DNA of 64,000 bases from Pelotomaculum schinkii (lineage in GTDB: Bacteria; Bacillota; Desulfotomaculia; Desulfotomaculales; Pelotomaculaceae): the NCBI RefSeq assembly GCF_004369205.1, contig NZ_QFGA01000002.1:620001-684000 (forward strand). Direction: 5' to 3'. Of this stretch, positions 1 to 64,000 are shown in pieces (within the stretch, counting starts at the first letter, position 1; each line of letters begins with the position of its first letter). A program made the position numbers and the translations under genes. The notes beneath the pieces are model-generated. The model made no database searches, was not told where the DNA came from, and saw only the letters and a list, made by a program, of their open reading frames with translations.

Positions 1-684
1 TCTTCCACCTGATATTGCTCCAGCAGCACAGAAGATACAGCTTCCGGGGCATCCCCTGCTCGTAATAATAGTCCCTGGCATCGGGTATTCTTCCATATCT
101 ATTGCAGTGCGGAGTGGAAAGGGTAACTGGTCTAATTCTTTAATATAGGGTCGGCCTGGATTTCTAACTATTTCTACATCTTTTCCAGTGTTCATTTTGT
201 ATGTTATTCCTTTAATCTCATTCAGCGAACCTCGCTGCTGAAGAAAATAATCAGCCAATTCTGCCATGGACAGTTCACCTTCGCCCCTGACGATAATGTC
301 AACTGCTTCGTGTTGCAATGTCTCTTCATCCATGAAAGTTACGTGTGGGCCACCTAGGACAGTAATCACATTCGGGTTCCACTCTTTAGCAGAAGAACAG
401 AATTCAAATACGGATACCGTTGCTTCAGAGAAGACAACTAACCCAACAATTTTAGGCTGTTCTTGTTCCAAAAAACCAATAAACTCACTCTTCTTTATCT
501 TTTTTCGCATTATATCTAATACTTTTACTTTATACCCCCGGGAAACAAGATAAGCGGCGATATAAAGTAAACCCAATGGAGGGCTACCCACTGGAGGTTT
601 TAACCAATCCTTCTCTGGGTGAACTTCCAATACTTCCGTATACCATGATGGTATTATAGGGTTTACTAAAACAACATCAGCCAC
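1..684 (-). CDS. Cobalamin-binding radical SAM protein, C-terminus beyond the window
   Basis: 228 residues are visible from a GTG at 684; the gene continues past base 1. Residues 1-150 look like the B12-binding Rossmann domain of this superfamily, with PPLGLLYIAAYL near 35-46, GGPHVTF at 111-117 and VRGEGE at 132-137. The radical SAM 4Fe-4S motif follows as Cys212, Cys216 and Cys219 (GCPGSCIFC), in the CxxxCxxC spacing. The stop of the PqqD-like gene (688-686) lies one base before this start, so the two are probably translationally coupled. Known members do C-methylations, ring contractions and other radical chemistry; in RiPP pathways they methylate peptides (TsrM, PoyB/PoyC). Which reaction occurs here is not visible. 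The pairing with an RRE gene and a small Cys peptide gene suggests peptide modification, which is inference. Assignment to the superfamily is firm. Confidence 0.9.
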   Translation of the reverse strand, partial: MADVVLVNPIIPSWYTEVLEVHPEKDWLKPPVGSPPLGLLYIAAYLVSRGYKVKVLDIMRKKIKKSEFIGFLEQEQPKIVGLVVFSEATVSVFEFCSSAKEWNPNVITVLGGPHVTFMDEETLQHEAVDIIVRGEGELSMAELADYFLQQRGSLNEIKGITYKMNTGKDVEIVRNPGRPYIKELDQLPFPLRTAIDMEEYPMPGTIITSRGCPGSCIFCAAGAISGGR

Positions 685-685
685 A

Positions 686-988
686 CTATTTTCCCTCCGA
701 TTTCCATATCCTTGCATCGAGAGTCTTCAAAACGATTAATTCTTGCTCGGCTAATTCTTCTAGTATGCTTATAACTTCATCTTCAGAAATCCCAGTCGTT
801 TCAATAATCCTTGATACAGTACTATACCCGTCCAGTTCCTTCCACACCGTTGAAGCATCCTTATCTAAAATCATCCGCCCTCGATCCTCCAAGCTTATTA
901 CTATTTGTCCCATTTTTTCATCTTCCATCCAATAAATAGGAATCATTATAGGGAAATAATGGTATATATCTTTTAACTCCTTATACAT
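686..988 (-). CDS. PqqD-like RiPP recognition element (RRE) protein
   Basis: 100 residues. The ATG at 988 is chosen because GAGGTGA lies 6 nt upstream; an ORF start at 1021 has no ribosome site. The middle of the protein reads like the PqqD winged-helix fold: a hydrophobic strand ending in RGRMILDKDASTVWKELDGY, then a helix-turn-helix part (STVSRIIETTGISEDEVISI) and a C-terminal helix ending LEELAEQELIVL. PqqD-like proteins bind RiPP leader peptides and present them to a radical SAM enzyme. Such an enzyme starts one base after this gene's stop, and a candidate substrate gene lies 183 bp upstream (1171-1323). The family call rests on pattern recognition, not on a profile search. Confidence 0.72.
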   Translation of the reverse strand: MYKELKDIYHYFPIMIPIYWMEDEKMGQIVISLEDRGRMILDKDASTVWKELDGYSTVSRIIETTGISEDEVISILEELAEQELIVLKTLDARIWKSEGK

Positions 989-1170
989 CGGATTCACCTC
1001 ACTATATAAACATTTAAACACTTAAGTAATGCTATTCATTGATAGATTTTAGTTTTCAGAAATGACTGAGGTAAAGGTAAGACTTATAAGGGAGTTATTC
1101 TAATCATTATGTCTCCAGTATTTTAGATTTTTCCAAAACCATATTTTCAAGGACATGCCATAAAATTATT

Positions 1171-1323
1171 CTAGCAAAGCGCGCCTGATTCTACACCTAT
1201 CATTGCACAGGCAGCTGTGGCAATAAAGAATTGTGCGCACCCGGCTTCGAATTCCAGTCTCTTATCGTCACGGTTACTGACCAACCACGGCGTTCTATAT
1301 ATTAATCGCTTTATCTTATTCAT
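1171..1323 (-). CDS. Putative RiPP precursor peptide, 50 aa
   Basis: A short ORF with a very strong ribosome site (AAGGAGGTG, 8 nt before the ATG at 1323) and a TAG at 1173-1171. The product starts MNKIKRLIYRTPWLVSNRDD and has a basic, charged first half (residues 1-28). The second half is uncharged apart from Glu45, with Cys29, Cys39 and a C-terminal Cys50; it includes CAQFFIATAACAMIG. An Ala-Gly pair (27-28) sits directly before Cys29, as at many leader/core junctions. Size, two-part composition, ribosome site and the downstream RRE and radical SAM genes together suggest a RiPP precursor. I do not recognise the sequence family. It could instead be an unmodified secreted or signalling peptide. 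Confidence 0.62.
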   Translation of the reverse strand: MNKIKRLIYRTPWLVSNRDDKRLEFEAGCAQFFIATAACAMIGVESGALC

Positions 1324-1384
1324 GAATTTACACCTCCTTCAAAGGGTATTTGCCTACCTTTACCTCATCGATATATGATTAAAT

Positions 1385-1443
1385 ATTAACAATACGTCGG
1401 ACGGTAATATCATCAGTTGTTAACCTGACTTTGTATTGTTAAT
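1385..1443 (-). promoter_or_regulatory. Dyad and direct repeats upstream of the peptide gene
   Basis: An 11-bp perfect inverted repeat, ATTAACAATAC at 1385-1395 and GTATTGTTAAT at 1433-1443, brackets the region 60-120 bp before the peptide start. A third TTGTTAA copy lies between the arms at 1417-1423, in direct orientation with the right arm (19 bp apart). This resembles a multi-site regulator binding region. No clear -35/-10 pair was found. The rest of the 410-bp gap from 1324 to 1733 is AT-rich and shows no gene. Confidence 0.4.
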
Positions 1444-1712
1444 TCTGTCGTCGATGCCCTGCTAATACTAAAATATAAAAGCATCTTATGAAAAAATGGT
1501 TTCAATGCACTTTGACATTATACGAAAATAGAGCATATCAGTATTTATTTAATTCCCGTATATCCAGTTGACCGTACCGTATAATCGAGCACTCACCGGA
1601 AGGAAGAACTACAGCTACTCATAATTATAATCAATTAATTTCATATATCTAGTACTTTTTCCTTAATAGCCAATTTATGGGCGTGAATAACCAAAAGGCA
1701 GGCCGCGAGAAC

Positions 1713-1746
1713 AAAAAAACACCCCTTCTCTCATTACAAAGGGGTG
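1713..1746 (-). terminator. Intrinsic terminator of the agr operon
   Basis: CACCCCTT (1720-1727) pairs with AAGGGGTG (1739-1746), and seven A residues at 1713-1719 become a U-tract on the minus strand. The stop codon of the response regulator (1736-1734) lies in the loop region, so the terminator overlaps the gene end. It should separate the agr operon from the peptide module. Confidence 0.85.
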
Positions 1747-2459
1747 AATCTATGCTTGTATTCTTTAAATTTGTACCGGCTCATCAAGGCCGTTTTACCA
1801 TACCCGGCAAAGCCGATCTCATACGATCTGTTGCTTACCTCTTCTATTCTGCTGACTTTGTTCAGGTTCACAATAAATGATCTGTGAACTCTGGAAAAAT
1901 TATCTCCCAGCTTTTCCTCCAACTCGCCCAGGGTTTGCTGCACCCTGTAAACGTTGCCTCCAGTGTGGATTAAACTGACTTTATCCCGCTTCTCAATAAA
2001 CAGGATCTCGCCCGGAGCTATCATGAATATTTCATTCCCGGCCTTGAACATCATTTTTTCGGGACTGCTCCCGGCGTCCTGCTTTCTTTTTACCTTGTCC
2101 GCAAGGCTGCTTATGACTTCGTTGACTCTGTCCTTTTTCACCGGCTTGAGAATATAGTCGTAGGGATGGACAGCGAAGGATTCAATTGCGTATTGGGCAT
2201 ATCCGGTTATAAAGACAAAATATGTTTCAGAACTGAAATCATATATATTCTTTGCGACCTGTATGCCGTTCAACTCTTCTTCAGGCGCCAGCTCTATGTC
2301 CAATAGGACAATGCTGGGCTTGTGTTGCCTGGCGAGACTGATTGCTTCTTGGCTGCTCGAAGTGTCGATTACCTGGTCAACGAAAGGATTTTCAGATACC
2401 AACTTCTTGAGAAACCGCCTGGTGTAATGCTCATCTTCGAGAAGTAAAATGCTTACCAT
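1734..2459 (-). CDS. AgrA-like LytTR response regulator
   Basis: 241 residues. Residues 1-125 are a receiver domain with acidic Glu8/Asp9, phospho-acceptor Asp54 in IVLLDIEL, and Lys near 105 (ILKPVKKD). Residues about 140-238 are a LytTR DNA-binding domain, with the characteristic FIEKRDKVSLIHTGGNVYRVQQTLGELEE stretch given here only by its start and end, and later FSRVHRSFIVNLNKVSRIEE. This is the AgrA/LytR architecture. It is the last gene of the agr-type operon, 5 bp after the AgrD stop. It probably receives phosphate from the GHKL kinase at 3232-4074 and binds the direct repeats at 4751-4790; both are inference from context. Confidence 0.92.
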   Translation of the reverse strand: MVSILLLEDEHYTRRFLKKLVSENPFVDQVIDTSSSQEAISLARQHKPSIVLLDIELAPEEELNGIQVAKNIYDFSSETYFVFITGYAQYAIESFAVHPYDYILKPVKKDRVNEVISSLADKVKRKQDAGSSPEKMMFKAGNEIFMIAPGEILFIEKRDKVSLIHTGGNVYRVQQTLGELEEKLGDNFSRVHRSFIVNLNKVSRIEEVSNRSYEIGFAGYGKTALMSRYKFKEYKHRFTPL

Positions 2460-2464
2460 CTATA

Positions 2465-2605
2465 TCAGTCCCCGTGTTTTAAGCCCTCAGGAATGTCGGG
2501 TTCATAAGTGATCCACCAGCAATTCGGGCTTACCCCGGTCTGGGCGACAAAAACCAGCACTGCGGCCAGGGTGTTGACCATGATCACTGCCAATCTGTTC
2601 AACAT
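2465..2605 (-). CDS. AgrD-like cyclic lactone autoinducer prepeptide, 46 aa
   Basis: Starts at ATG 2605 with a GAGGGGG ribosome site that overlaps the end of agrB; stop TGA at 2467-2465. Residues 1-21 are a hydrophobic amphipathic leader (MLNRLAVIMVNTLAAVLVFV). The core is TGVSPNCWWIT with Cys29, and the tail is acidic with the family's proline pattern (YEPDIPEGL). By alignment to staphylococcal AgrD tails I infer a thiolactone ring from Cys29 to Thr33. It lies directly after AgrB, its expected processing peptidase. Confident as an AgrD homologue; the exact mature peptide is a prediction. Confidence 0.9.
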   Translation of the reverse strand: MLNRLAVIMVNTLAAVLVFVAQTGVSPNCWWITYEPDIPEGLKHGD

Positions 2606-2610
2606 TGTTT

Positions 2611-3231
2611 TCACCCCCTCAAGAATATATTCGGGATATTATCAAGGGCTTTAACCGCCCTGTATCCCCAGGGTGTTATGAGAAATAAGCTGCCGAGGGT
2701 TCCCAGGACTGCTGCAAAAGCGTAAACGGTCAATTCATGTTGTATCAGTACCATTGTAACAGCAGAGCATACTGTTAAAACAAAGAGAGCTTTATTTCTT
2801 TGCCGCAGTCTCATTGACTCGTCTTTAATCTGTTTCTTTTCCGTACCTGCGGGAGCCCACCGCAAGATGATGTAAATGCCTGTCAATATGGTTAATGCCG
2901 AAATACCTGTTAACGCTGCAAGGCTTACATCTATAGTCATCGCCAGTTTACCAAGGCCCAAAAGCAAAGCGGTACCAACAATCAGGCATCCTGAATACGT
3001 ACTTAAATGAGTGCCTCCTCCGAAATAGCGCAGCGATGCAAAGGCTACCAGGCATACCATGGTTGTTTTAAAGGCACCGATAATGAATGATAACAATATT
3101 AAAAGCGTTAGCTGCACAAGTGTTCCAAGTATGATTTCCAATCCGTAAGCAAAAATATCTATTTTAGCCCGCTCAACCTGCAACTGCGTTCCCATGGTCA
3201 CGGCAATTCTCCGGGCAAACGCCTTCATCAT
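2611..3231 (-). CDS. AgrB-like membrane peptidase that processes the autoinducer
   Basis: 206 residues, multi-spanning membrane protein. The catalytic pair of AgrB is present: His75 and Cys82 in RYFGGGTHLSTYSGC, with the same 7-residue spacing as in Staphylococcus AgrB. AgrB cuts the C-terminal tail of AgrD and forms the thiolactone. The start ATG directly follows the kinase stop codon, and the C-terminus runs to the ribosome site of the AgrD gene, so the genes form one transcription unit. A second ATG immediately follows and is an equally good start. Confidence 0.93.
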   Translation of the reverse strand: MMKAFARRIAVTMGTQLQVERAKIDIFAYGLEIILGTLVQLTLLILLSFIIGAFKTTMVCLVAFASLRYFGGGTHLSTYSGCLIVGTALLLGLGKLAMTIDVSLAALTGISALTILTGIYIILRWAPAGTEKKQIKDESMRLRQRNKALFVLTVCSAVTMVLIQHELTVYAFAAVLGTLGSLFLITPWGYRAVKALDNIPNIFLRG

Positions 3232-4074
3232 TTATTCCCTGCCCCTGTCTGGAAGATGTACTATAAATGTTGTCCGTTCTCCTGATATGACATCGATTTT
3301 TCCTCCGTACTTGTCCACCAGTTTTTTAACCAAATACAAGCCATACCCGCGAGCTTTGGAACCCTTGGTAGTGTACCCTTCTTTAAATAGCCGCCGCCTT
3401 GCCTCCTCTGAGATTTTAGACCCGGTATTATACACATATATGACATAATTCGCATTTTCGTATTTTATTTCTACGGCCACCCGACGGTTGAAAGGGTCCT
3501 GGAGAGCGGCCTCCAAGGCATTATCCAGAAGGTTGCCCAGTATACTGCATAGGTCCCAGGGGGATATATTAATATTGGCAACATCACATTTTACGGCAAA
3601 AGCAAAGCCGATTTTCTTGGCCTCAGCTACTTTTTGTTTACTGTTGAAGAGTGCGGTAAGTGCTGGATGTCCTACGTGAATTAATCCTTCCGTATGTCTG
3701 TAACTCTCCGCTATTCCCTCAATATATTCCTGTGCTTGATCCGTTTCTTCCAGGTACAACATCGCCTGTATGGTCTGGATGTGCCTGCTGTGCTCGTGTT
3801 TTTGGGCCTGCGAAGCGCTCAGAATGTCCTCCACATGCAGGAGGTGCGTTTTCAAAAGGTTCAATTCTATTAATTTCCTGGTACCCTCTTCAAGTCTTTT
3901 GATTGAAAAAACGGCAAGAACACTCAAAGCTAAAACCACCAGGTTTACAAATGGCAGGAACCCCTTTAAATCGTCGATGCCATTGGCAAGGTATATTTGC
4001 TGATTAATCATAACAATAAACCATGCTTCGAGGAGTATGGTAGAAATGATTAGCAATCTACCATTTTTAAACAA
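3232..4074 (-). CDS. AgrC-like GHKL sensor histidine kinase
   Basis: About 280 residues. Only two membrane helices are seen at the N-terminus (near residues 5-25 and 40-58 from the TTG at 4083), followed by a coil and an H-box with several His (KHEHSRHIQTIQAML). Then come the N-box (ILGNLLDNALEAA) and G-box (GYGLYLVKKLVDKYGG) of the GHKL ATPase. AgrC normally has six or seven N-terminal helices; here the preceding gene encodes five more, so the sensor appears split. The TTG at 4083 overlaps the upstream stop but sits on the ribosome site itself; TTG at 4074 has AAGGA at 9 nt and is preferred. Partner of the LytTR regulator at 1734-2459. Confidence 0.88.
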   Translation of the reverse strand: MFKNGRLLIISTILLEAWFIVMINQQIYLANGIDDLKGFLPFVNLVVLALSVLAVFSIKRLEEGTRKLIELNLLKTHLLHVEDILSASQAQKHEHSRHIQTIQAMLYLEETDQAQEYIEGIAESYRHTEGLIHVGHPALTALFNSKQKVAEAKKIGFAFAVKCDVANINISPWDLCSILGNLLDNALEAALQDPFNRRVAVEIKYENANYVIYVYNTGSKISEEARRRLFKEGYTTKGSKARGYGLYLVKKLVDKYGGKIDVISGERTTFIVHLPDRGRE

Positions 4075-4079
4075 TGCAA

Positions 4080-4559
4080 TCAATCCTTATTCAGTCTCAA
4101 ATCGAAGAGCGCATAATTGCGTTTCTTCGCTAGAAGATAAACAACCGCCATAATGGTACCTGAAGGCAGGAAGTATAATACGTTCAACCAGGGCTCCGAT
4201 GCCAGGCTATCTGTAGTGGCAGCTGTTATCTTGAGCAGTACAGGCACTAACACTCCCTCCAGGACTCCGAGAATCAACGATCCGGTAAGAATTGAAATAA
4301 AGCAGTGCCACAGATTTGTTCCTGTAACAACAGTTGCTAAAAGTGTTGAGGACACCGCAAGTATTATTGTGTGGACGCCAAACGGGAGGGGCAATCCTCG
4401 TGCAAAGATCGACACAACACCAACTGCCAGGGACAACAATAATGCTTTTGAACAGCTTACGGGCAGGTTGAAAAGCCGAAACCCGATTTTAATGATGAGA
4501 AATGTTTGCGGGATTGAAAGCAGTAGAACGATATACCAGGGCAACGGTGTCGGATGCAT
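4080..4559 (-). CDS. Five-TM membrane protein, possible detached sensor half of AgrC
   Basis: 159 residues from ATG 4559, which has GAGGGGG about 6 nt upstream; an ORF extension to 4691 lacks a ribosome site and is unlike the rest of the protein. About five hydrophobic segments are visible (for example WYIVLLLSIPQTFLII and ALLLSLAVGVVSIFA), with a basic C-terminal end. There is no kinase domain. The gene overlaps the kinase start region by a few bases and is first in the operon. Its topology resembles the receptor part of AgrC. I infer that it forms the autoinducer receptor together with the two-helix kinase; a helper or immunity role is also possible. Confidence 0.7.
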   Translation of the reverse strand: MHPTPLPWYIVLLLSIPQTFLIIKIGFRLFNLPVSCSKALLLSLAVGVVSIFARGLPLPFGVHTIILAVSSTLLATVVTGTNLWHCFISILTGSLILGVLEGVLVPVLLKITAATTDSLASEPWLNVLYFLPSGTIMAVVYLLAKKRNYALFDLRLNKD

Positions 4560-4746
4560 GGCAACCCCCTCTGAAAAAACGGGTAAATTTATCACTGAAC
4601 AAGACCGGTGTGTATGAGGGACTGTCCATGGCAGTCCGCAGCATTCTTCAAAAAGAGATTCTGGACTTCCCTCTAAAAGATGCGCCAGCATTGCTTTGAT
4701 GTCCTTCCAAAAACTTCTACATTTACTTACAAGTTCCTGCCGCTTG

Positions 4747-4790
4747 GCGCAAATAACCCAATTCTGGGCTTAAATAACCAAACTTGGGTT
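4747..4790 (-). promoter_or_regulatory. Tandem direct repeats, likely LytTR operator of the agr operon
   Basis: Two direct repeats, AAATAACCCAATTCTGGGCT (4751-4770) and AAATAACCAAACTTGGGTT (4772-4790), are offset by 21 bp, about two helical turns. Each also has internal dyad symmetry (AACC...GGGT). AgrA-type LytTR regulators bind paired repeats with 21-22 bp phasing next to a -35 element. Here a TTGCGC (minus strand, 4752-4747) abuts the proximal repeat, followed 17 bp on by a weak TAAGTA. The location is about 190 bp before the first agr gene. Function is inferred. Confidence 0.6.
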
Positions 4791-4949
4791 AGAAGTGAAT
4801 GAAACGGATGATTGCCATGCAAAAAACATTGGCGGTTTTGCTACATCAATCTTTCTACGCAAAAATAAAAAATTGCAGCTGATTCACTCAGACAATTCAT
4901 TGCCACGTACAATTTTTTGTTTCGATAATAATTAAATCCTTTATGGGCA

Positions 4950-4961
4950 TGATACTATAAT
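4950..4961 (+). promoter_or_regulatory. Plus-strand promoter for the structured RNA
   Basis: A perfect -10 TATAAT at 4956-4961, preceded by TGATAC. The -35 region (about 4933-4938, TAAATC) is poor, so the promoter may depend on the -10 region or on an activator. Transcription would start near 4968, where the hairpin-rich sequence begins. Confidence 0.55.
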
Positions 4962-4967
4962 GGCCGA

Positions 4968-5377
4968 GCCAAGAGCGTTACAGGGTCAAACGGCTCTGTA
5001 GGCCAAAGGTCGGTATCGGGTCATAATGGTTCGATATCGGCCGGAGGGAAGATCGGTGGATGTTCCGGCAGGTTCTGCAGCAGTCCAAAACGATTGCTGC
5101 AGGGTCGTAAGGGATATTCATCGGTCGAGCTAAGATTACCATGGGTGTCGGCATGCTTTTACTTCGGTACAGCAAGAGGTTTACAGCAGTCGAAAGATTG
5201 CTGTGGGCTTCCTAGGCATGCATGGTAGTCGAGCAAAGGTCATTACGGGTTCCGTAATGGTCTATGGCAGTCGAAAGATTGTCATGGGCTATGCAGGGAT
5301 GCGTAGTGGCTGTAGCGTAGGTCATTGCGGGCTCTTAACATAGAAACCTTCCTCTTAGTGAGGAAGGTTTCTTGTTT
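4968..5377 (+). ncRNA. Candidate structured non-coding RNA, about 410 nt
   Basis: No protein-coding signal. At least six strong local helices follow one another: 4979-4983 with 4996-5000; an 11-bp helix 5008-5018 with 5032-5042; an 11-bp helix 5075-5085 with 5092-5102; 5183-5191 with 5196-5204; 5241-5248 with 5252-5259; 5264-5272 with 5277-5285. Two are capped by GAAA tetraloops, and three share the core GCAGTC-loop-GATTG while their outer pairs differ yet still pair (CAGCA/TGCTG against TGGCA/TGTCA). A longer-range pairing TACCATG (5137-5143) with CATGGTA (5221-5227) encloses one of them. A promoter precedes it and an intrinsic terminator ends it. Neighbouring genes on both sides are on the minus strand, so this is a separate unit and not a leader. 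I cannot assign it to a known RNA family. Confidence 0.65.
5343..5377 (+). terminator. Intrinsic terminator of the structured RNA
   Basis: A perfect 12-bp stem, GAAACCTTCCTC (5343-5354) with GAGGAAGGTTTC (5360-5371), a 5-nt loop, then TTGTTT. The T-rich tail is on the plus-strand side, fitting the end of the RNA that starts near 4968. It may also help stop ileS transcripts coming from the right. Confidence 0.85.
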
Positions 5378-5463
5378 CCAAAACATAAAGCCTTAGTTGC
5401 CTTACCGTATCTTCAACAAAAAAATTGCATCATAATTTATTTTCATGGTTTTTTTTAATATGA

Positions 5464-8253
5464 TTATTCCTGTTTTTTAATAACGCCCGCACACCTCGGG
5501 CAGATGGCCGGGTGTTCCGGATCAAGCCCTACTTCTTCGTGATACATCCAGCAGCGTTCGCACTTTTGGCCCGAAGCGGGTTTCACCACAACAGACAAAT
5601 CCGGCATCGTATCAATGGCGCGGGCTCCCGCCGGGGCTTCAGCCATGGGCTTGAGAGCTGCTTGCGACACGATGAAAATTGCGGCCAGGTCATCCGCGGC
5701 GGGTTTCAGGAAATCATACAATTGGGGTCCGGCGTATAGTTCCACAGCAGCCTCCAGAGAGTTGCCAATCACCTTCTCCCGCCTCGCCTCCTCCAAAGCT
5801 CTGGTAATTTCACCGCGCACGGCCAGGAGGCGCTCCCACTTTTGTTCCAGTTCCTCGTCAAGATATTCATCTACAACCTGCGGCATTCCGGCCAGTTGTA
5901 CGCTGATTGCCTTTCCTTTGTCCCCCGGCACGTAGCGCCAGATTTCCTCAGAGGTAAAGGCAAGCACGGGGGTTAGCAGCCGGACCAGCGCCTGCAGGAC
6001 TTCGTTGAGAACTGTCTGGGCGGCTCTGCGCTCTGTTGAGCCGGCCGGCATGGTGTAGAGGCGATCCTTGATGATATCCAGGTAAAGCGCGCTCATGTCG
6101 ATAGCACAGAAGGTGTGGACGGCGTGGTAAACGACGTGGTACTCAAAGTCCTGATAGCCCCCGGTAACCCTCTTCACCAGGTTCTGCAGCTTGGACAGCG
6201 CCCAACGGTCGATTTCGGGCAGTTGAGCATAGTCCACCTTGTGTACGGCCGGATCGAAATCATGGAGGTTGCCGAGCAGGAAGCGGCAGGTGTTTCTTAT
6301 TTTGCGGTAGGCCTCGGTCATTTGCTTCATAATGCTGGGGGAAGCCGCCAGATCCCCCCGGTAATCCGCTGAACTGACCCACAGGCGCAGGATATCGGCG
6401 CCCAGTTGTTTAATAACCTTGGCCGGATCAACCACGTTGCCCAGTGATTTGGACATCTTGCGGCCCTTCTCATCTACAACAAACCCGTGTGTCAGGACCG
6501 CCCGGTAGGGAGCCTGCCCGGTGACGGCCACCGAGGTGGAAAGGGAAGAATTAAACCAACCCCGGTGCTGGTCGCTGCCCTCAAGGTAAAGGTCTGCCGG
6601 GCGCTGCAGGTCGGGCCACACCTGCGGTTCATCCAGCACACCGAAGTGACTGGTGCCGGAGTCAAACCAGACATCCATGATGTCGGTTTCCTTGGTAAAG
6701 CCGTCACAGCCGCAATGAGCGCATTTCATCCCCGGCGGCAGCAATTCTGAAGCTTCCCGGGCAAACCAGACGTCGGAACCATGTTCCCGGAAAAGTCCCT
6801 GCAGGTGGCTGATCGTCTGGTCGTTGATCAATTCCTTGCCGCAGTCCCGGCAGTAAAAGATCGGAATTGGCACACCCCAGCTGCGCTGGCGTGAAATGCA
6901 CCAGTCGCCCCGGTTGGCCACCATGTTATAAATCCGCTCCTCCCCCCAGCCCGGGATCCAGCGCACCGTCCGGATGGCGTCCAGAGTGGCCTGACGAAAC
7001 CCGTCAATGGAGGCGAACCACTGTTCCGTGGCCCTGAAGAAAACAGGCTTCTTGCAGCGCCAGCAGTGAGGATACTGGTGCTGGATGGTAGAATGCTCCA
7101 TAAGATGGCCGCGGTTTTCCAGTTCCTCAATGACGGACTTATTGGCGTCCAGATAAAATTCTCCGGCAAAGATGCCGCCTTCCTCCGTAAAGCGTCCTTT
7201 GGCGTCAACCGGTGAGAGGACGGGCAGACCGTACTTCTTGCCCACTATAAAGTCTTCCATGCCGTGGCCAGGGGCGGTATGCACACAACCGGTGCCCTGG
7301 TCGAGGGTTACATGGTCGCCCAGGATTACCAGGGAAGCCCGGTCGACAAACGGGTGTTTACACACTATTTGCTCCAGCTCCGTACCCCTGAATGTTTTTA
7401 TGGTTTCAACGTCATCAAGGCCAACCGTCTTAACAAAACTCTCCATCAATTCGGAGGCAACCAGATATTTTTCACTGCCTGCCCTGAATAACACATATTC
7501 AAAATCAGGGTGGAGAGTGATAGCCAGGTTGGCCGGCAAGGTCCAGGGGGTGGTGGTCCAGATTACCACGAAGGTGCTGTCTTCAGGAAGTACCCCCTTG
7601 CCGTCCTGCACCGGGAACCTCACAAAAATCGAAGCAGACTGTTTGTCGGCATACTCCACTTCGGCTTCAGCCAGAGCGGTTTCGCAAGAGGCGCACCAGT
7701 ATACCGGTTTGAGTCCCTTGTAAATGTAACCTTTCTTGGCCATATCGCCAAAAACACCGATCTGGCGGGCCTCATAATGGGGCATCAAGGTCAGATAAGG
7801 ATTGTCCCAATCCCCCCGTACCCCCAGCCGTTTGAATTCCTCTTTCTGAATATCGACATACTTCAGAGCGAACTCCTTGCACTTGCCGCGAAACTCTACC
7901 GGGTGGATATTATTGCGGTTAAGCCCAAAGGCCTTGATGGCCTGTTGTTCGATGGGGAGGCCGTGCGTATCCCATCCCGGCACATAGGGTGCGTTAAAGC
8001 CCGACATGGAATGGAACTTGACTATGATATCCTTCAATATTTTATTTAAAACATGACCAAGGTGAATGTGGCCATTCGCGTAGGGCGGCCCGTCGTGCAG
8101 GATGTACTTGGGACAATCACGTTGTTGTTCCTGTACCAGCCGGTAGATGTCAATATCTTCCCAGAATTTTAAGATCTCCGGTTCTCTTTCGGGCAGGTTG
8201 CCCCGCATCGGAAAATCTGTTTTAGGCAGGTTTAAAGTCTTACTGTAGTCCAT
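5464..8253 (-). CDS. ileS: Isoleucyl-tRNA synthetase
   Basis: 929 residues; charges tRNA-Ile with isoleucine in the cytoplasm. The ATG at 8253 (MDYSKTLNLPKTDFPMRG) has GGAGGGG upstream and is preferred to an in-frame start at 8283. Class I signatures are present: the HIGH-type box in PPYANGHIHLGHVLNKILKD and the KMSKS loop in GRKMSKSLGNVVDP. The editing domain lies between them, and the C-terminus carries a zinc ribbon with Cys pairs in CERCWMYHEE and CPRC, as in eubacterial-type enzymes. It is controlled by the T-box leader at 8303-8577 and stands alone on its transcript. Length is normal for the family. Confidence 0.98.
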   Translation of the reverse strand: MDYSKTLNLPKTDFPMRGNLPEREPEILKFWEDIDIYRLVQEQQRDCPKYILHDGPPYANGHIHLGHVLNKILKDIIVKFHSMSGFNAPYVPGWDTHGLPIEQQAIKAFGLNRNNIHPVEFRGKCKEFALKYVDIQKEEFKRLGVRGDWDNPYLTLMPHYEARQIGVFGDMAKKGYIYKGLKPVYWCASCETALAEAEVEYADKQSASIFVRFPVQDGKGVLPEDSTFVVIWTTTPWTLPANLAITLHPDFEYVLFRAGSEKYLVASELMESFVKTVGLDDVETIKTFRGTELEQIVCKHPFVDRASLVILGDHVTLDQGTGCVHTAPGHGMEDFIVGKKYGLPVLSPVDAKGRFTEEGGIFAGEFYLDANKSVIEELENRGHLMEHSTIQHQYPHCWRCKKPVFFRATEQWFASIDGFRQATLDAIRTVRWIPGWGEERIYNMVANRGDWCISRQRSWGVPIPIFYCRDCGKELINDQTISHLQGLFREHGSDVWFAREASELLPPGMKCAHCGCDGFTKETDIMDVWFDSGTSHFGVLDEPQVWPDLQRPADLYLEGSDQHRGWFNSSLSTSVAVTGQAPYRAVLTHGFVVDEKGRKMSKSLGNVVDPAKVIKQLGADILRLWVSSADYRGDLAASPSIMKQMTEAYRKIRNTCRFLLGNLHDFDPAVHKVDYAQLPEIDRWALSKLQNLVKRVTGGYQDFEYHVVYHAVHTFCAIDMSALYLDIIKDRLYTMPAGSTERRAAQTVLNEVLQALVRLLTPVLAFTSEEIWRYVPGDKGKAISVQLAGMPQVVDEYLDEELEQKWERLLAVRGEITRALEEARREKVIGNSLEAAVELYAGPQLYDFLKPAADDLAAIFIVSQAALKPMAEAPAGARAIDTMPDLSVVVKPASGQKCERCWMYHEEVGLDPEHPAICPRCAGVIKKQE

Positions 8254-8302
8254 CTTTTTAATACCCCTCCAAAATTTAAACATATATGAACTTGACTATT
8301 AT

Positions 8303-8577
8303 GAACGAATAAATCCCGCCCCCAAAGGGACGGGATTATAACCCGTGGTACCACCCTAAATGCCGGCCCGCCAGTTATTAGCTGCTAAGGCCTGCCACTC
8401 CAGTCGCCCGGTAACGGTGGCGATCCGGCCTGGCTTAATCCCCCGCAGGGTTTCAGCCGGCGCCTCACGGGTGATTTTTAACGTTTATCCGTACCCGGTT
8501 CCCACCATACCCGGGTTCTCTTTACCGGAATTACACGCCTACTCGTCCCGCTCACAGGCAGCTATCGAGCCTTAACA
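8303..8577 (-). promoter_or_regulatory. T-box leader of ileS
   Basis: The leader lies between the ileS promoter and gene. It has the 5' GACGAGTAGGCG element, a stem I part with GAGAACCCGGG and GAACCGGGTACGG, and the 14-nt T-box with AGGGTGGTACCACGGG (complement of 8342-8357). The terminator stem follows: 11 bp between 8327-8337 and 8312-8322, then a T-rich run. An ATC (8475-8473) followed by A is a candidate isoleucine specifier. Uncharged tRNA-Ile should pair with the specifier and T-box and prevent termination. The family call is firm; the specifier position is a guess. Confidence 0.93.
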
Positions 8578-8583
8578 GACAAT

Positions 8584-8612
8584 ATTATATAGAAAAGGCC
8601 CTGGTGCGTCAA
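8584..8612 (-). promoter_or_regulatory. SigA promoter of ileS
   Basis: TTGACG at 8612-8607, exactly 17 bp, then TATAAT at 8589-8584 on the minus strand. Start of transcription is expected near 8577, at the beginning of the T-box leader. Confidence 0.88.
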
Positions 8613-8699
8613 CTTGCCAAGTGAATTTCCCCAACCAACAGAAAATTAGTTGCCCAACCTTAGTAAAATATACTGCATTTTGTTTCACTTATCACAAAA

Positions 8700-8934
8700 A
8701 TTGTTCTCGAAAAGGCTTGACTTGCGGGCTTGGGGTTTTCCGGAGCGAGCGGAGCACTTGGGTGCGTTCCGTAGCGCGTGCGTTGCTTGCAGTAAAGCTT
8801 AAATAGCGCGTAGCTGCCGGATGGCTGTCTGCAGATGCGGTAGATATGACGCTCTAGTTGCACAAATGTAGAATTGCGAAGCGAGCGGAGGATAACCCCA
8901 AGACCACTACCCCAAAGGCTTTTCGAGAACCAGT
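8700..8934. repeat. Dispersed repeat A, copy 1
   Basis: A 235-bp element found five times in the window (also 27903-28062, 44371-44598, 55026-55258, 55341-55571). Its ends are an imperfect inverted repeat: CGAAAAGGCTTGACTTGC inward from one side and CGAAAAGCCTTTGGGGTAG from the other, both followed by GGGCTTGGGGTTATCC-like sequence. No transposase or conserved ORF is inside; the open frames it creates (for example 8989-8660) are repeat-derived. This copy is inverted relative to copies 3-5. It fills most of the gap between the ileS promoter and yggU. Confidence 0.85.
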
Positions 8935-8936
8935 TT

Positions 8937-9221
8937 TCAAGGTAGGCGTTTTTGGACTTCTGACACACTGACTCCTTTAATCTTGACAACTTTATTGCGT
9001 CCGGTCAGACCGGACAGGATTTCTACCTGGCCGCGGCCGACCGACAGGAGGTCGGCCAGGAAGGCGCGGCACGCCTCATTAGCTTCCCCATCCACCGGAG
9101 GCGCCGTCAGCCGTACCCTGAGAGCGTCTTCGAAAATTCCCGCCACCTGGTTTTTGGATGCCCGAGGCTGGACCCTTACCTTGAAGGACACGCCGTCCTT
9201 TTCTTCTTTTAGCGGCAGCAC
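8937..9221 (-). CDS. YggU/DUF167 family protein
   Basis: 94 residues starting at GTG 9221, which has AAGGAGGAG 9 nt upstream; the longer frame to 9308 lies inside the upstream gene. The sequence shows the family pattern VSFKVRVQPRASKNQVAG, then LTAPPVDGEANEACRAFLA and GLTGRNKVVKI. DUF167 proteins are small alpha/beta proteins of unknown function often found near yggT and sepF in this kind of cluster. The start follows the DUF2889 gene's stop by one base, so the two are coupled. Confidence 0.88.
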   Translation of the reverse strand: MLPLKEEKDGVSFKVRVQPRASKNQVAGIFEDALRVRLTAPPVDGEANEACRAFLADLLSVGRGQVEILSGLTGRNKVVKIKGVSVSEVQKRLP

Positions 9222-9222
9222 C

Positions 9223-10065
9223 TTATACAACTCCTCCTTTACGGATATTTGCCAGCGTATAGGCGACTGCTTTACGCAGTTCCTCAGCCAGGTCCGCCAG
9301 GTGTTCACAACCCTGTGGCCCGCCGACTATTTCAGACAACTGTTTCTTGGCGCATTCTGTAAGGACCAGACCTTTCAATCTACCGGGGAGCAAAGCACAC
9401 TCAAAACACACCTGATCCGGCGCCCTGAGAAAGCTGCCGGAGCATTCTTCAACCCGGCCGGCAAGGTCCAGGCGGCTCAACAGGCCCAGCTCGTGGTAGG
9501 AGTCGCTAAAGCCGCTATGAACGATGAGACCGTCCGCCAAAAGGTAAACAGCGCAGTTTTTGGAGCGGTTGAAAAGGTTTAAACCGTGCTGCAGCCCGTC
9601 CACATACTCGTTCCACCAGCGTGTAACACGATGGAGGTTGCTTTGATAACGGCAGGTGTCAACCTGAAACTTCCGCCAGTGTTCACAATAGGATTTCAGG
9701 GTGGGGAATCCTCTCTCCCGGAAGAGAAAAGTTTCCGACTGGATAATACCCTTGACGCATTCGGCAAGCAACTCCCGGGCCAGCCCGCCGGCATGTTCTC
9801 CAACCTCTCTGCGGAGGTCACGACCTACATTAAAATAAGCAGTTGTTCCTTTCAGGCCGGGCGCCTCTTGACTGCCGTTAAAAATCCCTGCGGGCGAGCG
9901 AAATACTTCCCAGCGGGCATCTTTAATTTCAAAAGAAGTCTGGTCTGCCTTAAGCCTGCCGGTTGCTTCCAGCTCTGTCCCCAGGACAGACGCCTCCGCC
10001 AGCAATTCACCGGAATGAATCCGTTTCACCGAACAAAACCAGCTTTTCTGGTAGATCAATTTCAT
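9223..10065 (-). CDS. DUF2889-like protein of unknown function
   Basis: 280 residues, ATG 10065 with AAGGGG upstream. I recognise a DUF2889-like arrangement: an N-terminal beta-rich part (KSWFCSVKRIHSGELLAEASVLG) and a C-terminal segment with GGPQGCEHLADLAEELRKAV. It is soluble, with no signal peptide or membrane helix, and has several Cys and His that might bind metal (SYCEHWRKFQVDTCRY). Its stop (9225-9223) is almost joined to the yggU start. No function can be given. The domain call is from pattern memory only. Confidence 0.6.
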   Translation of the reverse strand: MKLIYQKSWFCSVKRIHSGELLAEASVLGTELEATGRLKADQTSFEIKDARWEVFRSPAGIFNGSQEAPGLKGTTAYFNVGRDLRREVGEHAGGLARELLAECVKGIIQSETFLFRERGFPTLKSYCEHWRKFQVDTCRYQSNLHRVTRWWNEYVDGLQHGLNLFNRSKNCAVYLLADGLIVHSGFSDSYHELGLLSRLDLAGRVEECSGSFLRAPDQVCFECALLPGRLKGLVLTECAKKQLSEIVGGPQGCEHLADLAEELRKAVAYTLANIRKGGVV

Positions 10066-10102
10066 ATGATAAAACCCCTTGTTGGTCCACTTTTTTTAAA
10101 GC

Positions 10103-10726
10103 CTACACCCCCGGGCGGCAGAGGGTGATAAAATTATTCAGGATCCGGGCCGTCACGCCCCAGATAAAATATTCACCGTATTCGTAAAAGTAAACGGGGA
10201 AAGACCACTGTTTCGACCAATTCTCTTTCTCTTTATAGCTTTCGGGCACCTTGTGGAATGGAAAATCAGCGGGGTAGCGGGTCGCTACTTCAACCGTGCT
10301 TGCCATGGGCGGAGAGATAAAATGTTCCAGCGGAGCTAAAAAAGTACCTGCAACCTCATTGGGGTTGGGATTGATTATATCCAGGTCCTCAATCAGCCCT
10401 AAAAAAGGATAGATCAGCGTGCCGGGCGGGGTAATCTGGTAGTCCAGGGGGCCAATCAAAACCACCTGGTCCCGGCGAATACCCAGTTCTTCAACAGCCT
10501 CGCGGATAGCCGTCTCCTGCGGCCGTGCCATTTCTTCCGGCTCGACTTTACCACCCGGAAAACAAATCTCACCCGGCTGCCTGTTGAGATTTTCAGACCT
10601 GACCTCAAAAAGGACATGCGGTATCCCCTCTTTTTTCACTATGGGCACCAGAACAGCCGATACCAGACACTCACTTTCATTGTGTATTCTCGGTCGCCTA
10701 CCGGCTATCCTCCTGATAAGTTCCAA
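10103..10726 (-). CDS. Nudix hydrolase, CoA pyrophosphatase (NudL-like) type
   Basis: 207 residues from TTG 10726, which has AAGGAGG 6 nt upstream; an in-frame TTG at 10753 lies in the preceding terminator. The Nudix box is GGKVEPEEMARPQETAIREAVEELGI in position terms around residues 65-90, with the REAVEELG core. Directly before it is RSENLNRQPGEICFPGG, the signature of the CoA/acyl-CoA pyrophosphatase subfamily. Expected reaction: CoA to 4'-phosphopantetheine plus 3',5'-ADP, with Mg or Mn. It lies between divIVA and the DUF2889 gene. Confidence 0.85.
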   Translation of the reverse strand: MELIRRIAGRRPRIHNESECLVSAVLVPIVKKEGIPHVLFEVRSENLNRQPGEICFPGGKVEPEEMARPQETAIREAVEELGIRRDQVVLIGPLDYQITPPGTLIYPFLGLIEDLDIINPNPNEVAGTFLAPLEHFISPPMASTVEVATRYPADFPFHKVPESYKEKENWSKQWSFPVYFYEYGEYFIWGVTARILNNFITLCRPGV

Positions 10727-10750
10727 TTTAATCCTCCTTAAATGCGTGTT

Positions 10751-10780
10751 CAAAAAGCCTCCATGCCAGGAGGCTTTTTG
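10751..10780 (-). terminator. Intrinsic terminator after divIVA
   Basis: A perfect 12-bp stem, CAAAAAGCCTCC (10751-10762) and GGAGGCTTTTTG (10769-10780), with a 6-nt loop. It is symmetric and has T residues at either 3' side, so it can work on both strands; on the minus strand it follows divIVA by about 50 bp. Confidence 0.8.
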
Positions 10781-10832
10781 AGCCTAAAACTATCAAATTA
10801 AAAAAGGGAATAGAACAGTACACCATACTCAT

Positions 10833-11381
10833 TCAGGCAGTTTCTTCCCTGTGTTCATCCCCGGCGGGGATACTATCTTCCTCGCCATCCAGATATTTCA
10901 TTTGAGCTTCCAAAAAAGCGCGGAATTTCATTCTGAATACCTGGGCATCCCGTTCCATCCGGTGGTACTCTTCATAGATAAGCTTTGCTTTTTCTTCCGC
11001 GTCTTTGATCATGCCGGCGGCTTTCAGGTCTGCCTCCTGAATTAGCGCCGCCGCTTCCTGTTCCGCCTCACGGGTTATCTGCTCCGCCTCAATCCTGGCC
11101 TGGTCCAGACGCAACGAGGTTTCCTTTTCGGCATTCTGTCTCAGCTCATCGGCGCTCTTTTGGGCCATGATCATGGTGTTTTTAAGCACCTCTTCGATTT
11201 CACGGTAGCGGGCCGTGCTTTGCTCCGCCAGGACCAGCTTTTCTTTCAGGGTCTGGTTCTCCCGGAACAGCGCCTCATAGTCCTGGATAACCTGATCCAG
11301 AAAGGCGTCGACCTCTTCTTCCCGGTACCCGCGCATAGCCTTGCGAAACTCTTTTTTTTGAATATCGAGCGGTGTAATCAA
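10833..11381 (-). CDS. divIVA: Cell-division/septum-site protein DivIVA
   Basis: 182 residues, start TTG 11381 (MITPLDIQKKEFRKAMRGYR). Residues 1-60 are the DivIVA N-terminal membrane-curvature-binding domain with the EFRKAMRGYREEEVDAFLDQV motif split across it. The rest is a long coiled coil rich in Glu, Ala and Gln to about residue 155. DivIVA marks curved membrane at septa and poles and recruits partner proteins, including those needed for chromosome anchoring during sporulation. It lies downstream of ylmH, as in Bacillus, but is separated from it by repeat DNA. Confidence 0.95.
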   Translation of the reverse strand: MITPLDIQKKEFRKAMRGYREEEVDAFLDQVIQDYEALFRENQTLKEKLVLAEQSTARYREIEEVLKNTMIMAQKSADELRQNAEKETSLRLDQARIEAEQITREAEQEAAALIQEADLKAAGMIKDAEEKAKLIYEEYHRMERDAQVFRMKFRAFLEAQMKYLDGEEDSIPAGDEHREETA

Positions 11382-11403
11382 TGCCTCTTCACCTCAGGTT
11401 GGC

Positions 11404-11640
11404 TTAACTTTTTATTGGAGCGTGGTTGCCCACGGCCGCCGGCGGCGCCACATATGATGAAAATACCAGCCGGTGCAGGCGCCATTTCAATCGCACACGG
11501 CGCGCCGGCGCCGGACTTGTGTGGCTAATGAAACATTTTGCGAATGAATTCGCACCTACATTTTTTGGGATTCGCTCTGTGGGCTGAACAGCTGTACAGT
11601 TATGTTCAGAGTTATTCCACACGCCGCTATCGAGGCGCCA
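11404..11640. repeat. Dispersed repeat B, copy 1, in the divIVA-ylmH gap
   Basis: The 308-bp gap between divIVA and ylmH holds no gene. 11432-11465 (CCGCCGGCGGCGCC core plus ATGATGAAAATACCAG) resembles 40580-40620. 11539-11609 (AATGAATTCGCACCTACATT and GATTCGCTCTGTGGGCTG, ACAGCTGTACAG) resembles 27803-27870 and 56893-56955. The pieces look like fragments of one mobile or satellite-like repeat. Confidence 0.7.
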
Positions 11641-11689
11641 CGTATACGGTTGAAATGTTTTTCGTGTCTAAAGTACCAAAGGCCTTTGA

Positions 11690-12478
11690 TTAAACAAGCC
11701 TGTGCAGGAGGACCCCTGTCCTGCCGCTTTTGAGCGGACCCTTGACAGATTCAACAATTACCCGGCCTTTACCACGCGCGGAAAGCACGTCACCCTCTTT
11801 TACAAGTGCGGCAGGATCCGGGCATACGCGCCAGTTAATACTTAGCCGCTCTGCTTCAATTTCCCGCGCCATCTTGGAGCGGGATGTTCCAAAACCAGCT
11901 GCCGCCACTGCATCCAGGCGCAATGAGGAAACAGTAGCTTTGATTTCCCGGTATTTGACTGCCGGAGGCTGACAATCATCCTGTCCCAGCTCGGACACCA
12001 ACACTCCGTTCTGACCCACTTTGTGCAGGTTGGTCAGGATATATGGGACCACTTCCCCGGCCACCACCACGTTGGCGTTATCCCCGGTCATGATGATGTC
12101 CCCAAACTTTTCCCTTTTCAGCCCGAGTCCCAGGAGGGCTCCCTGAAAATCCCGGTGTGTGGCCCTGCAGTGTTTAAAATTGCCTTTGATCACAATAAAA
12201 CCTAAATTAAACTCTTCCGGCAGCGGGGTAACGCCATTGAGGCAGATGGCCACCCTCTTCCGTTCGGCGCCCGGGTAACCACCATCAGCCGCAGCCACCA
12301 GTTCTAAACGCTGAACTACAGATATGATAAGGCCCGTCCGGTACGGGTCCAAGAAATCAGTAACCTGGGTGCGGCCGCTTTTGAGCACTGTTTCGGCCTG
12401 GTCCAGTGTCCTGGCCAGGATAGCCCGCTCCTCCCCGTTAGAAGCGTGGGCCAGGAGTTTTTCCCGATCCGGTTTCAT
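11690..12478 (-). CDS. ylmH: YlmH-type S4-domain RNA-binding protein
   Basis: 262 residues from ATG 12478, which overlaps the yggT stop (ATGA); a longer frame lies inside yggT. The N-terminal two thirds match the YlmH family (EERAILARTLDQAETVLKSG; AADGGYPGAERKRVAICL). The last 75 residues are an S4 domain (VSSLRLDAVAAAGFGTSRSKMAREI, ending KSGRTGVLLHRLV, both given in part). YlmH binds RNA or the ribosome and has been linked to rescue of stalled ribosomes and to cell division. Same operon as yggT, proC and sepF. Confidence 0.92.
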   Translation of the reverse strand: MKPDREKLLAHASNGEERAILARTLDQAETVLKSGRTQVTDFLDPYRTGLIISVVQRLELVAAADGGYPGAERKRVAICLNGVTPLPEEFNLGFIVIKGNFKHCRATHRDFQGALLGLGLKREKFGDIIMTGDNANVVVAGEVVPYILTNLHKVGQNGVLVSELGQDDCQPPAVKYREIKATVSSLRLDAVAAAGFGTSRSKMAREIEAERLSINWRVCPDPAALVKEGDVLSARGKGRVIVESVKGPLKSGRTGVLLHRLV

Positions 12479-12738
12479 AACAAGGCTATTAAAATTTTGT
12501 TCACGAGGTTCCAAAGGAGGTGCCATACAAAAAAGGCCACGATGGGGGAGAAGTCCACAGCCCCAAAGGGTGGGATGAAACGCTTAAAAACATTCAGGTA
12601 GGGTTCGGTTACCTCATAAATAAACCGGATGAGAGGTTGATACGGGTTATGGCGAACCCAGGAAAGCAGGATGCGAATAATTAACAGGTACATATATACC
12701 TGAAAGGCCACATTAACAGCCGTAATAATAATCCCCAT
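12475..12738 (-). CDS. yggT: YggT family membrane protein
   Basis: 87 residues with two membrane helices (IITAVNVAFQVYMYLLIIRILL and a C-terminal one ending ILIALL). The linker contains the family motif SWVRHNPYQPLIRFIYEVTEP. ATG 12738 is preferred, 5 nt after GAGG; an in-frame GTG is 6 bases upstream. The family has been implicated in division or membrane organisation and usually sits between sepF and divIVA, as here. Its stop overlaps the ylmH start. Confidence 0.92.
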   Translation of the reverse strand: MGIIITAVNVAFQVYMYLLIIRILLSWVRHNPYQPLIRFIYEVTEPYLNVFKRFIPPFGAVDFSPIVAFFVWHLLWNLVNKILIALL

Positions 12739-12750
12739 GTCCACCTCACA

Positions 12751-13581
12751 CTAAGTTTTGCTATTTTTTCCGGGAGCCAATTGGCTGGAGCGCAAGGCCG
12801 CTTCAGCCACCGCTTTCATCAGAACGGAACGCAGCGCCCCCTCCTCAAGCGCATAAAGTCCGGCAATGGTCGTCCCGCCCGGTGTCGTGACCATGTCCTT
12901 CAGTTTGGCCGGATGCTCGCCGGTTTCCAAAACCATTTTGGCCGACCCCAGCATGGTCTGGGCGGTTAAAACCCTGGCGACATCCCTGGAGAGTCCCAGC
13001 CGCACCGCACCATCAATAAACCCTTCCATAATCAGGTACATATAAGCCGGTGCGCTGCCGCTTAAGCCTGTTACACAGTCCATCATCGACTCATCAACTA
13101 CCACCGCCTGACCGGAAGCCTTTAAAATTGCCAGCGCCTTATCCATATTTGGCTGCGAACAGAACTTGCCGGGGGATAACGCGCTGGCGCCTTCACCTAC
13201 CAGACAGGGGGTATTTGGCATCACCCGCACCACCGGAACGGGAGTCTTGAAAAAGCCTTCAATAAAATCTGTGGATATACCCGCCACAACCGAAACGACA
13301 GTTAGTTCGGGGCGAGCTGCGGGAGCTATCTCCTCCAATAAACCGGATATTGCCTGTGGCTTGACAGCCAGGACTACAATATCGGCCGCGCTGACAACAG
13401 AGCTATTATCCGCTGTTTTAATTCCAAACTTTTGTTCCAGGTATTCCTGCCTGGCGGCACTGATGTCGCTGGCATAGACAGAGGCGGGCTCCACCAGGCC
13501 TGAACGCAAAAGGCCGGCAATTAAAGCCTCAGCCATAGCGCCCCCGCCTAAAAAGCCTATTTTTTGATCTCGCAAAGGCAC
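12751..13581 (-). CDS. proC: Pyrroline-5-carboxylate reductase
   Basis: 276 residues, GTG 13581 with GGAGG upstream. Reduces pyrroline-5-carboxylate to proline with NAD(P)H. The N-terminal Rossmann motif GFLGGGAMAEALIAGLL is clear; the C-terminal dimerisation domain has the family signature with VTGLSGSAPAYMYLIMEG and DMVTTPGGTTIAGLYALE. Placement of proC between sepF and yggT is common in Firmicutes. Full length. Confidence 0.96.
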   Translation of the reverse strand: MPLRDQKIGFLGGGAMAEALIAGLLRSGLVEPASVYASDISAARQEYLEQKFGIKTADNSSVVSAADIVVLAVKPQAISGLLEEIAPAARPELTVVSVVAGISTDFIEGFFKTPVPVVRVMPNTPCLVGEGASALSPGKFCSQPNMDKALAILKASGQAVVVDESMMDCVTGLSGSAPAYMYLIMEGFIDGAVRLGLSRDVARVLTAQTMLGSAKMVLETGEHPAKLKDMVTTPGGTTIAGLYALEEGALRSVLMKAVAEAALRSSQLAPGKNSKT

Positions 13582-13602
13582 GGTACTACCTCCTTACGCA
13601 GT

Positions 13603-14064
13603 TTATGAACGCACCCAGGAAAAAATTCCTTTTTCACGGTTGCTCTCTTTTAACTCATTGGCGATATCCATATTGGCGGGCACAAAGAGGAAAACACCGT
13701 TACCCACTTTTTGCTGGCTGCCGCTTAAAGCATAGGTGGCCCCCATGACAAAGTCAACCACCCGCCGCGCCAGTTCGGCGTCGGCCTGTTCCAGGTTCAG
13801 GATGACCGGACGCCTGTTCTTCAAGTTGTCAGTAATTTCTTTGACCTCTTCAAAAGACCGGGGCTCAACCACAACTACCCTTACCTGACGCTGAGCGTGC
13901 TGCAGGCTGACCACAGTACTCTTTTCTCTATCTCCTCTATCCCTTTTTCTCTGCCAACCCGGTTCCTCCTGGACTTCCTCGCGATTCTGTTTCTCCTCCT
14001 GGTCTATGTCTTCATCCTCAAAGCCCATGAAGCCAAGTACTTTATCTACAAGTTTGACGGCCAC
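13603..14064 (-). CDS. sepF: Cell-division protein SepF
   Basis: 153 residues, GTG 14064 with GGGAGG upstream. Residues 1-20 (MAVKLVDKVLGFMGFEDED) form the amphipathic membrane-binding helix, a charged linker follows, and residues 60-150 are the SepF core (VVVVEPRSFEEVKEITDNLK; PVILNLEQADAELARRVVDF). SepF ties FtsZ filaments to the membrane and shapes the septum. Clustered with ylmE, yggT, ylmH and divIVA as in Bacillus. Confidence 0.95.
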   Translation of the reverse strand: MAVKLVDKVLGFMGFEDEDIDQEEKQNREEVQEEPGWQRKRDRGDREKSTVVSLQHAQRQVRVVVVEPRSFEEVKEITDNLKNRRPVILNLEQADAELARRVVDFVMGATYALSGSQQKVGNGVFLFVPANMDIANELKESNREKGIFSWVRS

Positions 14065-14099
14065 TGTCTTCCCTCCCGTAAATAATTTAATGTAATAGT

Positions 14100-14786
14100 T
14101 TAAACATCCCGCTCACCAAAAACAGCCGTTCCGATGCGCAGGATATTGGCCCCTTCCTCAACTGCTACCTCCCAGTCTCCAGACATGCCCATGGAAAGGT
14201 AGTCCATCTTTGAGCCTGGCGCCCTGTCTTCAACCTTTCGTGCTATATCCTTCAACTGCCTGAATACCGGACGGACCTCTTCCGGGTTTGCCGACCAGGG
14301 CGCGATAGTCATCAGCCCCTCCACGGAAAGTCCGGCCAGTCCCGCGGCAGAAGCGACAAAATCCACGGTTTCCGATGGGGCGAGGCCGTACTTGGATTTT
14401 TCTCCTGCCACGTTTACCTGCACCAGCACTTTGGCGACTTGGCCCCTCTTAATGGCCGCCTGGTGGAGTTCCTCGGCCAGCTCCCAACGGTCCAGGGAAT
14501 GGATTAGATGTACTTTGCCGATTATTTTATTTACTTTATTGGTCTGCAGGTGACCGATAAAATGCCATTCAACCCCTGGCGGCAATTGCTGGTACTTGTT
14601 CAGGAACTCCTGAACCCTGTTTTCTCCCAGCCGGTTAACGCCACAGTCCAGTGCTTCCTTGATTTTCTCAACCGGAACAGTCTTTGTTACAGCCACCAGC
14701 TTAATCTCGCCGGGATTGCGGCCGGCTCGCATGGCTGCCGCAACAATACGCTCCTGCAACCTTCTTAGATTCTTTACAACATCCAA
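14100..14786 (-). CDS. ylmE: YggS/YlmE family PLP homeostasis protein
   Basis: 228 residues, TTG 14786 with AAGGAG 9 nt upstream. Fold-type III PLP-binding TIM barrel: the PLP lysine is in IKLVAVTKTVPVEKI, and GENRVQEFLNKY, WHFIGHLQTNKV and LSMGMSGDWEVAVEEGA are family signatures. It carries pyridoxal phosphate without known enzymatic activity and keeps free PLP and amino-acid pools balanced. Sits directly upstream of sepF. Confidence 0.95.
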   Translation of the reverse strand: MDVVKNLRRLQERIVAAAMRAGRNPGEIKLVAVTKTVPVEKIKEALDCGVNRLGENRVQEFLNKYQQLPPGVEWHFIGHLQTNKVNKIIGKVHLIHSLDRWELAEELHQAAIKRGQVAKVLVQVNVAGEKSKYGLAPSETVDFVASAAGLAGLSVEGLMTIAPWSANPEEVRPVFRQLKDIARKVEDRAPGSKMDYLSMGMSGDWEVAVEEGANILRIGTAVFGERDV

Positions 14787-14848
14787 ATGAACTAACTCCT
14801 TGGTTTTTAGATCAGCCCCCTGCAGGTCCGGCCTTTTGAACAGGGCGC

Positions 14849-15808
14849 CTATTCGACCCAGTGTTCCTCCCTGGCCAGCAAGGGGTTATTTACATAACGG
14901 CTGTCTTCGGTCAATCCCGGCCCGGATACAGCCAGCATACCTTCCAGTTCACCTTCAATGGTGACCGGTTTCCAGTAGGCCTTCTGTTTGATAGAGAGGA
15001 AAATACCGGGCTGCTCTCCCCGAAAAACGATCGCCCTCTGTGGAACAAGAAAGCCTTTAAGAGTACGGGCGGTGATATTTAACCGTATTGTACGTTGATG
15101 CAGCAACTGATCCGGGTAAGCCGGCAACATGAAGTATCCCGCCCACATGTCACCTTTGTCCGTCACTTTGAGTGATTTGACCGAGAGAGCTAAACCTTCC
15201 CAGTTAGCCTCCCACCAGGTGGGCTTGTCTATCTTCAAGTCCGGAAAATACGACTTGGGCGTCTCCGCATAGATATACACCGGGCTCAGGTTATCGATAA
15301 TCTTTAAGACCGGCTGTCCCTTCTCAACCCGGACTCCCTCAGAAGTGGCTTTGTCATCTATTTTTTCAAATTTTGGAATACCTAATACGTCTATACTGTC
15401 GGGAGAGAGGATCTGCTCCAATCCGTCCAGGTGCGTGCAGCAAATACCTGCAACAGGTGTTGCGATATCATAGGTTTCTCCACCAACCTCCTGCTGCACC
15501 GCTAAGACCTGGGCAGCTTTGGCGCCGGCTTCCAGCCGGTCTCCATCGGCAGCGGCAAGATGCAGCTTCCCCCCCACCGGGGCCCGGAGCACAATTTCGT
15601 TTTTAAGCAATATTCCTTCCAGGGCAACGACCTGGGCTACCTCCTGCCTGGTCAGAAACTGAACATTTGAGACCTTTGCGACAAACCGTCCCCAGAAGAC
15701 AAAACCCAATACCAGGAGCAACACGAGTAAGCCGGCGCCCCTGCGAAATATAGCCGTCCGTCGCCTCCTCCGCTTAGCAGACTTCGGGTCAGACATATCT
15801 CTTTTCAT
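14849..15808 (-). CDS. HlyD-like membrane-anchored adaptor protein
   Basis: About 319 residues. A very basic N-terminus (KSAKRRRRRT) precedes one membrane helix (GAGLLVLLLVLGFVFWG). An extracellular part follows with biotinyl/lipoyl-like halves (LKNEIVLRAPVGGKLHLAA and VRVEKGQPVLKIIDN) and a beta-barrel-like C-terminus. This is the layout of HlyD/RND-type adaptors, but no transporter gene is next to it. Such genes are common beside ylmE/sepF in Peptococcaceae. The start is uncertain: ATG 15808, ATG 15796 or TTG 15829, none with a good ribosome site. Confidence 0.75.
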   Translation of the reverse strand: MKRDMSDPKSAKRRRRRTAIFRRGAGLLVLLLVLGFVFWGRFVAKVSNVQFLTRQEVAQVVALEGILLKNEIVLRAPVGGKLHLAAADGDRLEAGAKAAQVLAVQQEVGGETYDIATPVAGICCTHLDGLEQILSPDSIDVLGIPKFEKIDDKATSEGVRVEKGQPVLKIIDNLSPVYIYAETPKSYFPDLKIDKPTWWEANWEGLALSVKSLKVTDKGDMWAGYFMLPAYPDQLLHQRTIRLNITARTLKGFLVPQRAIVFRGEQPGIFLSIKQKAYWKPVTIEGELEGMLAVSGPGLTEDSRYVNNPLLAREEHWVE

Positions 15809-15975
15809 AGGCGTGTATTTTACCTTCAAATGGAAAGTTTATTCGACGGTAGAAAGGCAATTCCTGCGTAAAAAAGCGCCGGATTAGCGCTTTTTTAAAA
15901 TTAACGGCAATAAATACTTCACGCTGGACAATAATCCCTGAAGTTTTATCCGGGAAATAAGAAAATATATAAAGG

Positions 15976-17370
15976 CTACTCACTATGGTTGGGTATGGCT
16001 AAAGGCAGTACAAATGAAAAAGTGCTGCCAACGCCCAAATTACTCTCGACCTGTACTGTTCCATGATGGGCGTCAATGATGTGTTTCACTATGGAGAGAC
16101 CGAGACCTGTGCCTCCATGTTCACGGGACCTGGCCTTGTCGACCCGGTAAAAACGCTCAAAAACACGGTGCAAACTTTCCTGTGGGATTCCGATACCATT
16201 GTCCTGCACGTCCACTTTTAATTCATGCGCCCCGGCAGAAGCTCTGATGTGGATTTCACCACCGGACTGGGTATAGCTAATCGAGTTGTCGATAAGGTTA
16301 ATCAGGACCTGGCACATCATATCCGCATCGCCTTCAAAGACCGGAATGGTTTCAGAAGCTTCAACATCAATGGTAATTTCTTTTTCTATGGCCCTTGGTT
16401 TCAGAATGGTAACGGCCCTGTCAATCAAGTTACTGATGTTCAGAGTCTGCCAGTTGGGGATGGTCTTCTTGTCCTCTATTTTAGAAAGGTTTAAAAGTTC
16501 GTCAATCAGCCTGGACAGCCGCTCCGTTTCAGTATTGATAATTTCCAGAAACGGCCTGGCTACTTTGGGGTCTTCCACGGCTCCATCCAGCAGGGTTTCA
16601 GCAAATCCCCGGATAGATGTAAGGGGGGTCCTGAGCTCATGAGAGACGTTGGCGACAAAATCGCTGCGCATCTCCTCAACTCTTTTGCGTTCCGTAATAT
16701 CTTTTAAAACAGCCACCAACCCTCCCTGCTCGGCCCCGCCATTTTTGAGGGGGGTTACGTTAACATAAAATATGAAAGGATCCGGGGTCTGAATTTCCAC
16801 CAGTTTATCTATCGGCTGGCCGGTTTCAAGAGCATGATTGATCATTTTCTCCAATTCGTTGTTGCGGATAATCCGGAGTATATTTTTACCCCTGCTGGCC
16901 TCCTGGGTTATCCCGAAAAGTTTTTCCACCACCGGATTAACCAGGATTACGCGTCCCCAGGGATCCATGGCTATCACCCCATCGGCCATACTGGCTAGGA
17001 TCGCCTGGATCCTGTTTTTTTCAGCGATTATATCGTCAATGTTTGTTTTCAACTGCCTGGCCATATAATTGATGGAGCGCGCCAGGTCACCGATTTCATC
17101 CTGTGCAAAGATTCTGATTTCTTGCTCCAGGTTGCCTCTGGCCATATCCTGGGCAATACTGGCCATTTCCTCCAGAGGGCTGATTAACCTTGCATACATG
17201 ATCAGAGCCAAAACGGTAGAAAACAAAAAGGCCACGAGGACCGCGCTCCAAAGGTTGAGCCGGTTGGCTGAAGTAAGCAGGGCCAGGGCGAAAAAAACCA
17301 GCAGCAGAATAAAATAGCTGGCTATCGGACTCCAGCCCAGGCGCCAGAGCGCGCCCAACCTGTTTAACAT
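15976..17370 (-). CDS. PhoR/WalK-type sensor histidine kinase
   Basis: 464 residues. Two N-terminal membrane helices (about 15-35 and 38-60) have almost no extracellular loop between them. HAMP (60-115), PAS (120-225) and HisKA follow, with the phospho-acceptor His in FVANVSHELRTPLTS, then HATPase_c with DNGIGIPQE and HGGTGLGLSIVKHII. The minimal outer loop suggests it senses membrane or cytoplasmic signals, perhaps through the PAS domain. The start overlaps the regulator's stop by 7 bp, so the pair is co-translated. Confidence 0.95.
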   Translation of the reverse strand: MLNRLGALWRLGWSPIASYFILLLVFFALALLTSANRLNLWSAVLVAFLFSTVLALIMYARLISPLEEMASIAQDMARGNLEQEIRIFAQDEIGDLARSINYMARQLKTNIDDIIAEKNRIQAILASMADGVIAMDPWGRVILVNPVVEKLFGITQEASRGKNILRIIRNNELEKMINHALETGQPIDKLVEIQTPDPFIFYVNVTPLKNGGAEQGGLVAVLKDITERKRVEEMRSDFVANVSHELRTPLTSIRGFAETLLDGAVEDPKVARPFLEIINTETERLSRLIDELLNLSKIEDKKTIPNWQTLNISNLIDRAVTILKPRAIEKEITIDVEASETIPVFEGDADMMCQVLINLIDNSISYTQSGGEIHIRASAGAHELKVDVQDNGIGIPQESLHRVFERFYRVDKARSREHGGTGLGLSIVKHIIDAHHGTVQVESNLGVGSTFSFVLPLAIPNHSE

Positions 17371-18080
17371 ATGGCGCCCTCCTTAAACCGGTACCCAACC
17401 CCGCGGACCGTCTCAATAATGTGATCCCCCTGCGGGAGCTGTTCGAGTTTTTGCCTGATATGACGGATATGGACGTCAACTGTACGCGAGTCACCCGCGT
17501 AGTCGTACCCCCAGACCTGCTCTAAAAGCTGGTCCCGGGAAAAAACTTTGCCCGGGTAGCGGGCCAGGAAACGGATTAATTCAAATTCCTTCAAGGTAAA
17601 TTCTTGTTTTACACCGTCGATGTAAACGGCAAAACGCTCCTCATCGATGAGCATCCTCCCGTAATCCATCCGTCCCGCTGTCTGGACTTCCCCGGTTTTG
17701 CCCTCCCCCCGGGGACTCCGGCGCAGCCGGGCCTTGACCCGCGCTACCAGTTCCCTCGGACTGAAAGGTTTGGTAATGTAGTCATCGGCGCCCATCTCCA
17801 AACCCAACACCCGGTCCAGTTCGTCAGCTTTGGCGCTCAGCATAACAATGGGGATATCCTTGGTGAGGGGGTCCCGGTGCAGTTCCCGGCAGACTTCGAG
17901 ACCGTCCATTTCAGGCAGCATGATATCAAGGAGGATTAAATCCGGGGTTTCGCTGCGGGCCAGTCCCAGGGCGCTCATACCGTCGAGAGATGTTAAAACC
18001 TGATAGCCTTCCCTTTCCAGGTTAAAGCGGACCAGTTCCAGTATATTTTTCTCGTCGTCCACAACCAGTATCTTGGACAT
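17364..18080 (-). CDS. OmpR/PhoB-family response regulator
   Basis: 238 residues from ATG 18080, with AGAAAGGAG upstream; the longer open frame is not needed. Receiver domain with Asp8/Asp9, phospho-acceptor Asp52 (LILLDIMLPE) and Lys in DDYITKPFSPREL. The C-terminal winged helix has RDQLLEQVWGYDYAGDSRTV and the family end VRGVGYRFKE. Forms a two-component system with the kinase that overlaps it. Targets cannot be read from the sequence. Confidence 0.96.
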   Translation of the reverse strand: MSKILVVDDEKNILELVRFNLEREGYQVLTSLDGMSALGLARSETPDLILLDIMLPEMDGLEVCRELHRDPLTKDIPIVMLSAKADELDRVLGLEMGADDYITKPFSPRELVARVKARLRRSPRGEGKTGEVQTAGRMDYGRMLIDEERFAVYIDGVKQEFTLKEFELIRFLARYPGKVFSRDQLLEQVWGYDYAGDSRTVDVHIRHIRQKLEQLPQGDHIIETVRGVGYRFKEGAIC

Positions 18081-18109
18081 ACCCCATCTCCTTTCTAACA
18101 ATAGTTTGA

Positions 18110-18919
18110 TTATTTGAGCATAAGCAAGGCCGCCATCCGGCCGGTAGTACCATTTTGAGCACGGTAGGAGAAGAAGGTTTCGGGATGGCAGCAGGTACAA
18201 ATGGAAGCTGTTTCGATATTTGCAGGCAATAGCCCTGCCTCCAAAAGTGTCCTGCGGTTGGCCTCCCACAGGTTCAGGCGCCACCTGCCCGGTGAGAGTG
18301 CCTCAATAAAATCAGAAAAACAGGGAAACTCCTGCCGCAAAGGGACGATCACCCGATCATCCACCTCATAACAGCAGGGACCGATGGAAGGGCCGATCCC
18401 GGCCAGGCACTTCGCCGGGTCTGTGCCAAAAGCCTGCCTCATCCTGTTTACTGTCTTCTTACCGATTTTTAGAACTGTTCCCTTCCATCCCGCATGGGCC
18501 AGAGCCACAACTTTGCGGACCGGATCAAGCAGGAAAATGGGTACACAGTCGGCATAGTAGCTTGACAGCGGCGCCTCCCGGGTACCGGTCACCAGAGCAT
18601 CGGTGTCCGGCAGGGCATCCGCGTAGGAAAGAGCTCCTTTGCCCATGTCCTTGCCATCAACAACTGCAACGTTGTCCCCGTGCACCTGCTTTCCAGCTAC
18701 CAGGGCGCCCGGGTTTATAGCCAGAGCTTTACAGGCGTTTAAACGGTTGGCCCTAACGTTTTCCGGATCATCACCGACGTGAAAAGCTGTGTTTAGTGAA
18801 CCATACGGGTCACTGCCGACACCGCCGTTACGGGTGGTAAACCCGTGTACAACCAGGCCGGCAGCCTCAAAATGACGAAAGACAAAAAACTGCATATTGT
18901 TTCGAAAGGTGAGCGGCAA
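18110..18919 (-). CDS. pgeF: YlmD/PgeF-type laccase-domain protein (purine nucleoside phosphorylase family)
   Basis: About 269 residues. Family signatures: VVHGFTTRNGGVGSDPYGSL, AGKQVHGDNV, YADCVPIFLLDP, HAGWKGT, GPSIGPCCYEV and CTCCHPETFFSYRAQ, which supply the His and Cys of the catalytic metal site. Members act on purine nucleosides and on mis-made peptidoglycan precursors. The start is unsettled: TTG 18919 has GGAAAAGGGG upstream; ATG 18958 overlaps the upstream gene by 14 bp; ATG 18895 is close to the conserved part. It links the beta-CASP gene to the ylm cluster. Confidence 0.92.
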   Translation of the reverse strand: MPLTFRNNMQFFVFRHFEAAGLVVHGFTTRNGGVGSDPYGSLNTAFHVGDDPENVRANRLNACKALAINPGALVAGKQVHGDNVAVVDGKDMGKGALSYADALPDTDALVTGTREAPLSSYYADCVPIFLLDPVRKVVALAHAGWKGTVLKIGKKTVNRMRQAFGTDPAKCLAGIGPSIGPCCYEVDDRVIVPLRQEFPCFSDFIEALSPGRWRLNLWEANRRTLLEAGLLPANIETASICTCCHPETFFSYRAQNGTTGRMAALLMLK

Positions 18920-18944
18920 TACCTTTGACCCCTTTTCCTGTGGG

Positions 18945-20501
18945 CTATTTTCTTGCATTTTCTTCGACAAATTGCTGGAGCTCCGCAATCCGGCGCAGGA
19001 GTTCATCCTTGCGCGATTCTTCAATACCTGCCGCCAGAGCTGTTTTAATTTTTTCGTCCAGGGCGAAGATAGCCGTGTGAACCGGGTCAAGAGCGGCCTT
19101 CATATAGCTGCCCGGAAGCAGTTCCAAAACCTGCCGCCATTCCGGTACGGTCACCTTCAAACCTTCCGCCCGCAACAGGCCGGCCAGGGTGTTGGTAGAC
19201 TCCGGCTCACCATGCGCCAATAGGACTTCCCCCGGTGGCACGCTAAATTTCTTGACCCAGGCGATCAGTCCGGCCTGATCGGCATGGGCTGAATAACTAT
19301 CTATAAATCTGATATCGGCTTTCACAGCTATATCATCTCCAAAAATACGCACCTTTTTCTCCCCGTCCACAATTTGCCGGCCCAAGGTGCCTTCCGCCTG
19401 GTAGCCCACAAAAAGCACCGTGCTTTCCGGGCGCCAGAGATTATACTTGAGATGGTGTCTGATCCGGCCGGCATCGCACATACCGCTCGCGGAAATGATT
19501 ATAGCCCTGCTAATATTATTCAGGCTTTTGGACTCCTCTGCGGTCTGGGTGAATTTAATGCCGGGAAACTGGAAAGGGCTGCCGCCCCTGTTGATCAAAT
19601 CGGATGTCTCTTGATCGTAGTACTCCGGATGGTTTTGGAATATCCCGGTGGCAGCCGCAGCCAGAGGGCTGTCAATATATACGGGCATGGGAGGGATCTT
19701 ATTTTGTTCAATCAACAAGCTTAAATGATACAAAAGGTCCTGGGTACGCTCTACCGCGAAGGCAGGTATAATCAAGTTGCCGCCTTTTTGATAAGTATCC
19801 TGGATAGCCTCGCGAAGTAGTTCTATTTCATCCTGCAGCTCATGATGCAGGCGGTTTCCGTAAGTTGATTCCATAATCAGGTAGTCGGCTGTGTCAATGG
19901 TGGAAGGGTCTTTAACAATGGGCTGCGCATTGTTACCGATATCACCGGAAAAAACCAACTTGATCTCCTTGCCGTTCTCCTGAACCCAAAGTTCGATCAT
20001 GGACGAACCCAAAATATGACCGGCATCCACGAAGCGCGCCCGTATATCCGGCGCAACCTGGATACTCTCTTTATACCCGACACCCTGCAGGTTTGAAAGG
20101 CTTTGATAGGCCTCGTTGACAGTGTAAATGGGCTCCAGCAGCGGACGGCCGGCACGGCGGTTTTTGCGGTTTTTTCGCTCAACTTCCATCTCCTGGATAT
20201 GGCCGGAGTCGGGCAAAAGCACCTTCATGAGCTCAACAGTAGGGTAAGTGGCGTATACCCTGCCTTGAAAGCCATATTTCACCAGTTTGGGAAATAGGCC
20301 GCAATGGTCGATATGGGCATGGGTAATCAGGACAGCGTCTATATTACGAGGCGGTACCAGGAAGCTTCCGTAGTTGCGTTCCCTGATATCTTTAGTGCCC
20401 TGGAACAAGCCGCAATCAACCAGTATGCTTGACTGTGCGGTTTCCAAGTGAAAACATGAGCCGGTTACCGTACCTGCCGCCCCAAGAAATCGCAGTTTCA
20501 T
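18945..20501 (-). CDS. Metallo-beta-lactamase/beta-CASP ribonuclease family protein
   Basis: 518 residues, ATG 20501 with GGAGG. The metal ligands are THAHIDHCGLFP, the later His in DAGHILGSSMIEL and Asp in FSGDIGN. The beta-CASP insert includes STYGNRLH and SGMCDAGRIRHHL, and RMMBL motifs are FIDSYSAHADQAGLI and LLAHGEPEST. Similar to archaeal-type CPSF/YSH1-like RNases. Expected to cut or trim RNA with two zinc ions; a substrate is not predictable. A C-terminal extension of about 60 residues is charged and helical. Confidence 0.93.
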   Translation of the reverse strand: MKLRFLGAAGTVTGSCFHLETAQSSILVDCGLFQGTKDIRERNYGSFLVPPRNIDAVLITHAHIDHCGLFPKLVKYGFQGRVYATYPTVELMKVLLPDSGHIQEMEVERKNRKNRRAGRPLLEPIYTVNEAYQSLSNLQGVGYKESIQVAPDIRARFVDAGHILGSSMIELWVQENGKEIKLVFSGDIGNNAQPIVKDPSTIDTADYLIMESTYGNRLHHELQDEIELLREAIQDTYQKGGNLIIPAFAVERTQDLLYHLSLLIEQNKIPPMPVYIDSPLAAAATGIFQNHPEYYDQETSDLINRGGSPFQFPGIKFTQTAEESKSLNNISRAIIISASGMCDAGRIRHHLKYNLWRPESTVLFVGYQAEGTLGRQIVDGEKKVRIFGDDIAVKADIRFIDSYSAHADQAGLIAWVKKFSVPPGEVLLAHGEPESTNTLAGLLRAEGLKVTVPEWRQVLELLPGSYMKAALDPVHTAIFALDEKIKTALAAGIEESRKDELLRRIAELQQFVEENARK

Positions 20502-20602
20502 CAGTTATCCTCCGTGGTTTAGATTAATTTCGTTTAACCTAAAAATATTCCCCTCCTGCATGCAAAAACCCTCTTTTTATCGACAAAAAGTCTAGAGCGC
20601 TC

Positions 20603-20631
20603 TTGACACAGGGATTAGCCGGGCTTAATCT
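20603..20631 (+). promoter_or_regulatory. Promoter of the FmdB-type gene
   Basis: TTGACA at 20603-20608, 17 bp spacer, TAATCT at 20626-20631 on the plus strand, about 58 bp before the start codon. Confidence 0.6.
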
Positions 20632-20688
20632 AAAAGTGTCGTTTCGCAACTCTCAAGTAAGGTAAGACCCACAGGAGGGATGTCTGAA

Positions 20689-20913
20689 ATGCCTATCTAT
20701 GAGTTCAGGTGCGGCAATTGCGGCAGCCGCATGGAAAAAATGTGCCCGATTGGGGAAAGCGGGGGAAACCTGAAGTGCCCCCAATGCGAAAAGCTTGGTC
20801 TCACCCGCGTAATGTCTTCCTTTTTCGCTGCTGGAGCAGGCGGTGGAAGGAGCTCGAGCTCAAAATGCGGCTCTTGCAGCTCGGGCAACTGCAGCTCTTG
20901 CGGTCATTCGTAA
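20689..20913 (+). CDS. FmdB-family zinc-ribbon protein
   Basis: 74 residues from ATG 20689, 9 nt after GGAGG; an in-frame ATG at 20680 touches the ribosome site. MPIYEFRCGNCGSRMEKM and KCPQCEKLGLTRVMSSF form the FmdB zinc ribbon (two CxxC). A Gly/Ser-rich tail with a cluster of further Cys (KCGSCSSGNCSSCGHS) ends the protein. Small putative regulators of this kind are common; function unknown. One of the few plus-strand genes in the window. Confidence 0.9.
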   Translation: MPIYEFRCGNCGSRMEKMCPIGESGGNLKCPQCEKLGLTRVMSSFFAAGAGGGRSSSSKCGSCSSGNCSSCGHS

Positions 20914-20920
20914 TAACAGT

Positions 20921-20947
20921 AAAGGAGGCAGAATGTCTGTCTCCTTT
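20921..20947 (+). terminator. Hairpin after the FmdB-type gene
   Basis: AAAGGAGGCAGA (20921-20932) pairs with TCTGTCTCCTTT (20936-20947), 12 pairs including one G-T. It begins 7 bp after the stop codon. No long T-run follows, so terminator function is probable but not certain. Confidence 0.55.
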
Positions 20948-21013
20948 CGCTCATACCATTAGAGTAAACTTACACTCCGCCAACATGCTACCAATTAGAT
21001 TCCTTAAATTCCT

Positions 21014-22129
21014 CTAAAAACGGCAGCGGAGTTCCACATCATCAATCAGTACCGTATTTGTGTTATTACCAGACGGCTCAAAACTAAACCTGACCTCGGC
21101 AACCCTGGCTCCCGCCGGGACGCGTCCGGTGGAGATGCTGTAGCGCTGGTACCGGTCATTCGGAATATTCTCCTGCGAGTACCTGGGTTCAGTCCTGCCT
21201 ACAAAAGTGCCGGCCCGGTCATAATAAAAAATTTCTACCAACAGGACAAACCTGCCGGCGCCAATACCCCTGATATGTTCCGCAGCCCGCCAAATTAGGT
21301 CGTATAATCTGCCTGCCTCGATATCCACTCTCTGGGCCAGAACAGCTCTCTCTCCGCTGGCCGCGCCCATCTCCACAGCGTAGTTGCCGGAAAGGGAGCG
21401 GGTGCTGCGGCTAAGGTTGCTGCCGGTCCAACCGGTAGGCGGTGATTGCGGGTTAGGCCATCTTTCAAAACTGGGGTTTACCAGGATATTGACGTCAGGA
21501 CAAGGCGTAGCCGTGGGAGTCGGTGTTGGAGTCGGCGCTACCCCCCGGATTCTAATCCTGGTAGATACCGCCTGGCCAGCCAGGCCTGTTGCCACATTCC
21601 TACCCTCGATGGTGTAGCTCCCGGGAGCAACCTGCCGTCCGCGGGTGTTCCTCTGGTTCCATGTAGCCCGAAACACCTGGCTTTCACCCGGCGCCAGTCT
21701 AACCGTGGCCGTCGCCTGGGCAAAACTCCGGCCGTCAGACCATCTCCAGACCAGCTCTGTCCCTCGTCTTACTACAAATTCAAACCGTTGCGTGGTCCTG
21801 TAGCGGAGCACAATGGTCCTATTCGTTATATTTCTCTTGGTAAGGGTGATTCTTACTGATTCACCCTGCCCATATGTCCTCCTGTCGGTTGATAAGGTAT
21901 AAAGAAGCCCTCCTATACTCCTGGATTCGTTTGCGCTACCCTCCTCCTGGGTTATGCCTTCTCCCTCACCATTATCCCCAACATCGGGGATGGTAAGAAC
22001 CTGGCCAATACTAATCACGTCGGGGTTGGCAAGATTATTAGCCTGTACTATTCTTTCTACGGTGGTACCATAGCGCTGAGCGATCAGGAACAATGTGTCG
22101 CCTGTCTGCACCGTGTAGCTTATAGCCAT
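21014..22129 (-). CDS. LysM - BsuPI - carbohydrate-binding-like protein without signal peptide
   Basis: 371 residues. Residues 2-50 are a LysM domain (YTVQTGDTLFLIAQRYGTTV ... GQVLTIP). Residues about 75-195 look like the BsuPI proteinase-inhibitor fold (LSTDRRTYGQGESVRITL; LAPGESQVFRATWNQR). A Pro-Thr linker (VAPTPTPTPTATPCP) is followed by a jelly-roll, CBM-like domain with ILVNPSFERWP and FIDD-type end TVLIDDVELRC. There is no signal peptide, unlike most LysM proteins. SafA-like spore-coat proteins also lack one because the mother cell makes them around the forespore, so a coat or cortex role is possible. The 5' region can form a stem over the ribosome site (22141-22241). Confidence 0.85.
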   Translation of the reverse strand: MAISYTVQTGDTLFLIAQRYGTTVERIVQANNLANPDVISIGQVLTIPDVGDNGEGEGITQEEGSANESRSIGGLLYTLSTDRRTYGQGESVRITLTKRNITNRTIVLRYRTTQRFEFVVRRGTELVWRWSDGRSFAQATATVRLAPGESQVFRATWNQRNTRGRQVAPGSYTIEGRNVATGLAGQAVSTRIRIRGVAPTPTPTPTATPCPDVNILVNPSFERWPNPQSPPTGWTGSNLSRSTRSLSGNYAVEMGAASGERAVLAQRVDIEAGRLYDLIWRAAEHIRGIGAGRFVLLVEIFYYDRAGTFVGRTEPRYSQENIPNDRYQRYSISTGRVPAGARVAEVRFSFEPSGNNTNTVLIDDVELRCRF

Positions 22130-22140
22130 TCATTTCACTC

Positions 22141-22241
22141 CTTCCTAATACATATAGAAACATTTTTTTTATTCTATTGCTGTATAAAGAAAAAGGTTAC
22201 TCGAATAGTAATAATCAGGTGTAGTGTAATGTATTAGGAAG
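22141..22241 (-). promoter_or_regulatory. Inverted repeat that could mask the ribosome site of the LysM gene
   Basis: CTTCCTAATACAT (22141-22153) and ATGTATTAGGAAG (22229-22241) are perfect 13-bp inverted copies. On the minus-strand transcript the proximal arm contains AGGAAG of the AGGAAGGAG ribosome site. If transcription starts above 22241, the 75-nt loop would close and block translation. The rest of the gap to nrdG (22242-22460) holds a hairpin at 22418-22450 and no gene. Confidence 0.45.
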
Positions 22242-22417
22242 AGAGCGGATAAACCATGACATAATAACCATATATATCCATATAGAATGATATTATTGGC
22301 TATTTATGGGTCTATTGCGATGAAACCACAAAGAACACTGGCTGATTCATACTCTTTAAGGTATTTAGATAAATTCTTGGAACATACACAACTTTAGGTC
22401 TCCTGCATGAAATTGAA

Positions 22418-22450
22418 CAGCGGGTACAGTCATTTTAGACGTACCCGCTT
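22418..22450 (-). terminator. Hairpin downstream of nrdG
   Basis: AGCGGGTAC (near 22418) pairs with GTACCCGCT (near 22449). It begins about 10 bp after the nrdG stop on the minus strand, where a terminator is expected, but a U-tract is lacking on that strand. Confidence 0.5.
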
Positions 22451-22460
22451 AAAATTCATT

Positions 22461-22967
22461 TCAAGAAAAATAAGCTTTTACCGGCCTGCCCGCCTGGAGA
22501 GATTGGGGCACGTCCAGTATCCTCTGGTTACTCGATCCACGGAAGGGAAGTTCCAGATCCTTTTCCGCCAGGATAAAAGGACCGTCCACCAGGTAGTCTG
22601 AGCTAAGGAGCAGTTCTTTTACATCCTTCTTCTTCTGCGACATTGCCAGCAGGTCTTCCCAGGTGTACCCTGAGTAAGTGACCACATCCAGTCCCAGCTT
22701 TTTAACCTCCCGCGCCAGCCAGGCCAGCGGCGCCGGCTGGAGAAATGGTTCCCCGCCCGTGATGGTAATCCCCTTGAGCATCCTGGCGGCCTTAACCTGT
22801 TCCAGCAACTCCTCCGCCCTGACGGCGGTACCGCCTGCCGGATCCCAGGTATGTGGATTGTGGCAGCCGGGGCAAGCGTGCCTGCAGCCCTGCGCAAAGA
22901 CTACAAAACGGTAGCCCGGCCCGTCCACCACACTTTCGCTAATTATCCCCGCTATCCTTAATTCCAT
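22461..22967 (-). CDS. nrdG: Anaerobic ribonucleotide reductase activating protein
   Basis: 168 residues. Radical SAM enzyme that makes the glycyl radical on NrdD. The 4Fe-4S motif is Cys29, Cys33 and Cys36 in QGCRHACPGCHNPHTW, and the SAM-binding GGE motif is ITGGEPFLQP. Gene order nrdR-nrdD-nrdG, with 96 bp between nrdD and nrdG. Length is normal for the family. Confidence 0.96.
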   Translation of the reverse strand: MELRIAGIISESVVDGPGYRFVVFAQGCRHACPGCHNPHTWDPAGGTAVRAEELLEQVKAARMLKGITITGGEPFLQPAPLAWLAREVKKLGLDVVTYSGYTWEDLLAMSQKKKDVKELLLSSDYLVDGPFILAEKDLELPFRGSSNQRILDVPQSLQAGRPVKAYFS

Positions 22968-23063
22968 TATTCATCACATCTCTTTAAAAAGCTAATCTTA
23001 TCTTTGACCCCTTAGAAATGCAGTATATCCTACGCCCAACGCCTTACGCCCTACGACCTGTCC

Positions 23064-26000
23064 TCATCTATGTGTGACGCGGTCCTTAAGTTCGGCTAAC
23101 TTACTGTCATTGAAGCGATCAGTAGTGCTTAGATAACCGGTGATGCGGCGCACCCGCCGGATGTTGGCCGAACCGCAGCGTGGACAGTTGTCCTCATTAA
23201 ATACCCCGGTAAGGTTGCAGCCGACGCAGAAATCCACCGGGTAGTTGATGCCCCCGTAACCCATGTCGTGATCATGCATGTGCCTGATAATGGTCTCAAC
23301 GGCCTCCAGGTTGTGCACAGGTGGCGAAGGCATCTCCACGTAGCTGATGTGCCCGGCATTGCAGTATTTATGGTACGGAGCCTCCAGAAGGATCTTATCG
23401 AAACTGGACACCGGAAAATCGACCGGCACGTGGAAAGAATTGGTATAGTATTCCTTGTTGGTGACACCGGGAATCAACCCAAATTCCTTGCGGTCCAAAT
23501 TCACAAAGCGCCCGGACAGTCCCTCAGCCGGAGTGGCCAGCAGGGTATAGTTGAGGTCGAACTCCGCCGCGGCCTCGTCTATTTTTTGGCGCATGAAAGC
23601 TACTATTTCCAGGCCCAGAGCCTGCGACTCCTCGCTCTGACCGTGGTGGCGCCCGGTAAGAGCGGTGAGGGCTTCGGCCAGGCCGATGAAACCTAAGGAA
23701 AGTGTACCGTGTTTGATGGCCTCTTCAATAGGATCGTCGGGTTTTAGCCCTTCCGATTCCAGGTATAGCTTCTGTCCCATGATAAAGGGCATATCCTTGA
23801 CTTTCAGCTTGCACTGCACACCGTAACGGTGATATAACTGGCGGACGGTAAGGCCCATTATGGCTGAAAGCCTGCGGTAGAAATCGGAGAGATCCCGCTC
23901 GGCCATAATCGCCACACGCGGCAGGTTAATCGTGGTAAAGGACAGGTTGCCCCTGCCGTCGGTCACCGCAGGCCCCCGCCGGTTGGCCATCACCCTGGTG
24001 CGGCAGCCCATATAGCTGACCTGGTCGCCGTACTCCCTGTTAAAAGAGGAATCCATAAAACTGAAGGTGGGATTCAGCCGCCTGCCGGCCACCTTGAGAG
24101 CCAGCTTGAACAGGTCGTAGTTGGGATCGCCGGGATTATAATTTATTCCATCTTTTACCCTGAAGATGATATTGGGGAAGATGGGGTTCTCACCGTGACC
24201 AAGACCGGCCTCGTACGCCAGCAGAAGGTTCTTCACTACCCGCCGGGCAGGTTCGGAGGTCTCGGTACCGACGTTCAGGCTTGAAAAGGGCACTTGCGCG
24301 CCGGCCCTGCTGTGCATAGAATTTAGGTTATGAATTAAAGCCTCCATGGCCTGATAGGTTTCTGAGTCCGATGCTTCCTGAACAAAAGGAGCAATGTCAC
24401 GATCAAAGAATGCATACGACTGGCCACCGTGCATGTCGTTCTGGGAGCTCTGCAGGATGATGGCCGCAAGCGCTGTAGCCGTTGACGGCCTCTTGGGTGG
24501 CCGGATATAGCCGTGTCCGGTGTTGAATCCTTCCGACAACAGCTTGAAGAGGGGGATTTGCAGGCAGTTGTGAACAACGTAGTCATTAACGGTAAACCAG
24601 TGCTCCGCAGTTTCGAGGTCAAATACGTAGCGATCATAACCTGTTGCCTCATCTACTGCTACCACATCCTGCGGACATAAATTCCTTCCTGGAACTGAAA
24701 AAGCATAATCCTTCGTCTTAGAATTATCCTTAAGCGATTGAACTTTATCAAAGAAATTTTGTAGACTAACAGTTTCAAGGATATTTAGGGTATAACTATC
24801 ATAATTCCTAGTAGTGACAACGTTTCCGTTGACAACTAAACCCGTTCCCTTGGTCTCCCGGTGGTATAAGGTAGTTTCCACTCCAATGCTTTGAAGCAGC
24901 AATGATAACTTGCTAGCAAGCTGTTCCGATACTGTACTATATGCAATTCTATTTTTACCATAATGTCCGTCACCGTCAAAAAGGCCCTGTAGAAAATGAG
25001 CTTTTAGCTGTGTAGAAGCATTAATAACAAAATTGGGTATATCAATATTAAATTCATTTGTCTTTGCTCCTAACACATACCGAAACAGGGCTGTATAAAC
25101 CGAACCATTCAACAACCTGCCTTTTTGTTTATCTCTAAACTTGCTTGTATATAAAACTGTTGTATGATCATTAAAGACACTATTAACACAATGTTCAATA
25201 TCAGCCTGTATATCAGGGTTCTGATTAACTATAGCTATTGATCTGTTTGATGTTGCTATATTAATATGTCCCTCGGAAAGAATATACCCTAACAGCCTCA
25301 TCAATTCAGGTGTAATAGGCAGGAAAGCCGGTAAACTCTTGGTTCCTTTTGTGGTAGTAACCGTTAGCTGCTGCTTGACTTCATACGGAATATAATAAGT
25401 TTCAGCGAGTTTGGCGTACTCATCTCCGCTTAAGAAATTGCCACCTTTAGAGCTTTGTTTGGTTCCAATGGTCAGCTTGAATTTGAAATCATCATACTTA
25501 TAACGTAACCAGTGAATCAATTTCTGTGCATTTCTAATTGTTATACCATAGGGAATTTCCTTTCGTTTTGAAACAAATAAATCTAAGACAGGTATTTCTG
25601 AAGACGCTTCGAACTCCCGGGCGCCATTAAGCAACTGGTCTCCCTTTTTGATATCTTTGACCTGAACTAATATTTCTTTTCCAACTCTTATAACAGGGAC
25701 CTTATGCTCACCAGTTAAATGCAACGGCAGTCCCTTCCTGGTTTTAATCCTATATAAATTCTCTCCCTCACGTAATTTTCTACGCATAACACTATTAATC
25801 TTGGTCCAGCCGGCTCGGCCTAGTATTTGGTAACCATCTAGATTTAATACCTCTGCTCCCTCGATCACATTAACGTTTGCATCCAACTTATCAATTAAGC
25901 AATTGAAAAAATCAAATTTTACTCTTTTAACTTCACCTTGGCTGTCGCGTATCAGTGTATACTCAAAATCGGGCACACAAGTCAATGTCTTTCCGTAGAA

Positions 26001-26489
26001 GTCGAGGTCGTGGATGTGCAGGTCTCCGCGCTGGTGGGCCAGAGACATCTCTTCGGGGATAAGCCTGGTCAGGTAATACCTCTTGCTGGCAGCGCTGGCT
26101 ATCTGAAGCATCTTGGCCGAGGGAGAATTGCTGATGTTGGCGTTTTCCCGGTTGGTTTCCTCAAGGATCTCCTCCACCGCGTCCATTAATTCGCCCTTGG
26201 CGTCCCGCATGCGCGTCCGCCTGTCGCGGTGAAGTATGTAGGCCTTGGCGGTGCGGGCATGTCCCGCTTCAATAAGCACCTTTTCTACAAGGTCCTGGAC
26301 GTCCTCCACCCCGAAGAGGTTGCCGTTATACTGCTTCTTCAAGAGCTTCAGCACCTCTATGGTAAGCTCCATGGCAGTCTGGCGATCCTCTCCGCCTACG
26401 GCCCTGGCAGCTTTAAAGATAGCGTCGGTTATTTTAGATTCGTCAAATGGAACTATCCGTCCGTCCCTCTTCTGGATGGTCTTAAACAT
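23064..26489 (-). CDS. nrdD: Class III ribonucleoside-triphosphate reductase with intein
   Basis: 1141 residues before splicing, about 670 after. Residues 1-95 are an ATP-cone regulatory domain (IQKRDGRIVPFDESKI). The catalytic barrel has HIHDLDFYGKTLT, an intein at 171-641, then CLQIPLFKLLSEGFNTGHGY. The C-terminus has a zinc site (CVGCNLTGVFNEDNCPRCG) and the glycyl-radical loop RRITGYLSTTDRFND with Gly1118. It reduces NTPs to dNTPs without oxygen using formate or thiol reductant. The intein interrupts the protein directly before a conserved active-site Cys (642), so activity depends on splicing. The enzyme is strictly anaerobic. Confidence 0.97.
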   Translation of the reverse strand: MFKTIQKRDGRIVPFDESKITDAIFKAARAVGGEDRQTAMELTIEVLKLLKKQYNGNLFGVEDVQDLVEKVLIEAGHARTAKAYILHRDRRTRMRDAKGELMDAVEEILEETNRENANISNSPSAKMLQIASAASKRYYLTRLIPEEMSLAHQRGDLHIHDLDFYGKTLTCVPDFEYTLIRDSQGEVKRVKFDFFNCLIDKLDANVNVIEGAEVLNLDGYQILGRAGWTKINSVMRRKLREGENLYRIKTRKGLPLHLTGEHKVPVIRVGKEILVQVKDIKKGDQLLNGAREFEASSEIPVLDLFVSKRKEIPYGITIRNAQKLIHWLRYKYDDFKFKLTIGTKQSSKGGNFLSGDEYAKLAETYYIPYEVKQQLTVTTTKGTKSLPAFLPITPELMRLLGYILSEGHINIATSNRSIAIVNQNPDIQADIEHCVNSVFNDHTTVLYTSKFRDKQKGRLLNGSVYTALFRYVLGAKTNEFNIDIPNFVINASTQLKAHFLQGLFDGDGHYGKNRIAYSTVSEQLASKLSLLLQSIGVETTLYHRETKGTGLVVNGNVVTTRNYDSYTLNILETVSLQNFFDKVQSLKDNSKTKDYAFSVPGRNLCPQDVVAVDEATGYDRYVFDLETAEHWFTVNDYVVHNCLQIPLFKLLSEGFNTGHGYIRPPKRPSTATALAAIILQSSQNDMHGGQSYAFFDRDIAPFVQEASDSETYQAMEALIHNLNSMHSRAGAQVPFSSLNVGTETSEPARRVVKNLLLAYEAGLGHGENPIFPNIIFRVKDGINYNPGDPNYDLFKLALKVAGRRLNPTFSFMDSSFNREYGDQVSYMGCRTRVMANRRGPAVTDGRGNLSFTTINLPRVAIMAERDLSDFYRRLSAIMGLTVRQLYHRYGVQCKLKVKDMPFIMGQKLYLESEGLKPDDPIEEAIKHGTLSLGFIGLAEALTALTGRHHGQSEESQALGLEIVAFMRQKIDEAAAEFDLNYTLLATPAEGLSGRFVNLDRKEFGLIPGVTNKEYYTNSFHVPVDFPVSSFDKILLEAPYHKYCNAGHISYVEMPSPPVHNLEAVETIIRHMHDHDMGYGGINYPVDFCVGCNLTGVFNEDNCPRCGSANIRRVRRITGYLSTTDRFNDSKLAELKDRVTHR
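24567..25979 (-). mobile_element. Intein with LAGLIDADG endonuclease inside nrdD
   Basis: 471 residues (171-641 of the precursor). Begins with Cys171 (CVPDFEYTLIRD). A splicing block B with the TxxH-like LTGEHKVPVI lies at 259-268. The homing-endonuclease motifs are LLGYILSEGHI (399-409) and FLQGLFDGDGH (499-509), the two LAGLIDADG helices with acidic residues kept, so it may be active. Block F is YDRYVFDLETAEHWFTVND and block G is VVHN ending at Asn641, with Cys642 as the +1 residue. All splicing residues appear intact. The DNA is clearly richer in A+T than the flanking exteins, a sign of horizontal arrival. Confidence 0.95.
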
Positions 26490-26509
26490 GAATCCTGGTC
26501 CCCTTTCAA

Positions 26510-26968
26510 CTAGCCATTCTTCTTGAGAAGATTTTTTAACTCCTCCATAAAACTTTCAGCGTCCCGGAATTCCCGGTAAACAGAGGCAAAACGGACATAA
26601 GCGACCTCGTCAAGCCCGCGCAGGTGGTTCATCACCAGTTCTCCGATATAATGGCTTCTTACCTCCCTTTCAATGGTATTGCGCAGCTCTCTTTCAATCA
26701 ACTCCACCACAGCTTCGAGTTGCGCAGTGGAAACCGGACGCTTTTGGCATGCCTTGGCCAGACCGGAGAGCAGTTTCTGCCGGTTGAACGCTTCCCTGCG
26801 TCCATCTTTTTTTACCACCATGAGCGGCAGCTCATCCACCTTTTCATAAGTGGTAAACCGTTTGCCGCAGCCGCCGCATTCCCTCCGGCGGCGGATCGAA
26901 TTGCCTTCCAGAGTAGGACGGGAGTCCAATACCCTGCTGTCGGCATAAGCGCAATACGGGCACATCAT
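26510..26968 (-). CDS. nrdR: Transcriptional repressor NrdR
   Basis: 152 residues from ATG 26968 (an ATG immediately after is equivalent); the frame to 27028 is an extension without support. Zinc ribbon CPYC...CGGC at the N-terminus ([36 protein letters not shown]) and an ATP-cone with [19 protein letters not shown]. Binds NrdR boxes when ATP/dATP is bound and shuts off ribonucleotide reductase genes. It is first in an operon with nrdD and nrdG, and two boxes lie upstream, so it should control itself and them. Confidence 0.96.
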
Positions 26969-27022
26969 AGGAATCTCACTCTCCCGGACTGTATTTAACA
27001 AACCCTCCGGCCCCGCCCGAAA

Positions 27023-27071
27023 ACACATAATATAGTGGACGAGCCTTTTAAGATTATACTATATATTGATA
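27023..27071 (-). promoter_or_regulatory. Tandem NrdR boxes upstream of nrdR-nrdD-nrdG
   Basis: ACACATAATATAGTGG (27023-27038) matches the NrdR consensus ACACTATATATAGTGT at 12 of 16 positions; ATACTATATATTGATA (27056-27071) matches at 11. They are 33 bp apart, about three helical turns, the usual geometry for paired boxes. The second overlaps a minus-strand -10 TATAAT (27058-27053), so NrdR binding would block RNA polymerase. Confidence 0.75.
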
Positions 27072-27183
27072 ATAGGCACCCAACGGTAAACAATTCCAAA
27101 AAAATAATTTAGGGAGCATATGCTCCCCCACCCAGCTTCACATTTACTCTTTTGCACTTTTGGATTATTTCTTCCCTTCTAAT

Positions 27184-27465
27184 CTAATAATTGATCTTAA
27201 ACTCATGCCTCGGATCAGAAAAGTTGTTGACCTCAACCAAAATTACATCCATACCTATTTTTTTGATTTTCTCCCACGGAACAACAAGCTCCTCTTCTCT
27301 GCCAAGAAAGCCCAGGAACTTGCCGCCGCCACCATCACCAGGCAGGATGAAGGCGGTAACCCGTCCCTCCTCCATGTCTATCTCGATGTCCTTAATCAAG
27401 CCAAGCCTTCGTCCATCAACTATGTTAACTATCTCCCGCGCCCGCAGGTCAGATATCTTTACCAT
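27184..27465 (-). CDS. ylmC: YlmC/YmxH-family PRC-barrel sporulation protein
   Basis: 93 residues from ATG 27465, which has AGGGGG upstream; a GTG three codons earlier is possible. Starts MVKISDLRAREIVNIVDGRR and runs through the PRC-barrel core (LGLIKDIEIDMEEGRVTAFILP is the first half). The protein follows sigG in Bacillus as well. Function is unknown beyond a link to sporulation. Small, soluble. Confidence 0.92.
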   Translation of the reverse strand: MVKISDLRAREIVNIVDGRRLGLIKDIEIDMEEGRVTAFILPGDGGGGKFLGFLGREEELVVPWEKIKKIGMDVILVEVNNFSDPRHEFKINY

Positions 27466-27511
27466 CCATGCCACCCCCTATCATATTTATATGTTCAAAT
27501 AACCTGCATCT

Positions 27512-27548
27512 GAACAAAAAATAATTTAAGCGGCTAAAAAATAGCCGC
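27512..27548 (-). terminator. Intrinsic terminator between sigG and ylmC
   Basis: GCGGCTA (27530-27536) pairs with TAGCCGC (27542-27548); on the minus strand it is followed by a T-rich run (complement of 27512-27529). It lies just before ylmC and would end transcripts from the sigG side. Confidence 0.8.
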
Positions 27549-27599
27549 CGGTCAAAAGCTACTATGCGATTAAATTTGACACCCGTAGTTACTAGGCGT

Positions 27600-27895
27600 A
27601 AGCCGTAGGGCGTAGGGCACAAGTATATACTGCATCCCTATCGGGTCTATGAAAAATGGCTTTACCTTCATTTTCAGCGATTTCAATCGCACAAAAACTG
27701 CGTAGCAGTTTAAGGGATTTCTATTGCATTCCTTGTGGGTCTGTGCGAATGAATTCGTACCTACATTTTAGGCCAAGCTGCTGCGATGCTATGTTTCATA
27801 ATTAATTCGCACCTTGTATTTTTTGGATTCGCTCTGTGGGCTGAACAGTTGTGCAGCTATTTTCAGGGAAGCAAAAGAACCGTCCCCCTGCTTCC
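27600..27895. repeat. Dispersed repeat B, copy 2, and short GTAGGGC repeats
   Basis: 27597-27622 holds a short tandem-like sequence (CGTAGGGCGTAGGGC) also seen inverted at 23026-23058. 27740-27895 carries two copies of the AATGAATTCGCACC block and the block with GGATTCGCTCTGTGGGCTG, CAGCTATTTTCAGGGAAG and CAAAAGAACCGTCCCCCTG, shared with 56893-56984. No coding sequence is seen in the 650 bp between ylmC and sigG. Confidence 0.75.
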
Positions 27896-27902
27896 CATTT
27901 GT

Positions 27903-28062
27903 GTAACAAGAGAGTTATACCGACCGCATCTGCAGACTGCCATCTGGCAGCTACGCGCTATTTAAGCTTTGATGCATGCAATGCACGCGCTAAGGAACGC
28001 ACCCAGGTGCTCCGAAACGCTTTCGGATAACCCCAAGCCCGCAAGTCAAGCCTTTTCGGATG
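27903..28062. repeat. Dispersed repeat A, copy 2 (left end missing)
   Basis: Matches the right two thirds of the repeat, from the ACCGCATCTGCAGAC block through ACGCACGCGCTAAGGAACGC to CCGCAAGTCAAGCCTTTTCGG. The left inverted arm is absent, so the element is truncated. Confidence 0.8.
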
Positions 28063-28118
28063 TTTCATTTAATTCGCATCCACATTATTGGGGTATCACT
28101 TTATTATTCCGAATAATT

Positions 28119-28892
28119 TTATATATGCTTGCGCATGTGGCTGAGCGCCGCTTTTTCCAATCGTGAGACCTGTGCCTGGGAAATGCCGATTTCCTCGGCC
28201 ACCTCCATCTGGGTTTTCCCCTCGTAAAAACGAAGGCTGAGGATTAACTTTTCACGGTCGCTGAGCTTTCTCAGGGCATCCCTGATAGCTATACCCTCCA
28301 ACCAGTTCAAGTCCTGGTTTTTCTCGTCACTGATTTGGTCCATGACAAAAATCGGGTCGCCGCCGTCATGGTAAATCGGCTCAAACAGGGAAATTGGCTC
28401 CTGGATGGCATCCAGGGCAAAAACAACTTCTTCCCTGGGCATTTTTAATTCCACGGCGATTTCATTGATAGAAGGTTCCCGTGAGTGCTTGTTAACCAGT
28501 GTATCTCTTACCTGGAGCGCTTTATAAGCGACATCCCGCAGGGAACGGCTTACCCGGATAGGGTTATTGTCTCTAAGATAACGGCGGATTTCTCCGATAA
28601 TCATCGGCACCGCATAGGTGGAGAACTTTACATTCTGGCTAAGGTCAAAATTATCAATAGCCTTCATCAAGCCTATACAACCAACCTGGAAGAGGTCATC
28701 CACGTACTCTCCCCTGTTTGTGAAGCGCTGGATAACGCTAAGTACAAGTCTAAGGTTGCCGTTGATCAACTGGGGTCTGGCGGAGGGGTCTCCCTTGTGC
28801 ATAGTTTCAAAGAGAACTTTCATCTGGCTGCCTGTCAGTACCGGGAGCTTTGATGTGTTAACACCACAGATCTCCACCTTATTCACCAGCAT
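28119..28892 (-). CDS. sigG: Forespore sigma factor SigG
   Basis: 257 residues from ATG 28892, with AGAGGTGG upstream; the frame to 28988 lies in the promoter region. MLVNKVEICGVNTSKLPVLT is the typical N-terminus of SigG. Region 2 has DLFQVGCIGLMKAIDNFD and STYAVPMIIGEIRRYLRDN; region 4 has GKTQMEVAEEIGISQAQVSR. It drives late forespore genes. A SigF/SigG-type promoter lies upstream, allowing expression in the forespore independent of the spoIIGA-sigE transcript. Confidence 0.97.
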   Translation of the reverse strand: MLVNKVEICGVNTSKLPVLTGSQMKVLFETMHKGDPSARPQLINGNLRLVLSVIQRFTNRGEYVDDLFQVGCIGLMKAIDNFDLSQNVKFSTYAVPMIIGEIRRYLRDNNPIRVSRSLRDVAYKALQVRDTLVNKHSREPSINEIAVELKMPREEVVFALDAIQEPISLFEPIYHDGGDPIFVMDQISDEKNQDLNWLEGIAIRDALRKLSDREKLILSLRFYEGKTQMEVAEEIGISQAQVSRLEKAALSHMRKHI

Positions 28893-28943
28893 AAAAGGCT
28901 GACCACCTCTTTTTCGTTCTGTATGCGTTTTGCTTCCAGTCAC

Positions 28944-28972
28944 ATTATTTCCATGGGAAAATTGAAATATAC
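28944..28972 (-). promoter_or_regulatory. SigF/SigG-type promoter of sigG
   Basis: On the minus strand, GTATA (28972-28968), a 15-bp spacer and GGAAATAAT (28952-28944). The -10 fits GGnnAnAnT exactly and the spacing is that of forespore promoters. It lies about 50 bp before the SigG start. Confidence 0.8.
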
Positions 28973-28987
28973 ATTTACTCCGCGCCA

Positions 28988-29027
28988 AACAAAAACGCCC
29001 CGGTTACATGAAAACCGTTAGGCGTTA
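28988..29027 (-). terminator. Intrinsic terminator after sigE
   Basis: AACGCC (28994-28999) pairs with GGCGTT (29021-29026) and CGGTT with AACCG inside; TTTTTGTTT follows on the minus strand. It separates sigE from the sigG promoter. Confidence 0.8.
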
Positions 29028-29088
29028 TACTTACCCGGCTTCCTGGAAAAATCAAGCTTGGCCAAGCTCTTCCACCTTTTGACGCCCT

Positions 29089-29820
29089 TTATTCCATACG
29101 GTGAATTTCCTTTTTAAGTCTATTGATGATCCTTTTCTCCAGCCTGGAAATATATGACTGAGAAATACCCAGCATATCAGCCACCTCTTTTTGTGTCTTT
29201 TCCATCCCGTTGTTCAAGCCAAACCTGAGCTCCATAATTTTGCGCTCCCGGCCGGTCAGCTTTTGCAGCGCAAGGTGCAAAAGCTTTTTATCAACCTCGT
29301 CCTCAATATATTTATAAATAACATCATTTTCCGTACCCAAAACGTCGGACAGCAGGAGTTCGTTGCCGTCCCAGTCAATATTCAACGGCTCGTCAAAAGA
29401 CACCTCGGCGCGAGTCTTATTGTTCCTTCTCAGGTACATCAAAATTTCATTTTCTATGCAGCGGGAAGCATATGTCGCAAGTTTGATCTTTTTAGCCGGA
29501 TCAAATGTATTTACCGCTTTAATCAGGCCGATGGTCCCGATGGAAACCAGGTCCTCGATACCCACCCCGGTGTTTTCAAATTTGCGGGCGATGTAAACCA
29601 CCAGGCGCAGGTTTCTCTCTATCAATATGCTTCTTACCGCCGCGTCGCCTGACTCCAGCCGGTTAATCAGGAAGGATTCCTCATCGGTGGTTAATGGCGG
29701 AGGCAGCGCTTCACTGCTACCGACATAAAACACCCTTGGGCGGTAGCCGAGCCTGACCAACAGCCGGAGCACGGCCAGGTATACAAGCCACCTCATGCGG
29801 CCAAAGAACCCTAAAGACAA
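29089..29820 (-). CDS. sigE: Pro-SigE, mother-cell sigma factor
   Basis: About 243 residues from TTG 29820, which has AGGGGGG 6 nt upstream; a longer frame starts at TTG 29859. The N-terminal pro-sequence is hydrophobic and basic ([20 protein letters not shown]), removed by SpoIIGA near [13 protein letters not shown]. Region 2: [19 protein letters not shown] and [17 protein letters not shown]; region 4: [19 protein letters not shown]. Follows spoIIGA by 50 bp, the conserved pairing. Confidence 0.97.
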
Positions 29821-29870
29821 ACCAATCCCCCCTAACCAGCACTCAAGCTGAAATCTCAAACATATACCGG

Positions 29871-30788
29871 TTAACCGGTCAGTTCCAGTACATTTGGTCC
29901 TAGCAGAGCGTGATAAGAGCCTTCCGGATCAAGCTTATTACGGTATATGCCCACCACCACACGGCCAGGTCTGGCCAACTTCCCTTGCCTCTCAATAACT
30001 ACCTCGTCCGGGCGAAAACCCAGCATCATCCCGTTGGCGCGCCCCAGGGATTGAAAGGGCACTGCGCTAAAGCGTGAGCTGAGGCTGCTTTCGCTCAAAG
30101 AACCTAAAATGTTCCAGATATCCGCTTCCCCGTCCCGCTCAAGACCGGCCTGGACCTGTTCAGGCAGAAGAGACTTCAGGCTGTTGTACTCCACTACCAC
30201 TACCGGACTCTGAGTCATGGGGTCCTTTAACTGGTTCCCGGTGTCCAGGAGGGCTTCTACCCTAACCTGCTTGCCTCCGGAATTGATTAAGATAGGAATC
30301 CTGAACAGGTTTTCAAATTTGCCTTTTTTGAGGAGCGCCGCAAAACCCCTGCCCGCTGCCCAAAGAGCTATTAGTCCCAATAATATACCCGGCCAAAAAT
30401 TACCTTCAATTACTTTGCCAATGCCGTCCCAACTTGACAAGCGGCCGGAATTAAGGTAAAAAATTATTCCTATAGCCAGCCCCCCCAGGGTAAAGGAAGC
30501 CAGGAAAAAGCACCCCAGACAGGTCAGGAACATCCTGACGGTTACAGGGGAAAAGGCCACCGCTACAATTCCCGCGGAAATAACGGTCTTAAACCATACC
30601 GACTGCAGAAAGCCTGCTCCGGGAATAAAGACCGCCAGAGCATATGCAGCCCCCAGCGCCGCCCCGGCAACCAAACGCGCAGTGTGGACAGGAACCCGGC
30701 TGAGTTTGGCGGCAGCCCACAGTATGGCATAATTCATAACCAAGTTGCCGAGGAAAACCTGGTCGAGGTAGACCTTATAAACCGGCAT
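29871..30788 (-). CDS. spoIIGA: Sigma-E processing peptidase SpoIIGA
   Basis: 305 residues from ATG 30788 (a TTG is adjacent); GGGGG lies 9 nt upstream. Five or so membrane helices fill residues 1-150; the aspartic-protease half follows, with the catalytic Asp in [19 protein letters not shown]. It cleaves pro-SigE at the septum after asymmetric division. It lies between ftsZ and sigE, the order seen in Bacillus and Clostridium. Confidence 0.95.
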
Positions 30789-30849
30789 CAACTAAGACCC
30801 CCGGCCCCAAAAAATAACTGCCTTAAAATATAAATCTTCCTATGCTACC

Positions 30850-30881
30850 AGTATAATTCTCTTTTTATAACTTTATGACAA
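30850..30881 (-). promoter_or_regulatory. Possible spoIIG promoter with wide spacer
   Basis: On the minus strand, TTGTCA (30881-30876) and TATACT (30855-30850) are 20 bp apart. The Bacillus spoIIG promoter has an unusually long spacer and needs Spo0A~P; TTGTCATAA here also resembles an 0A box (TTGTCGAA). A second -10-like TATAAT lies at 30912-30907. The 440-bp gap between ftsZ and spoIIGA holds no gene. Confidence 0.45.
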
Positions 30882-31070
30882 TCTGGTTATTATTAGAGCC
30901 ATGTCTATTATAACACCAGGGGCACCTGGGAATTTGTCGTCCCTTGTTTGGCGATCAGTAAATAATTACCATATTGATTGAACACCAACAACCGCCAGGA
31001 GTAATAAATCGACAGGATACCTTTTGATGATGCGCTAAAGAGCTGTTATGGACAGATTGAGCTGAAAATA

Positions 31071-31121
31071 AAAAAGCCTTTCCAAAAGCCGGGAGATATT
31101 CCGGCCATTAGAAGGCTTTTT
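31071..31121 (-). terminator. Intrinsic terminator after ftsZ
   Basis: AAAAAGCCTT (31071-31080) pairs with AAGGCTTTTT (31112-31121), with an inner GCCGG/CCGGC stem. Works on both strands; it follows ftsZ by 110 bp on the minus strand. Confidence 0.85.
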
Positions 31122-31229
31122 GCAGCTGAAAACAAAGTCACGGCATACCGGGTAATACTCTTTTCATGCTACTGCCAACTCATCCATACATAACATTAGT
31201 CCTGTTGCAGCACAAACCCTATGTATTTC

Positions 31230-32279
31230 TTAGCGGCGCCGCAGAAAGGCAGGGATGTCAAGGTCGTCATGGCTGGAAAACGGCTTAATTTCCAGTTCAA
31301 CCTTGGTACGATCCTTTTTGGGTACCCGCTGGTCAAAGCCGGTTGCTATCACGGTAACTCTTACTTCCTCTTCCATGCGTTCATCAATTACCGCGCCAAA
31401 AATAATGTTGGCGTCGGGATCTGCCGCCTGGGCGATAATCTCCGCCGCTTCATTGACTTCAAACAACCCCAGGGAGGTCCCCCCGGTTATATTAAGTAAA
31501 ACACCCCTGGCTCCTTCGATGGAGGTTTCCAGCAAAGGGCTGGATATGGAAGCCCTGGCCGCCTCGGTAGCCCTGTTTTCACCACTGGCTGTGCCGATGC
31601 CCATCAAAGCTGAGCCGGTTTCCCTCATAATGGTCTTAACATCTGCGAAATCCAGATTAATCAGGCCGGGGACAGCAATGAGGTCGGAAATCCCCTGGAC
31701 CCCCTGACGCAGGACATCATCAGCGATGCGGAAGGCCTCCACGATGGAAGTGTGCTTTTCGATTACCTGTAAGAGCCGGTCGTTGGGAATGGTTATTAAG
31801 GTATCCACCTTTGCTTTTAAGTCCTCAATGCCGCTTTCGGCCTGCGTGGCTCTCTTACGGCCCTCGAAAGTAAAAGGTTTGGTTACCACCCCTACTGTCA
31901 GGGCGCCCAGTTCCTTGGCCACCTCAGAAACTACAGGCGCGGCCCCTGTCCCCGTTCCGCCGCCCATACCTGCTGTAACAAATACCATATCAGCGCCTTT
32001 AAGAGCCTGCAGGATTTCATCACGGCTTTCCTCGGCTGCCTTCTGTCCAATTTCGGGATTGCCTCCAGACCCCAGTCCCTTGGTAAGTTTGGAGCCAATT
32101 TGAATCTTGTGGTTGGATTGGGCCAGGAAAAGCGCCTGGGCGTCGGTGTTAACCGCGATAAATTCCACGCCCTTGAGCCCGGCGTTGATCATCCGGTTTA
32201 CCGCGTTGTTGCCCCCACCCCCGACCCCTATCACCTTTATGTTGGCAAACTGGTCAAGGTCAAGCTCAAAATCAAGCAT
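31230..32279 (-). CDS. ftsZ: Cell-division GTPase FtsZ
   Basis: 349 residues from ATG 32279 ([20 protein letters not shown]), with AGAGGAGG upstream. GTP-binding signature [15 protein letters not shown]7 synergy loop with [11 protein letters not shown], and a C-terminal peptide [12 protein letters not shown] that binds FtsA and SepF. Polymerises into the Z-ring. Starts 85 bp after ftsA, in one operon. Confidence 0.98.
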
Positions 32280-32363
32280 ACTTTTGTCCTCCTCTGTTAT
32301 CACTCACCAGGTTTAGTGGTATCTGCAAGGACCCGATTTATTTCATATAACCAACGAGCGGGC

Positions 32364-33557
32364 TTACAGCCTGCTCCCGTTTTTCATTCTACCCTGCAAC
32401 CATTTGATCAACCTGTCCATCAATGCGCCTGGTTCACAGTTTGCTGCCAGTCTCAACCCGGAGCCGGTCAAGCGCTGCGCGCCGTACTTAACCAGACCAA
32501 AAGCATTGGCCAGGCTGAGACTCAGTGGCTGCCCGTCAACCTGGATGTCCCCTACCCTTACCGGTATCTGAAGTATATTTTCAGCAAACGGGGCAAAACC
32601 TCCTAACAGAGGCGCCCCTCCGCTAAAAACAGCGCCACCCGGCAGAAGTCCGGGGTATTGGAAGCTTTTAATCACACTGGCGGTTAAATGCAGGATCTCT
32701 GAGAGGCGGGCTTCGATAATCGAATTTGCCAGATCCAACTTATTATCCCCGGACCCGGATAACTCGCAATCACTGAGTATTTCTACCGCCTGGTTCAGGG
32801 AAGTATGCAGGCCAATGGCCAAATCACTTGCCAGGTGTTCGCCTCCTACTGGAAAAACCGCAGTTTCCCTTAGCGAGCCCTGGTCAAAAATGCTTACGGA
32901 GGTGGTACCGGCGCCAATATCGATGAGGATAGTACCGAATTCCTTCTCCGCCGTCGTTAACAGTGCTTCCCCAGCGGCCACCGGACCGAATACCACATCC
33001 TCAACCTTTAAACCGGCCAGGTGGACGGCTTTAGATATATCTTTGATATTGCGGGTTGGCGCTGTAACCACCCTGGCTCCCGCTTCCACCTCAAATACAG
33101 ACCGGCCAGGGAGGTCTCTGGGGGGAATTAGTTGAAGGGCGCTGTCTCCTTCCGCCAAACCAGCCGGTACAGACTGAAGGCCGTTGCGCTTGCTGCGGCC
33201 GGCAGAGTATCTCCCTGGTTTAAGGTCCACCAGGCAGTTCTTTACAGCTGTCGTATCCCCGTTAAAGCTCACATATGCAGTTGATGGCCTGCTGGTCCCG
33301 GCATGCCTTTGCGCTTGCTCCAGCGCCTGTAAGATTGCTTTAGCGGCTGCTTCGGGGCTGGTTACACATCCTTTGCTCACACCTATACTCGGAGCTTCCG
33401 CCGACCCAAGTATTTGGGGGAAGCCGCTTCTTACTTGCGCGATGACCACAGCCGTCTTCGAAGTGCCTATGTCAAGGCCGGCCAGTGTAATAGGGCTCTT
33501 TTTGGCCAACCCGGCAACTCCCGCCCAATCATTACTTGTCCTGTTAAGATTCCACAT
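32364..33557 (-). CDS. ftsA: Cell-division actin-like protein FtsA
   Basis: 397 residues. Actin-family ATPase: LAGLDIGTSKTAVVIAQV (phosphate 1), LIDIGAGTTSVSIFDQG (phosphate 2) and VFSGGAPLLGGFA (adenosine). The C-terminus ends in an amphipathic helix with ALMDRLIKWLQGRMKN that docks it to the membrane. Links FtsZ to the membrane and to septal wall enzymes. AAGGGA lies a little far (13 nt) from the start ATG 33557. Confidence 0.94.
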   Translation of the reverse strand: MWNLNRTSNDWAGVAGLAKKSPITLAGLDIGTSKTAVVIAQVRSGFPQILGSAEAPSIGVSKGCVTSPEAAAKAILQALEQAQRHAGTSRPSTAYVSFNGDTTAVKNCLVDLKPGRYSAGRSKRNGLQSVPAGLAEGDSALQLIPPRDLPGRSVFEVEAGARVVTAPTRNIKDISKAVHLAGLKVEDVVFGPVAAGEALLTTAEKEFGTILIDIGAGTTSVSIFDQGSLRETAVFPVGGEHLASDLAIGLHTSLNQAVEILSDCELSGSGDNKLDLANSIIEARLSEILHLTASVIKSFQYPGLLPGGAVFSGGAPLLGGFAPFAENILQIPVRVGDIQVDGQPLSLSLANAFGLVKYGAQRLTGSGLRLAANCEPGALMDRLIKWLQGRMKNGSRL

Positions 33558-33584
33558 TGAAAAAAATTTCCCTTTTTATTAAAG

Positions 33585-33926
33585 TTATTTTTTTAGGAGA
33601 TAGCGGCGAATGATCGCTAAATTCTGGAACAGCCTTACCCCAAATGCCACTACGGCAGCCAGGTAGAGGTCCATTCCCAACCTTTCCCCAAAAAAGGCTA
33701 AACCTGCAGCCAGAAGAGCATTGCTGAAGAAACCGGTAATAAAAATGGTATTGTCAAAATGTTCTTCCATAGCCGCACGGATACCCCCAAACACCGAGTC
33801 CAGGGCAGCCAGGGCGGCTACCGACATATACTTGGCATAGGCTTGGGGAAGCACCAGGGGCAGGTTCAGACCCATGGCAACACCTGCCGCCAGGCTGATT
33901 AACGCCAGCCAGAGACCTAACCACAT
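33585..33926 (-). CDS. sbp: Small basic protein Sbp (DUF1290)
   Basis: 113 residues from ATG 33926, with AGAGGG 8 nt upstream; the longer frame lies inside the DUF881 gene. Three membrane helices; LPQAYAKYMSVAALAALDSVFGG is the family signature (given in part), and FGVRLFQNLAIIRR is near the end. In Bacillus it sits in the same place (ylxX-sbp-ftsA). Function unknown, thought to be linked to division or sporulation. Confidence 0.9.
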   Translation of the reverse strand: MWLGLWLALISLAAGVAMGLNLPLVLPQAYAKYMSVAALAALDSVFGGIRAAMEEHFDNTIFITGFFSNALLAAGLAFFGERLGMDLYLAAVVAFGVRLFQNLAIIRRYLLKK

Positions 33927-33945
33927 CAAAATTACCCTCTCTTTC

Positions 33946-34638
33946 TTATCTTTGGGTGTGTTTGGCGTAATCAAAACGCAAGGAACCGGTATAGGCCGGC
34001 GCCAGCACCCTGTCTTTTGACTGTACTGTAACTGAAACACCGAGGTCGCTTAAGTACTCCGTCAATCCTCCTCTTATCTCCAGACTGCTTTTGAGTGTGC
34101 CTGAGGGTCCGATGGCAACCACCTTGTAAGGAGGTGAAAGCCTGGTAAGGTTTACATTGATGTGACTGCCGGCCAGCCGCACCTCACTGGTGGCAAGGAT
34201 GCGCTGGTCGTTAACAGCGATTGCCTCCGCCCCGGCCCCACGCAGGTCATTCAATACCTTTAATAAGTCGTCGTCTTTGATATTGTAAAAGCTGCCTTCC
34301 TGGTTGTCGAGCAAGACCTCAACCCCCTGCCCCTCAACCGGAACCAGGCCGCCATAAAGCTTATTTTTGAAAAGCTCGCTCTCCAGCGCGCCTGTAGCTG
34401 CCGTGTGGCTCTTCCCTGCTTCCGCCAGCTTAATTTGCAGGTCAACGGACTCTTCCTTTAACTGGTTGAGGTCTCTTTCCACCTGTTTTTTTTCAATTGT
34501 CAGCTCCTGCACCCTGTCAATAGGGACCGCCTGTTCTACACTGCTGTTGGTACGGAATTGCATGGCTATCATTAGTCCCACAAACAAAGCAACCATGCTG
34601 ATTGATAAATATGTTGTTTTATTCAGAGCTTGTTTCAA
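33946..34638 (-). CDS. DUF881 family protein, second copy
   Basis: 230 residues. One N-terminal membrane helix (TYLSISMVALFVGLMIAMQF), a coiled coil (residues 40-75) and the DUF881 domain with GVEVLLDNQEG, LLKVLNDLRGAGAEAIAVND and SSLEIRGGLTEYL. It overlaps the sbp reading frame extension only. Paralogue of the gene at 34651-35367. In Bacillus these are YlxW and YlxX, near ftsA. Function unknown; outside the membrane. Confidence 0.9.
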   Translation of the reverse strand: MKQALNKTTYLSISMVALFVGLMIAMQFRTNSSVEQAVPIDRVQELTIEKKQVERDLNQLKEESVDLQIKLAEAGKSHTAATGALESELFKNKLYGGLVPVEGQGVEVLLDNQEGSFYNIKDDDLLKVLNDLRGAGAEAIAVNDQRILATSEVRLAGSHINVNLTRLSPPYKVVAIGPSGTLKSSLEIRGGLTEYLSDLGVSVTVQSKDRVLAPAYTGSLRFDYAKHTQR

Positions 34639-34650
34639 AGTCCTTATCTC

Positions 34651-35367
34651 CTAGACTGCAGCTTTGGCATATTCAAACTTTATTCCGCCGCTGTAGGGCG
34701 GTACAACGACCTGCGGCAGTTTTTTAACCGTAACCTGGATGCCCCAGAACTGGAGCGTTTCAGCAACCCCGCCCTTCATCTTCAAGGAACTTTCCAGGGT
34801 ATCGGGGTTACCAATGGCTGTAATCACGTAAGGCGGCGCCAGACGCTTGTTTTTATTCAGCAGGACGGTAGGACCCGTACACCGGACCTCCGTGGTGGCC
34901 AACAGCCTCTGACCGTTCATGGAAATAGCCTCCGCACCGGCTGCGCGGAGTTCGTTGAGCACCCGTAAAACATCTTCATCATGGAGTACATACAGGTTTG
35001 GGTCTTGTCCGGGTTTTAAACTGACTATACTGTCGTTTAAGGTAATCTCTACCCCCGGGCCGGTTAATTCAGTAACCCCGGCCTCAATCCTGGCCCGGTC
35101 CAGTTCTTCCATGATTTCAGCGGTCTGTGGCAGGGACATGGCTTTATCCAGCTCGGCACGCAGGTTGTCAACCTGTCCCTGAAGAGCGTCCCGCTCATCC
35201 TTAGCTTGATTTACCTGGGCAGCAAGTTCTTTTGTTCTTTGTACAGGCTCGGTGCTTTGTATTTCCCGGGTTACCCGGAACTGTACGGCCAACAATACCC
35301 CCAGGGCCAACCCAACCGTCATAAGAACCCAATGAAAGGTCTTCAGACTATATCTCCCCCTAATCAA
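34651..35367 (-). CDS. DUF881 family protein, first copy
   Basis: 238 residues, same layout as the neighbour: a membrane helix (WVLMTVGLALGVLLAVQF), a coiled coil (45-85) and DUF881 (LTGPGVEITLNDS; VLNELRAAGAEAISMNGQRL; ESSLKMKGGVAETL). Starts 8 bp inside the ftsQ end. The pair most likely came from tandem duplication. Confidence 0.9.
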   Translation of the reverse strand: MIRGRYSLKTFHWVLMTVGLALGVLLAVQFRVTREIQSTEPVQRTKELAAQVNQAKDERDALQGQVDNLRAELDKAMSLPQTAEIMEELDRARIEAGVTELTGPGVEITLNDSIVSLKPGQDPNLYVLHDEDVLRVLNELRAAGAEAISMNGQRLLATTEVRCTGPTVLLNKNKRLAPPYVITAIGNPDTLESSLKMKGGVAETLQFWGIQVTVKKLPQVVVPPYSGGIKFEYAKAAV

Positions 35368-36112
35368 GCTTATAATAGACCACCGGTTTGCCGGCGCAGG
35401 ACAGGTCGATATAGTTTATCTTATCCTGTACAGCGCGCAGTTCTATTAACAGCTGATTTAAGATATCTCCCTTTTCCTGAATATCTTCAGCCAGACCAAA
35501 CCGGCACTGCATGCCTTCAATGGTATAGAGTCTAATTTGTCCGTCATTGTCAACATGGACCTCGGAGAGCTCCGCCACGGTCTCACCGGGCAGACCGCTG
35601 ATAACAGTCAGGGCATCCCCTAACCCCGCTGCATCGACCGCGTCTCCCGGGCTGGGAAGGTTAAAATTAATACCAGTTACCACCGGCAGTCCGGGGGCGC
35701 CGGCGTTGGCCTTCTGCAGATAGACACCTTCACCGTCCACCTCGATAAAACCCTCCCCGGTAGGCAAGAGGCCTACCGGCTTTCGCTCTTCCACCCCGAT
35801 CACCACAGTCGACGGTAGCGACCTGGTCACCTGTACATCCTTGACCAAGGGGATAAGTTTAAGCCTGGCAGCCGCCGCTGCAAGGTCAACTTTAAATATA
35901 TTGACTCCGGGGGCAATATCGCTGACAGATTTTATTTGATCCTGGTCAAGAAGCTGGTTTCCCTGCACCAGAATACTGCGCACCTCAAAAAAAGGGGAAC
36001 GCAGCAAAACAAAACCTGTAATTAGTACCAGAAAAATAAAAAAAACACTCTCAAAGATATTCCATCCACGCTGGCGCCTGCGTCCTATCACACTTCCCGA
36101 CACGACCTTCAC
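35360..36112 (-). CDS. ftsQ: Cell-division protein FtsQ/DivIB
   Basis: 250 residues. A cytoplasmic basic start, one membrane helix (FESVFFIFLVLITGFVLL), then a POTRA domain (SPFFEVRSILVQGNQLLDQD; FKVDLAAAAARLKLIPLVKD) and the FtsQ beta domain (VIGVEERKPVGLLPTGEGF). It holds the FtsQLB complex outside the membrane. The next gene on this strand upstream is murA; yjcZ genes on the plus strand lie between. Confidence 0.94.
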   Translation of the reverse strand: MKVVSGSVIGRRRQRGWNIFESVFFIFLVLITGFVLLRSPFFEVRSILVQGNQLLDQDQIKSVSDIAPGVNIFKVDLAAAAARLKLIPLVKDVQVTRSLPSTVVIGVEERKPVGLLPTGEGFIEVDGEGVYLQKANAGAPGLPVVTGINFNLPSPGDAVDAAGLGDALTVISGLPGETVAELSEVHVDNDGQIRLYTIEGMQCRFGLAEDIQEKGDILNQLLIELRAVQDKINYIDLSCAGKPVVYYKLD

Positions 36113-36254
36113 ACTTTCACAATTATAGGATAAGTCTACTTATATGTAATTATACCAATCGAATGAAACTTGTCCAAGGACATTCTAAAAAAAGAAAGAT
36201 CCTGAAAATAATAGAATTTAAAATGTTAGGATTATAACTTTACAATTTACAGTA

Positions 36255-36282
36255 ACCTTTATCTGGATTTCTTCATAGCATA
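36255..36282 (+). promoter_or_regulatory. SigK-like promoter of the yjcZ genes
   Basis: AC at 36255-36256, a 17-bp spacer and CATAGCATA at 36274-36282 fit the mother-cell SigK pattern AC-N16/17-CATANNNTA. An overlapping CATATGGTA at 36279-36287 also fits the -10. Transcription would begin about 10-20 bp before the first yjcZ ribosome site. Confidence 0.6.
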
Positions 36283-36313
36283 TGGTAGCAGTGATAGAAG
36301 GGGGGCAGTATCA

Positions 36314-36415
36314 ATAGCGGACGGCGCGGGCTTCGGCAACTGGGGCTTTATTATCTTCCTGATTTTCATCCTATTAATTTTCGGAGTCGGCTTCTGGGGA
36401 GGAGGCTGTATCTAG
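36314..36415 (+). CDS. YjcZ-like small membrane protein, no standard start codon
   Basis: 33 codons from ATA 36314 to TAG 36415. From GAGFGNWGFIIFLIF onward the product is nearly identical to its neighbour and ends WGGGCI. A ribosome site (AAGGGGGG) is 9 nt before the ATA, but no ATG, GTG or TTG exists in this frame upstream. Either ATA is used as a rare start or the gene has lost its start codon. YjcZ proteins are tiny Gly/Phe-rich membrane proteins tied to sporulation. Confidence 0.6.
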   Translation: MADGAGFGNWGFIIFLIFILLIFGVGFWGGGCI

Positions 36416-36494
36416 GTACTGTGTCCCAGGGTAAAGCTTAGCTCTATATACCGGATTGTGTTACTCTGACTAATATTGAAAGGAGGTTGTTATT

Positions 36495-36623
36495 ATGGCG
36501 TTAGGAGCCGCTGGCGGCGCAGGCTGTGCTGGTACTGCCGGTTTCGGCAATTGGGGATTTATCATTTTTCTGATCTTCATCCTGCTGATATTCGGAGTAG
36601 GGTTCTGGGGTGGTTGTATTTAA
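36495..36623 (+). CDS. YjcZ-family small sporulation protein
   Basis: 42 residues, ATG 36495 with AGGAGG about 9 nt upstream. The N-terminal half is Gly/Ala/Cys rich (MALGAAGGAGCAGTAGFG); the rest is a membrane helix, NWGFIIFLIFILLIFGVGFW, ending GGCI. This is the YjcZ pattern. It is the second of two tandem copies on the plus strand inside the minus-strand division cluster. Followed by a terminator. Confidence 0.9.
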   Translation: MALGAAGGAGCAGTAGFGNWGFIIFLIFILLIFGVGFWGGCI

Positions 36624-36644
36624 AACTCTAAACTGATTCGCCGG

Positions 36645-36675
36645 GAAGGCCGCCCCCTGGCGGCTTTCTGTTTTT
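36645..36675 (+). terminator. Intrinsic terminator after the yjcZ genes
   Basis: GAAGGCCGCC (36645-36654) pairs with GGCGGCTTTC (36659-36668), then TGTTTTT. Plus strand, 22 bp after the second yjcZ stop; it also stops transcription from running against murA. Confidence 0.85.
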
Positions 36676-36730
36676 CGGGAGTGGATTTTATTTCTTCCCC
36701 TTGTCCCCAAACCAACTAAAAAAAGAGTCA

Positions 36731-37990
36731 CTAGTTGTGAACTCTAATAATTCTGGCCCCGAGAGCATTGTATTTTAGCTCCAGCCGCTCGTAACCACGG
36801 TCGATATGCGCCACGTTTTCGATGACGGTACCGTCCTCGGCTGCCAGGGCCGCCAGCACCAGCGCCGCGCCGGCCCTCAAGTCACTCGCTTCAATGTAGG
36901 CGCCGCTCAGCTTTTCTACACCCTTGACAATGGCCGACTGTCCCTCTACCTTGATATCGGCTCCCATTCTCCTCATCTCGCCGACATGTTTGAAGCGGTT
37001 TTCGAAAATGGTTTCGGTGATGATGCTGGTGCCATCCGCCAGGCTGAGCAAGGCCATCATCTGGGGCTGCATGTCGGTCGGAAAACCGGGGTAGCTCATG
37101 GTTTTGATATCGACGGCCTTAATCTTCCCGTTTCCCTGCACCTTGATCTGGTCCTCACCCACGGTAAAACTGACATTGGCCTCACGCAGTTTTGCCAGCA
37201 ATGGTTCCAGATGTTCCGGTATAACGTTGGTGACCGTCACGTCACCTTCCGTTATGGCTGCGGCCACCAGATGGGTTCCGGCCTCAATACGGTCCGGGAT
37301 GACCGTATGCGCCACCGGTTTCAAATCACCTTGCGTGACTCCCTCTATCTTTATGGTATCGGTGCCGGCTCCAACGATCCTGGCGCCCATCTTGTTTAAG
37401 AAGTTTTGCAGGTCCACTATTTCCGGCTCTTTAGCCGCGTTCCTGATCGTGGTCACCCCTTCTGCCCGGACTGCCGCCATTAATATATTCTCCGTCGCGC
37501 CAACGCTGGGAAGATCCAGATGGATGTCGGCGCCCCTCAGCCGCTCCGCCTCTGCCGTGATATAACCGAACTTTTCTTGGATTTTGGCTCCCAGCTCTTT
37601 TAAACCCTTGAGGTGCAGGTTCATCGGGCGGCTGCCGATCTGGCAACCTCCGGGGTAGGACGTCCTGACCCGGCCGAACCTGCCCAAAAGCGCCCCCAGC
37701 ACCAGGTTGGAAGCCCGCATCCGCCGCATCAAATCTTCAGATATTTCAACTGATTGAATACTTGATGTGTCAACCTCGATCGTATTGCGGTCACAGTTTA
37801 CTTTTGCCCCAAGGTACATGAGCAGGTCCTGCATCACTGCCACGTCCTTCAGCCTGGGGGCCTCATGGATAACACTTTTCCCGGCATTCAGAATACATGC
37901 TGCCAGCAACGGCAATGTTGCGTTTTTGGAACCACTGGTGCGAATAATACCCTTCAGGCGGTTGCCGCCAACTATCATAAATTTCTGCAC
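36731..37990 (-). CDS. murA: UDP-GlcNAc 1-carboxyvinyltransferase
   Basis: 419 residues, GTG 37990 with GGAGGTG. Adds enolpyruvate to UDP-GlcNAc, the first committed step of peptidoglycan synthesis. SGSKNATLPLLAACIL at the start and the catalytic Cys in YPGGCQIGSRPMNLHL (the fosfomycin target) are present. DRIEAGTHLVAAAI and GFPTDMQPQMMALL are further signatures. Ends the mur block; genes upstream are murB and murC. Confidence 0.97.
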   Translation of the reverse strand: MQKFMIVGGNRLKGIIRTSGSKNATLPLLAACILNAGKSVIHEAPRLKDVAVMQDLLMYLGAKVNCDRNTIEVDTSSIQSVEISEDLMRRMRASNLVLGALLGRFGRVRTSYPGGCQIGSRPMNLHLKGLKELGAKIQEKFGYITAEAERLRGADIHLDLPSVGATENILMAAVRAEGVTTIRNAAKEPEIVDLQNFLNKMGARIVGAGTDTIKIEGVTQGDLKPVAHTVIPDRIEAGTHLVAAAITEGDVTVTNVIPEHLEPLLAKLREANVSFTVGEDQIKVQGNGKIKAVDIKTMSYPGFPTDMQPQMMALLSLADGTSIITETIFENRFKHVGEMRRMGADIKVEGQSAIVKGVEKLSGAYIEASDLRAGAALVLAALAAEDGTVIENVAHIDRGYERLELKYNALGARIIRVHN

Positions 37991-38004
37991 ATTTTCACCT
38001 CCGC

Positions 38005-38916
38005 CTAAACGTCACCTATAATTTGCACTTCCAGCAGCAACTCTACCCCTTTGCGGGCCAGTACAGTTTCCCTGGTCTTATCAATGAGCGCCAGAACGTC
38101 CGAGGCTGTAGCCTTACCCAGGTTGACGATAAAGTTCGCGTGCAGGGAAGATATCTGAGCATCCCCTACCCTCAAGCCCTTCAAGCCGGCAGCCTCAATC
38201 AGCCTTCCCGCCGAATCACCCGGCGGGTTTTTAAAAACGCTGCCGGCATTGGGCAGTCTTAGCGGCTGGGTCGACAGGCGCCTGGCTACAAACCTCTCCA
38301 TTTCTTCCTGGATTAGTTGTTTTTCCCGTGGATAACAGGCAAACCTGACTTCAACCACAATCGCAGGCTCCTGTTGCAAATCACATGAACGGTAACGAAA
38401 ATTCAATGCTTCCCCAGTTCTGTGGAACAATCGTCCTTCTAAGTTTAACAGCAGCACCTCCCTAACCAGGGCGCCGACCGAAGAGCCGTTGGCTCCGGCA
38501 TTCATAACCACCGCGCCGCCAACAGTGCCTGGTATTCCCGCTGAAAACTCCAGCCCCCCCAGGCCACTGTCCCTGGCTGCCGCAGCAAGCGCCGAGAGTT
38601 TAGCTCCCGCTTCAGCCACGACATCTTTTTCAATGATGGAGACTCTGGCCAGGCCGGAGCCAATCTTTAGCACAATACCCCTGATTCCTTTTTCGCTAAC
38701 CAACAGGTTGGAACCGTTCCCGATTACAGTCAGCGGAACTTTACGCCGGTTGGCGAAAGAAACCACAGACTGCAGTTCCTTACGGCCTTGGGGCTCAATA
38801 AAATAATCGGCAGGTCCCCCGATACGCCAGCTGGTATGCTTGTTCATGGGTTCCCCGATCCTTACGCGACCGGATACAAGTTTCTGCAGCTCCCGGTATA
38901 CTAAGGTATCAACCAA
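38005..38916 (-). CDS. murB: UDP-N-acetylenolpyruvoylglucosamine reductase
   Basis: 303 residues, TTG 38916, 8 bp inside murC with AAAGGAG upstream. FAD enzyme that completes UDP-MurNAc. Type II form without the extra loop: [51 protein letters not shown], and [19 protein letters not shown] with the catalytic Ser. Confidence 0.96.
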
Positions 38917-40294
38917 TTTTTTGACGCTCCTTTAACCTGTTGACCAGTTCAACACCTGCATTCCATATATCGCCGGCGCCCATGGTCAGGATCATATCCC
39001 CAGGCCGGGCTGTCCGAGCCAGATAGTCTACGATCTCCTGCCTGGTTGGCAGATGAATGACTTTACGGCCCTCAAATTTTTCGATAGCGGTTATGATTAT
39101 ATCTGCCGTCACCCCTTCAATGGGTTGCTCACCGGCGCTGTAAATATCGCTCACGATAATCACGTCGGCGTCTGAAAAAGCTTCGCCGAAGCGCTCACCA
39201 AGAATTGCTGTTCTGGTGTAGCGGTGAGGCTGAAAGACACCAATCAAGCGCCCGGTTTTCAGCTGCCTGGCTGCTTTGAGGGTGGCCTTTATTTCAGAGG
39301 GGTGATGGGCATAGTCGTCAATAACCTTGACGCCGCCGACCTCACCTGTAAGTTGAAATCTGCGCCCGGCTCCCCGGAAGTTACTGAGGGCAGCAGAAAT
39401 ACCCTCAAAGGGAAGACCCACGAACCTTCCCAGCGCCACTACAGCCAGCGCGTTCAAGAAGTTGTGACGTCCCGGCACACGCAGTTCCAGGTCGCCTAAA
39501 TAGCTGTTGCGAAAATACACTTCCCCTATTGTAAGCTCTCCCACCATACGCAGGTTTCGCCCGGTATAATCCGCATCCGGATGGTCCAGAGCGTAGGTCT
39601 GGCAAGGACCATTGTAGCCTGCCAGCAGTTCTCTTATTCTGGAATCATCAAGACAGACCACCGCCAGCCCCTCTGCAGGAACCTTGGCGATAAATTCACG
39701 AAAAGCGGTTTCAATATTCTCGACGCTTTTATAATGGTCCAGGTGGTCGTCCTCGATATTGGTAATAATTTCAATAAAGGGATCCAGCTTTAAAAAAGAT
39801 CCGTCACTTTCGTCCGCTTCGGCAACCAGGTATTCTCCCCCACCCAGTTTGGCGTTGCCGCCAATTTCTTTCAATTCGCCTCCAATAATAACGGTGGGAT
39901 CCAGATGATTTTGCTCCAGAACCAGTGCGGCCATGGAAGTTGTAGTGGTCTTTCCGTGGGCGCCGGCTATAGCAATACCCTTTTGACGCTGCATCAACCA
40001 TGCGAGCATTTCACTGCGGTGCAGAATGCGGAGCCTTCTTTCCCTGGCCTCCAACAATTCCGGGTTGCTGAAGGGAATGGCAGTGGATGCTACAACCAGG
40101 TCGGCGTCACCAAGATATTCACCAGCATGCCCTCTAAAGCAGGTCGCCCCAAGGGCTTCCAAACTCTCGGTGGCGGTTGAACCTTTCAGGTCCGAGCCGG
40201 TTACCCGGTAGCCCAGGCCAAGCATAATCCTGGCTATGCCGCACATACCGGAGCCGCCGATCCCGATAAAATGAACATGCTGCGCTTGTTGCAC
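38909..40294 (-). CDS. murC: UDP-N-acetylmuramate-L-alanine ligase
   Basis: 461 residues, GTG 40294 with AGGAGAGG. ATP-dependent addition of L-Ala. [16 protein letters not shown] at the N-terminus, the P-loop [16 protein letters not shown], and [25 protein letters not shown] in the C-terminal domain. The 353-bp gap before it (to murG) holds only repeat-like DNA. Confidence 0.97.
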
Positions 40295-40647
40295 TGATTA
40301 CCTCTCCTCCCTTGTGGCTCAATTCCCTTGTCGCCGCCGGCCATCATTATATCTATTTAGTGGAAAAATGGCTGCTAGCGCTGTATTTCATAAATATAGT
40401 ATGCATAGCTCCAAAAAGGTGTTACAGACGTTAATTTGGAGCTTGTCCCCAGGAATAAACTCACCTTGTGCGCGACCTATGACTCAATAAGCTCATATTC
40501 GTCCACAACAATTCTATTCGACCTCCGGGGTAGTACCATATGCCTGATGCAGCGCAGCTATTCCCGGGTAAGTTGTCCACACCGCCGGCGGCGCCGCGTA
40601 TTATGAAAACACCACACCTGCATTTGAGCAACAGTGCAGCGGCCTGG
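40295..40647. repeat. Non-coding gap between murG and murC with repeat B-like fragment
   Basis: No gene is supported here. 40560-40625 resembles 11430-11470 (CCGCCGGCGGCGCC, then TATTATGAAAACACCACACC). The remainder shows no strong hairpin or promoter. It splits the mur operon, so murC may need its own promoter or read-through. Confidence 0.55.
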
Positions 40648-41781
40648 TTACCTGACAAGTTCGTCAACACAGTCGATGATATCCTCCAGAGCGCGGGTTT
40701 TGCCCATCTTTCTGCTGGCTTCAGCCATGGCCGCCAGTTTGCCCCTGTCCTCCAGGAGCCCGGCGATCCTAGTGCAAAGCAAGTCCCCGCTCACTTTGCG
40801 ATCCAAAAACATAAGCGCGGCTCCCTCTTTTTCAAGGGCCAGGGCGTTATGTTCCTGGTGATTTTCAGCCGCAAAAGGATAGGGGACCAGGATCGAAGGA
40901 ATACCCAGGGCAGTAATTTCCGCACAGGTGGCAGCGCCTGCCCTGCTGATAACCAGGCCTGCCGCCGCCAGAGCATCCTGCATGCTGTAGAGGTAAGATA
41001 TAATGGTAACATTCCCAGTTTTAGCCAGGTCTATACCTTTAGCGGCGCAGTCCTCCAGGAACTCCTCGTATCCCGCGCTCCCGGTTACGTGCAGGATGCT
41101 TAGCCGCGGATCTCCACCGAACTGTTTGATTACATCAACCATAGCTTTATTGAGAGTGCGGGCGCCGCGACTGCCGCCAAAGGAGAAGAGCAGAAAACGA
41201 TCGGCGCCGATGCCCAACTTCTTCAGGCCTTCCGGCCTGGTTGCGCGCAATATTTCCGGTCGAACAGGCAGGCCGGTAAGAATCACCTTATGAGACCGGG
41301 GAAAATATTTAACAGATTCTTTAAAGGTAACCGCCACCCGGTCCACAAACCTGGCCAGGATACGGTTGGTTACCCCGGGCAGCGCGTTTTGCTCGTGAAT
41401 TAAAGTCGGTATTCTACTTAAGGCAGCTGCCAGGACCACCGGCCCGCAGACATAGCCGCCGGTACCGATTACCACATCCGGCTTCCAGTTGCGCAAGGTC
41501 CTGGCCGCCTGCCAGAAACCGAGCCCGGTCCGCCATAACACCAGAAAATTCCGCATTGAGAGTTTCCGCTCCAGCCCGGCCCCCGCCAAACCTTTAAAAG
41601 GAAGCCCCTCCTTGGGAACGATATCCGCCTCCATGCCCTGGTTATTTCCGACATAGAGGATTTCCGCCTCCGGATGTCTTTCTTTAAGCCCCCGGGCAAT
41701 AGCCAGGGCGGGGTAGATATGACCGCCGGTGCCCCCGCCCGCAACAACAATTCGCAATGTTTTCACCACCCGCGCCGTCAT
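40648..41781 (-). CDS. murG: UDP-GlcNAc:undecaprenyl-PP-MurNAc-pentapeptide GlcNAc transferase
   Basis: 377 residues. Makes lipid II from lipid I on the inner membrane face. [20 protein letters not shown] is the G loop; [29 protein letters not shown] and [20 protein letters not shown] are the second half motifs. The first ATG (41781) overlaps the ftsW stop (ATGA). [10 protein letters not shown] extension precedes the usual start. Confidence 0.97.
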
Positions 41782-42881
41782 CTTGCCCTGCTGAACTTGG
41801 AAATATTAAGAAGAATGCCCACCCCTGTCATGGTGAACAGCAGGGAGGTGCCGCCAGAACTGATAAAGGGAAGGGGGATACCGGTAACAGGCAGTGACCC
41901 GGTTACCACTCCTATATTAATGATGGCCTGGACTCCCACCCAGGCAGTAATACCGGTTGCCAGCAAACAGGCAAAAGGGTCCTGGGAAGTCACTGCAATT
42001 TTCAAGCCTCTCCATACAAACAAAGTAAATAGTATGATTACCAGGGCAGCTCCGATAAAGCCAAGTTCTTCAGCGGTGATGGCAAAGATAAAGTCGGTGT
42101 GGTTCTCGGGCAGGTAGAGAAACTTCTGTTTGCTCTGGCCCAGGCCCAGTCCGAACAGGCCTCCGGAGCCGATGGCATAGAGCCCCTGAATAATATGGAA
42201 GCCGTCGCCCTGGGGGTCCGCCCAGGGATCCAAAAAGGCCAGAAAGCGCTTCAACCGGTAGGGCTCCATAATAATCAACAAGCCAACGGCGGCAAGGCCG
42301 GCCAGCCCGATGCCGCCCAGGTGAGACATTCTGGCGCCGGCGGCAAAAATCATGACAAATACAATACCGCCCAGTGAAATGGTGGTACCCAGATCGGGCT
42401 GCAGCATGATCAGGATTGCTGCCAGCCCCAAAACACACATGTAAGGCAGGACCCCTTTGCTGAACTGCTTGACCCGTTCCTTTTGTCGTGACAAGCCATA
42501 GGCCGTGAAGAGGATGACGCTGAGCTTGACCAGTTCGGCCGGGGCAAAAGGCAGCGGTCCTATACCAATCCAGCGGCGGGAACCGTTAACCTCGCGGCCA
42601 ATCCCGGGGACCAGGACCAGAGCCAGCATGATAAAGGAGACGACCATAAAAGGGATCACGTACTGCTTGAGCCGTTGGTAGTCATAATTTGACATGATAT
42701 ACATGGCGGTCAAGCCCAGCAAGGCCCATAACAATTGCCGCTTAAAGAAATAAAAGCTGTCATTATAATAAATCAGGGTACTGTACTCGCTGGCGCTAAA
42801 AACCATAATAACACCAAGGCTCACCAGACTCAATACCGTTAAAAAAAGAAGAAAATCCGCCGAACTTTTTTTAGGCCGCAT
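41778..42881 (-). CDS. ftsW: FtsW/SpoVE-type lipid II polymerase
   Basis: 367 residues, about ten membrane helices. SEDS family: [70 protein letters not shown] and [17 protein letters not shown] are signatures. The Asp/Glu of the active loop are present. Polymerises glycan strands with a partner PBP (spoVD). In spore formers this copy may serve as SpoVE too. Overlaps murG by 4 bp. Confidence 0.95.
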
Positions 42882-42934
42882 GCTTCCTTAAGCCCCCTTC
42901 CCCTTTTCGTTTCCGCTCAGGTCCCAAATATTAC

Positions 42935-44290
42935 CTATTTAAAACCCAATACGACCTCCTTGAACAGGTCCCCTCTTTCTTCAAAGCTCTTAAACATATC
43001 CCAGCTGGCACAGGCCGGCGATAAAAGAACAATCTCGCCGGGCCTGGCTGCCTGGTGGGCCAGGACCACAGCATCCTTAAAGTCATTCGCATAGAGAATG
43101 TTGTCAAAACCCCTGGCTCTGGCAGCATCAGCGATAGCCCCCGCGCTTTGCCCCAGTACCACCAGCACTCTGGCCCGTTCCTTGACTTTTTCAGCGAAGC
43201 TGCCGAAATCGCTGCCTTTGTTTTTCCCCCCCGCAATCAGCACGATCTTTTCCGGGTAGGCTTCAAGCGCCTTGATCGAGGCATCGGGATTGGTACCTTT
43301 GGAGTCATTAATGTAACGTACCCCATTGATGTCGGCAACGAATTCCAGGCGGTGGGCAACTCCCTTAAACGTTTTCAAAGTATGTGCCAGGGAAGTGGTC
43401 GCCACCCCCAGAGACTTGGCCGCGGCAACCGCCGCCAGGGCGTTTTCAAGGTTATGAGCGCCGGGGATGCCAAGTTCATCCTGCCCGCAGATATACTCCT
43501 CGACCTCGCCAAGCCTGGCTGTGATTCGACCTTCTTTTACGTAAACACCCTCCGGAACCGCTGTGCGCCGGCTGAAAAAGATCACCCGGGCGCGGGTACT
43601 GCCGGCCAGGGCCGCCGTTCGCGGGTCATCGTAATTTAATACTGTAAAGTCGCCCGCTTCCTGGTTCGCAAATATTTTGGCTTTGGCGTCCACGTACCCT
43701 TCCATCGTTATGTGGCGGTCAAGGTGGTCGGGGGTGATGTTAAGAACCAGCGCCACCTTAGGCTTAAAAGTATTTGTAGTTTCCAGCTGGAAGCTTGATA
43801 CTTCAGCCACGATCATATCCTTCGGACCGTAACGCTCCACCTCCGTAACCAGGGGCGTACCGATATTCCCCCCCACCAGTGTGTTTTTGCCTGCATTTCT
43901 AAAGATTTCACCGAGCAAGGTGGTAGTGGTCGTTTTGCCGTTTGTTCCTGTAACAGCAACCAGCGGCGCACTGCTGAAACGGTAAGCCAGTTCCAGTTCT
44001 CCGGTCAACTCAATGCCATGCTCTAACGCCAACCGGGCAGGCTCTACCGTCAGAGGGACACCTGGACTCATAACCACCAGGTCAAAGCTTTCCCGCTTAA
44101 CTTCCGGGTATCCTCCCAGGGAAAGATTCACCCCGGCTGCGGCCAGCCGGTTCAGTTCCCCTCCCGGGTAAGCCGGATTAAAAGAATCGGCCAGCACCAC
44201 TGCGGCGCCTTTATTTGTCAGGAAATGAGCAACCGCAAGACCGCTTTTTCCTGCGCCAACCACCAAAACCCGTTTATCTTTAAGCTCCAT
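42935..44290 (-). CDS. murD: UDP-MurNAc-L-Ala:D-Glu ligase
   Basis: 451 residues. KRVLVVGAGKSGLAVAHFL, P-loop VTGTNGKTTTTTLLGEI, NITPDHLDRHITMEGY and RLEFVADINGVRYINDSKGT are Mur ligase motifs in D-type order. Adds D-Glu. The gene follows the repeat A copy 3 in the mraY-murD gap. Confidence 0.97.
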   Translation of the reverse strand: MELKDKRVLVVGAGKSGLAVAHFLTNKGAAVVLADSFNPAYPGGELNRLAAAGVNLSLGGYPEVKRESFDLVVMSPGVPLTVEPARLALEHGIELTGELELAYRFSSAPLVAVTGTNGKTTTTTLLGEIFRNAGKNTLVGGNIGTPLVTEVERYGPKDMIVAEVSSFQLETTNTFKPKVALVLNITPDHLDRHITMEGYVDAKAKIFANQEAGDFTVLNYDDPRTAALAGSTRARVIFFSRRTAVPEGVYVKEGRITARLGEVEEYICGQDELGIPGAHNLENALAAVAAAKSLGVATTSLAHTLKTFKGVAHRLEFVADINGVRYINDSKGTNPDASIKALEAYPEKIVLIAGGKNKGSDFGSFAEKVKERARVLVVLGQSAGAIADAARARGFDNILYANDFKDAVVLAHQAARPGEIVLLSPACASWDMFKSFEERGDLFKEVVLGFK

Positions 44291-44370
44291 TTAATATCGC
44301 CTCTCAGATTATATGATAAATGCTGAATTTATTGCTGTTTATAGTAAAGTATTTGCTGATCATTGTTAAC

Positions 44371-44598
44371 TGGTTCTCGAAAAGCCTTATGCGTAGTGGT
44401 CTTGGGGTTATCCTCCGCTCGCTTCGCAATTCTCCATTTGTGAAACAAAACATCATGCCAACCGCATCTGCAGACAGCCATCCGGTAGCTACGCGCTATT
44501 TAAGCTTTTCTGCAAGCTACGCACGCGCTAAGGAACGCACCCAGGTGCTCCGCTCGCTCCGGAAAACCCCAAGCCCGCAAGTCAAGCCTTTTTGAGCA
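44371..44598. repeat. Dispersed repeat A, copy 3, between mraY and murD
   Basis: Full-length copy beginning TGGTTCTCGAAAAGCCTTAT and ending AAGTCAAGCCTTTTTGAG. It breaks the otherwise tight mur operon with a 369-bp gap. The tail AGACAGGCGAGACAAATTA downstream also follows copies 4 and 5, so the element may extend about 30 bp further. Confidence 0.85.
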
Positions 44599-44659
44599 AT
44601 ACTCTTAGACAGGCGAGACAAATTATGTGAAATATGTCTCCCCATTGTCAAACCCTGGT

Positions 44660-45649
44660 CTAGGGTGAGCCTAGCCTGTACAACCCGGCCAGTCCAGTTA
44701 TCCCCAATAGCAGTGTTATCACCCAGAAAGTCAGCACCACTCTGTTTTCACTCCAGCCGCCGAGTTCAAAATGGTGGTGTAGCGGGCTCATCCGGAAAAT
44801 CCTGCGGCCCGTGGTCTGGAAGGAAATAACCTGGATGATCACTGAGAGTACTTCAACCACAAAAATCCCGCCGATAATCACAAAGAAAAGCTCGCTCCGG
44901 GTGACTACCGCCGCAGCGCCCAGCCCCCCGCCCAAAGCCAGGGAACCGGTGTCACCCATGAATACCCTGGCTGGATGGCGGTTGTAGAATAAAAAGCCCA
45001 GGCAACCGCCGGACAATGCCGCCATAACTGCCGCCACCCCGTATTTGTCAACCTTTAAGGCAATCAACATCATTGCCGCTGCCGCTAAAAGGCTCGTACC
45101 TGCCGCCAGCCCGTCCAGCCCGTCAGTCAAGTTGACTGCATTAGCCGTTCCGACCACAACCAGCAGGGTGAAGGCCAAAAAGGGCCACCAGCCCAGTTCC
45201 AACTGGATACCCCCGGACATGAAATAACCTGAAAACGGCAATACCAGGGCCGTACCCCGGTCCCACCAAAAGACAACCCCATAAGCCAGAAGCACTGCCA
45301 GGATTATTTGCCCCAGCAGCTTTTCCCTTGCTCTTAAGCCCAGTGACCTCCTCAGTACTATCTTAATATAATCATCAAGAAAACCGATTAGACCATAGCC
45401 CAGAGTTATCGCCAACACAACCAGGGCATCGACCCGCTCCGGCGCTATTAGAAGAACCGCGACAAAAATTCCCGCCAGAAAAATAATCCCGCCCATAGTC
45501 GGCGTACCTGCTTTTTGCAAGTGCCTGGAAGGCCCGTCCGAGCGGATGTTCTGGCCAAACTTCAGCCTTTTGAGCCAGGGGATCAGCAGCAAGCCCATAG
45601 CCAGTGTAACAACCAGGGCGATGGCGAACGCCTTCCCTAAAAATTCCAT
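44660..45649 (-). CDS. mraY: Phospho-MurNAc-pentapeptide translocase
   Basis: 329 residues from ATG 45649, with GGAGG 6 nt upstream. About ten membrane helices; [49 protein letters not shown] and [11 protein letters not shown] hold the Asp and His residues of the active site. Makes lipid I. Confidence 0.97.
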
Positions 45650-45663
45650 TGATGCCTCCATGC

Positions 45664-47082
45664 TTAATTGTCGGTAATAATTGGAGCTCCTGGTCCGGAT
45701 AAGCTCTGGGAGCGTTCCAAAAGGCGCTGGACAAACCTCTCCATTTTCATGCCTCTGGAACCCTTGACCAGAACCACATCCCCTTCCTGCAGCAGCCCTT
45801 CCAGTATTTTCACCGCGCTATCGTAATCCTGGCGCCGGAAAACCTTTTCCGGCGGGAAACCGGCGTCGACCGCTCCCTCTCCAATATGGCCGGCGAGTTC
45901 TCCTACAGTTATAAGATAGTCCAGGCCCAGCGCGGCGGCAGTTTCTCCCACCTCACGGTGGCCTCCCCGGGCCCGCGCGCCAAGTTCCAGCATGGACCCC
46001 AGCACAGCTACCGTGCGGCGGCCTCCGGCCAAATCCTTCAATACACCCAGGGCCGCCCTGGTTGATGCCGGGCTGGCGTTATAGGCGTCATTGATTATTT
46101 TAAGGCTGCCGCCTTCAATGACCTCCAGCCGCATTCCGGTCAGAGTTACTGAAGATAGACCACCGGCAATCTCCTCCACTGTAAGGCCCATTTCCAGGCC
46201 TACGCCAATTGCGGCCAGCGCGTTCATTACATTATGCCGGCCGGGCAGCGGCAGGTAAAACTCCCGGGTCTGACCGCCAATAACGGCGTTAAAACGGCTT
46301 CCCGTACCTTCGGCCCTAATATTTTCGCCTCTGATCTCAGCAGGTTGGTCAATCCCATAATAAATCACCTTGCCCCGGCACCGGCCCGCTTCCCGTTGAA
46401 TAAACGGGCTTTCGGCATTCAGGACGGCAAACCCGACGGAAGGAATTTGCTCAAGGATTTCACCTTTGGCTTCAGCGATATTGCTCAAAGTTCCCAAAAG
46501 TTCCAGGTGGGTTTCATTGATGTTGGTAATTACAGCTCCCATTGGCCTCGCGATTTCACAGAGGGTGTGAATTTGTCCCGGCCCACGCATGGCCATCTCC
46601 ACCACCGCCGCCTCATAGCTTTCATCCAGTTCCAAAAGCGTTAGTGGAAGTCCGATTTCATTGTTAAAGTTGCCTTCGTTTTTCAGAGTGCGCAGGCGTG
46701 CGCCTAAAACCGAGGCAATCATGTCCTTGGTTGTAGTCTTGCCGGTGCTCCCGGTAACCCCCACCAGAGACGCTCCGGACCGCTGCCTGTTATAGGCGGC
46801 CAGGGACTGCAGAGCAGATAGAGTATTCTCCACCATAACCACCGGCACACCGGGGGGCAAATCCTCCAGGCGACTTACCACCAATCCTCCGGCCCCGGCT
46901 GCGACGGCCTGAGACAGGAAGCTGTGAGCATCGTACCGCTCCCCAACCAGCGCGAAAAACAGGGCGTTTGCTCTCATCTTACGGGTATCGGTGGCTACCG
47001 AAGTAAAAACAGCCGCAGGGTCTCCCTGCATCACCCTGCCCCTTAGGACTGACGCTATTTCTCTAATGGAAGTTGAGATCAA
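45664..47082 (-). CDS. murF: UDP-MurNAc-tripeptide:D-Ala-D-Ala ligase
   Basis: 472 residues, TTG 47082 with GGGAGG upstream. [19 protein letters not shown] is the P-loop, [19 protein letters not shown] and [15 protein letters not shown] are MurF signatures. Adds D-Ala-D-Ala to complete the pentapeptide. Ends 14 bp before the mraY start. Confidence 0.97.
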
Positions 47083-47101
47083 AACAGGTTACCTCCCGGC
47101 T

Positions 47102-48586
47102 TTAAGCCTGCAGCGCTCCCAAGGCGGCCGCCGCCTCACTGCGGTCATCAAAAGGATACTTTTGCGTACCTATGATTTGGTAGTCCTCGTGGCCTTTACC
47201 GGCTATAACCACCACATCACCCTTTTGGGCCATTCTGACAGCCAGTTGGATGGCGCGGCGCCGGTCCGGTTCAACTGTATAGCTGTTATTCTCCGCCACG
47301 GGCTCCAGTCCTTTTTCGATATCCCTGATAATGTCCAGCGGCGCCTCCGTACGCGGGTTATCTGAAGTAACCAGCATGTAATCACTATAACCGGCCGCTA
47401 TCCGGCCCATCAGAGGGCGCTTGGTACGGTCGCGGTCACCGCCGCAGCCGAAGACTGTAATCAGCTTGCCTGTCGTGATTTCGCGCGCGGTCTTTAAGAC
47501 ATTCTCCAGGCCGTCCGGTGTGTGGGCATAGTCTACAATAACTGCAAAATCCTGACCCGCGTCAACCAGTTCAAAACGGCCGGGGACACCCGGCATACCT
47601 TCCAGGGCTTTCTTGATAACCTCCACAGGTATACCCATTGCCGCACAGGCGGTAAAAGCAGCCAGGGTGTTGTACACGTTAAAAAGTCCTGTTATTCGCA
47701 AATCCAGGGGACAGCGGCCCCATTTTCCGGTAACGGTAAAACTGACCCCTCTGGCGCTGACATCGATATCCTCCGCCCGCACATCTGCGGAAGTTTTAAT
47801 CCCATAGGTATACACCTCAACACCAGCTGCGGCCTCGATGATGGAACCGGCGTAAGCGTCGTCGGCGTTGACCACCGCGCATTTACCTCTCTTGGCTCCG
47901 GGTTCCGCCAGTTTGCGAAACAAGGCTTGTTTCGCTTCCAGATAACTTTGCATATCAGGGTGAAAGTCAAGGTGGTCCTGGGTCAGGTTGGTAAAGACGG
48001 CCGTATCAAATTCACAGCCATCCACACGGTGCAGGGCCAGAGCGTGGGATGATACTTCCATCACACAGTCACTCACCTGTTCTGTCGCCATCTCGTGCAG
48101 GAGTTCCTGCAGGTCCGTGGATTCCGGAGTGGTATGACTAACCACCAGTTTTCTGGCGCCGATACGGTTGTGAATTGTACCGACCAGACCGGTTTTACGG
48201 CCTGCCTCGTCAAGCACGGAGGCAATCAGGTTGGTCGTGGTGGTTTTGCCGTTCGTCCCCGTTACACCAACCATTCTCATATTGGTGGAGGGGTTGCCGT
48301 AAAAGCTGGCTGACATTAACGCCAGCGCCTGTCTGCTGTCTGCGACAAGCGCCCAAGCTACGTTTGGCGGTACGGTAACAGCTTTCTGCGCCACCACAGC
48401 GACCGCTCCCTTTTCCACCGCCTGGGGTATATATTCGGCGCCGTCATGCTTAAAGCCCTGCACCGCGACAAACAGAAAACCAGGCTCAACCTTACGGGAA
48501 TCATAGGTTATACCGGTAAGCACTGTATTCTGGGGACCATCCGCGGCATGGACCTCGACCGATTTAAGCAATTCCTGAAAAAGCAC
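47102..48586 (-). CDS. murE: UDP-MurNAc-L-Ala-D-Glu:diaminopimelate ligase
   Basis: 494 residues, GTG 48586 with TAGGAGG. GVTGTNGKTTTTNLIASVL, TTPESTDLQELLHEM and the amino-acid selector DNPRTEAP (the DNPR motif that selects meso-diaminopimelate over lysine), here in TSDNPRTEAPLDIIRDI. Predicts m-DAP peptidoglycan. Confidence 0.97.
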   Translation of the reverse strand: MLFQELLKSVEVHAADGPQNTVLTGITYDSRKVEPGFLFVAVQGFKHDGAEYIPQAVEKGAVAVVAQKAVTVPPNVAWALVADSRQALALMSASFYGNPSTNMRMVGVTGTNGKTTTTNLIASVLDEAGRKTGLVGTIHNRIGARKLVVSHTTPESTDLQELLHEMATEQVSDCVMEVSSHALALHRVDGCEFDTAVFTNLTQDHLDFHPDMQSYLEAKQALFRKLAEPGAKRGKCAVVNADDAYAGSIIEAAAGVEVYTYGIKTSADVRAEDIDVSARGVSFTVTGKWGRCPLDLRITGLFNVYNTLAAFTACAAMGIPVEVIKKALEGMPGVPGRFELVDAGQDFAVIVDYAHTPDGLENVLKTAREITTGKLITVFGCGGDRDRTKRPLMGRIAAGYSDYMLVTSDNPRTEAPLDIIRDIEKGLEPVAENNSYTVEPDRRRAIQLAVRMAQKGDVVVIAGKGHEDYQIIGTQKYPFDDRSEAAAALGALQA

Positions 48587-48694
48587 GTTGTCGCCTCCTA
48601 ACTTTTAAGCTTAGAGCTATCAGTTACATATGATATACTATTATTTCCATCTTCAGTTAAATTATTCCAACTACGATATCCACTGTTATAGTTG

Positions 48695-48737
48695 AAGAGG
48701 ATGGCCCGTTTCCTGATCGAAACCCGGCCAACCTCTT
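48695..48737 (-). other. Hairpin between spoVD and murE
   Basis: AAGAGGATGGCC (from 48695) can pair with GGCCAACCTCTT (to 48737), closing an inner TTTC/GAAA stem. It lies in a 181-bp gap upstream of murE. No U-tract follows on the minus strand, so it may be a partial terminator or an RNA processing site. Confidence 0.5.
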
Positions 48738-48767
48738 GGTATCATAAAACCGTCTATTAGATATTGT

Positions 48768-50891
48768 TTAATCGTGTAATTCCTGGGGTTGAAAATCCAC
48801 CGTAATAGTTGTCCCTTTGGGCACCCTGGCGCCAGGCGCCTCTTTTTGCCCCACAGCAATACCACTGCCGGCCGGATTCAGGTGCAGGCCCAGTTTTTCC
48901 AGGATACCGCCGGCCTCTTTGATGGTCAAACCTTTCAGGTCAGGTACGGTAACCTGGTCTGCCGGAACAGCCTCGGGCGGGTTCAGGTTGAGAATTACTG
49001 TGGTTCCGCTGAGCACCTCGGCGCCTCCGTTTGGCACCTGTTTGTAAACAATATTCCCTTCACCCTGCACTTGTACGGCCAAACCGCTGTTATTCAACAC
49101 CTTTTTGGCGTCTTCCAGCGGGTAATTAACTACGCTGGGCACAGTAGTTTTCAGTTTGGGCTCTTCAAAAATAAAGGGAGAATTCGGCTTCTCCAGAGCC
49201 GGCCTTTCAGGTACCTTCATGTAGCGCAGGGTGTCTGAAGCGATGGCTTTGAAAACAGGAGCGGCTACCTGACTCCCGTAATAGTTACCCCCTTGGGGCT
49301 CGGCGACCATCACCAGGCAGGCCAGTTGAGGGTCGTCGGCGGGGGCAAAACCCATAAAAGAAGCAACATATTTACCGTCGGCATAGCCGCCTCTCTCAAC
49401 AACTTGAGCCGTACCGGTTTTTCCCGCAGCCCCGTACCCATCCACGAAAGCGTTCCGGCCGGATCCTTTAAGGACTACATTTTTCAGAAGGCCCATCAAG
49501 GTCTGGGCGGTATTGTTCGAGATCACCTGCCGGACAGGCTCAGGCTTAAATTCCTTGACAACTTTGCCATTCACATCGGTAACTGCTTTAACCAGGGTCG
49601 GTTTCAGCAGAAGGCCACCGTTGGCAACAGCCGACGCGGCGGTTATCAGCTGAATGGGTGTCACGGCAATGGACTGGCCAATGGACATGGTGGCTATGTT
49701 TAGGTCGGTAGCTTCATTCTCAGGGATCTGGATGCCAACTGCCTCGCCGGGCAGGCAGATCGAAGTCTTGTCGCCAAGTCCAAAGGCGTTAATATACTTA
49801 TAAAATTTTTCCTTGCCCAGGTTTAAGCCTACTGTTACGAACCCCGGGTTGCATGAATTTTGCACTACCTCTTCAAAAGTCTGGGAACCGTGCCCCCCAT
49901 CATACCAACAATGGATCACGCGGTCCGCCACCTTGATATAGCCGGGATCAAAGAAGGTGTCGGATGTCCTTACCGCCCCCTCTTCCAGTGCGGCTGCAGC
50001 GGTTATAATTTTGAAAGTGGAACCCGGTTCATAATTATAATAAATGCTGGGGTTGTGATCCCAGACATCCTGGGGATAATTCCGCCAGTCTCCGGGATTA
50101 AAAGTCGGCCGGTTGCCCATAGCCAATATTTCGCCTGTTTTCGGGTCCATTACAATGATCACCGCCAGCTTCGGGTGATGCTGTTCAACGATCTTGTCCA
50201 GTTCTCTTTCGACAAAAAACTGAATAGTTTGGTCAATCGTTAGTACCAGATTATTGCCCGGCACAGGTGGGATGAACTGGTGAAGCGCCTGGGGAATGTT
50301 ATTGCCCACGGCATCTTTTTCAATAACAATACGTCCCGGCGTACCTTTTAACTCATTGTCGTAGACGCTTTCCAGCCCGGTCAGACCTTGGTTGTCATCA
50401 CCGGCAAAACCCAGGACATGGGCAGCCAGGTTCTCCTGGCGGTAAAAGCGCTGATTCTCTTCCACCAGTTCAACACCGCTAAGATCTAAGGCTTTTAAGT
50501 TTTGGGACGACTGGTAATCAATTCGCCTTTTGAGCCAGACAAAGCCCACATTTTGAGTGAGCTTCTTGTAGACATCCTCCTTATCCATACCAAGGGCCAA
50601 GGCAATATTGTCGGCCGCAGCCCGTTTGTCCTCAATTTGGGGGGGGAAGGCGTAAGCGGAATCAACACTGACACTGGTTACCAGTTCCTGACCGTTGCGA
50701 TCAAATATGGTCCCCCGCTTGGCTTCCACCGGAACATCCCGCATACGAACCTCAAGAGCTTCCTGCCTGAGCCGGTCTCCTTCAACAAGCTGGAGCCAAC
50801 CCAGTCGAACGATTAAAATAAGAAACATTCCTCCCGCTATCAGAAAGAGTCCGGTTATTCTTTTCCGGATTAAGAGATTCGTTGTTTGCAT
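48768..50891 (-). CDS. spoVD: SpoVD/FtsI-type class B penicillin-binding protein with PASTA domains
   Basis: 707 residues. N-terminal helix ITGLFLIAGGMFLILIVRL, dimerisation domain with RGTIFDRNGQELVTS, transpeptidase motifs YEPGSTFKI (Ser-x-x-Lys), SCN in VQNSCNPGF and KTG in AAGKTGTAQV. Two PASTA repeats end the protein (PSVVNYPLEDAKKVLNN and TVPDLKGLTIKEAGGIL). Cross-links septal wall and works with FtsW; PASTA forms resemble SpoVD. The start ATG 50891 has GGGGG upstream and lies 110 bp inside ftsL in another frame. Confidence 0.95.
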   Translation of the reverse strand: MQTTNLLIRKRITGLFLIAGGMFLILIVRLGWLQLVEGDRLRQEALEVRMRDVPVEAKRGTIFDRNGQELVTSVSVDSAYAFPPQIEDKRAAADNIALALGMDKEDVYKKLTQNVGFVWLKRRIDYQSSQNLKALDLSGVELVEENQRFYRQENLAAHVLGFAGDDNQGLTGLESVYDNELKGTPGRIVIEKDAVGNNIPQALHQFIPPVPGNNLVLTIDQTIQFFVERELDKIVEQHHPKLAVIIVMDPKTGEILAMGNRPTFNPGDWRNYPQDVWDHNPSIYYNYEPGSTFKIITAAAALEEGAVRTSDTFFDPGYIKVADRVIHCWYDGGHGSQTFEEVVQNSCNPGFVTVGLNLGKEKFYKYINAFGLGDKTSICLPGEAVGIQIPENEATDLNIATMSIGQSIAVTPIQLITAASAVANGGLLLKPTLVKAVTDVNGKVVKEFKPEPVRQVISNNTAQTLMGLLKNVVLKGSGRNAFVDGYGAAGKTGTAQVVERGGYADGKYVASFMGFAPADDPQLACLVMVAEPQGGNYYGSQVAAPVFKAIASDTLRYMKVPERPALEKPNSPFIFEEPKLKTTVPSVVNYPLEDAKKVLNNSGLAVQVQGEGNIVYKQVPNGGAEVLSGTTVILNLNPPEAVPADQVTVPDLKGLTIKEAGGILEKLGLHLNPAGSGIAVGQKEAPGARVPKGTTITVDFQPQELHD

Positions 50892-51414
50892 ATGTTACCC
50901 CCTTGGAGCCTGCCCCGATGTTACGACCCGGCCAGGTCTTGTTTTCCAACCGGTTAACAAGCTCGTTGAATGCTCTGACCAGAAGGCTCCCGCTATCACC
51001 GGTAAGGGGGCTGCCGGCGGCTTTCGCACCGGCATCGGGCAGCGGCTGCGTCTTATCGGCAACAGCCAGCATAAGGACATTGCTGCTGTCCGGCTTGACC
51101 ATTCCTAGTTTATTGACTGCCAGCGTCTCGACCCGATCCAGCGAAGCCAGTTGTTGGACTCTCTCATCCAGGTCATGGTTTTCCACCCTTAAGACGGCCA
51201 GCTCTTGTTGCAAACTACTGATCTGATACCCAAGCTTGAATACTCTGGCTTGAAAATATGTGATCATGATACCAAGGGCAAAACCCAATAAAACCATCCC
51301 AATCAGCAAAATCTTGGGTCCCCTTGACGAGCGCTTGAGCCTGCGATTTTTTTTCGGTCTGGGCCGGTCCGCTGACAACCCGTAGAAGCCTGTCTTATCC
51401 TGAGCTACGATCAA
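50782..51414 (-). CDS. ftsL: FtsL-like division protein with unusual long tail
   Basis: 210 residues. A basic N-terminus (RPRPKKNRRLKRSSRG), one membrane helix (ILLIGMVLLGFALGIMITYF), a leucine-zipper-like coil (ISSLQQELAVLRVENHDLDE) and LGMVKPDSSNVLML, where normal FtsL proteins end (about 120 residues). A further 90 residues follow, and the last 36 overlap spoVD out of frame. The tail could be real, or a frameshift may have removed the true stop. Forms FtsQLB with FtsQ and DivIC. Confidence 0.8.
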   Translation of the reverse strand: MIVAQDKTGFYGLSADRPRPKKNRRLKRSSRGPKILLIGMVLLGFALGIMITYFQARVFKLGYQISSLQQELAVLRVENHDLDERVQQLASLDRVETLAVNKLGMVKPDSSNVLMLAVADKTQPLPDAGAKAAGSPLTGDSGSLLVRAFNELVNRLENKTWPGRNIGAGSKGVTYANNESLNPEKNNRTLSDSGRNVSYFNRSTGLAPAC

Positions 51415-51491
51415 TATTATTCAACCTCCGGAGTGAATAGAACTTCAGCCAAGGTAGATTGTTCCATGATCGTCTTATAGTGGTTAATCTT

Positions 51492-52427
51492 TTAAACTTT
51501 TTCACCTATTCTAAGTTTGGCGCTTCTAGCCCTGGGGTTAACCGCCAATTCCTCTTCTGATGGGAGAACCGGCTTGGTGGTAACAATCTGCAGCGCCTTT
51601 TTACGCCCACAAACACACACCGGAAAATCCCGCGGGCAGATGCAGGGCGAGGCCAGTTCCCGAAACAGGTCCTTAATAATCCGGTCCTCCAAAGAGTGAA
51701 AGGTGATTACACAGACCCGTCCACCGGGTTTCAAGACATGCACGGCTGATTTGACAGCAGCCTTTAAAATCTCCAGCTCACCGTTTACAGCTATGCGCAA
51801 GGCCTGAAAAGTACGTTTGGCCGGGTGAGGACCTTCCCGCCTAGCCCCGGCGGGTACCGCTTTTTTTATAACTTCAACCAGTGCTCCGGTTGTTTCAATG
51901 GGGCGCCGCTTTCTCTCCTCACCTATAAATTCCGCAATCCTGGAGGCCCAGCGCTCTTCCCCGTATTTTCTGATTGTTTCAGTCAGTTCCTCCACTGTCA
52001 TATTGTTAACCAGCATCCCGGCCGTGATTTCACGCTCCGGATCCATTCTCATATCCAACGGGGCATCATGCTGGTAGCTGAATCCCCTGGCCGGGTTGTC
52101 AAGCTGGTAAGAGGATGTTCCAAGATCAAATAAAACTCCGTCTACGGTCAGAATGCCAAGGTCGTCCAACACCTCAACCAGCCGGCTGAAGTTGGATCTG
52201 ACCAGAATCACCCTTGGCTTATAGGAAATCAGCCTTTTCCCCGCAGCGAGAATCGCCTCCGGGTCCTGATCTAAAGCCACCAGGCGGCCGTCCGGCCCGC
52301 TTCCTTTAAGAATCAGTTCACTGTGCCCGCCCCCACCCAGGGTGCAATCCACATAAACACCGCCCGGCTTTAGTTTAAGCCCCTGGACAACTTCAGCGGC
52401 TAAAACCGGCAGGTGACTGAAATCCAT
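51492..52427 (-). CDS. rsmH: 16S rRNA (cytosine1402-N4)-methyltransferase
   Basis: 311 residues from ATG 52427, with AAGGAGG upstream; ORF start at 52457 lacks support. [34 protein letters not shown] (SAM site), [20 protein letters not shown] and [18 protein letters not shown]. Also called MraW; methylates C1402 in the ribosome P site. Follows mraZ by 65 bp. Confidence 0.97.
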
Positions 52428-52492
52428 AAATCCTCCTTTTAGACCATTACTTACCAATAAAAAACCCTAGTTTTAAATATAAACCAACCTGG

Positions 52493-52930
52493 TTAAATAT
52501 CAAGGTTCAAATCCACAATTTTTTCAGCAATTTCCTCATAAGAAGAAGCCGCCTGTCGACTGTAATTTTCCCACTGATTGCCGGCCCAGATTTCCACGCG
52601 TGATGAAACCCCGATTACCACCACGTCCTTTTCCAGGCGGGCGTAATCACGTAAATTTCCCGGGATTAATATTCTTCCCTGTTTATCAACTTCACATTCG
52701 GCGGCCCCTGAGAAAAAAAACCGAACAAAGGCCCGGGCATCACCCTTTGTAAAGGGCAAGCACTTCAGTTTTTGCTCAAGCGCATCCCATTCAGACTGCG
52801 GGTAAGCAAAAAGACATCCGTCGAGACCTTTTGTCAACACAAAATGGTCCCCCAGGCCTTGTCGGAAGCGGGCTGGGATAAAGAGTCTTCCTTTGCTATC
52901 TATTGCATGCTGGTATTCACCCATGAACAT
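52493..52930 (-). CDS. mraZ: Transcriptional regulator MraZ
   Basis: 145 residues, ATG 52930 (a second ATG two codons on is possible). Two SpoVT-AbrB-like halves: [20 protein letters not shown] and [18 protein letters not shown]. Binds repeats upstream of its own operon and controls cell-division genes. First gene of the mra/dcw cluster; three MraZ sites lie directly upstream. Confidence 0.97.
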
Positions 52931-52960
52931 GGCAGGCAGCTCCAGTACGCTTCAACTTAC

Positions 52961-52985
52961 ACCACTAATCACCACTTTAACCCAC
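52961..52985 (-). promoter_or_regulatory. MraZ boxes
   Basis: On the minus strand GTGGG (52985-52981), GTGGT (52975-52971) and GTGGT (52965-52961) are spaced every 10 bp, matching the TGGGN-N5 direct repeats bound by MraZ. They lie 31-55 bp before the mraZ start and just downstream of a -10-like TAGAAT (52993-52988). Confidence 0.8.
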
Positions 52986-53052
52986 TTATTCTATATATGA
53001 AGATGATATCCTTCATCCAAAATGCATTTTTATTATTTTTTTTATCCAACAA

Positions 53053-53079
53053 CAAAAAAAGGCCGCAACTGGGCGACCC
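53053..53079 (-). terminator. Intrinsic terminator after the PHP phosphatase gene
   Basis: GGCCGC (53061-53066) pairs with GCGACC (53073-53078), and an A-run (53054-53060) becomes a U-tract on the minus strand. It insulates the dcw operon from the genes upstream. Confidence 0.85.
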
Positions 53080-53095
53080 TAATTTTTGAAGCTGA

Positions 53096-53899
53096 TTATA
53101 TTCTGATCAAATTCCTCTTCCGACGATTAAATGAAGTAATCTCCCTGTATCCGGCTGCTCTTACCAACTTCAGGGCCTCATCCAGACCCGCGCCAACCTG
53201 ATCGGGGGCATGGGCGTCCGACCCCAAAGTTACGGGAATGCCATGCCGGTAAAATATCGCAAGCAGGGAAGGGGCCGGATATATTTCCCGGGCCGGATAC
53301 CTGAGCCCGGCCGAATTCACCTCCACGCAAACCCCGGCCTTCTTAAAAGCCCGCGCCGTTTCTTCATATAGAGGTGACAGGTCACGCTCCAGACGAAAAC
53401 CGAATTTTTTGATCAGGTCAGGGTGGGCCATAATATCAAAAAGCCCGCTCAGGGCTGCCCGCTGAACAAGTTTAAAATACTGCTCGTAGACTGCTCCCAA
53501 TTCCCTTTTGCCGTACTCCCCTATTTCAGCAGGGTTGTCAAACCCCCACCCGTCAATAAAGTGCACCGAGCCGATAACATAATCAAAAGGGTAGGCGGCA
53601 AGTTCGAAAGCCAGCTTTTTCTCGAATCCGGGGACATAATCCACCTCAATTCCAAGCTTTACTTTAATAGGAGATACTCCGGCGCCCTGTTTTACCAGTT
53701 CCACATAAAGCGGGAGTTGATTTTCGGACATGGCATAATCAGGTATGATTTCCCCCGGCGCCAGGAAATAAAGAGGAAAGTGATCGGAAAATCCAACTTC
53801 CTTTATACCTTTCCTGACAGCCTGGTTCAGGTAATCTTCGATCCCGCCGGAGGCGTGACCGCACAGGTTGGTGTGCAGGTGGTAATCTACAGGTATCAC
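53096..53899 (-). CDS. PHP-family histidinol-phosphatase-like protein
   Basis: 267 residues, GTG 53899. PHP metal motifs: DYHLHTNLCGHASG, GFSDHFPLY, LGIEVDYVPG, GSVHFIDGW, DIMAHPDLI and TLGSDAHAPDQVGAGLDE. This is the HisK/HisJ subfamily, which dephosphorylates histidinol phosphate; other phosphoesters are possible, and no his genes lie nearby. Tail-to-head with the MetE-like gene (2 bp gap). Confidence 0.9.
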   Translation of the reverse strand: MIPVDYHLHTNLCGHASGGIEDYLNQAVRKGIKEVGFSDHFPLYFLAPGEIIPDYAMSENQLPLYVELVKQGAGVSPIKVKLGIEVDYVPGFEKKLAFELAAYPFDYVIGSVHFIDGWGFDNPAEIGEYGKRELGAVYEQYFKLVQRAALSGLFDIMAHPDLIKKFGFRLERDLSPLYEETARAFKKAGVCVEVNSAGLRYPAREIYPAPSLLAIFYRHGIPVTLGSDAHAPDQVGAGLDEALKLVRAAGYREITSFNRRKRNLIRI

Positions 53900-53901
53900 T
53901 T

Positions 53902-54981
53902 TTACCGAAGTCCTTTCCTGTCGCGAATTCTTTGTGAGACCTGAGAAGTCAGTTGGTAGATCCTTTCAGCGGATGCCAGGTCAAGCAAACCGGCGCCGCA
54001 GGCCGGAGTGATCAGGCATCGCTTTAAAATAGTATCCCGGTCAATCCCGCGCCCGGTTAGTTCCGACCATTCCCCATCCAGGATGCCAAGCAATGAATCC
54101 GCATCCTCGTCCATGGCGCGTTCATTAGTGGTTGGGATCAGGCCCCAGGCCAGCGAGCCCCCCCGGCCGAGGAAACTTTTTAGCGACGGGATAAAAGGAA
54201 TCAGTGAGCTGAAGTAATTATAAGCGTCGAAGCTGACCACCTCCAGTTCCGATTCAAAAAGGAGGGACCAGTCGATAGCGTCACAGGAGTGCGCTCCGGC
54301 CAGCGCGCCTGTTCCATGAATAGCTTGCGAAATAGTACTGAAGTCCTCCAGGATCATTTCTCTGGTGACTGTTATGTAGTTGGACTGCCCGTAGATACCC
54401 AGCGCGGGGTCATCAATAAAAATCATTACCGGTAAACCGAAGCGGCCCAGTTCCGTCCCCTGCCAGGCCGCGCTGGTGGCTATTGATTTTACGACCAGAT
54501 CTCTCAACTGCTCGTCATAATAGGCGAAACGGCCCCGCTCATCCTTAACCTGGAAAGCAGCTGAAATAGGACCCACCACGTGGCCTTTCAGCATGCGGGC
54601 ATCTCCTGCGCCTTTTTGCAAATCTTCCAGAAAGGCGTAAAACCCGGCCGCCGCTTCCACGGGAAAGGCAAATTCGTTAAGCGCCGCAAGGTCACCTTCT
54701 TCAGCAGCAAGATATGTGGTATAAAATTCTGTAAGCCGGGTGTCCCAGTCATCTTTGGTGGTGTCAAAAAAGGTTTTATTCCCGTCATCGACGAGCAGTC
54801 CAATCTTTACCAGCGGTTTGAGGAACTGGTTGACAAAATGCTCCTCCCTGCCCCGCTGCGGCAACTGGGGCCAGTGGGGAATTTCCGGCAGGTGCTTTTT
54901 AATCATGTCAAGAGCATCAGCCGGGTCATGCTGCGGCATACTCCCGATGCCTGTGGCCTGTCCGTTAGGTTCAAAGATCAT
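53902..54981 (-). CDS. Core-MetE-like methyltransferase
   Basis: 359 residues, ATG 54981 with AAGGAGG. Starts with GIGSMPQHDPADALDMI, typical of the UROD/MetE-like family. Zinc ligands can be seen as His/Cys in AHSCDAIDWSLLF and Cys in LITPACGAGLL. It lacks the N-terminal half of MetE, so it resembles the short core-MetE enzymes that take methyl groups from corrinoid proteins to make methionine. The substrate here is inferred. Confidence 0.82.
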   Translation of the reverse strand: MIFEPNGQATGIGSMPQHDPADALDMIKKHLPEIPHWPQLPQRGREEHFVNQFLKPLVKIGLLVDDGNKTFFDTTKDDWDTRLTEFYTTYLAAEEGDLAALNEFAFPVEAAAGFYAFLEDLQKGAGDARMLKGHVVGPISAAFQVKDERGRFAYYDEQLRDLVVKSIATSAAWQGTELGRFGLPVMIFIDDPALGIYGQSNYITVTREMILEDFSTISQAIHGTGALAGAHSCDAIDWSLLFESELEVVSFDAYNYFSSLIPFIPSLKSFLGRGGSLAWGLIPTTNERAMDEDADSLLGILDGEWSELTGRGIDRDTILKRCLITPACGAGLLDLASAERIYQLTSQVSQRIRDRKGLR

Positions 54982-55025
54982 GTTGACCTCCTTATTTTAG
55001 CTGTTTAATCCCGCCAGCACTAAAA

Positions 55026-55258
55026 CTGGTCCTCGAAAAGCCTCTGGGGTAGTGGGCATGGGGTTATCCTCCGCTCTCTTTGCAATTCTACATTTGTGCA
55101 ACAAAAGCGTTATGCCGACCGCATCTCCAAACAGCCACCCGGTAGCTACGCGCTATTCAAGCTTTTCTGCAAACTACGCACGCGCTAAGGAACGCAACCA
55201 GGTGCTCCGTTCGCTCCGGATAACCCCATACCCGCAAGTCAAGCCTTTTCAGGCATAC
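55026..55258. repeat. Dispersed repeat A, copy 4
   Basis: TGGTCCTCGAAAAGCCTCTG to CGCAAGTCAAGCCTTTTC, same orientation as copies 3 and 5. With copy 5 it forms a direct tandem pair 315 bp apart. Both end in a tail like CATACTTTTTGAGACAGGTG. The 880 bp from 54982 to 55861 are otherwise free of genes. Confidence 0.85.
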
Positions 55259-55340
55259 TTTTTGAGACAGGTGAGACAAGATGTTCGTTTCCTGTCCCAC
55301 TAAATATAATGTTGTCTTAGCTCAAAGGACGCATAGGGGC

Positions 55341-55571
55341 TGGTTCTCGAAAAGCCTTTGGGGTAGTGGGCTTGGGGTTATCCTCCGCTCTCTTCGCAAT
55401 TCTCCATTTGTGCTTCAAGCTCGTTGTGCCGACCGCATCTACAGACAGCCATCCGGTAGCTACGCGCTATATAAGCTTTTCTGCATGCAACGCACGCGCT
55501 ACGGAACGCACCCAGGTGCTCCGTTCGCTCCGGATAACCCCAAACCCGCAAGTCAAGCCTTTTCGGGCACA
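55341..55571. repeat. Dispersed repeat A, copy 5
   Basis: TGGTTCTCGAAAAGCCTTTG to AAGTCAAGCCTTTTCGGG, about 88% identical by eye to copies 3 and 4. The plus-strand frame 55281-55739 over it is spurious. 55745-55775 holds a fragment of repeat B, and 55832-55857 a short GGGACGTGAG-type repeat (inverted) that recurs at 60444-60474. Confidence 0.85.
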
Positions 55572-55861
55572 CTTTTTGTGACAGGTGAAACAAGGACGCC
55601 TAGGGGACGGTTCTTATTGCTTACGTATTGCCTTCTCATTGCCTTCCATAGACATATGTCGCCCATTGTCCCCACAAAGTGCATTTTCATTGTTAGTTGC
55701 ACATTTCGCTATAGCTCGCCAGCAGATATGAAAACTTAGCGATGTGTGCGGGAATGAATTCTCACCTACATTTGCTGGGGTACAGCTTCGCATATCGGTC
55801 TCAAAACCCTGACCCCATAGGAATACAGAATATTCCCACGTCCCACGACTCACGTCCAACT

Positions 55862-56761
55862 TCAGTTTAGTCTTTCCAAGCGCGGTCCCCAGCCTATCTC
55901 TTTTAAAAGGCCGGGATACAACGTAGGGTTTGCCGCGGGGCCCCCGCCAAGAAGGGCGACACAAATTGCTTCGAGCACGTTGGAACCATAAGACCTGCCT
56001 TCCAGAGAAGGCGCCGCTGTAACCAGCCACCGGGCGCCCCTTCTTTTCAGTTCAAGAGCATCCCCGGCTGTCACGGTACTTGTAATGATGCTCTTCCCAC
56101 TGAGGTCGGCGGGCAGGTGGTAACGCAGAAAATGGAAATCACCGGCAATAATGTCGGCCTTTTGGTAGAAGTGTTCAAATCCCGGCCGCGAGGTCTCCTG
56201 CCTTTTACCCAGGGGATAAAGGAAACCTATGGGAAGCTGGCACAGCAGGGGCAAGAACGCCCGTGCGGCTGCGCTGAAAGCTTTTAGGGAGTGAAAGGGT
56301 ACCGGCAGCCCCAGGGCAAACAGCGCGTCCCCGATTATCAGCCGGCAACCGGCCTCCTCCAGGGATTCTGCCAGAGCCCAGCGGTCAAGCGCAGAGACTA
56401 TTAAAGCAACCTGCCCCTGCCGCGGCCAGCCGGCCTGGTTCTGGATAAACCGGACCAGTTCCTTTTCTACGGTATCCTTTATGCCGCTGCCGTCCACGAG
56501 CGGCGTACGGCGGACCTGGGCGGCCAGGCGCGCCCCATCCCTGAGCTGGTAGCGTCTGGTTCCCGCCCGCAGGTAGAGATTCACTCCCCCCAGACCAAGC
56601 GCGTCAACCTTGCCGTCCAGGTCACTGAGGAGTTTTGCCGCTCTGTCCAGGTCCCCGCCCGTACCGAAACGCTGAATGAGCAGCCGGCAACCGGAAACCT
56701 CATTTTCAACCTCATGGTCGCGCCCGGCTGAGCCCAGGCTGACACTAACCACCCGCTTCAA
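55862..56761 (-). CDS. Protein of the quinate 5-dehydrogenase-annotated family, function unclear
   Basis: About 299 residues from TTG 56761, which has GGGAG 8 nt upstream and gives the family-like start KRVVSVSLGSAGRDHE. Further signature-like parts: LGLGGVNLYLRAGTRRYQLRD, PLVDGSGIKDTVEKELVRF, LGRRQE-type basic turn LYPLGKRQETSRPGFEHFYQ, and AGDFHFLRYHLPADL. Clostridial proteins of this kind are named quinate 5-dehydrogenase, but no Rossmann fingerprint is obvious. The real activity is unknown. The frame to 56866 has no ribosome site. Confidence 0.55.
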   Translation of the reverse strand: MKRVVSVSLGSAGRDHEVENEVSGCRLLIQRFGTGGDLDRAAKLLSDLDGKVDALGLGGVNLYLRAGTRRYQLRDGARLAAQVRRTPLVDGSGIKDTVEKELVRFIQNQAGWPRQGQVALIVSALDRWALAESLEEAGCRLIIGDALFALGLPVPFHSLKAFSAAARAFLPLLCQLPIGFLYPLGKRQETSRPGFEHFYQKADIIAGDFHFLRYHLPADLSGKSIITSTVTAGDALELKRRGARWLVTAAPSLEGRSYGSNVLEAICVALLGGGPAANPTLYPGLLKEIGWGPRLERLN

Positions 56762-56892
56762 CAAAACCGCTCCCGCCTTTACTGTCAGCTCGTACAAATG
56801 ACGCACAAAGCATTTATCCTGAAAATATAAATTTTCATCCTTCTGCTGATGCCGCATCAGCAGCATGGTTGTCTAATGTACCTTTTGTGCCC

Positions 56893-56984
56893 AATGAATT
56901 CGCACCTTTTATACATTTTTGGGATTCGCTCTGCGAGCTGAACAGCTATTTTCAGGGAAGCAAAAGAACCGTCCCCCTGCTTCC
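56893..56984. repeat. Dispersed repeat B, copy 3
   Basis: AATGAATTCGCACCTTTTAT through GGGATTCGCTCTGCGAGCTG to AAGAACCGTCCCCCTGCTTC, matching 27803-27895. Fills the gap between the GH57-GT4 gene and the gene at 55862-56761. Confidence 0.8.
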
Positions 56985-57021
56985 GTTTTATTTTTAGTTA
57001 TTATGATTGTGCAAAATAAAT

Positions 57022-59832
57022 TTATCCCGCCTGTCCTGCCTCGCTGTATGAAGTTATTGCTTCACGGTACACTTCAAGAGTCCCCAGGGCGATACTCTGC
57101 CAATCGTAGACCGTAAGCACCTTTTTCCAGGCCTGCCTGCTCAAATCCCGGGCCAGACCAGGGTTGATTAAAATTTCCCGGATGTAGTAGGCCAAGAGGT
57201 CCGGGCGGCCCGGGGGCGCCTTGTAACCGTCCATCCCGTGTGAGACCACCTCGCTTAAGCCCCCGGTATCCGAAACAATTACAGGGACCTGGGCGGCCAT
57301 TGCTTCCAGCGCCACAATTCCAAAAGGCTCATAAAGGCTGGGGAAAACAGCGACATCTGCCAGCTTTAGATACTGGTTCCGCCTGGATTCATCCAGATAG
57401 CCAAGAAAGACCACCCGGTCATTCAGACCCAGTTCCCGAACTTTAGACCTGAGATAAGCTTCATAAGGGCCAATACCGCCCACCAGCAGCTTCAGCTCCG
57501 GTATGTGCGGCAGGAGCAGGGCAATGGCTTCAAGCAGTACCTGGACCCCTTTCTCTGGAACCAGGCGACCAATAAAGAAGACTGTTTTTTCACCGGACAC
57601 AGTGTCGGGTTTGCCCGGCACCAACTGTTTGGGCCTGCCCAGATTGGACGGATCCACCCCGTTGGGAAGGACATGCACAATACTGCGGGGGACTTTGAAC
57701 AGGGTGTTGACCTCATTGGCCATATAATTACTGCAGCAGATTACCCGTGTAGCCTGTAGGGCAAAGCGGGCGTCCAACTGGTGAATGCGCTGCTGAAGCT
57801 CATTATGGATGCCCCGGTTGCGACCGTATTCCGTGGCATGGATGGTCGCCACCAGGGGCAGCCCGTAGCGATCACGCAGTGTTATAGCCGCGTCCCCGAC
57901 CAACCAGTCGTGCGCGTGGACCAGGTCAAACGGTTCTCCCCCCATAAGTTCGCCTGCCAGTTCAACCATCCCCACATTCAACTGCCCTACCCATTCCATG
58001 AAGTCCTTGGAAGTGAGCAGTGACTGGTCAACACGGTGGACATGGACACCCTCCAACAGTTGGTAAGATGGCGTCTCCGGCGCGGGGCAGGTGATCACAT
58101 GGACATTCTGCCCGAGGCGGGCCAGCGCCCGCGAAAGGTCGTTGACATGACGAGCCAGACCGCCTACCGTACGAGGCGGAAACTCCCAGGAGAGCATCAC
58201 TATTTTCAATGCTTCTCCTTTCTCACCGGAGCGTAAGTGTTTGACCCGGTAATGGCGGCTGTATATACTGTAATCCATTTCCGGAAAAATATTGTCTCTT
58301 TTTTCAAAATCCGCTAATTCGTCCTCGTTGATTTCTCCTTCACTGAGACGCAAAGCCAGGGTGTTAAAGCGGCCGATGTGATCGCTGATACGCTGCACGG
58401 CATACTGCACTGCAGTAGCTGTTTTTATTATAAAAGCCCAATCGCTGCTCTGTGCCAGGACCAGCTCCCGCGCGGCCTGGTTGAGCAGGCGCCGTACCGC
58501 TCCGCCGGCAGCCGGGTGGAGATCCGCCAGGTCTACCATAGCTGTTTCAGCACGGTGAATATGCCGGTAAATCCAGTCATTGGTGGGATTTAGCCATACC
58601 AGGTTGTAACCCCCTTCACCCCAGCTGGAGGCAGCCAGGTTCACCACCTGGTTATCCATATAATCGCCCAGGTAGTTAGCGGGGGTCGTCATCTTCACCC
58701 CATATTCCCCGGTATCGCAGGCGCGGCACAAGTTTTCCAGCCATATGGGACCCTCATACCACCAGTGGCCAAACAGCTCAGCGTCATAGGGTGCTACCAC
58801 GATAGGCTTACGGTCCATCCGTCCGGACAGGTATTTTAACTGCTCCCCCCGGTTGAAAGCAAAATTGCGGGCGTCCATGTTTGCCCGTTGCTCAGCCAGA
58901 CCTGGTTGATAGGACTCTTTATTGTGCCCCTTGCCGGTAATGCGATAGTATTTTATCCCGGTGTCACAGCGGATATTACCGCCAGGCAGGCAGGGAGCCA
59001 GGTAATCCAAGTCCAGGTCATAACCGATGTCCCGGTAGAACTCGCGGTAAAAGGGATTCCCGGGGTAACCGGTATCACGATCCCAGACCTGCTTTGAACT
59101 CTCCGGATCCCTTCCGAACGCCGCCACACCCGAGGGACAGTAAACCGGAGCGTGCACACCGTAGCGTGGAGAGGGGCTGGAGTTAGTAATACCGTGCGTT
59201 TCCACAAAAAAGTAGCGGATTCCGAATTCCTTCAAAATCTCATCAATGCCCGGCACATAACCACACTCCGGCAGCCACATGCCTGCCGGAGGCCTGCCAA
59301 AAAGCCTTATGTATTGTTCCACCCCAAGCTGCACCTGGGCTCTCCTGGCCTCCCGCGTCTGCATCAGCGGCAGGTAGCCATGTGTCGCGCAGGTGGTAAT
59401 CACTTCCAACACCCCCAGGGCCTGCAGGCTCTGGATGGGCAGGAGAAGATTGCCGCCGTAATCTTCTTCAAACAGGCGACGGACCACATTGAGGCGCTCA
59501 AAATACATCACAGCCAGGTCACGAAAGGCTGTATTGTCTCTATTTCTGTAAATCTCGGCTTCCGCCAGGCGGATCAAGGCATCCAGGTGTCGTAAATACC
59601 TCTCCTGCAAAAGGTGGTCGTTCAGCATAGCGACCAGCGGCGGTGACAGGGACAGGGTGATACTAAAATGAACCTCGTCCTTTACCAGTTTTTCAAAGGA
59701 CTGGACCAGCGGAAGATAACACTCAGTGATAGCCTCAAAGAGCCATCGCTCTTCCATAATACCGGGGTCTTCCGGGTGGCGGATGTAGGGCAGGTGGGCG
59801 TGCAAAACCATCGCCAGGTATCCGTCAGGCAA
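57022..59832 (-). CDS. GH57 glycoside hydrolase - GT4 glycosyltransferase fusion
   Basis: 936 residues, TTG 59832 with GGGGGG. Residues 1-520 are a GH57 (DUF1957-type) domain: VLHAHLPYIRHPEDPG, GMWLPECGYVPGIDEILKEF, the catalytic Glu in LPECGY and Asp in APYDAELFGHWWYEG. A linker (520-560) leads to a GT4/GT-B domain: IVMLSWEFPPRTVGGLARHV, GRLVPEKGVQVLLEAI and PSLYEPFGIVALEAMA. GH57 enzymes of this type are alpha-1,4-glucan branching enzymes and GT4 members include glycogen synthases, so the fusion probably makes and branches an alpha-glucan in one chain. Confidence 0.93.
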   Translation of the reverse strand: MPDGYLAMVLHAHLPYIRHPEDPGIMEERWLFEAITECYLPLVQSFEKLVKDEVHFSITLSLSPPLVAMLNDHLLQERYLRHLDALIRLAEAEIYRNRDNTAFRDLAVMYFERLNVVRRLFEEDYGGNLLLPIQSLQALGVLEVITTCATHGYLPLMQTREARRAQVQLGVEQYIRLFGRPPAGMWLPECGYVPGIDEILKEFGIRYFFVETHGITNSSPSPRYGVHAPVYCPSGVAAFGRDPESSKQVWDRDTGYPGNPFYREFYRDIGYDLDLDYLAPCLPGGNIRCDTGIKYYRITGKGHNKESYQPGLAEQRANMDARNFAFNRGEQLKYLSGRMDRKPIVVAPYDAELFGHWWYEGPIWLENLCRACDTGEYGVKMTTPANYLGDYMDNQVVNLAASSWGEGGYNLVWLNPTNDWIYRHIHRAETAMVDLADLHPAAGGAVRRLLNQAARELVLAQSSDWAFIIKTATAVQYAVQRISDHIGRFNTLALRLSEGEINEDELADFEKRDNIFPEMDYSIYSRHYRVKHLRSGEKGEALKIVMLSWEFPPRTVGGLARHVNDLSRALARLGQNVHVITCPAPETPSYQLLEGVHVHRVDQSLLTSKDFMEWVGQLNVGMVELAGELMGGEPFDLVHAHDWLVGDAAITLRDRYGLPLVATIHATEYGRNRGIHNELQQRIHQLDARFALQATRVICCSNYMANEVNTLFKVPRSIVHVLPNGVDPSNLGRPKQLVPGKPDTVSGEKTVFFIGRLVPEKGVQVLLEAIALLLPHIPELKLLVGGIGPYEAYLRSKVRELGLNDRVVFLGYLDESRRNQYLKLADVAVFPSLYEPFGIVALEAMAAQVPVIVSDTGGLSEVVSHGMDGYKAPPGRPDLLAYYIREILINPGLARDLSRQAWKKVLTVYDWQSIALGTLEVYREAITSYSEAGQAG

Positions 59833-59921
59833 ATCACTTACCCCCCTAAAAATAAAAATCCATACTAAGATTATAGCATGGCTGGAATTCCCGGTACGTA
59901 ACTATTCAAAAAGTCCGAGAC

Positions 59922-60368
59922 TTATTTTGGCGCCGAGCAGTTCTTGCAAAGACCAAAGATTTTAAGCTGGTGGTTTGTAATTGTAAATTCATGCTGCTGG
60001 CAGACGCGATTCTCCAGTTCTTCCAATAGATCTTCATTAACCTCGATGATATTGCCGCACTGAGTACAGATGAGATGATGGTGCTGGTGGCTGTGCCCCA
60101 AACCCGCTCCCAACTCGTAGCGCTTGCGCCCGTCACCGAAATCAATAGCGTGGATAATCTCAAACTCGTGGAACAATTCCAGGGTCCGGTAAACCGTGGC
60201 CAGTCCCGTGTCAGGCGCCTTTGACTTGACTAAATTGTAGACTTCCTCGGCGCTTAAATGCTTGTCCTTATTTTCCAGCAGCACTCTCAAAACCAGTTCC
60301 CGCCGGGAAGTAAGTTTGTACTCTTTTTGCCTTAGTTTATCACCAACATCGGAGATTAAATTTTTCAT
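59922..60368 (-). CDS. fur: Fur-family metal-responsive regulator
   Basis: 148 residues, ATG 60368. Winged helix with LTSRRELVLRVLLENKDKHLS and TGLATVYRTLELFHEFEII; the dimer domain has GHSHQHHHLICTQCGNIIEV and FGLCKNCS (CxxC pairs, structural zinc). Could be Fur, Zur or PerR; the subtype cannot be fixed here, but feoB lies 1.6 kb away. Has its own SigA promoter. Confidence 0.92.
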   Translation of the reverse strand: MKNLISDVGDKLRQKEYKLTSRRELVLRVLLENKDKHLSAEEVYNLVKSKAPDTGLATVYRTLELFHEFEIIHAIDFGDGRKRYELGAGLGHSHQHHHLICTQCGNIIEVNEDLLEELENRVCQQHEFTITNHQLKIFGLCKNCSAPK

Positions 60369-60398
60369 TACTACACCACCAGAACTGTCCTTTTTGTT

Positions 60399-60427
60399 AG
60401 TATAATGAAAGTTGGGGAAAGTGTCAA
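60399..60427 (-). promoter_or_regulatory. SigA promoter of the fur-like gene
   Basis: TTGACA (60427-60422), 17 bp, TATACT (60404-60399) on the minus strand, a near-consensus promoter 31 bp before the start codon. No clear Fur box overlaps it. Confidence 0.88.
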
Positions 60428-60610
60428 TTAAAGGATATTGTTGGGACGTGGGTCGTGAGACGTGGGACGTGAGAATGCAAGCATTCCTTTGGGGTCTTTT
60501 TACTTTATGCTGTCTTCTCCTTAATAATACGTCTTATTCTAAATATCCAAAAACAAAAGCCTATAAAGAATATTTTGCAGGTTTATCTGCTTAAATTATA
60601 AAGTTGAAAA

Positions 60611-61849
60611 CTACCTGAGGCTCTGGTTGTTTTGCGATAGGTAATATTTCTGTTTGTATCTTTTCCAGCGCCTGCGGCGGGCATTATTATGGACTCTGAC
60701 AATTACCAGTAAAAGAGCCAGGACCGGCGCCGCTATCAACCAGGGGCAAATCTGGACGAGTAATTTTCGATCAACCTGTTTTTGTGCGATCAGGTCGACC
60801 CTGCCCAACTCGCGGTCGCCTTCAAAGAAGACCAGTTCACCCAACTTTGTACCGGCTTTTACCGGCGCGTTAACATTGGCTGCCAGCTTGACTTCCGGCC
60901 TGAAATCTGCAGGATTATCCGTCGGGAAGTTGTAGTTTAAGGAACAGCCCGTTTGCACAGGCACGGACTCGTCCAACCCGTAGCGGACGGGAACCTCCCC
61001 AACAAACTTGCCCGCTTCAGTCAGACAAATGTTGTTATAATCGTTAAAACCGTAATCAAGGAGAGTTTGCGAGTCGGTCCAGATGTTGGCGCCTTCGGTC
61101 TTCAGGACCACCGCCACCAGTTCCCTGCCGTTGCGGTTCGCAGCCGAAACCAGGCATTGCCTGGCTATTTCCGTATATCCGTTTTTTATCCCGACAGCCC
61201 CTTCATAATTCCACAGGAGCCTGTTGTGGTTTTCAAGATAGGTTTGGGCCATGGGGTCACCCCTGTCGATGGTCCTGATTTTAGTGGCCACTATTTTCCT
61301 GAATTCAGGGTTCTGCATGGCGTAGTAGGAAATCAAAGCCATATCGTGGGCAGTGCTGTAGTGATTGGGGTCAGGCAGGCCGTTGGGGTTAATAAAGTGA
61401 GAATTCACCGCCCCTACCTCGGCAGCCTTTTCATTCATGAGATCAGCAAACTTTTCCACCGAACCTGCTACGTGAACGGCAATCGCAACAGCCGCATCAT
61501 TGCCTGAATTCAGCATCAAGGCGTAGAGAAGGTCTTCCAGCGACATCTTTTCCCCTTCCAGGAGGCCAAGAGCCGACCCCTCAACGTTGCAGGCTTCGGC
61601 CGTTATCGTTACCATGTCATTGAGCTTGCTGTTTTCAAGAGCAATAACAGCAGTGAGGATCTTGGTGGTGCTGGCCGGGTACATCTGCTGATACGGATTT
61701 TTCTCATATAGGAATTGCCCGTTCCTGCCGTCAATTAGCGCTGCCGCTTCACCGGAAATCTCAGGAACAGCAACGGCAGGCCGGGGACTGTGGAATAACA
61801 GCATAATAATAACGGCCAGTATGGTGCACAGGCCTGTCTTAGTCTGCAT
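60611..61849 (-). CDS. DacF-type D-alanyl-D-alanine carboxypeptidase
   Basis: 412 residues. Signal peptide (CTILAVIIMLLFHSPRPAVA), then Ser-x-x-Lys in YPASTTKILTAVIAL, SGN in NSGNDAAVAIAV and KNG in VGIKNGYTEIARQCL in place of KTG. A PBP5-like C-domain follows (residues 280-360), and a final membrane helix (WLIAAPVLALLLVIVRV) anchors it, with a basic tail. Trims the fifth residue of wall peptides. DacF acts in forespores, DacA in growing cells; no sigma-F promoter was found. Confidence 0.92.
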   Translation of the reverse strand: MQTKTGLCTILAVIIMLLFHSPRPAVAVPEISGEAAALIDGRNGQFLYEKNPYQQMYPASTTKILTAVIALENSKLNDMVTITAEACNVEGSALGLLEGEKMSLEDLLYALMLNSGNDAAVAIAVHVAGSVEKFADLMNEKAAEVGAVNSHFINPNGLPDPNHYSTAHDMALISYYAMQNPEFRKIVATKIRTIDRGDPMAQTYLENHNRLLWNYEGAVGIKNGYTEIARQCLVSAANRNGRELVAVVLKTEGANIWTDSQTLLDYGFNDYNNICLTEAGKFVGEVPVRYGLDESVPVQTGCSLNYNFPTDNPADFRPEVKLAANVNAPVKAGTKLGELVFFEGDRELGRVDLIAQKQVDRKLLVQICPWLIAAPVLALLLVIVRVHNNARRRRWKRYKQKYYLSQNNQSLR

Positions 61850-61960
61850 TGCATCACCTGGAGGTAAATTTTAACACATATACAAAAAGAATCGGAAACT
61901 TGAAAAACCAAAATATATTATACCATATTGGTTATTGTGTTCACAGTATATAAAAAAAGA

Positions 61961-63907
61961 TCAATCTGCCTTGCGCGGCCGGAACCACATGGACAGGACC
62001 AGTACAGCGCCCGTTATAAAAATTATTAAACCAAACAACAATGAGGATGAGGCGTTCAGAGCGCCGGATTTACTAAAGGCCTCCAGCAGGTGTGCCGTCA
62101 CTCCCCCGATGAGAAATGCCAGAGCGTAAATGACACACCAGAGAAGGATCCCCTCGCGCCATCCACGTTCTTTTAATATGACCATGGTTGAGGCAATGCA
62201 AGGGACAGTCAGGGTCAAGGTAAGCATTACCACGAAATCCTGGATGGGAAGCATATGCAGGTTCATAATGGTGGCCGCTCCAAATTCCTTGCGGATAGCG
62301 CCCATGATGAAGACATCGGCAATTTCCGGCGGCAGGTGCAGCCAGTTTACAGTAAGCGGCGTGAGCAGCGCGCGCAAACCCTGCAGGAGTCCCGTAACCT
62401 CCAGAATACTTAAGAATAGAGCTCCCCCTGCAAAAAGCGGCAAGGCTTCTTTTATAAAATTATAAGATCTTGTCCAGGCCTTTTTTATAAAATTTTTCGG
62501 CTGCGGCAAACGCAACGGCGGCAGTTCAATCAGAAGCGGGGCGGGAACACCCGGCAGATAGCGCGCCAAAAACGTCCCGGTGGTAGTCAGGATGCTAAAG
62601 AGAATTAGAATATACAGGAGCAGGTAAGTTGGACCCAGCCGGGCAAACACAGCCATAATAATTGCCATCTGGGCAGAGCAGGGAACACCAAAGGCCAGTA
62701 AAAAAATGGCAATGCGTCGCTCCCGGTCCGAGTTTAGCAACCTGGTGCTGATGCAGGCCATAGTAACGCAGCCAAAGCCCAGGATCAGTGGAATGACAGC
62801 CTGCCCGTTTAACCCCAGAGCGCTCAGACTCCGGTCAACCAGGGTGGCGATCCTCGGGAGGTAGCCTGAATCCTCAAGAATGGCCATGACGAGGAAAATC
62901 CCCAGTACCAGCGGCAAAAGGAGGCCGATCAGGTAGGTCACGGTGAGGGTCAGCACACCGTACTGGCCCGCTAAAATAGTTGTCAGCACCGACCCGGGAC
63001 CCAGCAAGCCGCCCAGCAGCGATTGAATCGCCGGTTCATAGTAGCCACTCATCATTGGTTCGGTAAAGCCCACTAGATACTGGGCTATAAAGACACCAAC
63101 CAATTCGTAGATACCCCAGAGGGTCAGTAACAGAAGCGGAAAGCCGGTAACAGGAAGCAGCATCCAGCGCCCCAGCTTGTCGGCAAATCCCTGATTTTCA
63201 CCGGCTTCCTTAACTACCAGAGAGGCAATCTGGTTGGCCCTTTCCCGGCGGCTCCGGTAAATCGACTCCAGCTCAGCGCCGGGAGCAGCCCCGCAGCGCT
63301 GGCTGACTGCGGGATCCCCTTCCAGGATCAGCAATGCCTCGCCCCTGCTGCAAGGGGTACTGACCTGGCTTATTTTTTCCAGTAGAGCACTGTCCACCAG
63401 CCCGGGCCGCGCCTGGTAGATTTTTTCCTTGAGTTCATCAATACCCGTATGGTGGACAGCCACTGTACGGACAACGGGGATGCCCAGGAGTTCTTCCAGG
63501 AGAGCATGGTTAATCCTCATCCCCCCCCGCTCTGCTTCATCCGCCATATTAAGGGCCACTATGATCGGGACGCCCATATCAATTATCTGCAAAGTAAGGA
63601 ACAAATCCCGCTCCAGGTGGACCGTATCGACGATATTTACCACTATATCCGCCGCGAGTATAATGTCACGGGTGATTTCTTCTTCTTCACTGTAGCTCGA
63701 AACACCATAAACCCCGGGCGTATCAATCACGACATCACCGTTATAACGGCCACAGGCTATGTCGAGAGTGGTCCCGGGGTAATTTGCGACATCCGCATAT
63801 AATCCTGTGAGAGCATTGAAGAAAACAGATTTACCTACGTTGGGATTTCCGGCCAGGACTATTTTCTTCCCGCCTGCCGGAATCCTGGACTCAATTCCAT
63901 CGTTCAC
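61961..63907 (-). CDS. feoB: Ferrous iron transporter FeoB
   Basis: 648 residues, GTG 63907. N-terminal G domain: P-loop GNPNVGKSVFFNALTG, YPGTTLDI, DTPGVYG and NMAD (G4); a helical spacer; then about eight membrane helices with gate motifs such as LGFGCVTMACISTR and FGVPCSAQMAIIMAV. Moves Fe2+ into the cell. feoA genes, which normally precede it, would lie to the right of the window. Upstream of the start (63908-64000) no feature can be supported. Confidence 0.96.
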   Translation of the reverse strand: MNDGIESRIPAGGKKIVLAGNPNVGKSVFFNALTGLYADVANYPGTTLDIACGRYNGDVVIDTPGVYGVSSYSEEEEITRDIILAADIVVNIVDTVHLERDLFLTLQIIDMGVPIIVALNMADEAERGGMRINHALLEELLGIPVVRTVAVHHTGIDELKEKIYQARPGLVDSALLEKISQVSTPCSRGEALLILEGDPAVSQRCGAAPGAELESIYRSRRERANQIASLVVKEAGENQGFADKLGRWMLLPVTGFPLLLLTLWGIYELVGVFIAQYLVGFTEPMMSGYYEPAIQSLLGGLLGPGSVLTTILAGQYGVLTLTVTYLIGLLLPLVLGIFLVMAILEDSGYLPRIATLVDRSLSALGLNGQAVIPLILGFGCVTMACISTRLLNSDRERRIAIFLLAFGVPCSAQMAIIMAVFARLGPTYLLLYILILFSILTTTGTFLARYLPGVPAPLLIELPPLRLPQPKNFIKKAWTRSYNFIKEALPLFAGGALFLSILEVTGLLQGLRALLTPLTVNWLHLPPEIADVFIMGAIRKEFGAATIMNLHMLPIQDFVVMLTLTLTVPCIASTMVILKERGWREGILLWCVIYALAFLIGGVTAHLLEAFSKSGALNASSSLLFGLIIFITGAVLVLSMWFRPRKAD

Positions 63908-64000
63908 CGGGTCACACCCTTAATAAAAATTTTCAGTAATAAGCTCCGAGTCCAAGGAATTCGGTATGAACAAATGAACCGGTTTTTCAGGTCATAGCTC

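Follow-up and report, generated by a model that had tools for sequence, protein, structure and literature searches.

The window, a 64,000-nucleotide stretch of the Pelotomaculum schinkii genome, carries at its left end what is probably a RiPP gene cluster gained by horizontal transfer and controlled by agr quorum sensing. A complete agr system, with AgrB, an AgrD-like peptide, a histidine kinase and a LytTR regulator in one operon, lies upstream of a short Cys-containing peptide gene, and sequences resembling tandem regulator sites are present both at agr's own promoter and at an output promoter behind agrA. The order on the minus strand is agr-type operon (4691-1734), peptide (1323-1171), PqqD-like protein (988-686) and B12-radical SAM enzyme (from 684 onward). 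The first-pass annotation had described the last three genes as a small RiPP-like module; the agr system and the shared promoter site, which it missed, are the more interesting part. The features of the window are as follows.

1..684, minus strand: N-terminal part of a B12-binding radical SAM enzyme, with a GTG start at 684
686..988, minus strand: putative standalone PqqD-like RRE protein, 100 aa (the ORF could start at 1021)
1171..1323, minus strand: putative precursor peptide MNKIKRLIYRTPWLVSNRDDKRLEFEAGCAQFFIATAACAMIGVESGALC, with leader motif YxxPxL at residues 9-14 and Cys29, 39 and 50
1624..1629, minus strand: predicted -10 element TATAAT of the output promoter, invariant ATTATAATT across three loci
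1665..1692, minus strand: predicted output-promoter site of the tandem LytTR/AgrA type, GGTTATT-N14-GGCTATT, between agrA and the peptide
1734..2459, minus strand: AgrA-like LytTR response regulator (PF04397 1.4e-22, PF00072 3.6e-14)
2465..2614, minus strand: AgrD-like signal precursor (containing GVSPNCWWITYEPDIPEGL), between agrB and agrA
2611..3231, minus strand: AgrB (PF04647 1.3e-32)
3232..4083, minus strand: agr sensor histidine kinase (PF02518 1.6e-18)
4080..4559, minus strand: membrane protein before the kinase, no Pfam family
4752..4779, minus strand: predicted tandem site of the same type in the agr operon promoter, conserved in the relatives' loci L083 and L045 described below

The membrane protein before the kinase is likely its sensor half or partner; relatives align from residue 45, and the real start is probably the ATG at 4559. 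The two sites share the 28-base pattern GGYTATT-N14-GGYTATT, a 21-bp direct repeat with CCCA between the boxes. Exact matches occur twice in the 64 kb, both on the minus strand, with 0.41 expected even when one mismatch is allowed; this consensus was written after both sites had been seen, and the independent test is its conservation in other genomes. No further tandem GGYTATT site was found in 168 kb of sequence from the same genome. The centre of the output site lies ~61 bp before the inferred transcription start near 1617, and a 5' leader of ~300 nt, in which no Rfam element was detected, separates that start from the peptide. AgrA sites at P2 and P3 of S. aureus are centred at about -60 (PMC4227749), and we counted the matching geometry in favor of agr control.

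Conservation of the site was seen in G013, a genome of the same family but another genus, which has two agr systems 59-71% identical to that of the window. Downstream of agrA in both loci, the tandem site is kept with 1-2 box bases changed, followed by the invariant ATTATAATT, and the position of the site relative to TATAAT is conserved in all three loci despite divergence of the flanking sequence. In L083, one of the two G013 loci, identity to the window is 61% for AgrB, 70% for AgrD, 68% for AgrA and 71% for the kinase, and the AgrD signal core differs from the window's. The gene after the output promoter in L083 encodes a 760-aa CXXX-repeat radical SAM peptide maturase (TIGR04115 543 bits, TIGR04119 247 bits, both above the NCBIfam cut-offs). 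Since a related agr system and the same promoter here precede another maturase, the agr module and output promoter appear to be kept while the peptide pathway differs, and the agr cassette can apparently be combined with more than one kind of RiPP cargo. In another family of the order, a B12-radical SAM gene lies ~2 kb from a complete agr system on the same strand (L131; G047:C1, 7573-14317).

The alternative that best survives is that the RiPP cluster merely sits beside an unrelated agr system, with island and promoter-like sequence shared by descent and not by regulation. The family has many agr systems, most of those inspected having no adjacent peptide maturase, and the peptide lies ~300 nt from the shared site, with other promoter-like sequences closer to it. 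Such chance adjacency is nevertheless unlikely, given the restriction of the tandem site to these two places in the 64 kb, the spacing to TATAAT conserved between diverging flanks, and the occurrence of the same promoter before another RiPP maturase in L083.

The agr and RiPP genes probably entered the genome together, judging from comparison with the nearest congener (G002), from which the block is absent; it is, on this evidence, a foreign island. In G002, traB (97% identical as protein) comes within ~400 bp after ileS (94% identical as DNA), and the window genome has an extra 12.3 kb between the two, from L002 ~8605 to window ~4926 (L002 being the host-genome sequence read left of the window, where window position equals L002 position minus 16000). 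Two IS21-like istA fragments, identified by eye, lie at the left end of the island, and searches of plasmids with the M50 and SPASM proteins described below gave no matches. Beside the right edge, window 4926-5385 belongs to a non-coding repeat family of which several copies are dispersed in this genome and its relatives. Two agr remnants were found elsewhere in G002, one (L045, 10556-11268) with the agr promoter and part of the membrane gene, the other (L046, 10542-10683) with the end of agrA and the beginning of the output promoter, running into a contig edge. At the thresholds used, the peptide, the RRE and the agr regulator were not found in other relatives save for the agr genes of G013, which were reached through AgrB, the regulator search having covered relatives other than G013.

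The peptide gene at 1171-1323 is as first annotated, a 50-aa ORF with a strong ribosome site (AGGAGGTG) before its ATG. Counting of residues confirmed Cys29, Cys39 and Cys50 and the division into a charged N-terminal and a near-uncharged C-terminal half: residues 1-26 contain seven K/R and four D/E, and residues 27-50 a single charge. The N-terminal half contains Y9-R-T-P12-W-L14, which fits the motif [Y/W]xxPx[L/V/I/A/F/Y] recognized by most discrete lasso RREs and also carried by PQQ precursors (PMC13381572). A motif of this type arises by chance at a frequency of ~2% (1.6% of shuffles of the peptide and 2.3% of 50-aa stretches from window ORFs). No relative of the peptide was found anywhere searched, and the ORF has no codon-position signal; a search at a loose E-value returned scattered weak matches only, mostly within longer unrelated frames. 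Because no relative was detected, its translation, its modification and its role as precursor are all putative. The gene is flanked by a perfect 13-base inverted repeat (TGAGGTAAAGGTA / TACCTTTACCTCA; window 1067-1079 and 1355-1367), and an 11-base inverted repeat (ATTAACAATAC / GTATTGTTAAT; window 1384-1394 and 1433-1443) lies within its long 5' leader. Both ATTAACAATAC and TGAGGTAAAGGTA were considered as regulator sites and dropped, having no counterpart before the agr operon.

The PqqD-like ORF at 686-988, with the B12-radical SAM gene starting one base later at 684, was likewise confirmed, and its assignment as an RRE held in part: the protein matched PF05402 over nearly its full length (E=0.0024), but at 18.6 bits fell below the Pfam cut-off of 23.4. 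It gave an in-register profile match to four PqqD domains (p=0.011, against 0.68 for the peptide as control) and a weak in-register PDB match to PqqD 5sxy. A single-sequence structure model, poor in quality (pLDDT 44.6), had the expected order of elements, strand-strand-strand-helix-helix-helix; a PDB fold search with a model of this quality was meaningless and was discarded. The protein's own sequence is thus suggestive of an RRE. The call is strengthened by a locus of the congener (L118, contig 123 of G002), in which the same position is held by clear PqqD proteins: two B12-radical SAM enzymes are each directly preceded by one (PF05402 1.6e-16 and 2.8e-6).

The B12-radical SAM gene runs past the window edge to L002:15281 (window -719). 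The pathway is therefore cut at the left edge, which is downstream on the minus strand, and not at the right end as the first-pass annotation had stated, and more genes lie beyond.

L002:13710-15155: 481-aa enzyme with PqqD, Radical_SAM and SPASM domains, downstream of the B12-radical SAM gene
L002:11750-12646: 298-aa M50-type membrane protein with a HEFGH motif and a weak M50 match
L002:10405-11763: 452-aa Radical_SAM-SPASM enzyme, the second SPASM enzyme

The complete B12-radical SAM enzyme has 467 aa, with PF02310 (7.9e-22) and PF04055 (6.2e-22) both above cut-off, and the reported CxxxCxxC motif is present as CPGSCIFC; both domains and the motif by which a B12-radical SAM enzyme is defined are thus present. 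Its nearest families are HpnJ, BchE and ApyD, and it falls under every equivalog cut-off (for ApyD, 150.6 vs 750). The top-scoring family for the 481-aa enzyme is the sactipeptide maturase StsB (155 vs a cut-off of 625), and the SPASM enzymes also score with mycofactocin and PqqE maturases; none of the known sactisynthase families (StsB, AlbA and RumMC) was above cut-off for the cluster enzymes. The tail of the M50-type protein resembles the standalone RRE, their alignment beating 499 of 500 shuffles. Left of base 1, where the first-pass annotation had suggested looking for peptidase or transporter genes, this protein is the putative peptidase, and the island contains no transporter genes. Neither a lasso cyclase nor a B2 peptidase was found among all ORFs of at least 90 aa in L002:6000-18000, read by eye, and reading of the island's ORFs by eye revealed no PEARL (LanB-like) or MNIO gene. 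Between the 481-aa enzyme and the protease is a stretch of 1.06 kb without convincing genes, which may be a decayed insertion. The four genes ahead of it are thereby set apart from those of the protease and second SPASM enzyme, and some of the cluster's genes may be nonfunctional or transcribed on their own. Behind the second SPASM enzyme, L002:10024-10146 could encode a hydrophobic membrane peptide of 37-40 aa with a ribosome site, perhaps an immunity protein or a second product. Taken together, a short putative precursor lies beside peptide-modifying enzymes and a putative RRE, the arrangement by which a RiPP cluster is recognized.

Relatives of the enzymes were found in comparable settings. 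The closest relative of the B12-radical SAM enzyme that was found, 40% identical, is an L118 enzyme, and L118 also holds two SPASM enzymes, a HEWFH membrane protein and an ABC transporter. The three-gene order sought in relatives was recovered in part, as RRE-B12-radical SAM pairs at another locus of G002, but without the peptide; these pairs, together with the leader motif and the further cluster genes, support the original reading as a RiPP-like module. In G068, a distant genome of the same phylum, locus L098 encodes a PqqD-radical SAM-SPASM enzyme, a 96-aa protein whose identity as an RRE was not confirmed, a B12-radical SAM enzyme, a C39 peptidase and ABC transporters. In a tree of 29 B12-radical SAM enzymes, that of the window pairs with that of G068 at 97/91, the two L118 enzymes being nearest to this pair with weak support. 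A contig scan with the B12 enzyme returned Nitrospirota relatives only, at 30-35%, and in these no counterparts were found for the other proteins of the module. Ahead of the PqqD-radical SAM gene in G068 is an 80-aa hydrophobic ORF with a ribosome site (L098 10381-10623), a candidate precursor unrelated to the window peptide. L121 (G002:C206, 5502-12948), with a 125-aa peptide containing DYCCVDASVGSSVAGPVSSVASSVS, a radical SAM enzyme, a B12-radical SAM enzyme and three more radical SAM ORFs, is possibly another RiPP cluster of G002.

Given the C-terminal Cys and the M50 protease, a pearlin-like single-residue product is possible. On this alternative, the product would be a small molecule or cofactor built at the C-terminus of a scaffold peptide, as for pearlins or PQQ/mycofactocin, with Cys50 modified and then cut off by the M50 protease. 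The M50 proteases TglG and TmoG cut modified residues off the C-terminus of scaffold peptides (PMC10885120), the YxxP motif is common to PQQ leaders (PMC13381572), and the scores of the SPASM enzymes with mycofactocin and PqqE maturases point the same way. Against these stand the absence of any PEARL or MNIO gene from the ORFs read, the three spaced Cys in an uncharged core, which suggest that the whole core is modified, and the service of M50 proteases in epipeptide pathways too; we consider a scaffold peptide improbable. Just as improbable, despite the lack of relatives and of codon-position signal and despite the IS21-like fragments at one island edge and the gene-free gap inside the cluster, is that the 50-aa ORF is not the substrate, the enzymes acting on another peptide or the cluster being decayed and inactive, because the ORF has a strong ribosome site and a leader motif of ~2% chance frequency, is the first gene after a conserved output promoter, and is accompanied by enzymes that are all intact long ORFs with catalytic motifs.

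The most probable explanation is an agr-controlled RiPP cluster, which would operate as follows. AgrB would make a cyclic signal from AgrD, and the kinase and LytTR regulator would sense it, the regulator presumably binding the paired GGYTATT boxes both at the agr operon promoter and at the output promoter just behind agrA. The latter would drive transcription of the 50-aa precursor gene together with those of the RRE and the modifying enzymes. The standalone RRE would hold the YxxPxL leader so that the B12-radical SAM enzyme could act on the uncharged Cys core (about residues 26-50), probably by C-methylation; the PqqD-fused and second SPASM enzymes would probably add radical cross-links, thioethers or others, in which Cys29/39/50 take part. 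The M50-type protease with its RRE-like tail would probably remove the leader and release the product, for which a role as kin-directed antimicrobial or as second signal is the most likely. C-methylation combined with radical cross-links at Cys is our tentative assignment of the chemistry.

Several known systems share parts of this arrangement. In Clostridium acetobutylicum, a peptide-modifying-type gene, the LanM-like CA_C0082, lies directly downstream of the agr operon and is agr-controlled (PMC10301443); it reportedly has no catalytic residues or precursor, whereas the window cluster has a putative precursor, an RRE and three radical SAM enzymes. Streptococcal RaS-RiPPs under Rgg/SHP (PMC13361665) are likewise radical SAM RiPPs under peptide quorum sensing, but differ in that signaling in the window is of the agr/LytTR type and B12-radical SAM and M50 enzymes are added. 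A B12-radical SAM enzyme and an RRE also occur together in the RiPP clusters of ApyD, which C-methylates Tyr, and PbsB, which cross-links aromatic rings (PMC11117315, PMC12257519); in the window cluster no MNIO, P450 or arginase was seen, and the RRE is standalone. With sactipeptides (thuricin CD, streptosactin/StsB) the window cluster has in common SPASM enzymes, one of its own carrying an N-terminal PqqD domain, and a Cys-containing uncharged core, but its first SPASM enzyme scores far under the StsB cut-off. Neither a C-terminal Cys nor a B12-radical SAM enzyme is typical of sactipeptides. Lasso peptides and PQQ share the YxxPxL leader motif and a standalone PqqD-like protein, but the window cluster is without lasso cyclase, B2 peptidase or PQQ genes. 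The epipeptide EpeX is also a radical SAM RiPP with an M50 membrane protease, and pearlins likewise combine a C-terminal Cys with an M50 protease; the enzyme sets are otherwise different, and the window protease has an RRE-like tail.

The kind of cluster is thus known, and its composition and agr link look new in the literature searched, which excludes most subscription papers. The enzyme set, consisting of a standalone RRE, a B12-radical SAM enzyme, two SPASM enzymes and an RRE-tailed M50 protease, was matched to no described RiPP class, and a shared regulator site appears to tie a radical SAM RiPP pathway to an agr switch. Possibly, radical SAM RiPP pathways that differ between hosts are inserted behind the conserved output promoter of a mobile agr cassette, which would then be a general quorum-to-RiPP plug-in of Peptococcaceae-like bacteria, here yielding a RiPP of a new structural class. 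A tandem GGYTATT site behind agrA provides a rule for finding more such loci and, because of the tie to the agr switch, cryptic RiPPs of anaerobes might be induced with a short synthetic cyclic peptide.
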